Of a DNA stretch of 64,000 nucleotides, positions 1 through 64,000 are shown piece after piece. Position numbers and translations under genes: made by a program. The notes below the pieces were generated by a model. That model saw nothing but the letters and a program-made list of their open reading frames with translations, did not search any database and was not told the origin of the DNA. How positions within the stretch are numbered: the stretch's first letter is position 1; each line of letters begins with the position of its first letter. The stretch lies in the NCBI GenBank assembly GCA_946699065.1, contig CAMPDV010000270.1:186001-250000 (forward strand), in the 5' to 3' direction. This DNA is from Loxodes magnus. Lineage: Eukaryota > Ciliophora > Karyorelictea > Loxodida > Loxodidae.

Positions 1-1739
1 TAATAAGTTTATTACTAAAAATTTCTTAAATATATAAAACTTTAATCAATTAAAAGCACATGCTTTTCTTTATGTTATTTTCATCTTCTATAATATATTT
101 AGTATAAATATTATATACTTAATTAATATTTTAAATTATTGATGTTATTTAATTTAGTTTGCTTTAATACTGCTTTTCGTAAAGTTAGTTATATAAATTT
201 TTATTTTTATCTTTTCGATTGGATTTCGAATAGTCAGTAAATTTAATTTCTAAATTTAAGAATTTTTATATTTTATATTTTTAAACTACTATTAATGACT
301 TTATAAATTTTAGAATTTTTACCATAATAATCATTAGGTTTTTTATAATCTTGAAAATATTGGAAGAAAATTTATTAATTAAAGCAAAAAAAAGCATTTT
401 ACTTATTTTTAGAAACTTATTAAGCAAGTTTAGTTAGTATCTTTGACTTTATCTCATTCAATTCTGTAAAATTTAAATTTAAAATCACTAGAGAAAATTT
501 CATAAAAAGTGTATAATTATATTTAATTTCTTATAATAAAAATTTATAATTATTTTTAAAGATAACAGCTTCAAAAGCTAATAAATAAGAAAAAATATAA
601 TAATTTCTAGTTCCCGATAAGAAAAAAATTTACAAAATTTTGAATATTAAAAAATAAGAAAATTAGTATTAATTTAATAAAAAGATAAGTAACTAAAAAT
701 ATCCTAAAATAAATGAAAAACAATTAAATAGTAAATAAATGCTTAAAAAGATAATCTAATAGCATTAAAATTACTAGATAAAAAGTTATTCTACTTTACT
801 AATTGATGATTGCTTAACCTTCTATAAAGATAAAGTAACTTAAGTAAGAAATTTCTAGTTTTAAATAAAATAATATTAGTAAAATGAAAAATATATAGTG
901 ATTAAATAATAAGTGATTAACATTTTTATTAGGTTTCCTCAATCAATAATTTTATGATTTAAAGAATTAATTAAATTTTTCAATTAGAGTAAAGTAGCAA
1001 TATTTAAAATTTGCATTCAAGATTTCGGCTTATTTTTTTCTCTGTTTTCAATGATAAAAACATTTATAAGTACTATTATATATTAAATTAGCACACATAA
1101 AGACATTAATCTGATTTACTATCTTTGCAGCAAAAAGTTGTGTTACATAACCATAAATTTAATAAAGAAAAGTTTTTATTTAATTCTATAAATTAGCAAA
1201 ACTAAGCTAAGTGATAATTAAGAATTAAAAAGATAATTTAATTTTTAAAATAAAAGATAGTATTCAATTTCATTTATTATATATAAATTAAAAATTCTTA
1301 CCTATTTAAAAATGATTTCATTTTAGAATCTAATTAATCAAAGGTTTTAGCAAAAAATTACAACTGTTTTTCTATATCTTAATAAACTATTTACAGAACT
1401 AGAATTCAATTAAAAGTTTTAACTTTTATAATTTCTAATTTATGCAAAAAGATTAAATCAATCAATTAAGATTAAAAAATTGGATAAATGTTAAATCCTT
1501 CAAATAAAAAATGCTTACAAATGCTAAAAAATGATTAAAGAAAAATTTACTATATAAGCATTAAAAATTGTTTGAAAAAATAAAAATATTTTGTATAGAA
1601 AAAGCAAAAATGTCAAATAACTTAAAAATTTGCTATAATAACATAGCATAATAAATTAGCATGGCTTCACCGTTTTTAGATTAACCACGATTTTAACTGT
1701 TCAATATTTTTAAATAGGATATATCTTCAAAATGAAGTC

Positions 1740-2105
1740 ATGGCAGATTCCATCTCTTACGATTACCAAGGCAGTGCTTACCAACTTGTCAAGTTAGATT
1801 CTAAGACAAATAACATTCCTAAACAAATGTATTCTGCTTCAGGACTACTAAATTAAACAGAAATTAACAAATAGAAACAAAATATTTTATCAAATATATA
1901 ATATAAATCCCAATAACGAAAAAAAGTAAGTGATCCAACGTAATAAATAATTAAAAATTATCAATACATAAAAAATACTCAATAATGTCAAAAAGCATTT
2001 AAAAAAATAAAACTGAGAAAAAATGAATAAAAATTTGTTCTAAAAATTTTAATTAAAAAATACTTAAAATGCTTAAAAAAATATAATCATTAAAAGTATA
2101 AATGA
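1740..2105 (+). CDS. Small conserved ORF within the repeat, function unknown
   Basis: With UAR read as Gln, an ORF starts at ATG 1740 (protein begins MADSISYDYQGSAYQLVKLD) and runs 121 codons to a UGA at 2103-2105. The first 45 or so residues are polar; the rest is Lys/Gln-rich. The homologous ORF in R3 starts at 38921. Between the copies the sixth-line glutamine is CAA in one and TAA in the other, a synonymous change only under the ciliate code. Local G+C is higher than the surrounding repeat. The reading frame diverges downstream in R3 because of an 8-nt insertion. No domain is recognised. It may be a first exon, a remnant, or a small peptide gene carried by the repeat; coding status is a moderate inference. 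Confidence 0.4.
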
Positions 2106-2999
2106 ATGTTTAACTATTAGCTAAAGAACTACGAAATAAGTTATCATATGGGATTAAGTATTATCTTATGATAAGAACTAAGAAATAAATAATAGAAATT
2201 ATTCAAAACGAATATCGTTTTAGATCTATCTATTGCATAAATTTACTTATATAAAATAATTATTTCATTCTAGGAGACTTTATATTGTAAAGTTATTTTA
2301 TTAAAGTTTAAAATTTATTTTAGATTGTCAAAATAAAGTATATTATTTTAAATATATAGTTTTATACATTTACTATTTACTTACTTTAAAATTTGAGGAA
2401 ATTCTTTAAAATGGTTTATTTTATTTTTTTATTACATAATTTTTTGCTATCAGAAATACTTAAACTATTATCAAAGATAAGTTATTTGGATTCAAATAAT
2501 TTTTCTAAATTATTTGTTTATAGTAAATTAAACATTTGATTATTCTGCCTTATTTAATAGTATTATATCTAAAAATCAATAACAGAACGAAAATAAAATA
2601 GATTGATTTTGCCAAAACATTAAGATGTAATTAATTTAAGCAAAATAAAGATATCAGAAAAAGGTTTTAATTTTAATATTTTTTATTTACTAAAGGTAAT
2701 TATTACATATTCTAAATATTTAACTTATTTATTCTATACTTTTACTTTTCTTCAATAGTTTATTTTCATATGATTATTTGGTTTATCTTACTTCCGAAAA
2801 CTACTTTCTTATTAGTTATTTAATTTTTTTCTGCCAAACAAAGCTATTTATATTCCTTTATATTCTATATTTTCATAATTATTAGTTTTTTATATCTTAA
2901 TACTTTACTAGTTAAGTTTAATTTTACCTCATTTAAATAGTGATACTTTGGAAGGTTGGTCTTTTAATTATCTAAAATTAAGATAGTTAATTAGCTCGA

Positions 3000-3464
3000 A
3001 TATACTTAAACAAATTGACATTGAATAAGAATAAAAAACATAGAACTAATAGAATTAATAAGAATTAAAATAAGAATAGAATCTAATAGCTAGAATAGAA
3101 AAGATAGAAAGCCACTTATATCCAGAATTCAAGCCTTAAATCACCAAATATAGAAGATGCTGATTCTGTCATTCAAATAACCATTTACTGAAGACTTGCC
3201 AAAGCTTTAAGTAACTAAAGAGAAAGGAAGATCAAAAGACGTGAAGATAACTTACAAGACTATACGTAACTCCATAAGGAGTATTCAAGAAGAAGATTTC
3301 CAACGGAACAAGAAGATTATCATAGTGGTTGCCTCCCACTTAAAAAACTTGGTCATGGTTTCCACCACGTTAAAAAACTGGCAGCGAGAGCCTGGTTTAG
3401 ATTCCAGGGAACGCAAACTTTCTTGACTTTTAGTTTACTATATATATATATACTTAAACAAATT
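3000..3464. repeat. 17-bp target-site duplication pair (3000-3016 / 3448-3464)
   Basis: Both copies read ATATACTTAAACAAATT exactly. R3 has a single, slightly diverged version at 40198-40214, which is the unoccupied target. Confidence 0.85.
3017..3447 (+). mobile_element. 5'-truncated retroelement insertion encoding a CCHC zinc knuckle
   Basis: This block is absent at the equivalent site of R3 (40198-40214). It is flanked by a 17-bp direct repeat, ATATACTTAAACAAATT, at 3000-3016 and 3448-3464, which is the target-site duplication. The insert ends in an AT-dinucleotide tail (about 3438-3448). Its plus-strand frame encodes a Gln-rich stretch, then a zinc knuckle CWFCHSNNHLLKTC (C-x2-C-x4-H-x4-C) near 3155-3197, then a conserved C-terminal motif LVQIPGNANF near 3392-3421. 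The Trp in CWFC is UGA. A related, longer copy lies at 24.4-25.4 kb. A truncated 5' end, a simple-repeat 3' tail and a target duplication are the marks of target-primed reverse transcription. Which autonomous element mobilised it is unknown. Confidence 0.8.
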
Positions 3465-5454
3465 CAAATGGTACGATAATGGATTCTTCTAAAAATATAC
3501 ATTTTGAAGATTCGAGTGAATAATCTAATTTTAACTGATAATTTTAATATTAAAATTATAGCATCATAATTACAATATTTTGATAGTGGAATCTTCTTTA
3601 TTTACACTATTTATGCTAAAAATATAAATTAAAATATTATTTTAAGAATATCAAGATTGTAATAACTATTCTTAAATATATTTTTGTTTATGCATTTTAT
3701 AATTAAAAAATTATGTATTTTAGCTTTCTTGAAGTTAAAAAGAAAACAATTTTTGGGATATTAAAAATCTAGAGATTAAATATTTATTAATTTATTTTAA
3801 ATTAGCTTTTTACTATTAATTTTTTACTTTAATTATTAGAACCTATAAAATATCAAAACTTTTTACACTTGCTTATGAAACTAAATATCTAGTTCTTAAT
3901 TTTTAATCATTATTTTTTAATTTCTGTAATAAAGATTTTAGATTGACAAAGATAGATTAATTTACAATTATATTCTTAAGTCTATATACCAAAAATTTGA
4001 ATAGGATGTGAGAATAAGTTTAGAAATTCTTTTGAATTTTTCATTTCCTCTATAATAAGTAAAATTTACTTTCACTAAAAGTAGCAAACTTCTATATAAA
4101 ACTAATAAATAGTTATATTTTCATGGTGTAATTAAATAAAAGCTTCACTTAGAAAAATTGGATTAAAAAAAGTTAATAAAGTGTAAGAAAATATATAAGA
4201 TCTAACATAATTATATTAACCCTTTTTTCGCTACGAAATTACCTGCTTATTCTTATATGTCTAATTTTTTTGCCGAATTTATCTAACATCAAATACCTAT
4301 TAGTCAAAAGAAGCATAATTTGATTTAATCTTAGCAAGTTAGTTTAATGACAAAATTTATTAAATTAATAAAAATTTAGTTTAAACTACTTTATTTAATA
4401 ACTCTTTAATCTTATTAAAAACCTTTTATTTATTTAAGTTACATTAATAATTAGTACAAATGAAGTAAGTAGGAAGTAAATCATCAATAGATAGAATAAT
4501 TAATTTAGTAAATTAAATTTTAAACCTAATAAAATTGGTAAATTACTAACTATTTGTTTCCAGCAATATTTTTATAAGATAAGACATATTAAGAAAAAAC
4601 TAAATTTATAGTTTTATAAATTTTTACTATAGTAAATTAAAATAAACTGAAACTAAAAAATTGTATATAGAGAATATTTAAATAATTTAGAAGGAAAATG
4701 GAAAAATTATGTTAGTTAAGATTATTAAAACTATTTAGCATATCATTATTATACAAAATATTAATAATATTTATGCTATGAATTACTTTTATACAATAAA
4801 GATATAAGCAATAATAATAATTTAATATAAAAGTTTAAACTTATTATTTAAATATAAATAAAGAGAAAAATAACTAAAATATTTTTACTCTATCAGCATC
4901 AATTTAGTTACTATGCTAATTATCTAATAGGAATTATTTCTATTAATATAATATTCTTTTTATCTATTTAATAATATTTTTTAATATAATCACATTATAG
5001 TATATCTATCCTTTTTCGTATCATTAATCATTATTTATTTATTCATTTATTATATTTTAAGACTAACCAAAATGAAAATGAGCAGGCTCAGCTTTATTCG
5101 TAAATCTTAATTGAATAATTCAGTAAATTCTTAATTTTAGGTTATTTAGTTACTATGGGATTATTTAATTTTATTGCCTAGATAAGTTAGATAGTTATCA
5201 AATTTCTTTAAATTACTGATAGAAATAGAAAAAGCTAATATTTTGAATTAAAACTCAATCTCAAAGTACATTTAATATCTAAGTTTTATATTTATTAGTC
5301 TCACTAAAATATTTAATTACCATAAATTTTTTAAATTTACTTCTGAGAAAATATAACATATAGCATAATATAATTTATTAAAGTGGTATCTTCTTTATTA
5401 GATTTTTCACGAATTTAGTTTAAAGAAAAAAACTAAAAATGTTCTCTTATTGAC
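3465..5454. other. AT-rich body of repeat R1, no gene seen
   Basis: Very AT-rich and dominated by poly-A/T words. It aligns base for base with about 40215-42236 in R3 and, over 3465-4390, with the inverted copy R4. No frame shows homology to anything I recognise. Confidence 0.6.
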
Positions 5455-5825
5455 TATTATTTCTTGCAACACAATCTCGAGACATTGTAGTTTCCAAATG
5501 GGAACTTTTTGTAAATTCCAAGTTCTTGGATCTTGGTTAAATTATCACATTCTGTTAAATTAGATATCAGAATAGTAAATCAAAAATAATGGAACTTCTC
5601 TTTGTCTTTTCTTCTACTTCTTGAACCTACTGCCTTGTTAATCACCATGGAAAGGCATAGATATGATTGAAAAAAGAGCTTTAGACTAAGAGTCCACATC
5701 AGATTAACCTTCTCTCTAGTGATACCCCGAATAAGTTAGACATCTCCCATTAGGTCCCTTCTACACTTATCCGTTGCATTATCCTGATGAAAACCCTACC
5801 GACAGTGGTCGTCATCCATATTTAA
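5455..5825. other. GC-island in repeat R1, possible structured RNA or SINE-like segment
   Basis: Local G+C is about 40%, against about 20% around it. The island is conserved in R3 (42240-42610). It shares short landmarks with the island at 30414-30745: TCCAAATGGG near the start, AAGTTAGRCAT and ACTTATCC in the middle, and ATCCAT at the end. The minus strand contains a long frame starting ATGGATGACGACCAC, but under this code almost every frame is open, so I do not call a gene. A dispersed short retroelement or a structured RNA are the main alternatives. No clear A/B boxes were found. Confidence 0.45.
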
Positions 5826-6714
5826 TATATATTATCTAAGAAAATAATAAAAAAAATTAAATTTCTAATAAGTAAAAATAAATAATAAGTTGTAAAATCA
5901 GTATAAGTAGATTAGAAAGAAAAACTTATCTTCAAATTTTGTAAATTCATTTGGACGTATCAATCTTTGAAATCTACTTAGAAGATAATTTAATTGAAAT
6001 TACTATAAGAGTAATAACAATTATAAATAATATTCATTTTTGTTTCATCTATAAAATACAATAGGAGAAAGCGAAAATATTTAAACTATTGAAGTTATTA
6101 CTCTCTGTTTTTAAATTATGCCAAATTTAAAAGTTAATTGGATAAAATTTGTACATCACCTATCAAGATGAATGGTGACAAAGGAATTTTAGCAAAGTGA
6201 ATTTTTAAACTTATTTTTATCAATATTTCTCAATTTCAAATAAATAAAAGAAAGTTTTTCAAATGAGAGATTTAAATCAGTGCTAATAATTAAATTAAAA
6301 TTTTGAATGCTAATAGAATGAAATGATAAAACTATTAATAATCTTAATAGAAAAATTAAGTTTAGTTTTGTAAGATTAATAAATTAAGTTCTATAAATTT
6401 TCTATATAATCATTAATTTAAAATTTAATTAAAATTAATAAATCTAAATATAAGCTTATCTATTTGATTATTTTGAAATCTAAAATTAAACAGAAAATTA
6501 AATATTGTACATTTTTTAATTAATCATATAAAATAAAAAAATAGACTACTCGCAATTTTTACATCATACAAAATTCTAATCTAGTTTCGTTTAAAATATC
6601 ATACTTTATATTAAGATGATCCATTAGAAAAAAATTTAAAATTTTTCTGTATTCAAATAAATTTTATTATTGACTAGCTTTATTTAAATTTAAATTTAAC
6701 AAAAAAATTTGTGG

Positions 6715-6754
6715 TACCTTCAATTTTCAGAATATGTTCTTCCAATTGAAGGTA
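6715..6754 (-). repeat. Hairpin in the 3' UTR of the LINE
   Basis: TACCTTCAATT (6715-6725) and AATTGAAGGTA (6744-6754) form a perfect 11-bp stem with an 18-nt loop. It lies between the predicted stop codon of the LINE (6783-6785) and the point where similarity to R3 resumes (about 6687). That is where non-LTR retrotransposons commonly keep the 3' structure recognised by their reverse transcriptase. The role is inferred from position only. Confidence 0.6.
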
Positions 6755-6782
6755 TTATATTGTTTTTAAATGTTATTGTATA

Positions 6783-9700
6783 TCAAGTTTATTGCTCTTC
6801 AGAACTAATTTTCTAGTTTAGGTTTTTTTTTTCTTCTAAGTATTTCCTTTCTTGTTCATTTTCAAGCTAACTTTCATTTTTTTCTATTTTCTGTTGTCAA
6901 TCTTCTTCTTCTTCATCTTCACTATCGTTTTCCTCTTCGTTCCAATCTTCTTCTTCCTCATCATTTTACATCTAATTTTGTTGGACATCTTATTCTTTGT
7001 TTTCTTGTTTTTATTATTCTTCATTCTCTTCATTAAAATTTTCTATTCTTAGATTTGCTTCTTTTTATTATTTCTCGTATTGCTCTTCTTCTTTCTCTTG
7101 TTATAGAATTTCTCGCCTCCTTTTAATAAACATTTGAATGAATATTTTTATTTATTCATCCACCATTTCTATTTTTTTTCTTAGGAAAAGAGTTTATATA
7201 TAGTTAATCGTAACTTATTAGTTTCAAAATATCACATTAACCAATTTTGGAGACTAATCATTCTCTTATATCAATGTAATATATACATTCCATTACATGT
7301 TGGAGAGTGTCATATTCTCCGCATATACAAAAAGGGTTTTCAATAATATAATTTCGATCTTTCAGAGTCTTTCGAAATGCGTAAGACTGGCTTCTAATCT
7401 TATAGATACAAATTATTTCTTTCAAATATTTTTTGTTTAATTTCGTGTATGTTATTTTGGGGAATTATCTTAGGTTTTAAAATTGTTCTGTATATATTTA
7501 TGCAGTAGGCATTCTGCTGAATCTTGAAAGAGCTAATTCAAAATATGTCTTTTATATTTATGTCTACACATATTTACTGAATTAAATTAAGTTGTTATTG
7601 TGCTCTTTATTATCAATTTCTATTTTATAAAATGAGGCCAGTTTCTAAACTTCATCATAATATTGATATCCCTCTTTATAATTATTCTCAAACAATATTC
7701 CAATAGATGATTAAGGTTGATTTTAGCTTTCATTTCTAATCTTAAAGAAAAACCTGAAATACTTAAGAGCCATCATGTGTTTGAATGGCATCCAATTGAG
7801 GTCTACAAAGCATGATTCATTAAACGTATTTCCTGCTGATTAGAAGGCTTTTCTGGCTATTAATCTCATGCTCTTTTCAATTCTGTTCAAGATTCCATTT
7901 ATTCCATACTGCACAGTCCAAGGTATTAAGTCCCCACCGTATTCTGCTTTAGGAAGCGTGAACAGTCTACAAAGCATTTTGAAATTTCAAGGTGTTACGT
8001 TTCTATATCTTGATAATGCAAATACTGCCTTTTTAATTGCTGAAAGATAGTTTGCAGCAACGTATTTGCAATGGTTAATTAGATTCTTCTTTTGGTGAAG
8101 GATCACCCCTAAATATGTGACTTGCTGTTTCTAAATTATTGCTTGGTCTCCTATTTTTAAGTCTAGTTTTGTTTCTTTGCTTTTCTTTTTAAAAACTATA
8201 ACGTTTCGCATTTGGAGACATTTATTTTAAGAAATGTCTAATTGAAAATGGAGTTTGCTTCATTAATAAGTGACTACATATTTTTTTATGAGTTCGATAA
8301 TAGTATTAAATCGTCAGCTCAACCTCTACAAGTGAACCTATTCTTAAAATTAGCACATCTGAATCCTAATATTTCTCCTTTGTTTTCTATATGTCTAATG
8401 ACAATGTCATAGTATAATAATGCAAGCACAGGTCCATGCGAACTTCCTTACATCACTCCATTGCTAAATTTCAATTTCTTAGAATTTGTTCCGTCTATAA
8501 TAAAGGAAGTAGTTAAGTTATTATAAAATGATTCTAAAGCCAAGATGAGACCTAGTGGTAATTTGACTCTTCTTAGTTATTTAAAAAGAATTCTTCTTTC
8601 AATAGAATCAAGCATTTTCTCTACGTCAATTAAAGTTGCAATCAGTTTAGTTTTTCCTTTCGCTTGTTTTCGATAAAGATCTATGATTTATTGGATCACT
8701 CATATTTATTAGGTGGTTTATTTGTTCTTCATAAACCCCATTTAGCTTGAGTGGATTAACTGTCTTTCATAAATTATTGAGTAGAGTCTCTTCGTAAGGG
8801 CCTTATCATATAATTTCAAAATAGTATTGATAAGGGAAATAGGGCGTCAGTTTTTTCAATCGTCTTTACTTCCTTTTTTGAAAATGGGGATTATGATAGA
8901 AGTATTAAGCTCTTCAGGAATCCTTCCAATTCTAAGCATGTTATTTATAAAAGAATGAAGCATCAACGCTAGATAATATCCTGCATATTTTAGCAGTTCT
9001 CCTTTTATTCCATCTGGCCCTGCTGCTTTACCATTAGGAATTAGACTTATAAGTTAGATAATCTCTTCTATTGTAAAAGGATCGAAATTTTATAAGTAAA
9101 AAAAGGGTTAATTTTGAATTTCTATGTTATTTTCATAAATTGCATCTATTTTCTAGTTACTTAGTTCAATCTATTGGTTAGTTAAATTCGAATGCTTGCT
9201 AAATACCTAATTTTCCCATGCTTCTACAAATTAGTCCTTCAATTCCTTATTAAAGTTCATCAAATTTCTTTGTCTAGGGTTAAGTATTTTCTTTGCTTAA
9301 GAAAACATATCTTTTGTGGTTTCATTGAGGAGTAGGAATCTGTTTTTGGCCTTTTGTTTTTTAAATTTTCATAAATGATGCTAAAAGCTTTTTCATAATG
9401 TGTTCGCTCTTTAGTGAAGATCAATGATTTCTTAGTTATTCCTCCCTATATATGCTAAAGTTTCTTTGTACAATTAATTTGCTCTCTTTGCTTCGATATA
9501 TTTTTATGTGAGGTCCTTAGGAAGTCTATTATACTTCGGGTCTGGGATAAATGAGCCTAAAACTTAATCTGCATTGTTCTAAATGCAGTCTCTAATATAA
9601 GTGTATTAATCTTCTAAGTTATCTCTATCAATTAGGAAGAATACTTCTACTTAATCTTTGAATGAATTCTAATAGATAAATCTATCAATAGGATCCTACA

Positions 9701-12700
9701 GTCTACTTATTTTGTACTTTCTCACTTTTATTTTTTCAGTTTGAAGATGAGTATGGTATACAAATTCAACTGTGAATGGAATATGATCTGAAAATAAGCT
9801 ATAATTATGAACCTGAAAATTTCTAAATTAATTCATATTCAAGTGATTATTGATGACAATATAATCGTTGCAATACATATTTTTATTCCCTTTATGTAAA
9901 CATGTGTTCATATTTGCATCGTTTATTATTTCTAAATCGTTTTAGAGAATGAATTCTTAGAATCTATTTGTATTGTCATAGTTGTTAATAGGGTTATCCC
10001 CAAAGCCTTATAGTAGTGCGTTAAAATCTCCTAATAATATATGTGAGTTGTCAGGAAAAGAATTAAGGAATACATTTATATATTCATATGCTTCGTCTTT
10101 TATATTTTCACTCTTGCTGTTATCTGGCATGTAACAAGATGTTATGAATATATTATCTAGTTTGATTGTAACGAACCTCTCTTGAGCTAATTGTTATATG
10201 CTATTCTATTCCGTGCTATTAAGTTAATCTCTAACAATTAAGCAAACTCCTCCTCCTTTTCCTGAGTTCTTGAAATAGGTCCTATATCCATTAATAAGTA
10301 TTGGAGGATAGTCTTATTTTTATCACGTTTCATTAATTGAGAAAATGTCTAAGTCATTATTTCGTATAAATTCTTCCACGTTTAATTGCTTGCTTCCAAT
10401 TCCATTTATGTTAATATGTCCAAGCTTTATTATGCCTATCTCTCTTTGCTTATCGATAGGCATCTTTATTTCTTAATTCTCAAATTCTTGTTTGCATTAA
10501 TACGGTTATTCTACATTGTTCTCTACACCTCCTTTGAGTCTTAGTTATTTTTAAAGGACAATATAGTTAATTCTAAAATCAGTTTATAGCAGCGTTTTAA
10601 CTATATAATTTCCGTTTTTTATAAATCGATGAATTTCTTATGATGAAGTCAAAACTCCTCCTTTTATTCCTGGCTCATAAATACAGAGAATCTTCTCATT
10701 TTGACGAATTTATATGTTAAGCAATTTGGGGCAATTTTTGATATATTACCTGTAACTTATTATAATGAATAATGTCAATGAATCGTACTTTTCACTCAAT
10801 TTATTATCGATTTTTATATCTATTTCATTTCCATCACACGTAGCATGGTTTAGTTTGCAAGATAAAGTTATAAATCTATTGCCTACTAAAGTGAAAAGAT
10901 TCTAATTTCATCATTTATTGGACCTTATAAATTGAATTAGTTAGGCGTCTTTAAATTCGTATTTATTTAAAATCTCTTCAATATTTATTTCATTAAACCC
11001 AAATTTTGACTATTTTAAGTTTAAAGTGTCTTGGTTAAATTTGGCATCTCTTCAACTTCTCTTTCCAAATTTTGTTTGGCTATCCCAATTCATCACATAT
11101 GATGTCTAGATATTTGAATTTTCTAAAATTTCAATCTGCTAATCTTCTTAAATTTAATCACTTAAAAATGTTTATGTTGAAGCATTTCATTTTATTTCTT
11201 TCAAGTAAGATTGAGTTTTAACATCTTATTATTTTCTCTATATTTCTGAAATTTATGCATAGACATTTAGCTTCAATTCTACTTGATGCTCATAATCCTG
11301 CATGAGTTAAACATATAATCCGTTTAATTCATTATATTACTCTTACAGTTTTCCATTATTCTATTTTGTGATTTATAGTTCTTGTTAAGAAGCAACTAGC
11401 TAATGATTGGTAACTACTGTTATTGTTCCTTCATCCTTAGCATTGATAGAATTTTAAGTCTAAATAACCTAATTCTTTAACTCCATGATTCTTGTCTAAC
11501 TATAATTGCTTATTAATTTCCCTTTTTTTGTTCATGTTCAAGCATCTTTGCTATTAATTTTTAAACAGGTTTGTGTTTCCTTTTCTCAAAACTATTTTTA
11601 TTAACACGAGACAAGCCTTTAGTAGACACTCTATATATCTTAATTGATAAATTATTTGTTTAATTTATCATATAAATTCTACAACTTTGTATACTTCAAT
11701 TCAACGAAGTCGCACTAGGTAGATTGATCTAAGAATAATAAGTCTGTACCAGTAGTTAAATCTAAAGTCGATATAGTTGCTTGAGAAATTTAGTTGCTGA
11801 ATTGAATTTCAATTTATGTTTATTCATTCTATGCCTGAGGAGTGATTGTTTATGTAAAAATGCTTTTGACTGATTTGGCATATTTATTTTTTTGAAAGCT
11901 CAGTTCCTATGATATTTAATAATTCTCATTTTGTAATAATTAACACTAAGCTTGTTGTTACTAGCAATTGACTGTGAGTGAATGTACCTTTTAGTCGATC
12001 TGATCTATTTTGCTTAATAAATGAAAATTTTCACCTTTGAGATTTTAGTTAAGAGTTTCTACCTCCCTAAGATGTTATTATACTTCATTATGTCTCAAAT
12101 TACATTTACTCAATTCAGCTTGAATGAATTAAATTTGAGTAACCAAGTTGTTTATAATATTTTGGGCTTCTTACTTGGAAGCAAGTATTGCCTCATCTTG
12201 TAGTTTAAATGATAGTGTCATGTTCATTAGCTCCTCACTAAGCATAGCTTGTTTTACTATACTTTGCTATTAAGTCTAAGTGAGAAGTTAACTCTAAGTA
12301 ACCAATTCTTATATTTAAGTTAAAGAAAGATCAGTATTCGTTTATATTGATTATTATTTATTTGTACCATTATTTACAAATTATTTGGACTAAAGCATTA
12401 ACTATTTCTACTAATTATCAAACCTTAAGATTTAATTTTTATTCTAGATTTTCTTAATTTACTTTTGAGCTTTAAATAAATAATTTTGGTATTATTCTAA
12501 GTGTATTTTATATTGTGATTTAATGTTTAAAGTTTCTTTATTGTGTTACTCATATATATGTATTAGCTTTTCTTACAGAGAATTATTTTTAGTTATGAGT
12601 TTTTAAATTCGAAATTTAAGATTTTTGCTTTCATTTATCCTTTAATTTTCAAAAGTATTTGCCTCTTCTATCTTGCTTTAAATTTTATATTTTAATTTTG

Positions 12701-13301
12701 CAATTTTTTCTTAAAGTTACGCATTTTAAATCTCAAGATCAGTTAAATATGTAATATCAAACTTCTCTTAGTAATCAGTTTAAATGTCTATTGAAATCTG
12801 CTATTGACTTTTTATGTTATTTTGTGTATTGAATTGTTGAATTTTTATAGTCTCTTATTAATTTTGTATTTAAATTTAATTTTAGTTTTTAATTAAAGAA
12901 ATATCTTAAATATCCTAAGTATCTAAAGTATCTTACTGTATATTGGATATTTTAGATACCATCGTAGAGGTTGAAGTAACAAGCTAGTCTTTTTACCTAT
13001 AAGTATATTTCCTATATTTGAGATTAGTCTTCAATTAATGTCCCCGTTTTAAAGAATTGCCAAGCTGTCTTAGTGGAATTCGAAGATATCTATTAATTTG
13101 GCATTAACTGCAGCTCTTTAGCAAATTTCTTAGTAATTTCATGATATTATCAACGGATTTAAGTTGCAGCGATTCCATGTCTATTTCATAAAAGTAGTTG
13201 AGCATCTGCCTATGCTCATCGTTTTAGAAAGCAGCTTCTTTATTTTTAGATAAAGAAGAGTAGCTAAGAAAGAAATTTTGCGAATTTTAGTACATGTCCA
13301 T
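6783..13301 (-). CDS. LINE polyprotein: coiled coil, AP endonuclease, reverse transcriptase (two frameshifts)
   Basis: Read with UAR=Gln and UGA=Trp, one frame runs from ATG 13301-13299 for about 1,700 codons. Residues 1-960 are Gln-rich and largely coiled coil. The AP-type endonuclease starts near LGHININGIG (about 10410) and has SINETW, a Y-x-P-D-N-S motif, LLGDFN (about 10022) and SDHIPF (about 9782). Reverse transcriptase follows with GKAAGPDGIK, NWRPISLIN, IDVEKMLDSI, GVMQGSSHGP and GWADDLILLS (about 8300), where FxDD is WADD. A frameshift near 8165-8195 precedes QVTYLGVIL and the thumb region. A C-terminal Cys/His motif (CxC then H-x3-C, about 7260-7335) comes next. A second shift at an A8 run (about 7171-7178) leads to a basic segment and an acidic tail ending at UGA 6785-6783. 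Fusing the ORF1-like coil to the enzyme in a single frame is unusual. The shifts mean this copy is dead unless they are sequencing errors in homopolymers. Confidence 0.9.
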
Positions 13302-13323
13302 TTTTTTTTTTTTTTTTTTTTTT
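13301..13323. repeat. T23 homopolymer immediately upstream of the LINE start codon
   Basis: Twenty-three consecutive T on the plus strand means A23 on the coding strand directly before ATG. It could be an A-rich 5' leader. It could also be the poly(A) tail of a second minus-strand retroelement lying to the right (the decayed LINE piece at 13330-13860), placing two elements tail to head. It also marks the probable 5' boundary of the LINE. Confidence 0.8.
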
Positions 13324-13329
13324 ACATAC

Positions 13330-13860
13330 CTTAATTTATTTAATCTGAAATTACTTATAATTAAATTGTAAATAAAACCAATTTTTCTCCATTTTCTGTA
13401 TTGAGCAAGGCAAAAAGCCTTCAAAAGATTCTAAAGTCTCAAGATGTCACATTTAAATATCTTATCAAATAAAAAATTATCGATATATTTATAAATTGTT
13501 TCCTTTTAGTATTCTATGCGATTTTTTTAGAGTATTAAGACTCTGAAATATATAATTTTCTTGTTATCCACTGTTTTTAATTAAATGCCTTTTTTCTATG
13601 TTCTTTATGCTAGTCAATAAAATTAAGTTATTTATATTTATGTATCAGTTTATTAATCTTCTAAAATCTTTAGTTCACTTTAATTTTAACTGTTTAACTG
13701 TCAGTCTATCCTCTTTCAAGTTCTTAATCAAATAAAAAATATTTATTTGAGATTATAGTTTAGTAATTAGTTTTTCTTAATAGGTTAGATTAGATAAAGT
13801 CTCATTACTATTTTAAATTAGCATTGTAAATTTTTATAATAGTGAGGCTTTCTTCTATCT
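13330..13860 (-). pseudogene. Decayed LINE-related fragment
   Basis: Minus-strand translation of 13390-13500 gives YLNVTSWDFRIFWRLFALL, which resembles YRNVTPWNFKMLCRLFTLP in the reverse-transcriptase thumb region of the adjacent LINE. Bases 13480-13840 are also similar in nucleotide sequence to 31380-31720. The shared minus-strand peptide is ELERGQTDS there versus EFEQGQIDS at 31.6 kb. In the 31-kb copy this stretch precedes an endonuclease start, so it probably represents the coiled-coil N-terminal part. If so, this fragment has an internal deletion joining N-terminal coil to RT. The assignment rests on short matches and is tentative. Confidence 0.4.
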
Positions 13861-14589
13861 ATTTGAGTTAATTAATTATTCTAAAGATTTTATCATTTAA
13901 TAGAAAACTTTTATTATAAATATTACACTTTTATAAACATAATCTTTTCAATGAGATTACCATATAAGAATTTAAAAAGTGATGAAGATTAAAAATTAAA
14001 ATATTAGAAAAATAACAAAATTTTGGTTAAAATATTATTGATTAATTGATAAAACTTATACTAATTTAAATAAATAATTAGCTTTTTTCTAATAGATTAA
14101 TTGCTATATAATAAAATTATAAATTTTACAAAAGTTTTAAAAAAAGGATAAAATAATTGAAGCTTAAAATTAAAAAATTTTATAGTAAAAAATTAAAATT
14201 TTGTCACTCAAAAAGTTTTGTTCATACTAAATCTAAAAATGTATAAGAAAAAATATAAAAATTAGATTTTATTTTAAAATAATAACTTTTATAAAATATT
14301 CCGATTTTATTTTTATATTAAATAAGTTAAAATATTAAAATTTTTCCATTTTATTAAACAAAAAATTATTCTTTTTTTATGTTAATTTAGATAGTTTTTG
14401 ATAGTTTAAGCATTTTATTTTAAAATATCTTAATTTAAGAATTATTAATTTCTTATATTTTAGCTTTTATAATAGGCATTTATAATAGGTATTTATTTTT
14501 AGTGAAATTTTCAAATAAATACTATTGTTTTAAGAAAATTGAGTTTTTTATCAGTTTATAATTTAAATAAATAATTTAAAATATGGAAA
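13861..14589. other. AT-rich stretch, nothing recognised
   Basis: About 85-90% A+T with long poly-A/T words. No protein similarity or repeat match was seen on either strand. Confidence 0.5.
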
Positions 14590-15930
14590 GATTATTCTAA
14601 ATTAGTTTAGAGCTTTTTCATATAATTTCAATATAGTATTGATAAGTGAATTTGGACACCAATTTGTTCATTCATTTTTATTACCTTTTTTTAACATTGG
14701 AATATGAATGAATTGTTAAGCTCATCAGAAATTCTCCCAAGTCTTAGCATATTATTGAGAAAAGAGTGTAGTATCATTGTAAGATAATCTCCTGCATACT
14801 TCATTAACTATTCTTTAATTTCATCTGGACCTACTGCTTTAAAATTTGGAATTTCTTTTAAAGGGAAAAGTTCAAAATCTTATAAGTATGATAATGGTTA
14901 GCTATTAGTTTCTTAATTATTTTTAAATATTTAATTTATTTTTTGGTTACTAAAGTCAATCTATTATTATGTCAAGTTTAAATGTTTGTTAAACACTAAA
15001 TTTCTCAAGAATTAACAAAATTTTATGATTCTCTTGGTTAAAATTCCTTTTATTTCTTTGTCTAGGATTAAGAATTTTTTTAAATTGTGAAAAAATATCT
15101 TTATGATTTTCATTGAGAATTTTTTATTTTTTATTTGCTTTATTTTTCTTAAACTTTCAAAGGAGGTGTTTAAAATTTTTCCAACAGCTTGCAGCTTTAT
15201 TATGAGGGTTAATGATTTATTAAGTGATTCTCCCAAACTAAACATGAGTTTCTTTATATATTTAATTATCTCTTTTAGCTTCAATATACATTTTTGTGAG
15301 ATATTTTGTAAGTTTATTATATTTAGGATCTGTAATAAATGAGCCTAATGTTTTGTCTGCATTATCTAAAATGTTGTGTTTAATACATTAGTATTAATCC
15401 TCTAAATTATCTCTATCAATTTGAAAAAATTCTTAATAAGTTTAAAATAATTCCTAATATTTCTGTCTGTCAATTGGGTCTTACAGCATGTTAATTTTAT
15501 ATTTTTTTTAGGCAATTATGTCCTGATTGAAAATTGTATTTAAGAGAAAGTTTACCGTAATTGGTATATGATCAGTAAATAGTTAGTTATAGGGAACCTA
15601 GAAATTTGCAAATTGATTAATATTCAGGTGATTGTTTATTACAATATAGTCATTGCAATACATAAATCCTGTTCCTTTATGTATGCAAGTATTGCTCATC
15701 ATATCATTTACTATTCCAAGATCATTCTGAATAAGAAACTCCAAAAACCTAATCTTATTATCATAGTCATTTCTGGATTATTTCCATAATCTTACAAGAG
15801 AGCATTGAAATCTCCCGTCAGAATATGTGGGTTATTTTGGAATTAATTAAGTAGTATATTAATATAGTCATATGCTTAATCTTTCATAGTCTCATTTTAT
15901 AAATATTATCAATAATCTAATTAAATAAAC
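14590..15930 (-). pseudogene. LINE fragment: endonuclease C-terminal half and RT N-terminal half
   Basis: This is the minus-strand counterpart of 8795-10110 in the large LINE, in the same order. Recognisable pieces from right to left are ILTGDFNA (about 15800-15826), TDHIP (endonuclease catalytic His, about 15575), ILNPRQRN (about 15060), KAVGPDEI (about 14830) and EWTNWCPNSLI (about 14650). At the two tryptophans of the last motif the codons are UGA and UGG, whereas the larger LINE has UGA at both. Both ends of the element are missing, and several small indels disturb the frame. It is a doubly truncated, inactive copy. Confidence 0.8.
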
Positions 15931-17754
15931 AGTTAACAAATATTTTCAGAGATAAAATACCTAGAAAGTTATAAATGAATTTTGTCTTATTAAAAAAAAT
16001 GTTTAGCTTTTATTACTTTAAAGTTTTAATATATAAATAAAGCTTTAGTTTGAAGGTGTAATGCCGCGCTGGTTTATTTAATTTAAGAATAAAATCTAGA
16101 ATAGTATGTTAAGCAGTAAAGATTTTATAAGCATTTTTATTTACGAATTTTTATACAAAAAAATTTTCTATCATTGTGAAGTAGTATTTGCCAATTTCAG
16201 ATGTAAACCTATTAAAAAAGATGAAAATTGATTTAGATCTAGCAATCCAGATTATATTCAAAATATGTTTTAATTAAAAAAAACTTAATCTTTCATTTAC
16301 ATATATTGATGATTATTTTGCAATGTTTCATTTAATTTCTTACTCTTTACAATATAATTTTCCTTTTAATCTTCATAAATCAAAATTTCTTATTTCTATT
16401 TACTTATAATGCAAATTATCAAAGTATTCCAATATTTATACATACATTTTTTCATTTATTATTCCAATTCTATTCAAATATTTTAAAATTATTTATAAAA
16501 AGAAAGTTTCAGTTTATGGGTGTTCATTCATTTTATTGAAAATAAGATGAACTCTATCTCTAACAAGAGAATCAGTTGTATTAATTTTAAAACCAAACAA
16601 ATTTTACTATTTTAGAAAATTTATATATATCAAGAAGAATTTTTATTTAGAAAATATTTTATAAATTTATCTCTATACTTTGATTAGAAAAGATGATAAC
16701 AATCAGATGCTATTAGAGAAATTAAAGCATTACATAGACCAAGTTATAATCAAATCCAAATCCAAATTAAAATTTTTTATTTTATAATAATTTGCCAAAC
16801 TTAATTAAGAAAAACACTGAATAAGGATTTTAAAATAAAATAAGCTAAAGAAGTAAATTAGAAATATAAAATAGTTATCTTTAAACTTTATTAGCCTTTC
16901 TTCCAATTACAAGTGTCGTTTTTCAGCTATTTTTAAATCTAGACATCCGTTCTCAGGTGTTTACTTTATTAGGCAAAGATTAAACATGTTTAATCCATTC
17001 CATTTAAGCATTCACCGTATAACCTTAAGCCAAGTTAGCCTAAAATAACTTTTATTTAATATAGCCTTAATTGCCCATATGTTAATTCTAAAACATTGTC
17101 CTTATTTAATTATTTTGCCTCATTTTTAAGAATATTAACATTTTAGCATAATTCTTTCGATTGATCGAATGTTTTTTAGCTACTTGAAATAATCTTAATT
17201 TTTTTGAAAGCACTCAAATCCTCTAGTATAAAACTCAGAGCGAAAAACAACATTCAAAATATTTTCAAAATACTTTCCAAAATATTATAGTCCGCTTCCT
17301 TTCTTGATTTAAGTTTAGCTACACTTGAATTATGATGATAGCCTTAAATAACTTCCTAAGCATAAGACTAATAAACTTTTATATAAAATGTTACATTTTA
17401 TACTTAAATTAAAAGCTAGAGCAATAGTATCTAATAACTAATAAGCAGCTATACTCTAAATAATTTAATTAGTAAATATAATTTAATACTTTTTAAATGG
17501 TAATAAGCATAAATCTAGATTATAAGCTTTATATTAATTACATAGGATTATATATTACTATAATCAACTATATTTAATTACTGTTATGCTTATTTAATTA
17601 CTTTACATCAATCACCTACTATTATATTATCTTAACTATGTATCTAAAATGTAATTAATTATCAAATACTTATTAATATATAATTATTTAATCAGGAATA
17701 TAAACATTTATTATTATTTATTATGAATCTTAAAGACTATTCTTATAAAATAGC
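15931..17754. other. AT-rich stretch, nothing recognised
   Basis: No homology to the other elements was seen. A few slightly GC-richer words occur (for example near 16062-16072 and 16905-17040), but no frame gives a pattern I can support. Confidence 0.5.
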
Positions 17755-18540
17755 TCCTAAGAAAATACAGATTTCTCCAACAAGAACTAATAAGTAATAA
17801 CTGGAAATAACCAACTATCTCTATCTTCTTTTATGGAGAATATAAATTTAACAAAGAGTATTATGAACTCTATCAGAGAACTTAAGGCCTGAATAATGCT
17901 ATGGAATCATTAAAATCGCAAAAATCTATATTACGATAGGAATTAACTTTAAATCTGTCACTATAGCAATTTAAGGAAGAATCTAAAAGACAGAAAATAT
18001 AATAAAGGAAATTAAAAATTCTAGATATTTTAAACCAGAATAACCCTAATAACTTAATGATAAAATGGAAATAGAGCAATAAACTCAAGGAATTCCTATT
18101 TACTATTAGGAAAAACTAAAAAAATGTTGAAAATACTAGAAATTAGGACATATTTCTAAAAACGTACAAAAAGATACTTTTATTGTTAAAATAATAGACA
18201 TATTTTTAAAAAATATTGCTACTTTCAGAGAAAAAAGAAATAAGAAAGCTAAAAGTTATGAAATGGCATGATTAAGTGATACAACTCTCCAGAAAGAAGA
18301 ATTTATAAGAAAAAGATATACAATGGAGACTAATTACTATTAGTTATAGTAAATGCTCATAAAAGAAGATTCAAATAAACGTTTTGGCCAAAATAAGATT
18401 GGAGCAGGATTCTTGTGGTCAAGACAAGTTAAATTTGTTCAAGCCAATATGCAATAGAAAAAATATACTCTGAAGGAAACTACAATGATCTTATGAACGA
18501 ATGAAATAATCCTATCGTAAACTTATCAGTGATAAACTTA
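17755..18540 (+). CDS. Conserved Gln/Lys-rich protein family, plus-strand member, function unknown
   Basis: One plus-strand frame encodes FFYGEYKFNKEYYELY, then KSQKSILRQELTLNLSLQQF and KILDILNQNNPNNL. A minus-strand stretch at 32820-33130 encodes a clear homologue (KSENSILRQEIVINLFLQQI, ILEILNLNNHNNL). Conservation at protein level with opposite orientation 15 kb away supports real coding. Several conserved glutamines are TAG or TAA. The protein looks helical and Gln/Lys-rich; no catalytic motif is visible. Start and stop are not defined, and further frames may be used near 18370-18500. It may be another mobile-element ORF or a duplicated host gene now decaying. Confidence 0.45.
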
Positions 18541-18800
18541 ATAATAAAAATATCATTTTAATTATCTTATCTATATTTTAGATATCATTTATATTTTATA
18601 TCTTATTGATTAATTTATTTAATTTCATTAACTTTTTATTTATATCTCAAATTGAAAATTCTTATTCTAAAAAATATTTAAGTCGATTGATATTTAAATT
18701 TACAATCAATTTTAAGTAAATTTCTAATAGTAAAAAATAAAGTAAAATCTAATTTATAATATTGCTTTTTAACTTTTTTCTGAATGTTTAAAAATTAAGC

Positions 18801-19570
18801 ATGATGCATACGTAAATTTGGATGCGCAAATAGATGAAAATATATGACACTGATAATACCCGCTGAAAAGTGAGATATAGAATTTAAGAAAGGGAAATTG
18901 AAAAAAATAAAGATATAATAAATGAAGCTATAAAATTTAAAAATATTATAGAAGTATTATCTCATATACAAGATATTATAATAGCATGCTTCATATTCAG
19001 AAATCAATTAGGCGAGTAACTTTTATTAGAATCTCTGATTTACTTAAATACAATAAACTCAGAAAATAGTAAATATTCGTTTTATTTAGATAGAAAGTTT
19101 AATTCAGCGGAACTATCGAGGACTCAAGGAAAGTTGTTTGTTAAAAGAATTCTAAAATATATTATGTTAGATGAGAGTTACATATCAGTCATCTGATATT
19201 TTATTCAAGTGAAAGAAAAAGCATCGACTAAAACTGATGAAATTTTATCTTAAAAAAGGAAATATATTAGATATTATATAATCTTAAAGTGGAAGAATTA
19301 AACTAGCTAATGCAAATAGAGAAAAGATTACACATTTTTAAAGAAGATAAGAGGATTTTAATTGATTAATATATCATTATCTTATTTAAGGAATTTAGAA
19401 AAAAGAAAATTCAATCATTTTAAAATATTTTAATTTTCCATAAAATAATAGCAAATTTTTAAAGAGATGAATCAAATGATAACATTTTAATTAATAAAAT
19501 TTAAAAGATGGATGCAAGATAGAAATAAATAAATTAGTCATTTTCACTTATAATAAATAAAAATATTACT
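18801..19570 (+). CDS. Possible coding region, unrecognised protein
   Basis: From the double ATG at 18801 a frame begins MMHTQIWMRKQMKIYDTDNT. Over the next 130 codons it contains only about two UAA and two UGA codons, far fewer than chance in this base composition, which argues for coding. The sequence is a mixed, soluble-looking protein (LLLESLIYLNTINSENSKY). The 3' part (19330-19570) is similar to 33360-33600 in front of R3, for example plus-strand FPQNN and KIEINKL shared by both. No family is recognised. It ends where a LINE fragment appears to have inserted. Confidence 0.35.
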
Positions 19571-20405
19571 AATTAATTAAAATATAATAGTTTCAATATT
19601 TAAGAATACTGGGACATAGTTGCAATAGAAAAAGTTGAGGCTATAAATATTACAAATATATTGAAAAATAAAAGTTTGTAAATGTCAACAATGTTAACCA
19701 AGCCTTTTCTTGTTCTTCTTTATCATATATTTTTATTAATTGTTTTGGTGAACTGTTTCTATTTTTTCTTCCGGAAACTCTTCTATAATTAATCTTGTAG
19801 TCAAACATTTCAAGACACTTTTTAGTAATTTGGAATGAAAATTTTTGATGAATTTATCTATTTTAGGAATTTGATTATTTGAGAAATGTTTGTTTATATA
19901 ATTTTAGTCATAAAAAATTAATTTCTTCTTGTCTTTTTCTTTAAAAGCTTTATGACTTTCGAATTCCTCAATAATATTTGCATAGTATAAAAATATGATT
20001 AATTTCATCAAAATCTTAGTCACATAATAAAATAATGTTATATCTAACGTTAATGTGGCAATTACTCAGCAATTATTGAAAATTATAAAAAAAAATTCAG
20101 TTTATAGATATAAATATTCTCTCTAATATTAGTTTATTATACTTGGTAAAAGTAATTACAGGAAACACACTCTAATTATTTTCTATTTAGTCTATAATTC
20201 TTTTTGCTGTTGACATAAATGTATTCCTAGAGAAACATTCCATTAAGAATTTATGTTTTATTTTTTATTATACGAGTTTTATAAAAATCCATACTATTAT
20301 AAGCATACGACATTTCAAAATTATAAAAATCGATACATTTTTTTATATGTTTCTAGTATGATAAATTGAGTTTAGTCCTTTTCTAGAAAAGAAGCAAAAA
20401 AAAAT
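19571..20405 (-). pseudogene. LINE 3'-end fragment inserted in the R2 flank
   Basis: Compared with the R3 flank (33595-33610) this is extra sequence. Minus-strand translation near 20020-20060 gives CDQDFDEINHIFILC, matching the C-terminal Cys/His motif of the other LINEs (for example GEYDTLQHVMEC). Downstream residues continue to about 19690 (EEQEKAWLTLLTF) without a clear stop. Only the region beyond the RT is present, so it is a strongly 5'-truncated copy. The exact ends and any target duplication could not be resolved. Confidence 0.5.
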
Positions 20406-22440
20406 AATAAGTTGAACAATAAGAGTAATACAAATTCAATGAAAAATGAAAAGTAGATATAGCCTCAAAGAGGCAAATAAAAAATAAAGCTATCAATTAT
20501 GAATAACGGAATATTTATTAAGAAGATAGATTAAAATCAAACAAATAAAAATGCTTAGTATGATATGGAAGAAAATTATAAATAAGATAAAAAATATAAC
20601 ATAAACTTGGTAAATTTTATAACATCAAGTTTTATAAACATTTTAATAGACTAAACCGTTGTGATATTATAAAATAGAAACTATTTAAATTTAATATTAT
20701 AATATTAATAAATTTAAAGATAAATTAGATGAAAATAATATATTATTTGATTGATAAAAAGATAATTAATAAATTAATAAATTTAATAAGGTTATTATAA
20801 AAAATTCATTAAAGATATAAAACTTTAATCAATTAATAGCACATGCTTTTCTTTATGCTCTTTTAATCTTCTATAATATATTTAGTATACATATTATATA
20901 CTTAATAAAATTTTAAATTATTGATTTTATTTAATTTAGTTTGCTTTAATACTGCTTTTCGTAAAGTTAGTTATATAAATTTTATTTTTATCTTTACGAT
21001 TGGATTTCGAATAGTCAGTAAATTTAATTTATAAATTTAAGAATTTTTATATTTTATATTTTTAAATTACTATTAATGACTGTATAAATTTTAAATCTTT
21101 TACCATAATAATCATTATGTTTCTTATAATCTTGAAAAATATTGCAAGAAAATTTACTAATTAAAGCAAATAAAAGCATTTTACTAATATTTAGAAACTT
21201 ATTAAGCAAGTTTAGTTAATATCTTCTAATTTATCTCTTTCAATTCTGTAAAATTTAAATTTGAAATCACTGAGAAAATCTCATAAAAAGTGTATAATTA
21301 TTTAATTTCTTATAGTAAAAATTTATAATTATTTTTAAAGATAACAATTTCAAAAGCTAATAAATAAGAAAAAATATAATAATTTCTAGTTCCCGATGAG
21401 AATAAAATTTACAAAATTTTGAATATTGAAAATAGAAAGCCAGTATTAATTTAATAAAAAGATAAGTAACTAAAAAATATCCTAAAATAAATGAAAAAAA
21501 ATTAAATAGTAAATAAATGCTTAAAACAGATAAAAAAATAAAATTAAAATTACTAGAATAATAGGTTATTCTGTTTTACTAATTTACTATTTTTTCACCT
21601 TTTATAAAGATAAAACAACTTAAATAAGAAATTTCTAGTTTTAAATAAAATAATATTAGTAAAATGAAAAATATATAGTGATTAAATAATAAGTGATTGA
21701 AATTTTTATAGGTTTCCTCAATCATTAATTTTTTTATTTATAGAATTAATTAAATATTTCAATTAGAATAAAGTAGCAATATTTAAAATTTGCATACATA
21801 AAATTTTCAAAATATCGACAATTCTAAAAAGTAGCAAATAATAATGTATTTTAAATATTTTAACATAAAATAGAATTAGTTAAAAATAAAAATACTAAAC
21901 AAAGTATTTTAAATATCTCTCAATAATTGTTACTTCAGACTTGATAATAAATAATAGAATTTTGATATTCTAGTAATTAGTATGTAATTGTTAAAAAATT
22001 TATTGCATTAAGTTAGGATTAAACAGACAATTATTAGAACTTCGACAAAGATCAAATTAATCTATTAAGGGTTAAACTCTCAATAATAACGGAGAATCTG
22101 TTATGTTATTGAGGAAAAACGAAAAACTCCAGTAAACTTTGAATTGGAGTTTATAGAAAAACTTAATAATACTACAGTATACTAATTAAACGAAATTTTT
22201 ATGAGTATAAAATATAAAATCTATAATATTCAAGCCTAAAACTATAAAAGACTTATGATATTTGAGATAATAATTTATTTATTTATTAATTATAAACTTA
22301 AAAGGTTTCACTTTCAAGAGAAGGGAAACTTCTTTCCAGCAAAACGACCCAGGGAACTCTCTTATTGTAAGAAATGCAATTATCCTGTTGCTTAATTCAA
22401 TAAGCATCAGCCAAAGAGTTACATAACTAGACTCTCTTTT
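20406..22440 (+). repeat. Long dispersed repeat, copy R2 (partial)
   Basis: 20410-20620 matches 33610-33780, 20620-20800 matches 34652-34810, and 20800-21790 matches R3 34810-35825 and R1 1-1015. 21787-22440 matches the block found in R3 but missing from R1 (35830-36505), including the GC-richer segment at 22310-22440. Similarity to R3 stops at about 22436, followed by a LINE 3' fragment. It contains the unoccupied target TAACATCAA at 20620-20628 for the LINE insertion in R3. R2 looks more diverged from R1 and R3 than those two are from each other. Confidence 0.85.
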
Positions 22441-22589
22441 CATTAATATTTGGAAAAAAATTTTTATGACTATGATTAATTGTAGCTATTATCAGACCTT
22501 TACCATATCGATCGGAGAATATCTGAATAATACCAATCTTAAAACTTTTACTAAATAATAATAGAGACAAAATACAACAATATTTCTAT

Positions 22590-23187
22590 AATGCAGCTCT
22601 AAATAATTTATTACAATGAAAGCAGCTAAAATATATAATGAGCAATTAGGTAATCTTTAACAATTTCCACTAATTACTTATACGAAGTTAAACAAACAGT
22701 ATAGACAAGAATTTATCAGTATATAGAATCTCAGAATCTAATCCTATAATTTTCGTAAGAATCTTTAAGACCGTCATTATCATATTGATAATCCCTATTG
22801 TATGCGTGGAGAATATGAGACTTCCGAACATATCTTTAAATGTATATACTATTCTAATATAAGGGATTGACTATCGGAAAAGGTCGGGAATAATGACTTA
22901 AATCGTCTCATACTATATTATCAAGAATAAATAAACTAATTTTCAAGCTTTAAATTGGAGTATTTAGACTTATAAATCAAAATATTTCAAAATAAGCTAA
23001 TGCAATACTTGAGATTCTAGAAATGGAGTAAGCAAAAAAGGATGAATTTTAAGATGAGTAGAAAGAAGGAGAAATTAAAGATAAATGATGAGATTAAGAC
23101 AAGAATAAAAACATTAAAATATTTACTAGCGTCTATAATTGAAGGAAGCAATTCTTGCTTTTAAAGATGTCAAAAATGTCTTTTAGT
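22590..23187 (+). pseudogene. LINE 3'-end fragment, plus strand
   Basis: Plus-strand translation gives KLNKQYRQEFISIQNLRIQS, then DNPYCMRGEYETSEHIFKC near 22782-22838. These match KLNKKYLKEIICIYKIRSQS and NPFCICGEYDTLQHVMEC of the large LINE. The first Cys of the CxC pair is kept while the second is Arg here. The frame continues with RDWLSEK (W=UGA) and a basic C-terminus. Endonuclease and RT are absent, so the copy is 5'-truncated. Upstream, 22440-22590 probably belongs to it with a frameshift. Confidence 0.75.
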
Positions 23188-23202
23188 TTGAATTGAATTG
23201 AA
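23188..23202. repeat. (TTGAA)3 short tandem tail of the LINE fragment
   Basis: TTGAATTGAATTGAA directly follows the C-terminal coding part of the truncated LINE. Simple-repeat 3' tails are typical of several non-LTR families. Confidence 0.6.
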
Positions 23203-24361
23203 TATTTTAATATTTAATTAAATAAATTATTTTTAAATACTAAAATGAAAATAGAAAATATTTTTTATTATTTAAGTATATTAATTAAATTATCAATAAT
23301 ATCTACTTTAACTTTATATATTTTATAATTAGAGAATAAGTTAGCAAAATAAAATAATTTTAAAAAATTTTTGACTGAAACTTAAATTTGAAATAAGAGA
23401 TATAAAATATTATTTTTTTATAAATAAATTAATTTTTTTTAATTTTTAAATATCTAAAAGCATAAATAATTAAATTAAAACTAAGATATAAGCAAATAAA
23501 AAATAATTATTATTTTCTTAAATTTTTTATAAAAAATATGCGAAAAAAATAAAAAATAAAATTTAAATAAACTTAAATTTTACTATAATATTTTATTGAA
23601 AATTAAAGGTAAAAATATGATAATTTTAAAAAAATTGATGAGTTTTTCTTTTTATGAATAAAAATTAAATTAAGTTGAATTATACATTTATTGTTACATT
23701 TATCTAATATGATATTTAAATTATATTACCATTGTGTGGGTTTTATAGGCTTCAATCTTAAATTTCTGTTTATTTAAATTATAAGTACTGAATTATTAAT
23801 AATTATTAAGATAAAATTAAATCTTAAAAATTTTTCTTCTTAATAAATACAAAAAGTTGATCATTTATCTATTAAATTTGAATAAGCTTTAGTTTGCTAT
23901 AATTCAGCTTAAAGATATTGTATATTTTAGAAAATATTTAATAATTTTAATTTAATAACCTAGTAATAGATAAGTATTTAAAGCATGTTGATTCTTAATT
24001 TAAGCAATTATAATTTTTATAAATTGCAAAATTTTTAATCTGATGATTTAATTATTACAAAAATTGATTTAAAAAACCAAAAATAGTTTAAAGGACAAAA
24101 TTTTAAAGAAATAAGTATTTATATCTGATTTAAAACATTACTATCACTATTAAAGAAAAATAATAAAAATAAATTAATAAATCTATTTTATATTTAATTT
24201 AATCTCAAAGATACTAAAGCTATTAAGCTCTTAATAAGTTGGATTACTTTTTATAAATAGTTAGAATAATTAAAATAAAAAGTAAATATTAACATTCTAT
24301 CGATAAAAAGAATTCAATAGAACCAAAGAAGACTATTTAATAATTATACAGCAATTTCTTA
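23203..24361. other. AT-rich stretch, nothing recognised
   Basis: Extremely AT-rich, with no matches to other parts of the window and no frame I can support. Confidence 0.5.
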
Positions 24362-25395
24362 AGATTATTGCTGATATGGTTTGGCTGAATTAAGTTAAGA
24401 GTGAGAGGAGAACAATTTTACTAGCAATATAAATGGCTTAACTCTTTGATACTTATGGTTGATTGGAATATTTAGAGAATATTGTATGATTTTGAGTAGC
24501 CGTTGGCAAATAAACCAATAATTTTTTTCGATAATTCAGTAAATATGTCGATTGATTAGCGATCATAAGTAAATGATTACGTAGGAGTCATGGGTTTTAA
24601 TAGAGGGTAAAAGGGTGACATAAGTGTGAAGAAATAATAACACTTAAATAAAATAATATTCCGTTATTCGCGTTACCTTACTTAAAGTTAATTGAAGAGC
24701 TAGCATCTCGCTTCCTCTCAATTCTTGACTTAGGATAAGGTTTTTCAAAAAACCCTTTCGAATGCCTGCTATTTTTTCTTAATTCAAACGATATATTAAT
24801 TATAAATTTAATAAAGGAGAAAAAACCTGGGAGCTAATGAATTACATAGAAGACTAAAATAACGAACTGTTAATTCTCAAAAGTTAACTGATTAAAAACT
24901 CAGTAGTAACAGAAAATTAACTTTATGAAATGTCATAAACTAACTTCACTTAATCACAAAGAATGATCAAGAAGAAGATTAACACAAAATACAACTTTAA
25001 GAAAAGTAAAATTAAGAAAAAAATGATACAAACATAAGCAAAAGAATTGAGATGCTGGAGAAAAAGGTTTATTAAAAATAGAAATTAGAAAAACGATATA
25101 AAAATTGTTGGTACTGATAATCTTGGTATCACTTACTAAGACATTGTAAGAAATGAAGATAAATCAAGTACAATGAAGAATAAAGGGCCTGAAGAAACTT
25201 AAACAAACTTTGGATAACTGAGTAAGGCATATATAAATAGAAACTATGAACAAGAAACTAAGAGAATCCTTCGTAATAGCCGTCCATTTTAAAAAAGGTC
25301 GTGGAGAACAACCATGGGAAAAAAATTGTCAGCAGAAACTTGGTTGAAAGCCCAGGATATGCAAACTTTAATTTTACATTTAGTTAAAATAATAA
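24362..25395 (+). CDS. Gag-like zinc-knuckle protein of a second retroelement family (longer copy)
   Basis: A plus-strand frame (codon starts at 24362 modulo 3) runs through an N-terminal globular-looking part (YVGVMGFNRGQKG near 24580-24618), a Gln/Lys-rich coil (24850-25080), a zinc-knuckle remnant CWYWQSWYHLLRHC (25106-25147), and the C-terminal motif LVESPGYANF (about 25339-25368). The last two correspond to CWFCHSNNHLLKTC and LVQIPGNANF in the 431-bp insertion at 3017. The second knuckle Cys is UGA (Trp) here, so zinc binding is probably lost. The Trp after the first Cys is UGG here and UGA in the other copy. An (AAT)n tail follows at about 25389-25410. The 5' limit is uncertain. Confidence 0.55.
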
Positions 25396-26149
25396 TAATA
25401 TTATTATAAATTTACTTTATTAATTTTAACGTGAGCTAAATGTATTTTTTCATTTTCAATAAAAAATTCAAAAATTTAGTCTTATAAAGAAAAGAATTAT
25501 CTTTATTGCTATAAATATTGTTAATATATTATTCTATTTGAATATTTAAATGATAATAAATCAAAAGAAATCTCTCTTTAATTAATATTCTAATAAATTT
25601 TTTATAATATAAAGCTATAATATAGGTTATTAATTTATTTCTACTTAAATAAAAATGATTATATTAAAATGTTAATTAACTATATTAAAATAATACTCTT
25701 TTTCAAACAAACTGTATAATTAATTACAGAAATATAGAAGCAAATTTACTAATTATTCAGTCAATAGATATAAAATTTTATAAGTTTATGTTTTATTGTA
25801 AATTAATTCAAAATAAATTATTTTTAATTATCTGTATTTTGTATTAATAAAGCAATCTTATAGTTTTAATTTCTTATATAATCACTGTCTCTTCTTTCTT
25901 TTTCCAATCAAAATTAGAAAATTTAGGTGCTAAAAATTTTTCAATTAAATATAAAATAAATTTACTTAAGTAATCATTTTTTTAGTTAAAAATATTTCAT
26001 TTAGTTTAAAGAATATCTTAATGACTATCTTTTTTATCATTTTATTTATTTTTGTATATATATAAAATCTTCTTATTGAGTATTGAAATAATATGAATAT
26101 TTAAAATCAGACAATAAATATTTAATAGAAAATAAATGAAATTAGATAA
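25396..26149. other. AT-rich stretch, nothing recognised
   Basis: Begins with the AAT-rich tail of the preceding element. The rest is AT-rich with no supported feature. A short stretch near 25858-25920 resembles 30303-30360. Confidence 0.45.
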
Positions 26150-28000
26150 AAAAGAATTGAAATTAAAGGATTTTAATAAGATAAAAGATTTATTAAAAAT
26201 AGTAATTTAAACTTAAAATTAAATTAAGTAATTAAACTAACTTAAAACAATTAAATAAAAATTGTAATTTCTTTTCTGATAAGCATCTAATATTTGATTA
26301 ATTATTTTATAAAAAAGGAAAATGAAACATATAAGAATAAACAGGCAATGTCATTAAAAAATGGCTAATACAATTCGATTTGATCTTGTGTAATAATTTT
26401 ATTCTTAATTAATCTTATTTACTCATTTTTTTCTAATTGAGGTTATTTTAGTATTAAACCTTGAAAACCCAATTTTATAATAGCTTTTATAAAAATTTGT
26501 TGCTTTAAGTGATAGTTAATTCTTATTTCGTATTGGAAATAATAAAAAATGTAAAATTTTTTTTTCAACCTATTTAAATTTTAGAATATAATTTTAGGAA
26601 TCTTATTTTAAACTAGTCTATCTCTTTTTTTATTTTCTTCGGATTACAATTTAAATCCCAGAAAAAAGCATATCAACGTAAAAAAATGTATAACTTATTA
26701 TTAGATTCATAGTAAAGTGTAAAAATGTTGATATTTTATAATTTCTAAATTGATATAGTAAAAGATTAATAGCAAAGTACTATTTAAAATTAATTCATAA
26801 TTTTTCTCTCTAAATTGTTAAATCCTGAGTATTATTCTTCTTATTTACTTAGAAAAATTAGTATATATAACTTACTTTTTATATATAAAATAAATAAAAA
26901 ACATTATATATTTAAGATTTAATATTAAATCCTGATAATTTAAATATAGCCTTTTAATTTATTAGATTTTAGCATAAACAGTGTAAATAAAGAAGATTCT
27001 ACTAGCAAAATATTTAAATTTTTTGTGAATATGATACTTAGTTTTCTAAGATAGAAACAATGTGCTAGAATAGATTATTCAAGAGAATCTTCAAAAAATA
27101 TATTTTAGGAGCATCATGACTCGTAAATTCTGAACTTGTTTAAATATATTCGAGCTAATTAACTATCTAAATTTTAAGATAATGAATAGATATAACCTCC
27201 ACATATAACTATTTAAATGAGGTAAAATTAAATTTAGCTAGTATAATATTAAGATATAAAAGCTTAAAATTAATGAAAATATAGCATTAATAAGTATATA
27301 ATTTTTCACTCGATAGAAAAAAATTAAATAAATATCAAGAAAGTATTTTTTGGAAGCAAGGTAACTTAAATAGTCATAATAAAATAAATTATTGAAGGAA
27401 AGTAAAAGTATAGAATAAATAAGTTAAATATTTAGAATGTGTAATAATTATCTTTGACAAATTAAAAAATTAATAAGACCTTGTTCTGATATCTTTAAAT
27501 GCAAATTTTGCTTAAATTAATTACATCATAACAATTTGACGAAATTTATCTATTTTATTTTCATTTTCTTATTAATTTTTAGATATAATACCATTAAATA
27601 AACAAGCTTAATCAAATGTTTGCTTTACTATAGACAAATATTTTAGAAAAAATTAATTTGAATCCAAATAATTTATCTTTGCTAATAGTTTAAGTATTTC
27701 TGATAGTAAAAAATTATGTAACAAAAAAATAGATTTCAAATATTTTAAAGGATTTACTTAAATATTAAAGTGAATAAGAAGCAAATGTATAAAACTAATT
27801 ATTTTAAAAAATATAACTTTAATTTAATTTAACTCTTGAATTTAGCAGAAGAAAGATAAGATAAAATTAATAAATATTTTAAATATAAAGTTTTTAGAAT
27901 CTAATAATTATTTTACTGGATTAAATTTATAAAATAAGATAAATCTAAAATGATATTCATTTTTAATACAAACTAATTAGCTTGAACTTGATATGAATAT
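26150..28000 (-). repeat. Long dispersed repeat, copy R4 (inverted, partial, diverged)
   Basis: This is the reverse complement of roughly 2200-4390 of R1. Matching landmarks include CATATAAGAATAAACAGG at about 26317 (R1 4233-4251 reversed), ATATATTCGAGCTAATTAAC at 27145 (R1 2990-3003 reversed) and the segment at 27650-27725 (R1 2440-2530 reversed). The 431-bp insertion of R1 is absent here, consistent with it being a later event. Substitutions and indels are frequent, so R4 is older or less constrained than R1 and R3. Boundaries are approximate. Confidence 0.7.
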
Positions 28001-30380
28001 AATATTTGTAATATATAAATTTTAGATTTCTATGACTAAAAAGCTTAAATAAATATTTATATCTTTTAATTATTTGTTTAAAAATGTAATTATAAAAGAT
28101 TTATTTTTAAATTATATCTAAAAAATATTAAAATTTGATTTTGAAGTGCTAACTTATATTAATTTTATTTAAAAATTTCAATAATGTTTTAATCTTTTTC
28201 CGTATTATTTATTCTTAATTTTTTATCTGCTTTTTTTAATTAGAATTTATTCAGTTTATTTAAAAATGAATTTATTAATTTTTATATTTTTTGTCAAATT
28301 AAATCGTTTTTAATTGCATTTTTCATATTTTCTAATTAATTATTCTTAGTTATATTACATAATATGTTAGTCTTAATATCCAATATATCATATACTACCT
28401 AATAAAATTTAAATTTAACTTTGTTCTATTACTTTTATAAAATTTGAAAATTGAAATTTTAAATCATTTTTAGTTATGAGATTTTTATATTTAAAATTTT
28501 GATCTTTTTAGGAATGTTATTTCTTAAAATTTAGTTTATTTTTACTTACTTTTAACATTGCTTAAATATTATTTCTTTTACAGTTTTGTTTTCAATATAA
28601 TCTACCATATTTATTTAATTCTAATATATAATAGCAAACTTTTTATTTATATATGCTTTTATATAATTTTATGCTATTAAATATTTTAGTTTCAATGATT
28701 AAAAGTTAAAATATTTAAAATTTACTTAAAATATTAGTTAAACTTACTTTGAAGAATTAAAAGCTTTCCAAATAAAAATAATAGTAAAAAATATTAAAGT
28801 TATAATAAAAGAATACCTCAAAGAGCTTAAATATTACTTTACTTAGCGTATTTATCATTATGCAAAAGATAGATTTGATCAAGCATTTCGGAAAAATAAG
28901 TCTGAGTAGTAATAGTAATAAAATACAGGGAGTAACTCTCTTAAAGCATATTTGTATTATGTTTAGATATTAACTTAAATAGATATTTTGAAAAGAAATA
29001 CTATAAATTTTATCTTTAGTTATAACTTTTTATAGTTAGGAAAACAAAATATAAAATGTAAAAAGTTTCTTTATTTGTGGATAAATGCAAATATTTTAAT
29101 TTTTCTTTGTATTAAGAGTGTCATTCATCGCTTATTATTTCCTTCTATTGATTCATTCTTTACCAAGATACTTTATTCCATTAAAGTGCTAATGAGTCTA
29201 ATTATATTGCTTCTCCAAGCTTTAATTTTTACTTCTTAATGATTAGAAATAAATATTGCTTTAAATATTTTATAACTTTTTAATATCTTTACTCAAATAT
29301 TTTCGAGCAAACTAAATATTTAAAAAATATATATTAAGAAAGAAGATAAGTAGGCTTAACTAAATAGTTAAATTATAATAAAAAAAGATTAAAATACTAC
29401 ATTGTTGATGAAGATGTCCAAGAAAAGTATTTTATAAACTTTTTATATGGAAAATGAAGATTTCTTCATCAATTAATTTATTTGGATATTAAAATAAAAT
29501 TGAAAATTTTCTTCTTAGTGTAAAAAGATTTTTTGAATTTTATACTTTAAAACATTGATGATAAGATAAGCTAAACAGAATTATATTATCTTATAAAAAT
29601 TTCAAAATATTTAAGAAGTTTTTCTCTAACTTCTCAAAAAATATTATTTTAAATAATTAATTTAATTTATTTTTCACTTTTTATTAATTTATCCAGTTTA
29701 TCTTTCTATTTACCTGTTTTTATCGTCTCTTACTTTTTCGACTCATTGATTTTTATGGTAACCTTTATATATTTATTATAAAGTATCTTATCAATACTAG
29801 AGCATCGTAAGTAAACTATGATATTAATATTAAATTATCTGCATTAAATTTTAAAATAACTATAATTAACTTTTCATTTTTTTCAATATAAAATTTAGAA
29901 AAATGTAGTTATATTAAAGTAATATGGTATTATTATTTATATTAAAGTGAAAAATATTTTTATGTTTATTAATATTAAATATATTATAGTTCAGAAAAAT
30001 GTTCTTTTTTATACTTAAGTAAATCTATTTTAACAAAAAGTTATAATTAATTTTTTATTTGCAAAATATCCTTACTTAGATATAAATTATTGCATAAAAG
30101 GGTTAAAAATAGATTTAAATTAAAATAATAATATTTCTCTAATAATTTTCATAATGAAAAATATAAGGATATTTATAAATCTTATTTAATATACTGATAT
30201 TAAGATTTAAAACTATAATTCTTAATAGTATAAGCTAAATCATAATATACATTTTATCAAAGCTATTTTACTATCCTTATTTTAAATTAATAAAATAATC
30301 TTTAGTTTTAATTTCTCATATTAAATAAATCATCTTTCCTTTTTGATCAAAATTAGAAAGATAAATAAATATGATTGTAG
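28001..30380. other. AT-rich stretch, nothing recognised
   Basis: No match to the repeats or LINEs. Slightly GC-richer patches at about 29110-29235 and 29700-29770 have no interpretable frame. Confidence 0.45.
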
Positions 30381-30413
30381 TGTGCGCAGATCCTCGTTGG
30401 CGCGCAGCTCTTT
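30381..30413. repeat. Short GC-rich motif, copy 1
   Basis: TGTGCGCAGATCC followed by TCGTTGGCGCGCAGCTCTTT. A second copy lies at 52772-52807. Both share TTGGYGCGCAGCTCTTT. The core is nearly self-complementary (GCGCGC / GAGC-GCTC) and stands out in roughly 20% G+C DNA. It ends in TTT, so a small Pol III unit is conceivable but unproven. Confidence 0.5.
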
Positions 30414-30745
30414 CAATATAAATATTTAATATTAAAAAAAGAGTTCTCATAAGCTTGATTTCATTCTATTCGTCCAAAGAATCATTTTCTCTTCTCCAAA
30501 TGGGGAATCTTCTTATTAAAGATTATTCTCGAATCTTGAATAAATGCTCCAGTCTTCTTGAATAAGGTCTAAATAAGAATTAGTTATTAAGTCATTAATT
30601 AGAATCCTCGGGGCAAGTTAGGCATGTCTAAACTGAACTTATCCACCCTTCCTCGTGATGGTATCTAGTGCGAGATTACTCGCAATGCAGTATACACTGC
30701 ATCAGATTACCTATTTGTTCTCCTGACGAGACTGATATCCATTTT
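30414..30745. other. GC-island, SINE-like or structured RNA candidate
   Basis: This stretch of about 38% G+C resembles the island in R1 and R3: TCCAAATGGGGAATCTT near 30496, GCAAGTTAGGCATGTCT near 30612, ACTTATCC near 30637 and ATCCATTTT at the end. It contains small palindromes such as GCAGTATACACTGC near 30687. It lies immediately after the short GC motif. No protein is recognised on either strand. Confidence 0.4.
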
Positions 30746-31244
30746 ATATTATATAATAAAAAAATTTTAATTTGAAGTAAAGAACTTACTTATGTAATTA
30801 TTTTCCTTAGTAAGAAATATTTTATTTATATTAATATTGCTTTAGCTCAAGATATCTCATTTAATTTTACTTACACTTTTTTCACTTGCTTGATCTATTT
30901 TTCTAAATAAAACTCTCTTTTATATATGAACTTAAAAAAGCAATTTTTATACTATTTTTTTAAATATGCTATTGCAAAATAAATTTTTACTCATTATAGG
31001 AAATAAGAAAAAAAGTAATCTTAAATTCTTTTTATCAATATATTTAAATTTTAGATAGATTAAAGAAATTATCTTTAAATTAATTTTTTTTATCAATTTT
31101 GAAAAACTAAAATTTTAATTCCAGAAATAAAATTATAAAATTATTGATATTTTATGATTTAAAAAATATTAAAGTAATAGATTAATAGTAAATGATTAAA
31201 TAAGTTCAAAAATTCAGTTTCTATCAACTATATCAGATACAAAT
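30746..31244. other. AT-rich stretch, nothing recognised
   Basis: AT-rich spacer between the GC island and a LINE fragment; no supported feature. Confidence 0.45.
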
Positions 31245-31720
31245 TATTCCTTAGTATATGCTTCATTAATGGAAAATATGTCAAAATCATTTTATAATGA
31301 TAAATTCCTATATAGATAAAGTTTTAGATGCAATACCATCAATATTAGCAAGATCTACTTTTGCTTGATTGATTCAATTATTTATTTGATATCCTTCTCT
31401 CACACAGAATGGTAAATTTTAATTTATTTTTTATAAAAAATTTCTATTTGGATTTATTTTTCCATATTCTGTATGCTAATCAATTTATATAAATATAAAT
31501 AAATTGCAGCTGTATATCTTCAAGAGTCATTAATCTATATTATTTTAATTATTCTACTGTCAATCTATCCTTATTCAAATTCTAAATACAGTACAATGTA
31601 TCTACTAGAATACTCTGTTTAATAATTAATTCTTCTACAGAAATTAGGAAAGATAGAGTTTCTTAGCTATCAGAATTAGCATTTAAATTTTTAATTATAG
31701 CATAACTTACTGTGGTTTTG
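31245..31720 (-). pseudogene. LINE fragment spanning the start of the endonuclease domain
   Basis: Minus-strand translation of about 31264-31350 includes NIDGIASKTL and, in a shifted frame, NDFDIFSINEAY. These correspond to NINGIGSKQL and NDLDIFSINETW at the start of the endonuclease in the large LINE. The preceding (rightward) sequence 31380-31720 is similar to 13480-13840 and would be the coiled-coil N-terminal part. The Trp of ETW is not preserved and at least one frameshift is present. It is a small relic. Confidence 0.45.
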
Positions 31721-32490
31721 TTAAGATGTTATTTAGGAATCAGAAGATATAGCTATGGAAATTATCTTTTAAATATATTAATAGGTTCTTGCTTCTGAAA
31801 ATTTATTATATTTCCAAGTTTATATTATATGGATACAAATTATTAAAATTATAAAAGATTATTTACAAAATTGACTGAGAAAGCTGTTAAATATGAAGAG
31901 GAAAACTATATTGAAATATGTAATTTTCAATTATATAAAAATTTGAATAACTTTTCTTATTTATTAGTCACTCTTTGTAGCCTGCTTAAATAAATATTTA
32001 TTTAGTTTTTGATTAAAAGATTAGATTTCTCTTATCATCTCTTATTATACTAAATTATTTAAGACTGAAGATATTTGTTGATACTATTATGCAAATTTTA
32101 ATTAATTTTAATATCAAAATTGCTTAGCAAGATTGCTCATTAACTAAGATTTAATTTAATTTACTGAAACTTCTAAATATTAAGATTAAGTTTAAATTCC
32201 TTAGTCTTAATGTAAAAAAACAGTTTAAATAAGATTATGATCAAATAGAGCAATTTTATAAAAATTTTAAGTAGATCCATCTTAATAGTTATTTAATGCT
32301 CTTTGATATATTATTCATAAATGTTTGATATTACTGAGATTTACCTTTATTTCAAATTTAATGTGCTTTAATGCTCAAGGCCTTTTAATTATAACTTTTC
32401 CTGCATTTAATTAAATTAATCACATTTCTAACAAAATGTTTATTATTATTTTTAGCTTAAAATTCTAATTAACTTTATATCATAATATAA
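31721..32490. other. AT-rich stretch, nothing recognised
   Basis: No matches or supported frames were seen. It may contain the C-terminal end of the adjacent minus-strand protein. Confidence 0.4.
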
Positions 32491-32499
32491 TTTATTATT

Positions 32500-33260
32500 G
32501 TGGTAACATTTTTATATAGTTTACCACATATTAATTTATTTTTGAAAATGTATGTTTATCTCAAACTTGTATATATTTTCATTTCAATATTCTTTATAAT
32601 TTTAAGGATATTTTTCTTAATTTTTTCTCATAAGTCAAAGTCTCATTCATTTTTTATTGAATTAATTGACAGTTTATTAGATATAAGAAGCTTCTTTGTT
32701 TAGTTGGTATATTTTTCCGAAAAATTAACCTTTATTTGTTCATTATATTTTAAACATATCAATCAATATTTTTCTTTCAATCATTTTCGTTTTTATTAAA
32801 ATTTATAACAGTTCCATTTTTTTGTCCTGGAAGCTTGCCATATTTTCCGATAGGGAATCTTTTATATTATTTATTGCTAATCATATGGATATTGGGTCGC
32901 TAAGTTATTATGGTTGTTCAGGTTTAGAATTTCAAGAATTTAAATCACTTTTCCGATCTATTCTATCTATGATATTATTCCTTAAATTTGCTACAGGAAC
33001 AAATTTATAACTATTTCCTATCGTAATATTGAGTTTTCAGATTTTAGAATTTCCTTAGTGTTGGTCAGTTCTTAAGTTAGTAGAAAAAGCTAAGTAATAA
33101 CTTTTATTAAATTTTGATTTTCCATAAAAAGAAGATAGAAAAAATAAGCTATATCCTACTAATAGTATTAAGTTTTGCTTGAGAATCTATTATTTCTAAG
33201 GTGCAATATTATATAATTCATATATAATATTTAGAATTAATTAGCTATTTATTATTTTAC
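32500..33260 (-). pseudogene. Conserved Gln/Lys-rich protein family, minus-strand member
   Basis: Homologue of the plus-strand protein at 17755-18540. Minus-strand residues FYGKSKFNKSYY (about 33120-33155), KSENSILRQEIVINLFLQQI (about 32985-33045) and ILEILNLNNHNNL (about 32900-32940) align directly. A frameshift separates the first block from the second (about 33050-33070), so this copy is probably broken. Further left, a mixed sequence such as SIKNEWDFDLWEKIKKNIL (about 32600-32660) continues. The standard-code ORFs on the plus strand here are shadows of this frame. Function is unknown. Confidence 0.45.
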
Positions 33261-33787
33261 TAAGTTCATTAGTGTTAGTGTATACATTTTTACAGTCTAT
33301 TCTATATTTTTATATTATTTATAAACTTTAAAGGTTATAGTTTAGTTAATGTAAGTAAAGAAATAATTATGCACTTTTAAAGAAGATATGAGGATATTAC
33401 CTGATTTATATATAAAGAATTTGATCTAAGGAGTTTTAGAAATTAGAAAATTAAATCATAAAAATATTGTTTACTTTCCATAAAACAATAACAAAATATT
33501 AAAGAGTTAGATTAAATGAGAACACTTGAATTAATAAGAATAAAATAAATGTAAAATAGAAATTAATAAATTGAATAGTTTCAATTATAACTATAAAAAA
33601 TATTATAAGATGAGCCACAAGAGTAATATAAATACAAAAAAATGAATGTAAAAATATAAATAAATAAAAAGTTATCTATTATGACAAACGAATCATTTAT
33701 TAAGAGAAATAGATTAAAATTTAACAAATTAAAACATTTTATATGATATGGAAGAATATTATAAGTAGATTAAAAATTTAACATCAA

Positions 33788-34651
33788 CTGGTGATTACTT
33801 TTTGAGTACTACATAACCATGAAACATTTAAATTTTTTACTTAAAATTATGATAAGAAACATAAACGAATCCTGACTCTAATATTGCTTTTTTATTTAAC
33901 AAAACAAAAATTGCTAATCTGAGATATTTTAAAAACCTGGAGAAAATAGATTAATATTCTGAAATAAATGTATAGAATATTGAAGATCGTAAAAAAATTT
34001 GAATAAACTTATAACACAATCATAGAATAGTTCTTTTAAGATGTTACAGAAAGAATGAGATCGATGTAAACTGCACATTATTACTTTGAAGATATTGATA
34101 AAGAAGCAAGATAATTTCCATATGATATATACACTAAATTAATTTATGATTAGAGAAATAATTTCTATTTACAATTTTGCTATTATTTCTAATAAAATTT
34201 AAAGCAAAGGCACTTCTAAATTAAGTTCTCTGAGATTTGCTTGTGTGAAGAATAAGATAGCTTCGTTCATATTTAATTATGCGAAGCTCTGTAAGACTTA
34301 ATTAAAGAATTTAAAAATAAAAAAAAAACGACTTATAGAAGATTCTAGCATATAATCAAAATACCTTACTCTTAATTCTCATACTTAAAAACAGTTAAAA
34401 GAAATAGATTTTAGAATTAAAACTTTCATTTAAAGTTGCTGAGAAAATAATTGAAATACTATAGTGAAATGAGATTTACTACAATGGTAGAATGATCTGG
34501 ATAAATTGAAGTAGTAGAAGAAAAAGAACATGAGCAATAAGTAAATTAGAACTTATTAATAATATGCAAATAAACAGTTTTATTACCTAAATGAAAATAT
34601 AATAAAGACATATTAGTTTATATTATTATTATATAGAACTATAAAATTGTA
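33788..34651 (+). mobile_element. 5'-truncated LINE insertion with target duplication
   Basis: Absent from the equivalent place in R2. Flanks are TAACATCAA (33779-33787) and TAATATCAA (34652-34660), and R2 has a single TAACATCAA at 20620-20628. The plus strand encodes the LINE C-terminal region: ETQTNPDSNIAFLFNKTKI (compare ETQLQPDSDISFLFNRSKS in the right-hand LINE). After a frameshift near 34010 it continues with VTERMRSMQTAHYYFEDI and FSEICLCEEQDSFVHIQLC (Cys/His motif), then an acidic tail (GQIEVVEEKEHEQQ). It retains only post-RT sequence, so it was dead on arrival. The 9-bp duplication has one mismatch. Confidence 0.8.
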
Positions 34652-36379
34652 TAATATCAAGGTTTTATAAGCATTTTAACGGACTAAAGCAATGTGATAA
34701 TACAAAATAGAATCTATTTTAATTTAATATGATAAAATTTATAAATTTATAGATAAATTAATTGAAAATTATATATTATTTTATGATAAAAAGGTAATAA
34801 ATAAACTTAATAAGTTTATTACAAAAAATTTCTTAAATATATAAAACTTTAATCAATTAAAAGCACATTTTTTTCTTTATGTTCTTTTAATCTTCTATAA
34901 TATATTTAGTATAAATATTATATACTTAATTAATATTTTAAATTATTGATGTTATTTAATTTAGTTTGCTTTAATACTGCTTTTCGTAAAGTTAGTTATA
35001 TAAATTTTTATTTTTATCTTTCTGATTGGATTTCGAATAGTCAGTATATTTAATTTCTAAATTTAAAAATTTTTATATTTTATATTTTTAAATTACTATT
35101 AATGACTGTAAAAATTTTAAACCCTTTACCATAATAATCATTATATTTTTTATTATCTTGAAAAATATTGGAAGAAAATTTATTAATTAAAGCAAGGAAA
35201 AGCATTTTACTTGCTTTTAGAAATTTATTAAGCAAGCTTAGTTAGTACCTTTGACTTTATCTCATTCAATTCTGTAAAATTTAAAATTTAAATCACTAAA
35301 GAAAATCTCATAAAAAGTGTATAATTATATTTAATTTCTTATAATAAAAATTTATAATTATTTTTAAGATAATAACTTCAAAAAGTTAATAAATAAGAAT
35401 TTGTATATTCATTTCTAGTTCCCGATGAGAAAAAAATTTACAAAATTTTAAATATTAAAATATAGAAAGCCAGTATTAATTTAATAAAAAGGTAAGTAAC
35501 TAAAAATATCCTAAAATAAATGAAAGACAATTAAATAGTAAATAAATGCTTAAAAAATTAAAACTAGAAACATTAAAATTACTAGAATAATAAGTTATTC
35601 TGTTTTACTAATTGATGATTGCTTCACCTTCTATAAAGATAAAGTAACTTAAATAAAAAATTTCTAGTTTTAAATAAAATAATATTAGTAAAATGAAAAA
35701 TATAGAGTGATTAAATAATAAGTGATTAACATTTTTTTTAGGTTTCCTCAATCAATAATTTTATGATTTATAGAATTAATTAAGTTTTTCAATTAGAGTA
35801 AAGTAGCAATATTTAAAATTTGCATTCATAAAATTGTTAATATTGATAAGTTCTAAAAAGTAGCAAATAATAATGCAATTTAAATATTTTAGCATAAAAT
35901 AGAATTAGTTAAAAATAGAAAAATAATAAACAAAGTATTTTAAATATCTCTCAATAATTGCTACTTTAATCTTGATAATAAATAATAGAATTTTGATATT
36001 CTAGGAATTAGTATGTAATTATTAAAAAATTTAATGCATAAAGTTAGGATTAAACAGATAAGACTATTAGAACTTCGACAAAAATCAAATTTAATTCTAT
36101 AAAGGGGTAAACTCTCAATAATATCGGAGAAATTATTATGCTATTGAAGAAAAATGAAAAATCCAGTAAAATTTGAAATGGAGTTTATAGAAAATCCTAA
36201 TAATACTATAATATAATAATTAAAGGAGATTTATATGAGTATCGAGGGTAACTTTGAAGGTAAATTTTCTAAAATTTTCTAAAATTTTAAAAGAGTATAA
36301 AATATAAAATCTATAATATTCAAACCTAAAACTATAAAAGACTTATGAGAAAATAATTTATTTATTAATTATAAACTTA

Positions 36380-37370
36380 AAAGGTTTCTCTTTCAAGGGA
36401 AGGGAAACTTCTTTCCAGCAAAGCGACCCAGGGCATTCTCTTATTGCAAGCAACGCAAATATCCTGTTGCTTAATTCATTAAGCATCAGCATAGGAGTTC
36501 CATAACTACGGGCCGACAGGCTTCAAATTGTTAGCAAGAATGGATAGTCAGAAAGATTTTATCTCTTGCTGAGTTTGACTCTAAATAGGGATCTTCTCAG
36601 CGACAGGATAAGAATTTGACCCTATCCATCAAACTTAACGTTTAATCAAAGAATCAACATAAACTCCCTCCATCATTTAATTATACTTGAAAAATGAATA
36701 AAGATGGTCTTAGTCTTTTTCAAAGTTAATAAAAATTAGTTCTTTCCTTTATCCTTTTGAAGTTCTCAATGGCCTCAATCGGTTTACTAAACGGAGATTA
36801 AGAAATGAAAGACTAGAATCTGTTTACTAACAAAAATTAGAAATCTACAAATTCTTGTGAATAAAGCTCTACTAAAGACATATCTCTTAATATTCAAAAA
36901 ACTCATTTCTTAAAGAAAATTTTCTAACTCTGAAGCTATTTCATAGCATTTGAGCTTGTTTTTCAAATATCATACAATATATGATTAGCATATTTAAGAA
37001 CTAAAACAAAATAATAGTAATTAAAGGAATAAAAAGCAGTAAAATAGCAAATAATTTAAGAAAATCCAGAGTGAGATGAGTTAATCAATAATTTTCAAAG
37101 TATCAGGAAGAAATACCAATATAATCTAAATAAATAATCAGTAAAAGGAAAATATTAAAATTCGAAAAATACCACATAAGGAGATAAAAATGTACATTAC
37201 TTTTTCAGCTTTTTGAAGCAATTTACAACAAAATAATTAAATTTTTTAGATTTTGAGACAATATGCACAGAAGGAAATTTTGCATTTGCTATATCGAATT
37301 CAAAAGGAAATTTAAGAAATATTAGTAGAAACTTCTAGTTATATAAATTTTTAAATACGCTTAATTAAGC
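36380..37370 (+). CDS. Possible coding region in the R3-specific block, function unknown
   Basis: One plus-strand frame reads KGFSFKGRETSFQQSDPG, then SLIASNANILLLNSLSIS, and continues for about 330 codons to an amphipathic helical stretch (HLLYRIQKEIQEILVE, about 37285-37335). In R2 (22310-22430) the same frame gives KGFTFKRRE-SFQQNDPG with mostly conservative changes, which favours this frame over the other two. Trp is encoded by UGA several times. The start is not defined and no domain is recognised. In R2 the frame is cut after about 40 codons by LINE-derived sequence. Confidence 0.35.
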
Positions 37371-37624
37371 TTAAACATTAAGAAGTTTATTTTCATTTTT
37401 ATATATTTCTAAATTTTATTGTCAATAATAATGCTTATATGACAAAGAAAAGAGCAATATGTAGTTTCTTAGTACATTAAATAAATAATTTAAAAGTCAG
37501 AGTATACCGATTTATTATTATTTTATAAATCTTTGTTTTCGTATTTGAAACATATCTTTTATTTCTAAAAATCTTTTTTGATTGTCATTTTATATTAAAT
37601 TTGTAAAAAATTAAGTTTTCTCAA

Positions 37625-37825
37625 TATCTAAGGGTTTTGGATTTCTAGAAGACAGTAAGTACAAACCACAATACCCTCACGAGAAGTTTGTTTGAGGTTT
37701 GATCTTCTTTATTTATCTTTTATTGGATTTTAAGTCACCATCGACTCTACAATCCAATAAAGATATTGTGAAGAATTAGACTTCTATCGTCTCTATTGCG
37801 ACCTCATCTTCTCGGAATAATTTAA
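37625..37825. other. GC-richer patch in the R3-specific block
   Basis: G+C is about 37% here, with CTCACGAGAAG, a repeated TTATTGGATT / AATCCAATAA pair (37716 and 37750) that could form a hairpin, and TCTCTATTGCGACC. It has the look of the other GC islands but no convincing alignment to them. Confidence 0.3.
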
Positions 37826-38920
37826 TAAGTATTTCTAGTAAATTAATCAAACTTAAAACTTTTAATTAATCTTTTTAAAGTTAAACTATTTATGAAATTT
37901 TAATTTTAAGAAAAAATCAAATTAAAAGCAATCTTAGACAAAATGTGTCACCATCGAAAAAAACTTTTTATTTTAAATCTGTGTTCTTTTCATTCTCCTT
38001 AATATAATAATCCTTCTGAGTTCAAGAAATTTAATGGGATGAAAAAATTAAATTTTAAAAAGAATCGAAAAAAAATTCCTAGTTGAATCTATTCCTATTG
38101 GTAATATATTCTTGAAGTAATTTATATAAATATATATTAAATACATTTTTTTAACAAAAATCTTATAAGAATTGTCAGCTGAAAATAGAAATAGCAACTT
38201 TCAATCCAAGATTTCGGCTTATCTTTTTCTCTGTTTCTCAATGATAAAAACATTTTATAATTACTATTATATATTAAATTAATGCAAATAAAGACATTAA
38301 TCTGATTTATTATCTTTGCAGCAAAAAATTGTGTTACATAACCATAAATTTAATAAAGAAAAGTTTTTTATTTAATTCTATAAATTAGCAAAACTAAGCT
38401 AAGTGATAATTAAGAATTAAAAAGATAATTTAATTTTCAAAATAAAAGATAGTATTCAATTTCATATATTATATATAAATTAAAAATTCTTACCTATTTA
38501 AAAATGATTTCATTTTAGAATCTAATTAATCAAAGGTTTTAGCAAAAACTTAAAACTTTTTTTCTATATCTTAATAAACTATTTACAGAACTAAAATTCG
38601 ATTTAACGTTTTAACTTTATAATTTCTAATTTATGCAAAAAGATTAAATCAATCAATTAAGATTAAAAAATTGAATAAATGTTAATTCCTTCAAATAAAA
38701 AATGCTTAAAAATGATTAAAGAAAAATTTACTATATAAGCATTAAAAATTGTTTGAAAAAATAAAAATATTTTGTATAGAAAAAGCAAAAATGTCAAATA
38801 ACTTAAAAATTTGCTATAATAACATAGCATAATAAATTAGCATGGCTTCACCGTTTTTAGATTAGCCACGATTTTAACAGTTCAATATTGTTAAATAGGA
38901 TATATCTTCAAAATGAAGTC

Positions 38921-39240
38921 ATGGCAGATTCCATCTCTTACGATTACTAAGGCAGTGCTCACCAACTCGCCAAGTTAGATTCTAAAATAAATAATCTTCC
39001 TAAACAAATGTGTTCTGCTTCAGGACTACTAAGTTAAACAGAAATTAACAAATAGAAACAAAATATAAAAATATTTTATCAAATATATAATATAAATCCC
39101 AATAACGAAAAAAAAGTAAGTGCTACAACGTAATAAATAATTAAAAATTATCAATACATAAAAAATACTCAATAATGTCAAAACACATTAAAAAAAATAA
39201 AACTGAGAAAAAATGAATAAAAAATTGTTCTAAAGGATTT
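38921..39240 (+). pseudogene. R3 copy of the small conserved ORF (MADSISYDYQGSA...)
   Basis: It starts at ATG 38921 and encodes MADSISYDYQGSAHQLAKLD, close to the R1 copy at 1740. After about 50 codons an 8-nt insertion and a longer A run shift the frame, though KKVS-TQQIIKNYQYIKN is recovered. The downstream frame is then lost, so this copy is probably not functional over its full length. Confidence 0.35.
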
Positions 39241-42239
39241 ATTTAAAAAATACTTAAAATGCTTAAAAAAATAAAAATAAATAATCATTAAAAGTATAAA
39301 TGAATGTTTAATTATTAGCTAAGGAATTACGAAATAAGTTATCATATGGGATTAAGTATTATCTTATGATAAGAACTAAGAAATAAATAATAGAAATTAT
39401 TCAAAATGAATATCGTTTTAGATCTATCTATTGCATAAATTTACTCCTATAAAATAATTATTTCATTCTAGGAGACTTTATATTGTAAAGTTATTTTATT
39501 AAAATTTAAAATTTATTTTAGATTGCCAAAATAAATTATATTATTTTAAATATATAGTTTTATACATTTACTATTTACTTACTTTAAAATTTGAGGAAAT
39601 TATTTAAAATGGTTTATTTTATTTTTTTATTACATAATTTTTTGCTATCAGAAATACTTAAACTATTATCAAAGATAAATTATTTGGATTAAAATAATTT
39701 TTCTAAATTATTTGTCTATAGTAAATTAAACATTTGATTATTCTGCCTTATTTAATAGTATTATATCTAAAAATCAATAACAGAACGAAAATAAAATAGA
39801 TTGATTTTGCCAAAACATTAAGATGTAATTAATTTAAGCAAAATAAAGATATCAGAAAAAGGTTTTAATTTTAATATTTTTTATTTACTAAAGGTAATTA
39901 TTACATATTCTAAATATTTAACTTATTTATTCTATACTTTTACTTTCCTTCAATATTTTATTTTTTTATGACTATTTATGTTTTCTTGCTTCCGAAAACT
40001 ACTTTCTTATTAGTTATTTAATTTTTTTCTGCCAAACAAAGCTATTTATATTCCTTTATATTCTATATTTTCATAATTATTAGTTTTTTATATCTTAATG
40101 CTTTACTAGTTAACTTTAATTTTACCTCATTTAAATAGTGATACTTCGGAGGTTGGATCTTTTAATAATCTAAAATTAAGATAGTTAATTAGCTCGAATA
40201 TACTTAAGCAAGTTCAAATGGTACGAGAATGGATTCTTTTAAAAATATAAATTTTGAAGATTTGAGTGAATAATCTAATTTTAACTAATAATTTTAATAT
40301 TAAAATTATAAGCATCATAATTACAATATTTTGATAGTGGAATCTTCTTTATTTACACTACTTATGCTAAAAATATAAATTAAAAAGATTATTTTAAGAA
40401 TATCAAGATTGTAATAACTATTCTTAAATATATATATTTTTATGCATTATATATATCAAAAAATTCTGTATTTTAGATTTCTTGAAGTTAAAAAGAAAAC
40501 AATTTTTGGGATATTAAAAATCTAGAGATTAAATATTTATTAATTTATTTTAAATTAGCTTTTTACTATTAATCTTTACTTTAATTTTTAGAACCTATAA
40601 AATATCAAAACTTTTTACACTTGGTTATGAAACTAAATATCTAATTCTTAATTTTTACACATTATTTTTTAATTTCTGTAATAAAGATTTTAGATTAACA
40701 AAGATAGATTAATTTACAATTATATTCTTAAGTCTATATACCAAAAATTTGAATAGGATGTGAGAAGAAGTTTAGAAATTCTTTTGAATTTTTCATTTCC
40801 CCTATAATAAGTAAAAATTTACTTTCACTAAAAGTAGCAAACTTCTATATAAAACTAATAAATAATTATATTTTCATGGTGTAATTAAATAAAAGTTTCA
40901 CTTAGAAAAATTGGATTAAAAAAAGTTAATAAAGTGTAAGAAAATATATAAGATCTAATATAATTATATTAACCCTTTTTTCATTACGAAATTACCATCT
41001 TATTCTTATATGTTTAATTTTTTTTGCCTAATTTATCTAACATAAAATAACTACAAGTCAAAAAGAAGCATAATTTGATTTAATCTTAGCAAGTTAGTTT
41101 AATGACAAAATTTATATAAATTAATAAAAATTTAGTTTAAACTACTTTATTTAATAACTATTTAATCTTATTAAAAACTTTTTATTTATTTAAGTTACAT
41201 TAATAATTAGTATAAATGAAGGAAGTAGGAAGTAAATCATCAATAGATAGAATAATTAATTTAATAAATTAAATTTTAAACCTAATAAAATTGGTAAATT
41301 ACTAACTATTTGTTTCCAGCAATGTTTTTATAAGATAAGACATATTAAGAAAAAACTAAATTTATAGTTTTATAAATTTTTACTATAGTAAATTAAAAGA
41401 AACTGAAACTAAAAAATTGAATATAAAGAACATTTAAATAATTTAGAAGGAAAATGGAAAAATTATGTTAGTTAAGATTATTATAACTATTTAGAATATC
41501 ATTATTAAACAAAATATTAATAATATTTATGCTATGAATCCCCCTGCTTTTATTTGTTTACAATAAAGATAATTAAACAATAATATTGTGTAATTTAATA
41601 TTTTTTAAAAGTTTAAACTTATTATTTAAATATAAATAAAGAGAAAAATATCTAAAATATTCTTTACTCTATCTTATTTTAAGATTTAAAGCATCAATTT
41701 AGTTACTATGCTAATTATCTAATAGGAATTATTTCTATTAGTATAATATTCTTTTTATCTATTTAATATTTATATTTTTTAATATAATCACATTATAGTA
41801 TATCTATCCTTTTTCATATCATTAATCATTATTTATTTATTCATTTATTATATTTTAAGACTAACTAAAATGAAAATGAGCAGGCTCAGCTTTATTCGTA
41901 AATCTTGATTGAATAAGTCAGTAAATTCTTAATTTTAGGTTATTTAGTTACTATGGGATTATTTAATTTTATTGCCTAGATAAGTTAGATAGTTATCAAA
42001 TTTCTTTAAATTACTGATAGAAATAGAAAAAGCTAATATTTTGAATTAAAACTCAATCTCAAAGTACATTTAATATCTAATTTTTATATTTATTAGTCTC
42101 ACCAAAATATTTAATTACCATAAATTTTTTAAAATTACTTCTGAGAAAATATAACATATAGCATAATATAATTTATTAAAGTGGTGTCTTCTTTATTAGA
42201 TTTGTCACGAATTTAGTTTAAAGAAAAAAACTAAAAATG

Positions 42240-42610
42240 TTCTCTTATTGACTATTATTTCTTGCAACACAATCTCGAGACATTGTAGTTTCCAAATGGG
42301 AACTTCTTGTAAATTCCAAGTTCATGAATTTTGATTAAATTATCATATTCTTTGAAATTAGATATCAGAATAGTAAATCAAAAATAATGGAACTTCTCTT
42401 TGTCTTTTCTTCTACTTCTTTGAACCTACTACCTTGTTAATCAACATGGAAAGGTAGAGATAAGATTGGAACCAAGAGCTTTTGACTAAGAATCCATCAT
42501 CAGATGAACCTTCTTTTTCCCCGAATAAGTTAGACATCTCCCATTAGATCCCTTCTACCCTTATCTATGGCATTATCCAGATTGAAAACCCTACCGACAG
42601 TGGTCTTCAT
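42240..42610. other. GC-island in repeat R3
   Basis: Direct counterpart of 5455-5825 in R1, with a short deletion (the R1 sequence CTCTAGTGATA before CCCCGAATAAG is missing) and several substitutions. Interpretation is the same as for the R1 copy. Confidence 0.45.
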
Positions 42611-43480
42611 CCATATTTAATATATATTATCTAAGAAAATAATTAAAAAAAATTAAATTTCTAATAAGTAAAAATAAATAATAAGTTGTAAAATCAGTAT
42701 AAGTAGATTAGAAAGAAAAACTTATCTTCAAATTTTGTAAATTCATTTGGACGTATCAATCTTTGAAATCTACTTAGAAGATAATTTAATTGAAATTACT
42801 ATAAGAGTAATAACAATTATAAATAATATTCATTCTTGCTTCCTATATAAAATACAACAGGAGAAAGAGAAAATATTTAAGTTATTGAAGTTATTACTCT
42901 CTGTTTTTAAATTATGCCAAATTTAAAAGTTAATTGGATAAAATTTGTGCATCACCTATCAAGATGAATGGTGACAAAGGAATTTTAACAAAGTGAATTT
43001 ATAAACTTATTTTTATCAATACCCCTCAATTTCAAATAAATAAAAGAAAGTTTTTCAAATGAGAGATTTAAATCAGTGCTAATAATTAAATTAAAATTTT
43101 GAATGCTAATAGAATGAAATGATAAAACTATTATAATCTTAATAGAAAAATTAGTTTAGTTTTGTAAGATTAATAAATTAAGTTCTATAAATTTTCTATA
43201 TAATCATTAATTTAAAATTTAATTGAAATTAATAAATCTAAATATAAGCTTATCTATTTGATTATTTTGGAATCTAAAATTAAACAGTAAAATTAAAAAT
43301 TGTACATTTTTTAATTAATCATATAAAATAAAAAAATAGACTACTCGCAATTTTTACATCATACAAAATTCTAATCTAGTTTCGTTTAAAATATCATACT
43401 TTATATTAAGATGATCCATTAGAAAAAAATTTAACATTTTTCTGTATTCAAATAAATTTTATTATTGACTAGCTTTATTT

Positions 43481-46400
43481 TAATTAGATTTTTAATGATA
43501 TTAATTTTATTAAAAGTAGATAAATTTAAATCTATTTTAACAGAATTAAGTTAAGATTATATGTTAAAAAATAAAATTACTTTTTACTTAATATATGTAA
43601 ATATATTTTAAAATCTAAAGCATAAGAAAACGTTGTTTTAAGATTCTAATTATTTAAAATATTTAAAATCTCTTTTTATAAAGGATTTTGATTTTGAAAA
43701 ATTATTATTATTAGTAATAATCCTGCAAAACTTAGTAAATTATTTAAATATAAGCAGAAAAATGTTTATAAAAGATAATAAAATTTTATTATAGTAAATA
43801 AATCTATATAAATAAATTTATAATAGTTTTAATTTAATCATAGTTACCATATAAATATCTATTTACTTAAATGATTAAATAAAATAATTTGATTAAAGCA
43901 AGATTTTTTATTTTAAGATTAGAATTAATATAAAATTATATAGTAAGTTTATAAATTTAAATAAATATATATTTTTAACGTAATTTAGTTATTTTAAATT
44001 ACTATTTTAGAAATAATAAGTCTAATATTTTAGCTTTAAAAAATAAAAAAGGTATTCTAATCAAAAATTATGTCAATTTTATAATACTTCAATAATTTCA
44101 TTCCTTATAAGAATGATACAAAAATTATGAAAAATAATAAATTTAAGAAAAAATAAATTTCTGATAATAGATAAAATTATAAAAAATATTTTGTTATTTC
44201 ATTAAAATTTGAAATTGGAGATTATTTTAAAAATATAAGATTTAACATATTTAATAATAATAAAAAATATTTAATTTTCATTATTTAGAAATTATTTTGT
44301 ATTTAAATGATATGCAAATCTTAGAATGTAAATTTTGTAAAATTAATGATTTTTCTTATAAATTAAAATGTATATTAAACTTTTTCAATTTGATATTTTA
44401 ATTTCTTCTTTATTTTAAAACTTTTCTATTTTCTTTCAAAATTTAAAAAATGGGACCTTAAGTTTTAAACAGAAGAAATTTAATGAGTAACAAGTTTTTG
44501 AGACTGCTCATCAAAATTTGCTATTTACTTTAGTGCACTTCAATTTTAAGCATATATCTTCTTGTAGAAAAGGAATAAAGTTTAAAAATGCTTTTAGGAA
44601 GCTTTATATCGAAAAATTTATCTTCCCTCGGAATTAATCTATTTTTATTCCAAATTTAATAAACTCGAATAAGCTTTTTGATTTGAGTTTGTCAGTCAGC
44701 AAAAATGTAAAATTATAAAATGTAGAATAGCAGAATAGCAGAATAAAAAGAAGCCTTTTATATATATAAATAAAATGGAATTAAAAAAGTTCGCAAAATT
44801 AAATTCTTGCAATGTAATTATATTAAGAAAATTTTGCTGTTAAATTTAAATAATAAATAAACATTTATTTTAAGCCTTTAAAGTCGGATCTTTTCCTTGA
44901 ATACTGAATTCAAATACCTATAAAAAGATATTTTTGACTCATTATTTTACTGCTGCTATTATTTTTTATTTCTTTCCATGTTTTATTTTTCAACCTTCGT
45001 CAGAACCAACTATTAGACTTTACTTGATATTACTTATTAAATATAATACTTCTATTAATTACTTGGATTTTAGGTTTTAAAGGTTTAATTATACGATAAA
45101 ATATGCTTTATGTCTGACTCCAAATATTTTTAATTACCTTTTCCTTAATAAAAAGAAATCTATGCATTTCCTGATACGATCAAACATTTCATATTTCCCT
45201 CAAAAAGCTAAGTAAATATTTTTGGAAGCTAATGTTTTGAAAATTAGCAAAATAATATTGATTAAGCAACTTAAAAGCATTAAGCATTACGATATACAAT
45301 TGGCAGATAATAATATAACTCGAGAGAAAATTGAAGATGATTAGATAACTTAAAGGAATGACAATAAAAATGGTAATTAAATAAAAGGTGTAGGTTTGGT
45401 AGATCTTCGTAACTATAAGAAGGAATGAATTGGTTGATGATGATTTTTAGTTTAGATAATATTAATAAGTTGATAATTAAATGAATACTAAGAGACATAA
45501 TAAAAGTGTTAGAAGTGAAATATAATATGATTACGTTATAATTTGATATAAATATATTTAAAATATATAATTGATTTACTATTTTTTATAAATACTGTTA
45601 AATTTTTTTATAGTTCATATATAAATAACCTTGTATAATAATAAGCTAATATATCAGCTTAATCTTTATTTTTATACTCTTTTTTATACTTTAAAGAATT
45701 ATTTTATACTCTTGCTATATTTTATCCTTTTTGTATATAGGAAATGTTAAAACATTTGATAATCTAAAAACTTCAAACAATTTATTAATTCAAATAATAC
45801 TAAAATTAAACAAATTTGCACATCCTATCTATTAATCATCATAATTACAGTTTATAGTCTTAAGTATTATAGTATCAGATGGCAAATGTCAATTATATAG
45901 CTTTGCATTAACAAATTAAAATTACAAAGCTATAGTATTTTATTAAAGTTAGAACTAGCAACATGGAGATGCTATCTCTACTACAACAATAGCAGATAAC
46001 AATATTAAATGAGTATAAAATAAATGCAATCTATTAATTAATTTATAGCCAAAGAGTTTTATTATTAGTACGAAGGCTTATAAAAGGTAGTTATATAGAG
46101 TGTCAAAATTATAAAAAGAAATGATATTCAAAATAATAAATTACCTAGAGTTTAATTACAGAGTATGTAAATAAAAACTCATGCTTAGTTGATACATTAG
46201 AGAGTTATTTTGTTAATCTAATTAATAGATATATTTTAGTTGGCATTATTATAATAATCTTGAGGTATTTATAATTAATACAGGCACATTTGTATCCTAT
46301 TTATAAATTTCTAAACTTAATCTTTTAATACTTTTTTATCCTAACATCTTGCTTTTTTAATATGCTAAGACTTTTTCTGAAATTTGGAAAAATATTAATA

Positions 46401-47108
46401 GTTTTTTCAGAATTAAACGTTTTAACGTAAATAATGCCAAAGTCTATAGCACTTTATAATTTAAGCATCTATTATTATAAATGAAACCTTAGATAAGAAT
46501 CGAAGCTTAAAATATAAAAGCAAAATATAATAAAAGAAAATCCTAGATATAGTTCTGTTTGCACATACGAGAACAATAATTTGAATAACTTTCATAATGC
46601 AAAATCATTAATTTAAGGATGCTTTAGAATAGAGGTAAGAAATATAAATTTTACAACTCTAATCTCTTAAACTAGATTTAATCATTCAACATGAATTCAA
46701 ATTTCATACAATATCATTAAAATAGTTATTAAGATAGATCTCTTAAAGTGTCATACTTATAAAAAGAAACCAAGCATTAACTAAATAAAAAGCTTATAAT
46801 ATCAAATTAGAAATTTTTATTATAAGCTAGAGATGAAACTTGTGGAGTATATTATTATTTAAACTTAAGCTTGATTTTTCATAAGCATTAGGATATTTAA
46901 AGAAAAATGATGTAATTATATCCAATTTTTCCCTTTAAAAGGTAAATTAAGTTAGAAAATATATATAAGAATTTAAAATAAAGAGATATAAAAGCATTAT
47001 ATGAAAATTGCTTTATCTTATATATAAAAAGTAAGATTATCGAAATGACTAAGCCATTTTAAAGAATAACTTTTTCTTAATTTAGAGTTTAAGTATATAA
47101 GTTAAAGT
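43481..47108. other. AT-rich intergenic stretch, no gene supported
   Basis: Mostly AT-rich sequence. Features seen are an (AGAATAGC)2.6 microrepeat at about 44724-44742 and the hairpin at 45896-45934. The plus-strand frame around 46280-46560 (for example TFSEIWKNINSFFRIKRF) looks protein-like, but nothing else supports it, and open frames are cheap under this code. Confidence 0.4.
45896..45934. repeat. Perfect 10-bp hairpin
   Basis: TATAGCTTTG (45896-45905) and CAAAGCTATA (45925-45934) pair perfectly across a 19-nt loop. Isolated, with no gene nearby. A structural RNA or a small inverted-repeat relic are possibilities. Confidence 0.5.
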
Positions 47109-50100
47109 TCATCATTCCAATCCAAAATTAAAATCTTCTATATCTTTCTCTAGTTCCTGCTCTTTACTTTCTACTTCTTTTTCATCTATATAAATATTAA
47201 TTTTTCAAAAAAGTGTCTTTATATTCATTAGATGCAACTCTAAACTATAATCACATCTACTAACCTTCAATATTTTGAGATTTCTTCAAATCTTATAAGA
47301 ATTGTTGTTTTAGTCTCTAATTGGAAGATCATTTTTTGTAATACCATCGATCTAGTGTAACTCTAGTTACTTTAGCTTGGTACATTTAAAAATCACTTAA
47401 GTGATACTTTTCTTTATATCAACATCGTGCAGTTTCAAACTTTTTAAGCTTTAGATTCCTACTATTTCATTAACAACCTCTTCATTTCATTAAGCTATCT
47501 AGCCTAGTTTTAAAGATTTTAAATGTAAGCAATTTTATTTGATGGTCAAGATAGTTTCATTACTAACCTCTTACACGTTAGAAAGTTCTATTATTTTAAT
47601 TTTCTTGCATTACTAGAGAATGATTCTTATGGTATCATCTAGTAACTAAGGTAGATCAATTAAGCACAATTATTCTAATTTCTAGCAATTATTACTTATT
47701 TATTATAGAGATGCATTGCCAAGTCACGGTAGTTTCTTTAAGCATATTGATTGCAGGCTATGGGGCTTGTCTATTAGAAGAGTTAAAGCTTAATCATCAA
47801 AAAATTAACAGTTGATAATACTTATTTCCTTAAGGTTAAAATAATTCTATTACATCAAATTGCTAAACTGATCCAAACCAAAATTTCCATTCAAATTCAA
47901 GCTATTTAAATGAAACCCTTTTGTCTTATCCAATATCTAATCACTAGAGTTATTAAATTCGAAGCTCAGTTTCTTCAACTTAGGACAATATCTAATAAAC
48001 TAATGAAAATGCTCATTCTAGTTAATCTAAATCTCCTCAATGTTACTCCCATATACTTTTAGGTATTATTTAATAGCCTTTGTTTCCAATATTTAGCTAC
48101 TAAGTTTTAGGACTCTAATCTTCATATTCTAACAATAGTTCTACAAAAACACGCCTGTAAAGGCTTTACCTTCATTATGCTAATATTCTTGTGAGCAATT
48201 AGTCACTTCTAATTTTATTAGACTATAGCATGTCTTCAGAAACTCTAAGTCACTATCGTTATACATTCCTATCATAACTAGCACTCTCAAATTTTTCAGG
48301 GGAAACATATCATGGATAACAAACTGCTTATTATAAGTATATAGAAAGAGTTCTTATAGACTGTTCTGCTTCTTTTACTCCTAGATAAGGTATTAGTTAA
48401 ACAAAAGGCTTTTATATAGCATCATGTGTAGCTTGTTAAGAAATATTTGGGATAGATTTTTAGCGTCGATAGTCAATCTTTAGACAAAAGAGCGATTAAA
48501 TAGATTAATTAGTCATTAGAGTTTATTGGTGAAAGTTTCTTAGCTTAGATGCATTTTCTTTATAGTAATTTTATTTAAAAAATGCACAGTATAGTAAAAA
48601 ATTTTGCTTGTAGTTTGAAGTTAAACGATATCTCTTAGAGTCAGAAATTCGAATATTAGTTTCATTACATTTTTATTTCCGAAAAAACGAAGCAATTGTA
48701 GTTAGTCAAGGTGATTACTATTAGGTAAGGAAGAATTTTAAAAGTCTTATTCAGGGAAAAGGCCTTCATAGGAGAAATTTCCATTATAGGAAAAACGAAA
48801 ATTATTTTAAACGTATTTATGTGATTTTGTGAGCTGATTTTTAAGGAAAAGGCTATGAAATTATTCGCCTGTTTAATATTTAACAAAAGCTGTACCTGTT
48901 AAATCATCATTTTGTCAGTCACCATCAATTATATTTCCATTCCTATAAAATAAAATTCCTTTTCCTTCCCTTTTTCCATTCTAAAAATGTCCTTAATATT
49001 TGTTCCCGTTTTCGTATTTTACAAGTCCATATCCATTGTGAGGTAAATTATTTTTTCACTCTCCCTAAAATTTTTCTCCGTTTTTATAATATAATATTCC
49101 TTTTCCTTGTCTTTTTTCACTTTAAATTTCTCCTTCAAATTTATCTCCATTTTCGTAATTTATAATTCCCTAACCATTATGAAGTAAATCATTTTTTCAC
49201 TCTCCCTAAATTTTTTCTCCGTTTTTATAATATAAAATACCTTTTCCTTCTCTTTTTCCATTCTAAAATTAACCAGAATACTTATCTCCGTTTTTATAAA
49301 TAAAATTTCCATTCCCTTTTTGTTAATCGTTTTATCAATTTCCAATATATTTATTCCCATTTTTGCATTATAAAGTTCCTTAACCTTTTCTTTTTCCATT
49401 CTTAAATTATCCTTCATATTTATCTCCGTTTGAATACTTTAAGATACCTTAATCATTTTAAAGATCATTTTTTCAATCTCCATCATATTTATCTCCATTT
49501 ATAGACACTATAATTCCTTTTCCTTCTTTTTTTCCATTTTGAAACTAGCCTTCATATTTATCACCATTTTAATACTATCATTATCCATAACCACTTTGGA
49601 TATCATTTTACCATTTTCCTTTATAAATTTATCCATTTGTATAAGTTTAATTCCCTAATCCTTCTCTTTTACCATTTATAAAAACTCCTTCATAGATATC
49701 TCCATTTGAATATTTTAATTAACCTTTTCCATTTTGAACATCATTTTGTCACTCTCCGTCATAATTGTCTCCATTTAAACAAGTTAAAAATCCATGTCCT
49801 TCTCTTTTTCCATTCGAAAACTAGCCTTTATAGATATCACCATTTTAATATTTGTATTCACCATAGCCATTAATAGAGTCATTCAATCATTCACCATTAT
49901 ATTCTTCACCATTATTGTAAATTTGTTTTCCTTATCCTTTCTTTTTCCCATTTTTAAATATTCCAATATATTTATCTCCATTTTAAAACAATAATTATCC
50001 CTATCCATTTTGAAGATCTCTTTGTCATTCGCCTTCGTGGACATCTCCGTTCTAATAAATAAATTTAGCTTTTCCAATCCTTTGTCCATCTTAAAATTAT

Positions 50101-51692
50101 CCTTCATATTAATCTCCATTTTAATATTTAAATACTCCTAGTCCAGTATAAGGGAAATCATCTTTTCATTCTCCCTGAAATTTTCCTCCTTTTTAATAAC
50201 GTATTAAACCTTATCCTTATCTTTTTCCTATCATAAATTATCCTTCATAAACGTCTCCATTAAAATACTTATATTCACCTTTTCCATCTTGTTGATCATT
50301 ATATCAGTTACCTTTATAAACGTCACCATTTTAGTAACTACACTCTCCTTAGCCTTCCCTTTTTCCATTCGTAAATGTTCCTTAATATGAATCTCCTTTC
50401 TTATACTTTATTAATCCTTTACCACTTAAACAGACTTTTTATTTATATTCCTTTAATTGTGGTTTATTTTCAAACATAAATAAAATTTCTAACAACTGTG
50501 TTCTCTAAAATTATCCTTCGTACATATCTCCATTTTTCTTATAATAAATTCCTTAACCATTGTGATTATCATTTTATCACTCACCTTCATAAACATCTCC
50601 ATTTTAATATTTTTATACTCCTTATCCTTTCTTTTTTCCTTTCTCAAATGATCCTTGATATATATCTCCATTTCAATACTTCAATTATCCTTCTCCTTGC
50701 TGAAGATCACTTTATCACTCTCCTTCATAAATATCTCCATTTCCGTAAGTTAATGTACCTTATCCCTCCCTTTTTCCATTAGCAAATTAACCTTCGTATC
50801 TGTCTCCATTTTAGTAATTTATTACTCCTCAACCATTTTAAAGATCATTTTTCCAATCTCCATCATATTTATCTTCGTTTATAGACACTTAAATTCCTTT
50901 TCCTTCTTTTTTTCCATTTTTAAACTAGCCTTCATATATATCTTATAATAAGTATTATCATTATTCTTATTTATTTTGGTTCTCATATAGCCACTAATCT
51001 TCTAAATTACGTTCAGTTTCTGATGATTATACAGATAAATATTACTCCTCTATGGCATCAGCATTTAAAAATTATAAATATCCATATCCATCTTAATGGT
51101 CATTTTTTCATTCTCCATCATATATATCTCCATTTTAATATACTTAAATTCCTTTTCCTTATTTTTTTCCATTTTTAAACTAGCCTTCATATTTATCTCC
51201 GTTTTAGCATTACAAAATTCCTCATCCATCTTGAAAATTACTTTTCCATTTTCCTTCATATTTATCTCCATTTTATCATTCTTGCGTTCCTTTTCCTTCT
51301 TTTTACCCATTTATAAAATATCCTACATATTTATCTCCATTTTATCATTCTTGCGTTCCTTTTCCTTCTTTTTACCCATTTACAAAATATCCTTCATATT
51401 TATCTCCATTTTAGCATTATAAAATTCCTCTCCCATTATAAAGGTCATTTTTCCATTTTCCTTCATATTTGTCTCCATTTTTATATACTAGAGTTCCTTT
51501 TCCTTCTTTTTTCTCATTCTTGAGCAATCCTTCATATTTATCTCCGTTTTCATAATTAATAGCCTTCTAGATTCCTTATCCAAAGATACTTTTAAAGTCG
51601 ATTTCTGAAAGTTCTATAAGATTAATTAGTTAGTCTTCTTAAAAATCACTGTAATCTTCATCATAATAAAACTCTTGGTCTTCTTGAGACAT
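47109..51692 (-). CDS. MORN-repeat / F-box-like / leucine-rich-repeat protein
   Basis: A single uninterrupted frame runs from ATG 51692-51690 (MSQEDQEFYYDEDYSDFQ) to tandem UGA UGA at 47114-47109: 1,526 residues with UAR=Gln and internal UGA=Trp. Residues 1-38 are acidic. Residues 39-945 hold about 35-40 MORN units of about 23 aa (consensus NGDKYEG-W/F-KNGKREGKG), interrupted by a short linker near 212-250 and another near 400-420. Residues 1010-1042 look like an F-box (FEFLTLRDIVQLQTTSKIF). Residues 1100-1500 are leucine-rich repeats of the FBXL/AMN1 type (LKNLRVLVM, CPKLKKLSF, CLHLKSLKL). The C-terminus is acidic (EKDIEDFNFGLE). MORN arrays usually bind lipid or scaffold membrane and cytoskeletal structures; F-box/LRR proteins usually recruit substrates to SCF ubiquitin ligases. 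Function is inferred only. About 25 in-frame UGA and about 5 UGG encode Trp. No introns are needed. Confidence 0.9.
51265..51402 (-). repeat. Two near-identical adjacent MORN units (69 bp each)
   Basis: 51265-51333 and 51334-51402 differ at only a few bases, including the rare word ATCATTCTTGCGTTCC in both, whereas other neighbouring units differ widely. This indicates a recent tandem duplication or local gene conversion inside the array. Both encode W as UGA at the same place. Confidence 0.75.
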
Positions 51693-52770
51693 ATTGATTA
51701 TTATGAATTTGATTTAATTTTGTATTTAAAGCGTAGAATTAAAAGTTAAGCTTTGTTATGATTTAATGGTTTCTAGTTAATTTAAGTTATTAAATTAAAA
51801 TATATTGAAATAAGAAAATTTAAGTATACATTAAATGGCTAAATATCTATATTGGTATAAATTAATTTATACGTTAAGCTGATATTTACTTCTTAGTAAG
51901 AGAGATTTAATACCTAAGAAGTCTTATTTATTTATCTTTTATTATCGACTGTAAATTGCTTTAACTGAACTCGTTGAAAGTGCATTAACTTTATTTCGTG
52001 ATATTTTTAATTTTTTTCTAAGCAAAATATCTATTCATAAATTTTTAGCTCTTAGACTAGTTTTTGAAAATTATGAATTAATGCCTTATTTTATTTGTCA
52101 TTATGGGAAGTATTAGAAAGATGAAAGGATGGATATTTATTAATAACCAACCCCATTTTAAAATTTTTGTTTCGTTGATTTAAAAAAGTGGAGCATAGCT
52201 ATTCTAATTTCTATACAGAGTTTGATTATATTTTTGTATAGAGAACTTAAATAAGTTACTACCTCTATACTTCATCATTCTTTATTGCATAACTTAAACA
52301 AATTTCTAGAAACACCAATTAGATAGAAAAGCTAACATTTTATATATCGCTTATAAAATAATTGTTGAGTACTCACTTAAATAGACTATGAAGAAATAAG
52401 CACATATTAAGTGAAATTAAAGAGACTAATAAATAAATTGTTTAATTAACTTAAGAAAAAATATAAGTCAATAGATTTATAATCAAGATCAGACTCAAAA
52501 AAGTTAAAATCTTCGGAAAATATTTTTACATGCATGCTCATATTTATCACCAATATATCATCTTAAAGCTATAAAATAAATAAATAAGATAGAAAATTTT
52601 ATAAAGCATTTAGAAGTCCAGAAATGTACAAATACGTTTACTGGGATAGATTAATAATTTTAATTGCAAGCTGCAAGGACTCTAAGTCATAATATTTTTA
52701 TCTAACTGCATATTTATTAGAAAATAACTATGCAAATTTTGCTATCTTTATAAATAAATAAATTTGATTA
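51693..52770. other. Intergenic stretch upstream of the MORN gene, nothing recognised
   Basis: It includes the presumed promoter of the minus-strand gene immediately right of 51692 (AT-rich, no motif I can name). The remainder holds no supported gene. Confidence 0.45.
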
Positions 52771-52771
52771 T

Positions 52772-52807
52772 AGAGCGCGTAGCACTCTCATTGGTGCGCA
52801 GCTCTTT
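52772..52807. repeat. Short GC-rich motif, copy 2
   Basis: AGAGCGCGTAGCACTCTC followed by ATTGGTGCGCAGCTCTTT. It shares TTGGYGCGCAGCTCTTT with 30381-30413. The ends GAGCGCG and GCGCAGCTC are partly complementary, so a short hairpin is possible. Confidence 0.5.
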
Positions 52808-52822
52808 AAAAAAAATGTTTCA

Positions 52823-52960
52823 TACTGACAAGAATGTTTGTTACTGATAAAATTATCAGATACTGGTAGACCTTGTACAATACTGGTATAATTTTCAGTA
52901 CTGATAAAAATATTCAATACTGATATAATTTAAGAATACTCGTAATCTTTAGTACTTGTT
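52823..52960. repeat. Eight-unit degenerate array with about 19-bp period (TACTGRT core)
   Basis: TACTG[AG]T-like cores begin at 52823, 52842, 52861, 52881, 52899, 52918, 52937 and 52953, which is a spacing of 19, 19, 20, 18, 19, 19 and 16. The last two are TACTCGT and TACTTGT. Between cores the sequence is AT-rich. The regular phase of nearly two helical turns is notable. It sits between the GC-rich motif and a GC island. It could be a decayed minisatellite or a set of protein-binding sites. Confidence 0.65.
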
Positions 52961-53105
52961 GGAGGTCCAAGGACATGGCAGGATTGTGTCTCATTGTATC
53001 ACCAAAGCAGAGGACGACATGTGTCAATTATGGGTACTTAACTTCCCCAACCTCTGATGAAGATGACCTTGTTGTTCACCTTCGAACAACTATGGCGATT
53101 TTTTA
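52961..53105. other. GC-island after the 19-bp array
   Basis: G+C is about 45%, the highest in the window (GGAGGTCCAAGGACATGGCA at its start). It contains TTGTTCACCTTCGAACAA near 53072-53089, a hairpin with an 8-bp stem including mismatches. No protein or known RNA is recognised. It resembles the other GC islands only in composition and in following a GCGCAGCTC motif, as at 30.4 kb. Confidence 0.4.
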
Positions 53106-54989
53106 TAGGAAAAAGTGAATACCTTTAAATCAAAAAAGTTAAGGAATTTTACTAGAAAAAGAGATAAGAAAGTGATAAATTTAGGTGAATAGTTCATATT
53201 TTATGTAGCTATTTTAAAGAAAAGATCGACTTATAATCTTAGGTAACTTAAATGTTAGCATTCCCTTACTATATTCTACATAAGTTTATCAACTAGATCT
53301 TTTGTATCTATAAAACTCACACTAATTTAAATAAATATTTGGATATATAATAAAGAGGTGCATAATAGACTTCTAGCTTATAAAACTAAGATATCTAAAG
53401 ATTGAAATATTTTAATTTATAATCTATTTAAATTAATTAAACTATACTAAGTTCTAAGTCATATATTTTATAACTTACTATCATATGAATATTATGCTTA
53501 GAGCAATTACTTATGGTATATATTTATTAATCAATGCAAATGTAGTTAAGTTTAATTATAGTTAGATTATTTAATTGCTTGATTAACATGTGACTATTTT
53601 GGTGTATGTTGCTTAATTTTTAATTTATTAGGTATTATTTTGATTATATGATACATATATAAGGCTATAGTTTTCTATGTAATCGAACGGTTTATTTTAG
53701 TTATTTTATAAGGAGAGTTAGATAAGCTAGACTTAGATTTGATGATTAAAAATAAGGAAGTTTGAAAATAGATATGATTTAGTTGATTTTAATGGTGTAA
53801 GATAATTAGAATACTTAGGAACTAATATCTTAAATGAATATAACTCTCTTATAATATCACTACTCCAGCTATCTATAATTAATAATTGGATGTGATAGTT
53901 GATAATATATATGTTTTATCTAATTATAGCTATATATTTCTCTTAATTTTCCCTTTATATACTATATTAACTATATTACAATTATGCTTATTGAATTCGA
54001 TGTGATAAATATAAAGTATGTAGTATAAATTATTACTTTAACATAAGATGCTAATATTTTAGCTTTACTTTTGTAGTCTTCTATTTTGCTTAATTCATTA
54101 TTATAATCCTACACATTAATATAACTTAGTAGTATTAGCCAACCAATAAATATAGCCCATTATTTATTTAAATCACCTTTATTAATATTACCATTAACCA
54201 TAAAACCCTATTATAATATACAACTCAACAAAATCATCGCCAAAAATACAATTGTTAAGTAAACCACCTTTATATCTACATATTTTTCAAAAGTCATCTT
54301 TTTAAGACTATGGAGAACTATGAGAAAGTAATTTATATTGTAAAGAAAGTTTACTATTGGATAAAAATGCTTAATGAGTCAAAAAAGTGTTTAGAGTGCT
54401 ATTTAGACATAATAAAATTATTCTATAGTTTAATATAGTAAAGATGAATCCCTAAGGTAGAGATATAAAAAGAGACCATATCATGTTTTAATAATGTAGT
54501 TAAACTTAAATCAGAGTCTCATAACTAGTTAAAAAGAAATAACTAAATATACTATAAAAAATATTTTAAACCTATCCAGTTATAGGCAAAAAGCTTAAAT
54601 TGAATCCTAACGAAGATTATATTTGTAATTACAAGGCTATTTTGTACAAATAACTAGAAAATATGAATTGTGAAATATAGTTTTGAAGATCAATATTAAA
54701 AATAAGGTTATAAGAATAAAAGAGCATTCTTAGACAAGAATAAGTATGTAATTTATTATCTAGCAAAACAATTAAGTTGAAAGAAAACAAACTGAGATTC
54801 ATAATTTAAATTTTAAACTAAAAGAGTTTTTTGACATCTATAACTGCTAGAATTACTTCCTTTAATTATAGATATTAGTAAATATTTTTAATGTTTTTTA
54901 ATTATAATCTTGATCTCAACAATTTTTAATTACTCTTGTTATAATCTTTTCTTTTATTTCTTCCTTTTCCGACATTCATAATAATTATC
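53106..54989. other. AT-rich stretch, nothing recognised
   Basis: No match to repeats, LINEs or recognisable proteins. Confidence 0.45.
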
Positions 54990-55370
54990 CTGAAAAAAAT
55001 AATTCAAAAATGGAAGGATTCAAAAGAGGTTTCTAAACCACCACCAAAAAAGTTGGAGAGGAAACCTGAATCCAATCTTGTCATCTTTTTCTTAACCTTA
55101 ACCTTCTTCTTAATCTTAAAAACCTAGAATTCAAGCAGCTTTTAACGAGCAGAAGAAATCCTAGAAAGCGACTCACATAGCAAGTCCTACATTGGATGAA
55201 AAGCCAAAAAGCAGATGGGGTAAGAACTAGTATAATTATTAGAGAAGTAAACAAAATTAAGAAATGCTGGACTTAAACTAAAGGGTTTAGATAAATTACT
55301 TGATGATGCTTAGAAGTAATTTTTTACATATTAAGCTGGAAGAAAACAACGATGATACTAATCTATCATT
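54990..55370 (+). CDS. Possible short coding region, unrecognised
   Basis: This plus-strand stretch is locally GC-richer. One frame reads KDSKEVSKPPPKKLERKPES, and after about 70 nt of TTAACCTTAACC-like sequence continues as AEEILESDSHSKSYIGW and ELVQLLEKQTKLRNAGLKLK (about 55220-55285). The hydrophobic-looking middle (about 55080-55128) begins with GT and ends with AG, so it could be a small intron rather than coding. Without a homologue this remains weak. Confidence 0.3.
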
Positions 55371-58300
55371 CTATGATTTTGAATCTAATCTATCCCTCAC
55401 TATCTATTACTGCCAAATTATATCTTATAATATCAGATTATATTTATAATAGTGAACTTAATTTACAAAAAGATTAGGCATTTATTGGTATAGGTTGTGA
55501 TTAAAACCTCAATATTAAAGAAATAGATTGCTTGCATGGATAAATTTGAGAATTATAATGAAAGTTTTTACTTAAAAGAGAAGATTAAAAGTAAAAAAGT
55601 ATTAATAAAGCGAAAAAATAGCTTTATAGTAATCTTATAGAAACTAGTTCGTAAAGAGAAAATCTTGCTCACTAGAAATTTAAAAGGAAAGCGAGTAGAA
55701 ATTAAGTGGAATGTTGAAAACCTTTTAAAAGTTAACTTTCTTTCGATTTAACTCTAAATTTCTCTGTGGAATAAATAATATATAATGTAGAAAACAAGTA
55801 AAAATTTTAAATTGATATCTCACTGACAGCAATAAAGCAGAAAATTATTTCCTTTGAAAGAAGACAAGAAATTATTGAGGTTTAAGTGATAGCAGCGAAA
55901 AAAGAAATACGGAGCAGGCGAGTCTCAGAGGTAGTTTATATTTACCTAAAAACCAATCACTAGGAATCATATTCATTGAACACTAAGTCAATAAATTAAA
56001 CTTAAAAGGTTTGAATATGCTAAAGTATTATTTTGGAGATATCTAATTTCAGAAAACTACTATGAAATTTTTATGCAGCGAAAGGAAGAAAAAATGATAA
56101 AAGTTGAATAATTTCTATAGATATTTTATAACTATAAGAAAAGCATTATATGGCATATTCGTAGAAAAGTAAAAAATATGAATAAAGACGAGCAAGCAAA
56201 CACATTAAAAATGGAAGTAAAGATTTATAAAATCTTAATATTAAAATGTCAATTTCTATGGCTAAAGCTTTGTAAAAACAATAGGATTTTCAATATAAGA
56301 ACTCAAATCAAATAATTTTGAAATTTTGGTAAGAAATTTATTTGAGACATTAACTAGATTTAAATTTACGACAACCCTTAAGAAGGTTAAATTGTACTAT
56401 ACTAACCTTTATTAAAAAAATCCTTAATTTAATTAAAACTTTAAAAATGCTTAGTCTTTATTACAGGCTTATTAGTATAAATTTAATTATCAAGTTTATA
56501 GTTCTAATAAATATCTTTCTATTTTATTTGTATGATATTTCTTATTCTTTTTACTTCTTATTTCTATATTTTGTCCTTTATTTATATTGAAAATTTTTAA
56601 GTCTAAAAACTCTTCAACTATGTCTTTTCCTTCTAAGCTATTCTATTTTATGAACTCAACATAAACTATCTAGAAATTTTATAGTTTATTATTTTTGTTT
56701 ATTAGACTTAACTTCAGTCTCTTGTTTATTTTATCTTTATAATCTTAAAAATTCTTTTCAAATTTTTAAAAATTATAACTGAAAATTATTTTTCAGCTTC
56801 AATTTAAAAATAATGGATCATAAAATAAGAAAATTAAAATCTTAATAGTTTTTATGTTATATACCTAAATTATTAGTTGTTTCTGTTAAATGCACTTAAT
56901 TTATTTTTTCAGGTTTAATTTATTAATTAACAACAAATCTTTGTTAAGTGATAGCAGATTTGATTATAAAAGTTTTATGAGATGAACTTAAATAAAGTTT
57001 GATGCTGATAGCTTAGTAAATTCTATGCTTAACTTTGCGCCTTAACTAAATTTTAAAAAGCATAATATGATTAATTTTATAGTTTAACTTAGAAACAGCT
57101 TATTGAGAATATATAGACTCAAGTAAATGGTTTTTAACTATCTTTCTAATTTATCTAAATGTAACTTTATCTTAGCTTATCTAAATCTATTTTTACTTTT
57201 GTTTCATTTAGTATATTTTTATAAGTTTGTAGTATCTTTAATGCTAAATCTTTAAAATAAGGTTATAAAGTGAATAAAGAAATTTAAAAGTAATTTAATT
57301 TCTATGTTAATAAGTAGAGTCCAGATTAGCATGGTAAGTAACATTATTTTACTTGTTTTGAAGCTTCTCATAGGATTAAGCTAATTAAACTAATTGCAAT
57401 CACTGAATGTAAGAGAGAATTTGCTTTTAATATAACTTATTAAGAATTATTAAAAACTGTGATGCGATTAAGAGCTGATTATATAAAAAGATGATACTAT
57501 GATATTTAGAAAGTAAAATTAGAATCAAAAACCAGAAAAGAATCTTATTTTCCTAGTTGTTGAAATGGCTTTACAGGTAAACTAATAAATTTCAGTACAT
57601 AAAATTACATGTTTAAGTATTCTATGTAAATTATTGAAAAATAGAAGCAAGCTCTATTGTAGTGACTAAGGAGAAATATATAAAAATATAAAATTTATAA
57701 ATAATAAGTTATATACATTTTTAGGAGAAATCAAACGAAAATAAGAAAGGTTTAAGCACATAACTACTTTTATGAAATCCCAAGATGTAATTTAAGATCA
57801 GTAAAAAGGATTAGAGTATTTAAAATTTAATTAAGAATTACTTCATAAAAGATCATAGATATAATAATTTAGCTGATCTTTTAGTCAATAATGTTTACTT
57901 TATTTTTTAAATATGTTTGATGATAGTTTTTGTAAGCTATCTTGTATCACAATTTACTTATCTTTTCTAGTTACTATTAATTATTGATCACTTATTATTT
58001 TATCTTTTCTTTTATCTCTTTATCTTTTTATTTATGTTTCTTTTACATTTTTTATGAAGTTAATAATTAAATATCTGATTCTTCTTATTATATTTTCTTG
58101 TACTTTCATCAATTCCAAAAAATGTAAATCCATTCTTAAATGTTTTATTCTATAACTATAAATGGAAATGCAGTTTATTAATTTATTCTACAATATTATA
58201 CTTAAAATATCTTGTTTTATTTTGCTTTTATAGCTTCCTTTTAATATGATTTTTCAGATTAAAATAAAATCATAATTTCATTTCCCTTAATCAGTATTAC

Positions 58301-59107
58301 GTGTTAATATAGCTTCATTTAATTTAATCTAAATCATTATCTTTTATAGCATCTATAAGATTAATCTTATAAGGCATTTTTAGAATTTTAAAATCCCAAC
58401 TATAATCTAGCTTCTTTAGTTCGTTTATAGAAAAAGTTACTTTTCTAGTAATATTAGAAAGCGTTAAAGAATAGAATTAAAATTTCAGTGCTAGTAGTAT
58501 TGAGGTATAGTTATAATACTTATAGCCTAAGCTATAAATATAGCAATAATGTTAAATATTAAACTTTTTAATTCTCCTTCAACTATTTTTCTCTTCTATA
58601 ATACTAGTTTTATAAAACTTTCTATTTTAAGGCCTGTATCTTTATTTCATTTAAGTCAGTTTAATTAATTAAACCATTATTTTCTTTTTAAATCACTTCA
58701 AGACGCTTCTTTTACATATAAAATGAAAATATTTAATTAATTTTAAGATTTTTAAATTTGGTTTTTAGAGAGCTTCTTGTGCATATAGTCATATCGAATT
58801 TATCTCTTTATATCCTTTTCTTTAAAGCTATACTATTTTTGCATCGTAAGCTTTATCAAAATCTAAGTCATAGATATTAGTAATTCTATAAATTATTAAA
58901 AGGTGACGCATATTGATTTCTTACTGAAAATTAAAGAAGCATTTCCTCATAACATAAATACAAATAATCTCTTAGTATATTACTTACTATATTTAGTACA
59001 GGTAATTTTAGGAACCACGCTTTATTATTTGTCTAATTAATTAATTACTTAATATGTTTTTACTATATTTTCATATAGATAATAAGAAAGTTTAGTAGAT
59101 TTCCCGA
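55371..59107. other. AT-rich stretch, no gene supported
   Basis: No homology to the LINEs or repeats was seen on either strand. Several long frames are open, but that is expected when all three standard stops are sense codons. Confidence 0.4.
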
Positions 59108-62100
59108 TCAGTTTTCTTGGTCAATATCTGATTCATATTCTTCTTCTTCTTCATCACCATTGGAACTTTCAAAGCTTTCATAATTCAATGTATCTTATAA
59201 AATTTCGTTATTTTACTCAAGAATTTGTTTTCTTCTTCTAAGTAGCTTTTTATGAAATTATTTTATTCTAAAATCAATATGTATTAGTTTTTTAAGGTTG
59301 GAAAATTTTGATTAAGATAAGTTTAATTATATGTCACAAGTTTGAGCAAATCATAGTTTTTGAAATCTTAAAATTCTTAAATCAAATCTTTTAGAGATTC
59401 ACATTGTTCAATATGTTAGATTGTATCTAATTATCCACAGTTGCAAAATTCTGAATGTTTTATTTCGTAATGTCTTTTCTTCAAATCATGCTGAAAATTG
59501 TAACTAAAAGTTCTTAGCTTGTAAATTGAAATTATTTCTCTTTTTTTGTTTTTGTTAATTGTTGTGTATGTGTAATAAGGAAATTTTTCAGTATCGTTTT
59601 TTATTTCTCCGAAATAGAAACTTGTTGTAGACATTTTACTCATCCGATTCACTGAGTCTTGATAAAATTTCTTTTGTAACTAAGTTTTCACCTCTTTGAT
59701 AAGTAATTAAGTTTCATTAGTATTTTCTAAATCTATTTAATAGTGTTTGGTCAACTTCTAAAGATTTTTAAAGTATTGCAAATTATCACTCTTAGATCTA
59801 TTAAAAAGAAAACTAATATCCGAATCAGGTTGTAATTAAGTTTCTGTTTTTATTTTGGTATAAAATTTTATGTATTTTGTTGTAATATAATATTCAAATG
59901 GTAACCAATTTAAATCTATAAAACATGATTCATTAAAGGTCGCATTCGGACTTTATAAGGCCTATCTTGCTACTTTTCTTTAGCTCGCATAAATATTATT
60001 TTTAATCTTTTTAATTCCTTGGATGATAGATCAAGGGATTACTTCTGAACCATATTCTACTTTTGGAAGAATAAAAGATCGAAAAATTTGTAAATAGTTT
60101 GAAGGTGTAATATTTTTATATTTAGAAAGTTACAAAATAGCGCCATTTACACATTATCTATATTTTAAATATATTTCATTGCAATGAGATTTATAGTATT
60201 CATGCTCATTAAATTTGTATCCTAAATATGTTATATTTTTAGATTTTTTAATCTCTATGTTATTCAAAGTAATTTTTAGGTTAGAATCATTTTATCTTTA
60301 ATTTTTCTTTAAGAAGCAGATGTACTCGCACTTATCTACATTAATAGTTAACTTTACTCATCTAAAAACTTTACAAGTTGCTTAAATCAATGCATTCATA
60401 TTCGTTTCATCTGAAAATAAGATTAAATCATCCGCCCAAGCCTTAGTAATAAATATTCGACCACATATTTTAAAACCACGCTTTTTTTAATAAGTTTCAA
60501 TATATCTTATTACAATATCATAAAAGATTATAGCAAGTATTGGTCCATGAGAACTCCCTTATAATACTCCGTTATTATAAAGTAAATTTCTAGATAAGGT
60601 CCCATCTAAAATAAATCTAACATCTAATTATTTATAAAAAGATTCAAAACTATTAATCAATGCTAAAGGAAGCTTTATTCTTCTTAAATGATCAAAAAGT
60701 AATCGCCTGTCAATTGTGTTAAACATCTTTTCTACATCTATAAGAGTAGTAATAAGTTGTTTCTTCTTTCCTCATCTTTTATGCAAATCAATAATTTGTT
60801 ATAAAGTCCATACGTGATGCATAGTTTAATTTTTTTTAAGAAATCCTTTTTATGAAGGATGTATAATTCTACGTTAATTAACATACTCATAAAGTCTCTA
60901 AGTTAATAGTTTGTCATAAATTTTTAGTATTATATTAATAAGAGCTATAGGTCTCCAGTTTTTTCAATCACTTTTTGAGCCTTTTTTGTATATAGGGAGA
61001 ATTCTTATCTACTTTAATTCATTAGGAATTCTTTATTCTCTTAATATATTATTCATAAACTTTCAAAGGATAATATGAAACTCTTTATTTGCATATTTAA
61101 TTAATTCTGCTTTAATACCATCAGCACCTGATGATTTATTATTAGCTAGTTTTTTTATTATTACTTAAACTTCATTAAAACTAAAGAGATATAATCCTTG
61201 CAGATAAGACTATTAATGCTTTTTAACAAAATCACAATTTTTAAAAATATTGTCGATTTTTTAATTGCATGCTTTTAATTCTTCCTAATTTATGTTATTA
61301 TGCTTATTAAAAACATTATTTTCTCAATTTTTTATGAATTGAGTGAAACCTTCCTAATCTAAATACATATTGTTACGCTTTTTTGGATTTAAGATTTTTC
61401 TTGCTTATTTAAACATTTTAGGTGGAGTTTTGTTCATTTCTTCTCTATTATTTTTAGCTTATTTTATTTTGAATTTTCAGTAATTTCTTTTATATCTATT
61501 GAATTTTTTAATTTTTTCTTAAGCTAATTTTATTACAATCTAATTTACTCTTCCTTCTTACTATAAAGCCTATTAGTAATCTTTTTGTGCTTATTTTGCG
61601 GCATTAAAACTTTAAATTAAGTTGGATGGTAATCTATTAAAATTGTTATTTTATCAAACTTATCCTAAAACATTATCTGCATTATTTATTAAAACATACT
61701 TAATGTAATTATACTGCTCATCTATATTATTTTCATTAATCATATCAAAAACAATTGAACATCCATCGAATTCAGCTTTGTAATAAGATCTTATTTCTAA
61801 ATTTTAAAGTTTATTAATCTTGAAATTAACTCTGGGAGCAAGTATCGGTATATTCCTGTTTATATTTGAGATATTTAAGTTAAATAATATCGGAAAATGA
61901 TCTGTATCAAGTGCACTAGTTTAAATAACTTAGAACTCAGTTATCTAGTTAATGTTAATATGATAGTTAGCAATAATATAATCATTGCAATATGTTTTAT
62001 TATTAACTCTACTTCTAAAAGTATCCAAATTTTAATTGTTTAATACTTGCATATCATAATCTTCAATGAATTTTAGCAGTCTCTAAGCATTGTCCTAAGA

Positions 62101-64000
62101 GTTTATTTAATTGTTGCTACCATATCCATGCAAAAGAGCGTTAAAATCACCCATTAGTATGAGTGCTTAATCTCCAACTTCTCTAAGTATTAATTCTAAG
62201 TTTGAGTAAGATTAATCTTTTATTATTAAAGACTTTTCATCAGTTGGCATATAACATGTAGCAAAATACATATCATTTACTTTTATAAGTAGAAATCTAT
62301 TATTTTATTAACCAAAATCCAATTCTATTTATTTCGAATCAAGTTCTTATTTAACAATAAAACAAACACCCCCTGCTCTTTAAGAGTCTTCACAATTTTT
62401 AAAGAAAGTTCTATACCCATAAATTGATATAGGAGTAAAATATTGATGCTGTCAAGTTTCATTAATAGAAAATATATCAATTTCTTATCGTTTAGTAAAT
62501 TATTCAATACTTAATTATTTTGTTTAGATCGAATTCATGTTACAATGTGCTAGTTTTAATTAGTTCTATTTTACTCCACCTTTAAGACCTGGATCATAGA
62601 TGCAAAGGAATTTTTAGTTATTGCTTATTTAAATGTGAAGTAATTTTGGTGCTTATAACATTGAGTTTCTGTAGTAAATAATAGTATATAAAGTTAACGT
62701 ATCATATTATTAAGATAGTTTTTGGTCTATTTTTATAGGAACTGAAATTCCATCACATGTAGCATAATCAAGTTCGCAAGATAACGTAATAAATCTGTTT
62801 TCGATAGTGGTTAAGAGATTTTAATTTTATCATTTTTTTTATCTTAAAAATTATACAAATTTTTCGTTTTTAAAGTTATATCTCTTTATAATTTCCTCAA
62901 TATCAAAATTAAATAATAGATTTCGTTATTTTAGATTTAATTTTTCTTGATTTAAGTGAGCATCTCTCCAGTTTCTCTTACCAAATATTATTAAATCAAC
63001 TGAATTAGAATCTTTATGAGAGGATTAATTATTTGTTGTTATAAAATTAGAAAAGTCTTATATTAAATTTTAACTTTCTCTCAAGTCATTATTATTAAAA
63101 TTAAGGGTTTGAGTTGCTACATCTCATTTTAATGCTTTTTAAAATTGCTGAACCTAAGATTTTTTTTAATTTTTTTAAAGTTATGATATCTCAGCATATG
63201 CATTTAATTTTAGCTCAAATTAGTGATCATGCTCCTTAATTAATTAAATATATTTAGTATTCAAATCATTATAAACTTGCTATAATTCTAAATTGATTTA
63301 TTTCGATTATTTACACTCCTAATAAAAATGATTTAGATGTTATTCAGTAATATTAGTCATTGTTTCATGATTATTCATAAACGTTTTTTATGTTTAGATT
63401 TATTTGTTCAATTATTAATTTGCTAGAGTTTAGCTATAATTTTCTAAAGTTATCTTATTATTTTGATCAGTTTATATATATTAGTTAGTTTATAATGATT
63501 TTATTTACATTTCTTGAAAAGTTTAGGTGTGATTATCAGAATATTATTTTTATTATTTGAAAGAGTTTCTTATTTATTGAGAATAGAATTAAATAGTATT
63601 TTAAATATCATTTTCTTTCTATAAGATTAAGCTCTCAATATTAATTTTATGTTATTATACCTACATTTAATATGCAGAAATTAATTAATTTGCCTATTAA
63701 TTTTATTCTTCCTAATTTTGTTCTAATTCTTAAATTTTATTTTTAAGTTAATAGCATTCATTATCTAATGATTAGATATGAGCTTGTTATAATGAGATTT
63801 TGTTCCTAGCTTCATTAAGATCAATTTATTGATATATTTGCTATGAATTTAAATCTTAAATATATAATTACAATTATTCTTATATTAAGTTCAAATCCTT
63901 TATTTACTAGTTTTTCATTTCAATTTGAGTAAATATTTAATTAGCTTAAAGTAAAGTTTAAGTTGAAGTATTTGTTTGCAATAATTCTTATTAAATTTGT
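59108..64000 (-). CDS. Second LINE polyprotein, 5' end outside window
   Basis: The minus-strand frame is open from the right window edge down to near 59300, with a frame change at an A6 run (about 59289-59294) before the acidic tail (GDEEEEEYESDIDQEN) and terminal UGA at 59110-59108. N-terminal Gln-rich coiled coil occupies 63200-64000. Then come KRNWRDA (W=UGG where the other LINE has UGA), SINETWQ (about 62450, W=UGA in both), LMGDFNA (about 62145), TDHFPIL (about 61895), SSGADGIKAELI (about 61115), DWKNWRPIALI (about 60960), IDVEKMFNTID (about 60730), NGVLQGSSHGP (about 60555), AWADDLILFSDE (about 60425), ITYLGY (about 60220) and the Cys/His motif CNCGQLDTIQHIEQC (about 59395-59440). It is diverged from the 6.7-13.3 kb copy but collinear with it, and apparently better preserved. 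Confidence 0.9.

What the first reader, a model, noticed from the sequence alone, without database searches (positions are those of the whole stretch)
6783..13301. All three standard stop codons are read as sense: UAA/UAG = Gln and UGA = Trp
Seen directly: RT motif G-V-x-Q-G-S uses TAA for its invariant Gln in two LINEs. In DWKNWRPI the two Trp codons are UGA,UGA (8845), UGA,UGG (60960) and UGA,UGG (14650) in three copies. GWADD is UGA at 8310 and UGG at 60430. GKR-W-RDA is UGA at 11060 and UGG at 62970. ETWQ is UGA in both. CWFC/CWYW is UGA versus UGG in the zinc-knuckle copies. Alternation of UGA and UGG at conserved Trp across diverged copies cannot be explained by shared decay. Known: this code (UAR=Gln, UGA=Trp or stop) is described for karyorelict ciliates, and a similar one for Condylostoma.
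Basis: partly seen in the sequence, partly recalled or inferred. Interest (0 to 1): 0.85.

Follow-up and report, generated by a model that had tools for sequence, protein, structure and literature searches.

The report
Ciliate reading all stops as sense

Summary
LINE retrotransposon copies on the minus strand (about 6.8-11.5, 14.6-15.9 and 59.2-64 kb) and a MORN-repeat gene (51,692-48,513, minus) are full of in-frame TAA, TAG and TGA. In codon alignments of seven LINE copies (5,956 pairs kept of 12,776) TGA exchanges with TGG 32.6 times more than expected, but with CGA 0.0 and with TAA 1.0 times. TAA exchanges with TAG, CAA and CAG 4.4-5.9 times more than expected, like the true synonyms CAA/CAG (5.7). 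Shared decay does not give this pattern. Host genes agree: 12 of 20 in-frame TGAs of the MORN gene fall in the repeat's aromatic column, dynein paralogs swap TGA and TGG, and eRF1 writes the Gln of GGQ as TAA. eRF1 ends on TGA, the MORN gene probably too. The assembly (705.73 Mb) matches the published Loxodes magnus macronuclear assembly (706 Mbp), for which this code (NCBI table 27) is in print. Right, and already known. Left open: LINE copy B is one frame of about 1,821 codons, as expected if stops work only near the mRNA end; copies of the other LINE group are too frameshifted to decide.

The parts
8202..11513 (-). LINE copy A, main frame: upstream domain, endonuclease and reverse transcriptase, with in-frame TAA, TAG and TGA
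   Evidence: Pfam with stops as X; alignment to copy B in one frame; LINE-1 ORF2p 1.7e-24
6790..8199 (-). LINE copy A, C-terminal part, in another frame than the first (decayed copy)
59187..64000 (-). LINE copy B, one frame up to the window's end and on to an ATG at window-equivalent 64,650 outside it; 11 in-frame TGA, final TGA codon starting at 59,187
14566..15921 (-). LINE copy C, partial, frameshifted
22403..22954 (+). fragment like the C-terminal part of copy A
   Evidence: 9e-33
34019..34321 (+). weak fragment like the C-terminal part of copy A
   Evidence: 8e-5
48513..51692 (-). host MORN-repeat gene: 1,059 codons with 76 TAA, 15 TAG, 20 TGA, 5 TGG; proposed stop TGA 48515-48513

Best explanation
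The window is nuclear DNA of a karyorelict ciliate, very probably Loxodes magnus, using NCBI table 27: UAA and UAG are glutamine; UGA is tryptophan inside genes and the only stop near the 3' end of the mRNA. LINEs and host genes share this code. Shown here: the amino-acid meaning of the codons (UAG less strongly than UAA and UGA), in LINEs and in host genes, and UGA at the end of eRF1. Inferred from published work: termination by nearness to the poly-A tail, and decoding of UGA by a near-cognate tRNA-Trp(CCA) instead of a UCA tRNA.
For: Codon exchange among 7 LINE copies, 5,956 pairs: TGA-TGG 23 seen / 0.71 expected, TGA-CGA 0 / 0.56, TGA-TAA 7 / 7.36, TAA-TAG 30 / 5.22, TAA-CAA 37 / 8.35, TAA-CAG 15 / 2.55, true synonyms CAA-CAG 6 / 1.06. 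MORN gene: 12 of 20 in-frame TGAs in the aromatic column of 33 repeats, 0 of 20,000 random placements reach that. Dynein: TGA opposite Trp at 2 of 3 (L079), 4 of 5 aligned (L081) and 6 of 8 (L082) sites; paralogs L079 and L080 swap TGA and TGG at 3 columns. eRF1: 9 of 20 in-frame TAA/TAG opposite Gln, background 19 of 425, among them the Gln of GGQ. Assembly size 705.73 Mb against 706 Mbp for the L. magnus MAC, with table 27 stated.
Against: Without the local-identity filter the BLOSUM62 vote was wrong or weak: TGA nearest Tyr with Trp fourth, TAA and TAG nearest Lys. With it TAG still leans to Lys and TAA is Gln by little over Lys (0.57 against 0.53). TGA-CCC is also enriched (4 seen, 0.47 expected), unexplained. 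8 of 20 MORN TGAs lie outside the column counted. The two intact tRNA-Trp(CCA) genes found have 5-bp anticodon stems by eye, not the 4-bp stem reported for Loxodes. No transcript or peptide was seen; the species rests on assembly size and content, not on a marker gene.
Confidence: 0.96

Rival explanations
1. Pseudogene decay: the LINE copies are dead and the stop codons are C-to-T and G-to-A mutations of CAA, CAG and TGG, meaning nothing.
For: Copies do carry frameshifts.
Against: TGA-CGA, an equal transition, is 0 seen / 0.56 expected and TGA-TAA 1.0-fold, while TAA-CAG, two steps apart, is 5.9-fold. Intact host genes carry the same codons: MORN, 45 of 46 dynein matches have at least one of the three codons and 32 of 46 have TGA, eRF1.
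Confidence: 0.01
2. Condylostoma-like code, in which UAA and UAG too can be stops near the mRNA end.
For: The sense meanings are the same (PMC4967479, passages); no transcript ends were available here.
Against: eRF1 and, by my reading, the MORN gene end on UGA; 2 of the last 20 MORN codons before it are TAA. The L. magnus paper calls UGA the only stop (passages). Only two genes were looked at here.
Confidence: 0.02
3. Blastocrithidia-like code: UAR = Glu, UGA = Trp.
For: TAA-GAA is slightly enriched, 39 seen / 23.8 expected; Glu is third choice in the vote.
Against: TAA-CAA 4.4-fold and TAA-CAG 5.9-fold against TAA-GAA 1.6-fold; eRF1 9 Gln against 2 Glu of 20.
Confidence: 0.01

Closest known systems
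Karyorelict nuclear code, NCBI table 27 (Parduczia, Swart 2016; Loxodes, Seah 2022 and 2024)
   Same: UAA, UAG = Gln; UGA = Trp or stop; very probably the same species and assembly
   Different: Nothing found that differs; the published 4-bp-stem tRNA-Trp(CCA) was not found here, but the search that could show it did not complete
Condylostoma magnum code (PMC4967479, passages)
   Same: All three codons have the same sense meanings; no tRNA-Trp(UCA) found there either
   Different: There all three codons also stop; here the two genes examined end on UGA
Blastocrithidia nonstop and Amoebophrya sp. Kv codes (abstract listing and passages)
   Same: All three stop codons carry sense
   Different: Blastocrithidia has UAR = Glu and UAA as stop; Amoebophrya is a dinoflagellate
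LINE families of L. magnus (rnd-1_family-27 and -19, PMC11441545 section 11)
   Same: Exo_endo_phos_2 and RVT_1, 5-6 kb, thousands of copies
   Different: Those sequences are not held here, so no match was tested

Membership tests
NCBI table 27 (karyorelict) code | UAA and UAG = Gln | tested here: met
   Exchange with CAA/CAG and each other; eRF1 9 of 20 opposite Gln. UAG alone: exchange fits, BLOSUM62 vote leans to Lys
NCBI table 27 (karyorelict) code | UGA = Trp inside genes | tested here: met
   TGA-TGG 32.6-fold; MORN 12 of 20; dynein 2 of 3, 4 of 5, 6 of 8
NCBI table 27 (karyorelict) code | UGA is the only stop | tested here: inconclusive
   eRF1 ends on UGA and MORN probably; two genes only
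NCBI table 27 (karyorelict) code | In-frame UGA depleted just before the stop | tested here: inconclusive
   None in the last 20 codons of MORN, none in eRF1, last one 282 codons before the end of LINE B; three genes
NCBI table 27 (karyorelict) code | Stop set by nearness to the poly-A tail | not testable with these tools
   needs transcripts
Condylostoma code | UAA and UAG also used as stops | tested here: inconclusive
   Not seen in the two genes examined
Blastocrithidia code | UAR = Glu | tested here: not met
   TAA-GAA 1.6-fold against TAA-CAG 5.9-fold
LINE (non-LTR retrotransposon) | Endonuclease and reverse transcriptase domains together | tested here: met
   Copies A and B, Pfam with stops as X; LINE-1 ORF2p over both domains

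The most novel reading that the evidence does not exclude
The code shapes transposon anatomy: because a stop works only near the mRNA end, a LINE here cannot close a first ORF far from its tail, so its gag-like part, endonuclease and reverse transcriptase must be one fused ORF. Copy B fits: one frame of about 1,821 codons with 11 in-frame UGA and one final UGA. In the other LINE group the zinc-knuckle and the first endonuclease motif share a frame in 2 of 5 copies (C614, C97) and not in 3 (C105, C117, C321); each of the five changes frame at least once further on, so they do not decide it.
Probability: 0.3. Interest if true: 0.5.

Novelty: already known. Interest (0 to 1): 0.15.

Why it matters
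[quoted passage not shown] The code, its stop rule and its likely tRNA are already in print for this genus, so the find itself adds little; the fused-LINE idea would be new if true.

Tried and rejected
Tried without result: a search for tRNA-Trp(UCA) by anticodon loop and T-arm gave 8 matches against 21 for the reversed control, so no support under that one pattern. A pattern with GGTA in the D-loop gave 3 matches for Trp: two are tRNA-Trp(CCA) by ARAGORN and Rfam (60.4 and 59.6 bits) with 5-bp stems by eye; the third scores below the cut-off. The 4-bp-stem tRNA reported for Loxodes was not seen; the pattern without the D-loop part, and the one for Gln(UUA/CUA), did not complete. The first broad tRNA pattern was flawed: of its 298 matches the 100 listed were mostly tRNA-Lys out of register. 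Substitution profiles of LINE pairs were blurred by indels. Pfam was first run on wrong frames and rerun. I first read the MORN region on the plus strand. Rejected: pseudogene decay; Glu for UAR.

Rows dropped: for the exchange counts 7 copies were used (A, B, C of the window; C910, C105, C614, C321), C97 and C117 left out as near-duplicates of C614; 33 alignments under 60% identity gave 12,776 codon pairs, some of them out-of-frame shadows; 5,956 with local identity of at least 0.4 were counted. Of four dynein loci fetched, three were compared with solved structures.

Full report
What was claimed. LINE copies and other genes in this window seem to read UAA and UAG as Gln and UGA as Trp.

What is there. 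The LINEs lie on the minus strand. With stops masked as X, copy A (11,513-8,202, then another frame to 6,790) gives Pfam RVT_1 at 5.3e-21 and two endonuclease families at about 1e-7 and matches LINE-1 ORF2p at 1.7e-24. Copy B (64,000-59,187 within the window) gives RVT_1 at 2.9e-22 and LINE-1 ORF2p at 6.5e-23. Copy C (15,921-14,566) and two fragments are partial.

Is it Gln and Trp, and more than decay? In A against B (1,026 aligned codons, 433 identical sense residues) the codons opposite TGA were TGA 10, Trp 5 and six others, once each (TGA-TGA pairs are counted from both sides); in the second stretch (364 codons) only 1 of 4 was Trp. I then aligned seven copies of two LINE groups: 33 alignments under 60% identity, 12,776 codon pairs. 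On all pairs a BLOSUM62 vote failed: TGA nearest Tyr with Trp fourth, TAA and TAG nearest Lys. With the 5,956 pairs in stretches of at least 40% local identity the vote gives TGA = Trp and, narrowly, TAA = Gln, while TAG leans to Lys (0.53 against 0.35 for Gln; 0.65 against 0.60 at a stricter filter). The exchange test is sharper. TGA-TGG: 23 seen, 0.71 expected. TGA-CGA, also one transition: 0 seen, 0.56 expected. TGA-TAA, both 'stops': 7 seen, 7.36 expected. TAA-TAG 30 against 5.22, TAA-CAA 37 against 8.35, TAA-CAG 15 against 2.55, TAG-CAA 8 against 2.16, TAG-CAG 2 against 0.66; true synonyms lie at the same level (CAA-CAG 6 against 1.06; GAA-GAG 40 against 6.50). So the codons behave as synonyms of Trp and Gln codons, not as a class of stops. 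One oddity: TGA-CCC, 4 seen against 0.47 expected.

Host genes. The MORN-repeat gene has its ATG at 51,692 and a proposed stop TGA at 48,515 (minus strand). It holds 76 TAA, 15 TAG, 20 TGA and 5 TGG in 1,059 codons. In 33 repeats found by their NGxxYxGx register the next column holds F 15, TGA 12, TGG 4, L 1, I 1. None of 20,000 random placements of the 20 TGAs put 12 or more there; the most was 5. The other 8 TGAs lie elsewhere; one of them (50,168) is the same column of a repeat that my pattern missed. Elsewhere in the genome the dynein heavy chain C-terminal family has 46 matches, which are exon pieces and not genes; 45 of 46 hold at least one of the three codons and 32 of 46 hold TGA. Of four loci fetched, three were compared with a solved dynein: TGA is opposite Trp at 2 of 3 sites (L079; the third opposite Gln), 4 of 5 aligned sites (L081; the fifth opposite Ser, two more outside the alignment) and 6 of 8 (L082; one opposite Ser, one in a poorly aligned stretch). 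The paralogs L079 and L080 swap TGA and TGG at three columns and share TGA at a fourth. eRF1 (two copies on contig C196) has TAA and TAG but no TGA in frame; within the aligned stretch of L009, 9 of 20 lie opposite Gln of human eRF1, where Gln is 19 of 425, among them the Gln of GGQ; the gene ends DPDEDFL-TGA, five codons after the alignment ends. Where human eRF1 has TASNIKS and YLCDNKF, this one reads RAQNIKS and FLCENTF; that these are stop-reading motifs is recalled knowledge.

Where it comes from and what is known. The window is part of contig C270 of an assembly of 705,730,643 bases. PMC11441545 (outline, passages and section 11 read) reports a Loxodes magnus macronuclear assembly of 706 Mbp, table 27 with UGA as Trp or stop by nearness to the poly-A tail, about 2,700 RVT_1 copies and LINE families of 5-6 kb. 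The search here had 3,403 RVT_1 candidates, 150 scored. I take the organism to be L. magnus from size and content; no marker gene was compared. PMC4967479 (passages) described the code for Parduczia and Condylostoma, with mass spectra for the latter. [quoted passage not shown] Seah 2022 was not held and is known to me only through these citations.

tRNAs. One pattern for tRNA-Trp(UCA) gave 8 matches against 21 for its reversed control: no support. Two intact tRNA-Trp(CCA) genes with 5-bp stems (by eye) were found. The searches that could show the 4-bp form and the Gln tRNAs did not complete.

What is left over. LINE copy B is open from an ATG at window-equivalent 64,650 (outside the window, same contig) to TGA at 59,187: about 1,821 codons in one frame with 11 in-frame TGAs, the last one 282 codons before the end. 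In a code whose stop works only near the tail, an ORF1 stop far upstream should not work, so fused LINEs are expected. The second LINE group has a zinc-knuckle motif upstream of the endonuclease; the two share a frame in 2 of 5 copies and not in 3, and each of the five changes frame at least once further on (C614, C97 and C105 inside the endonuclease), so this is open. One search for papers with 'ciliate', 'non-LTR retrotransposon' and 'stop codon reassignment' listed two papers, neither about this by title and abstract; I did not search further for the idea.

Verdict. Correct observation and correct reading, already published for what is very probably this organism.

Noticed in passing
G000 contigs C5131, C20, C406: Reverse transcriptase matches in tandem: every 2,532 bases on C5131 (six from 12904) and C20 (three from 2028), every 2,504 on C5131 (three from 5395), and about every 27.5 kb on C406 (three).
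   Followed up: no
G000 contigs C103, C78, C158: tRNA matches in tandem arrays: every 527 bases on C103, 1,753 on C78, 1,752 on C158. Six of the tRNA loci were scanned, all tRNA-Lys(TTT), one with a tRNA-Ala beside it.
   Followed up: partly
window 5500-6607 and contig C270 about 252,892-254,000: A repeat of at least 1.1 kb, 93-97% identical in all three frames, beside LINE A and upstream of LINE B; both ends of the comparison were cut, so it may be longer.
   Followed up: no
G000 C196:20094 and C196:54994 (L010, L009): Two eRF1 copies about 35 kb apart, differing by few residues, neither with an in-frame TGA before its end.
   Followed up: partly
C105 4537, C614 4530, C97 4533 (strings): The endonuclease GDFN motif reads GD[TGA]N, a Trp in place of Phe, in three copies of the second LINE group.
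   Followed up: no
window 48,513-48,900, minus strand: The C-terminal end of the MORN gene looks F-box-like to me by eye; not tested.
   Followed up: no
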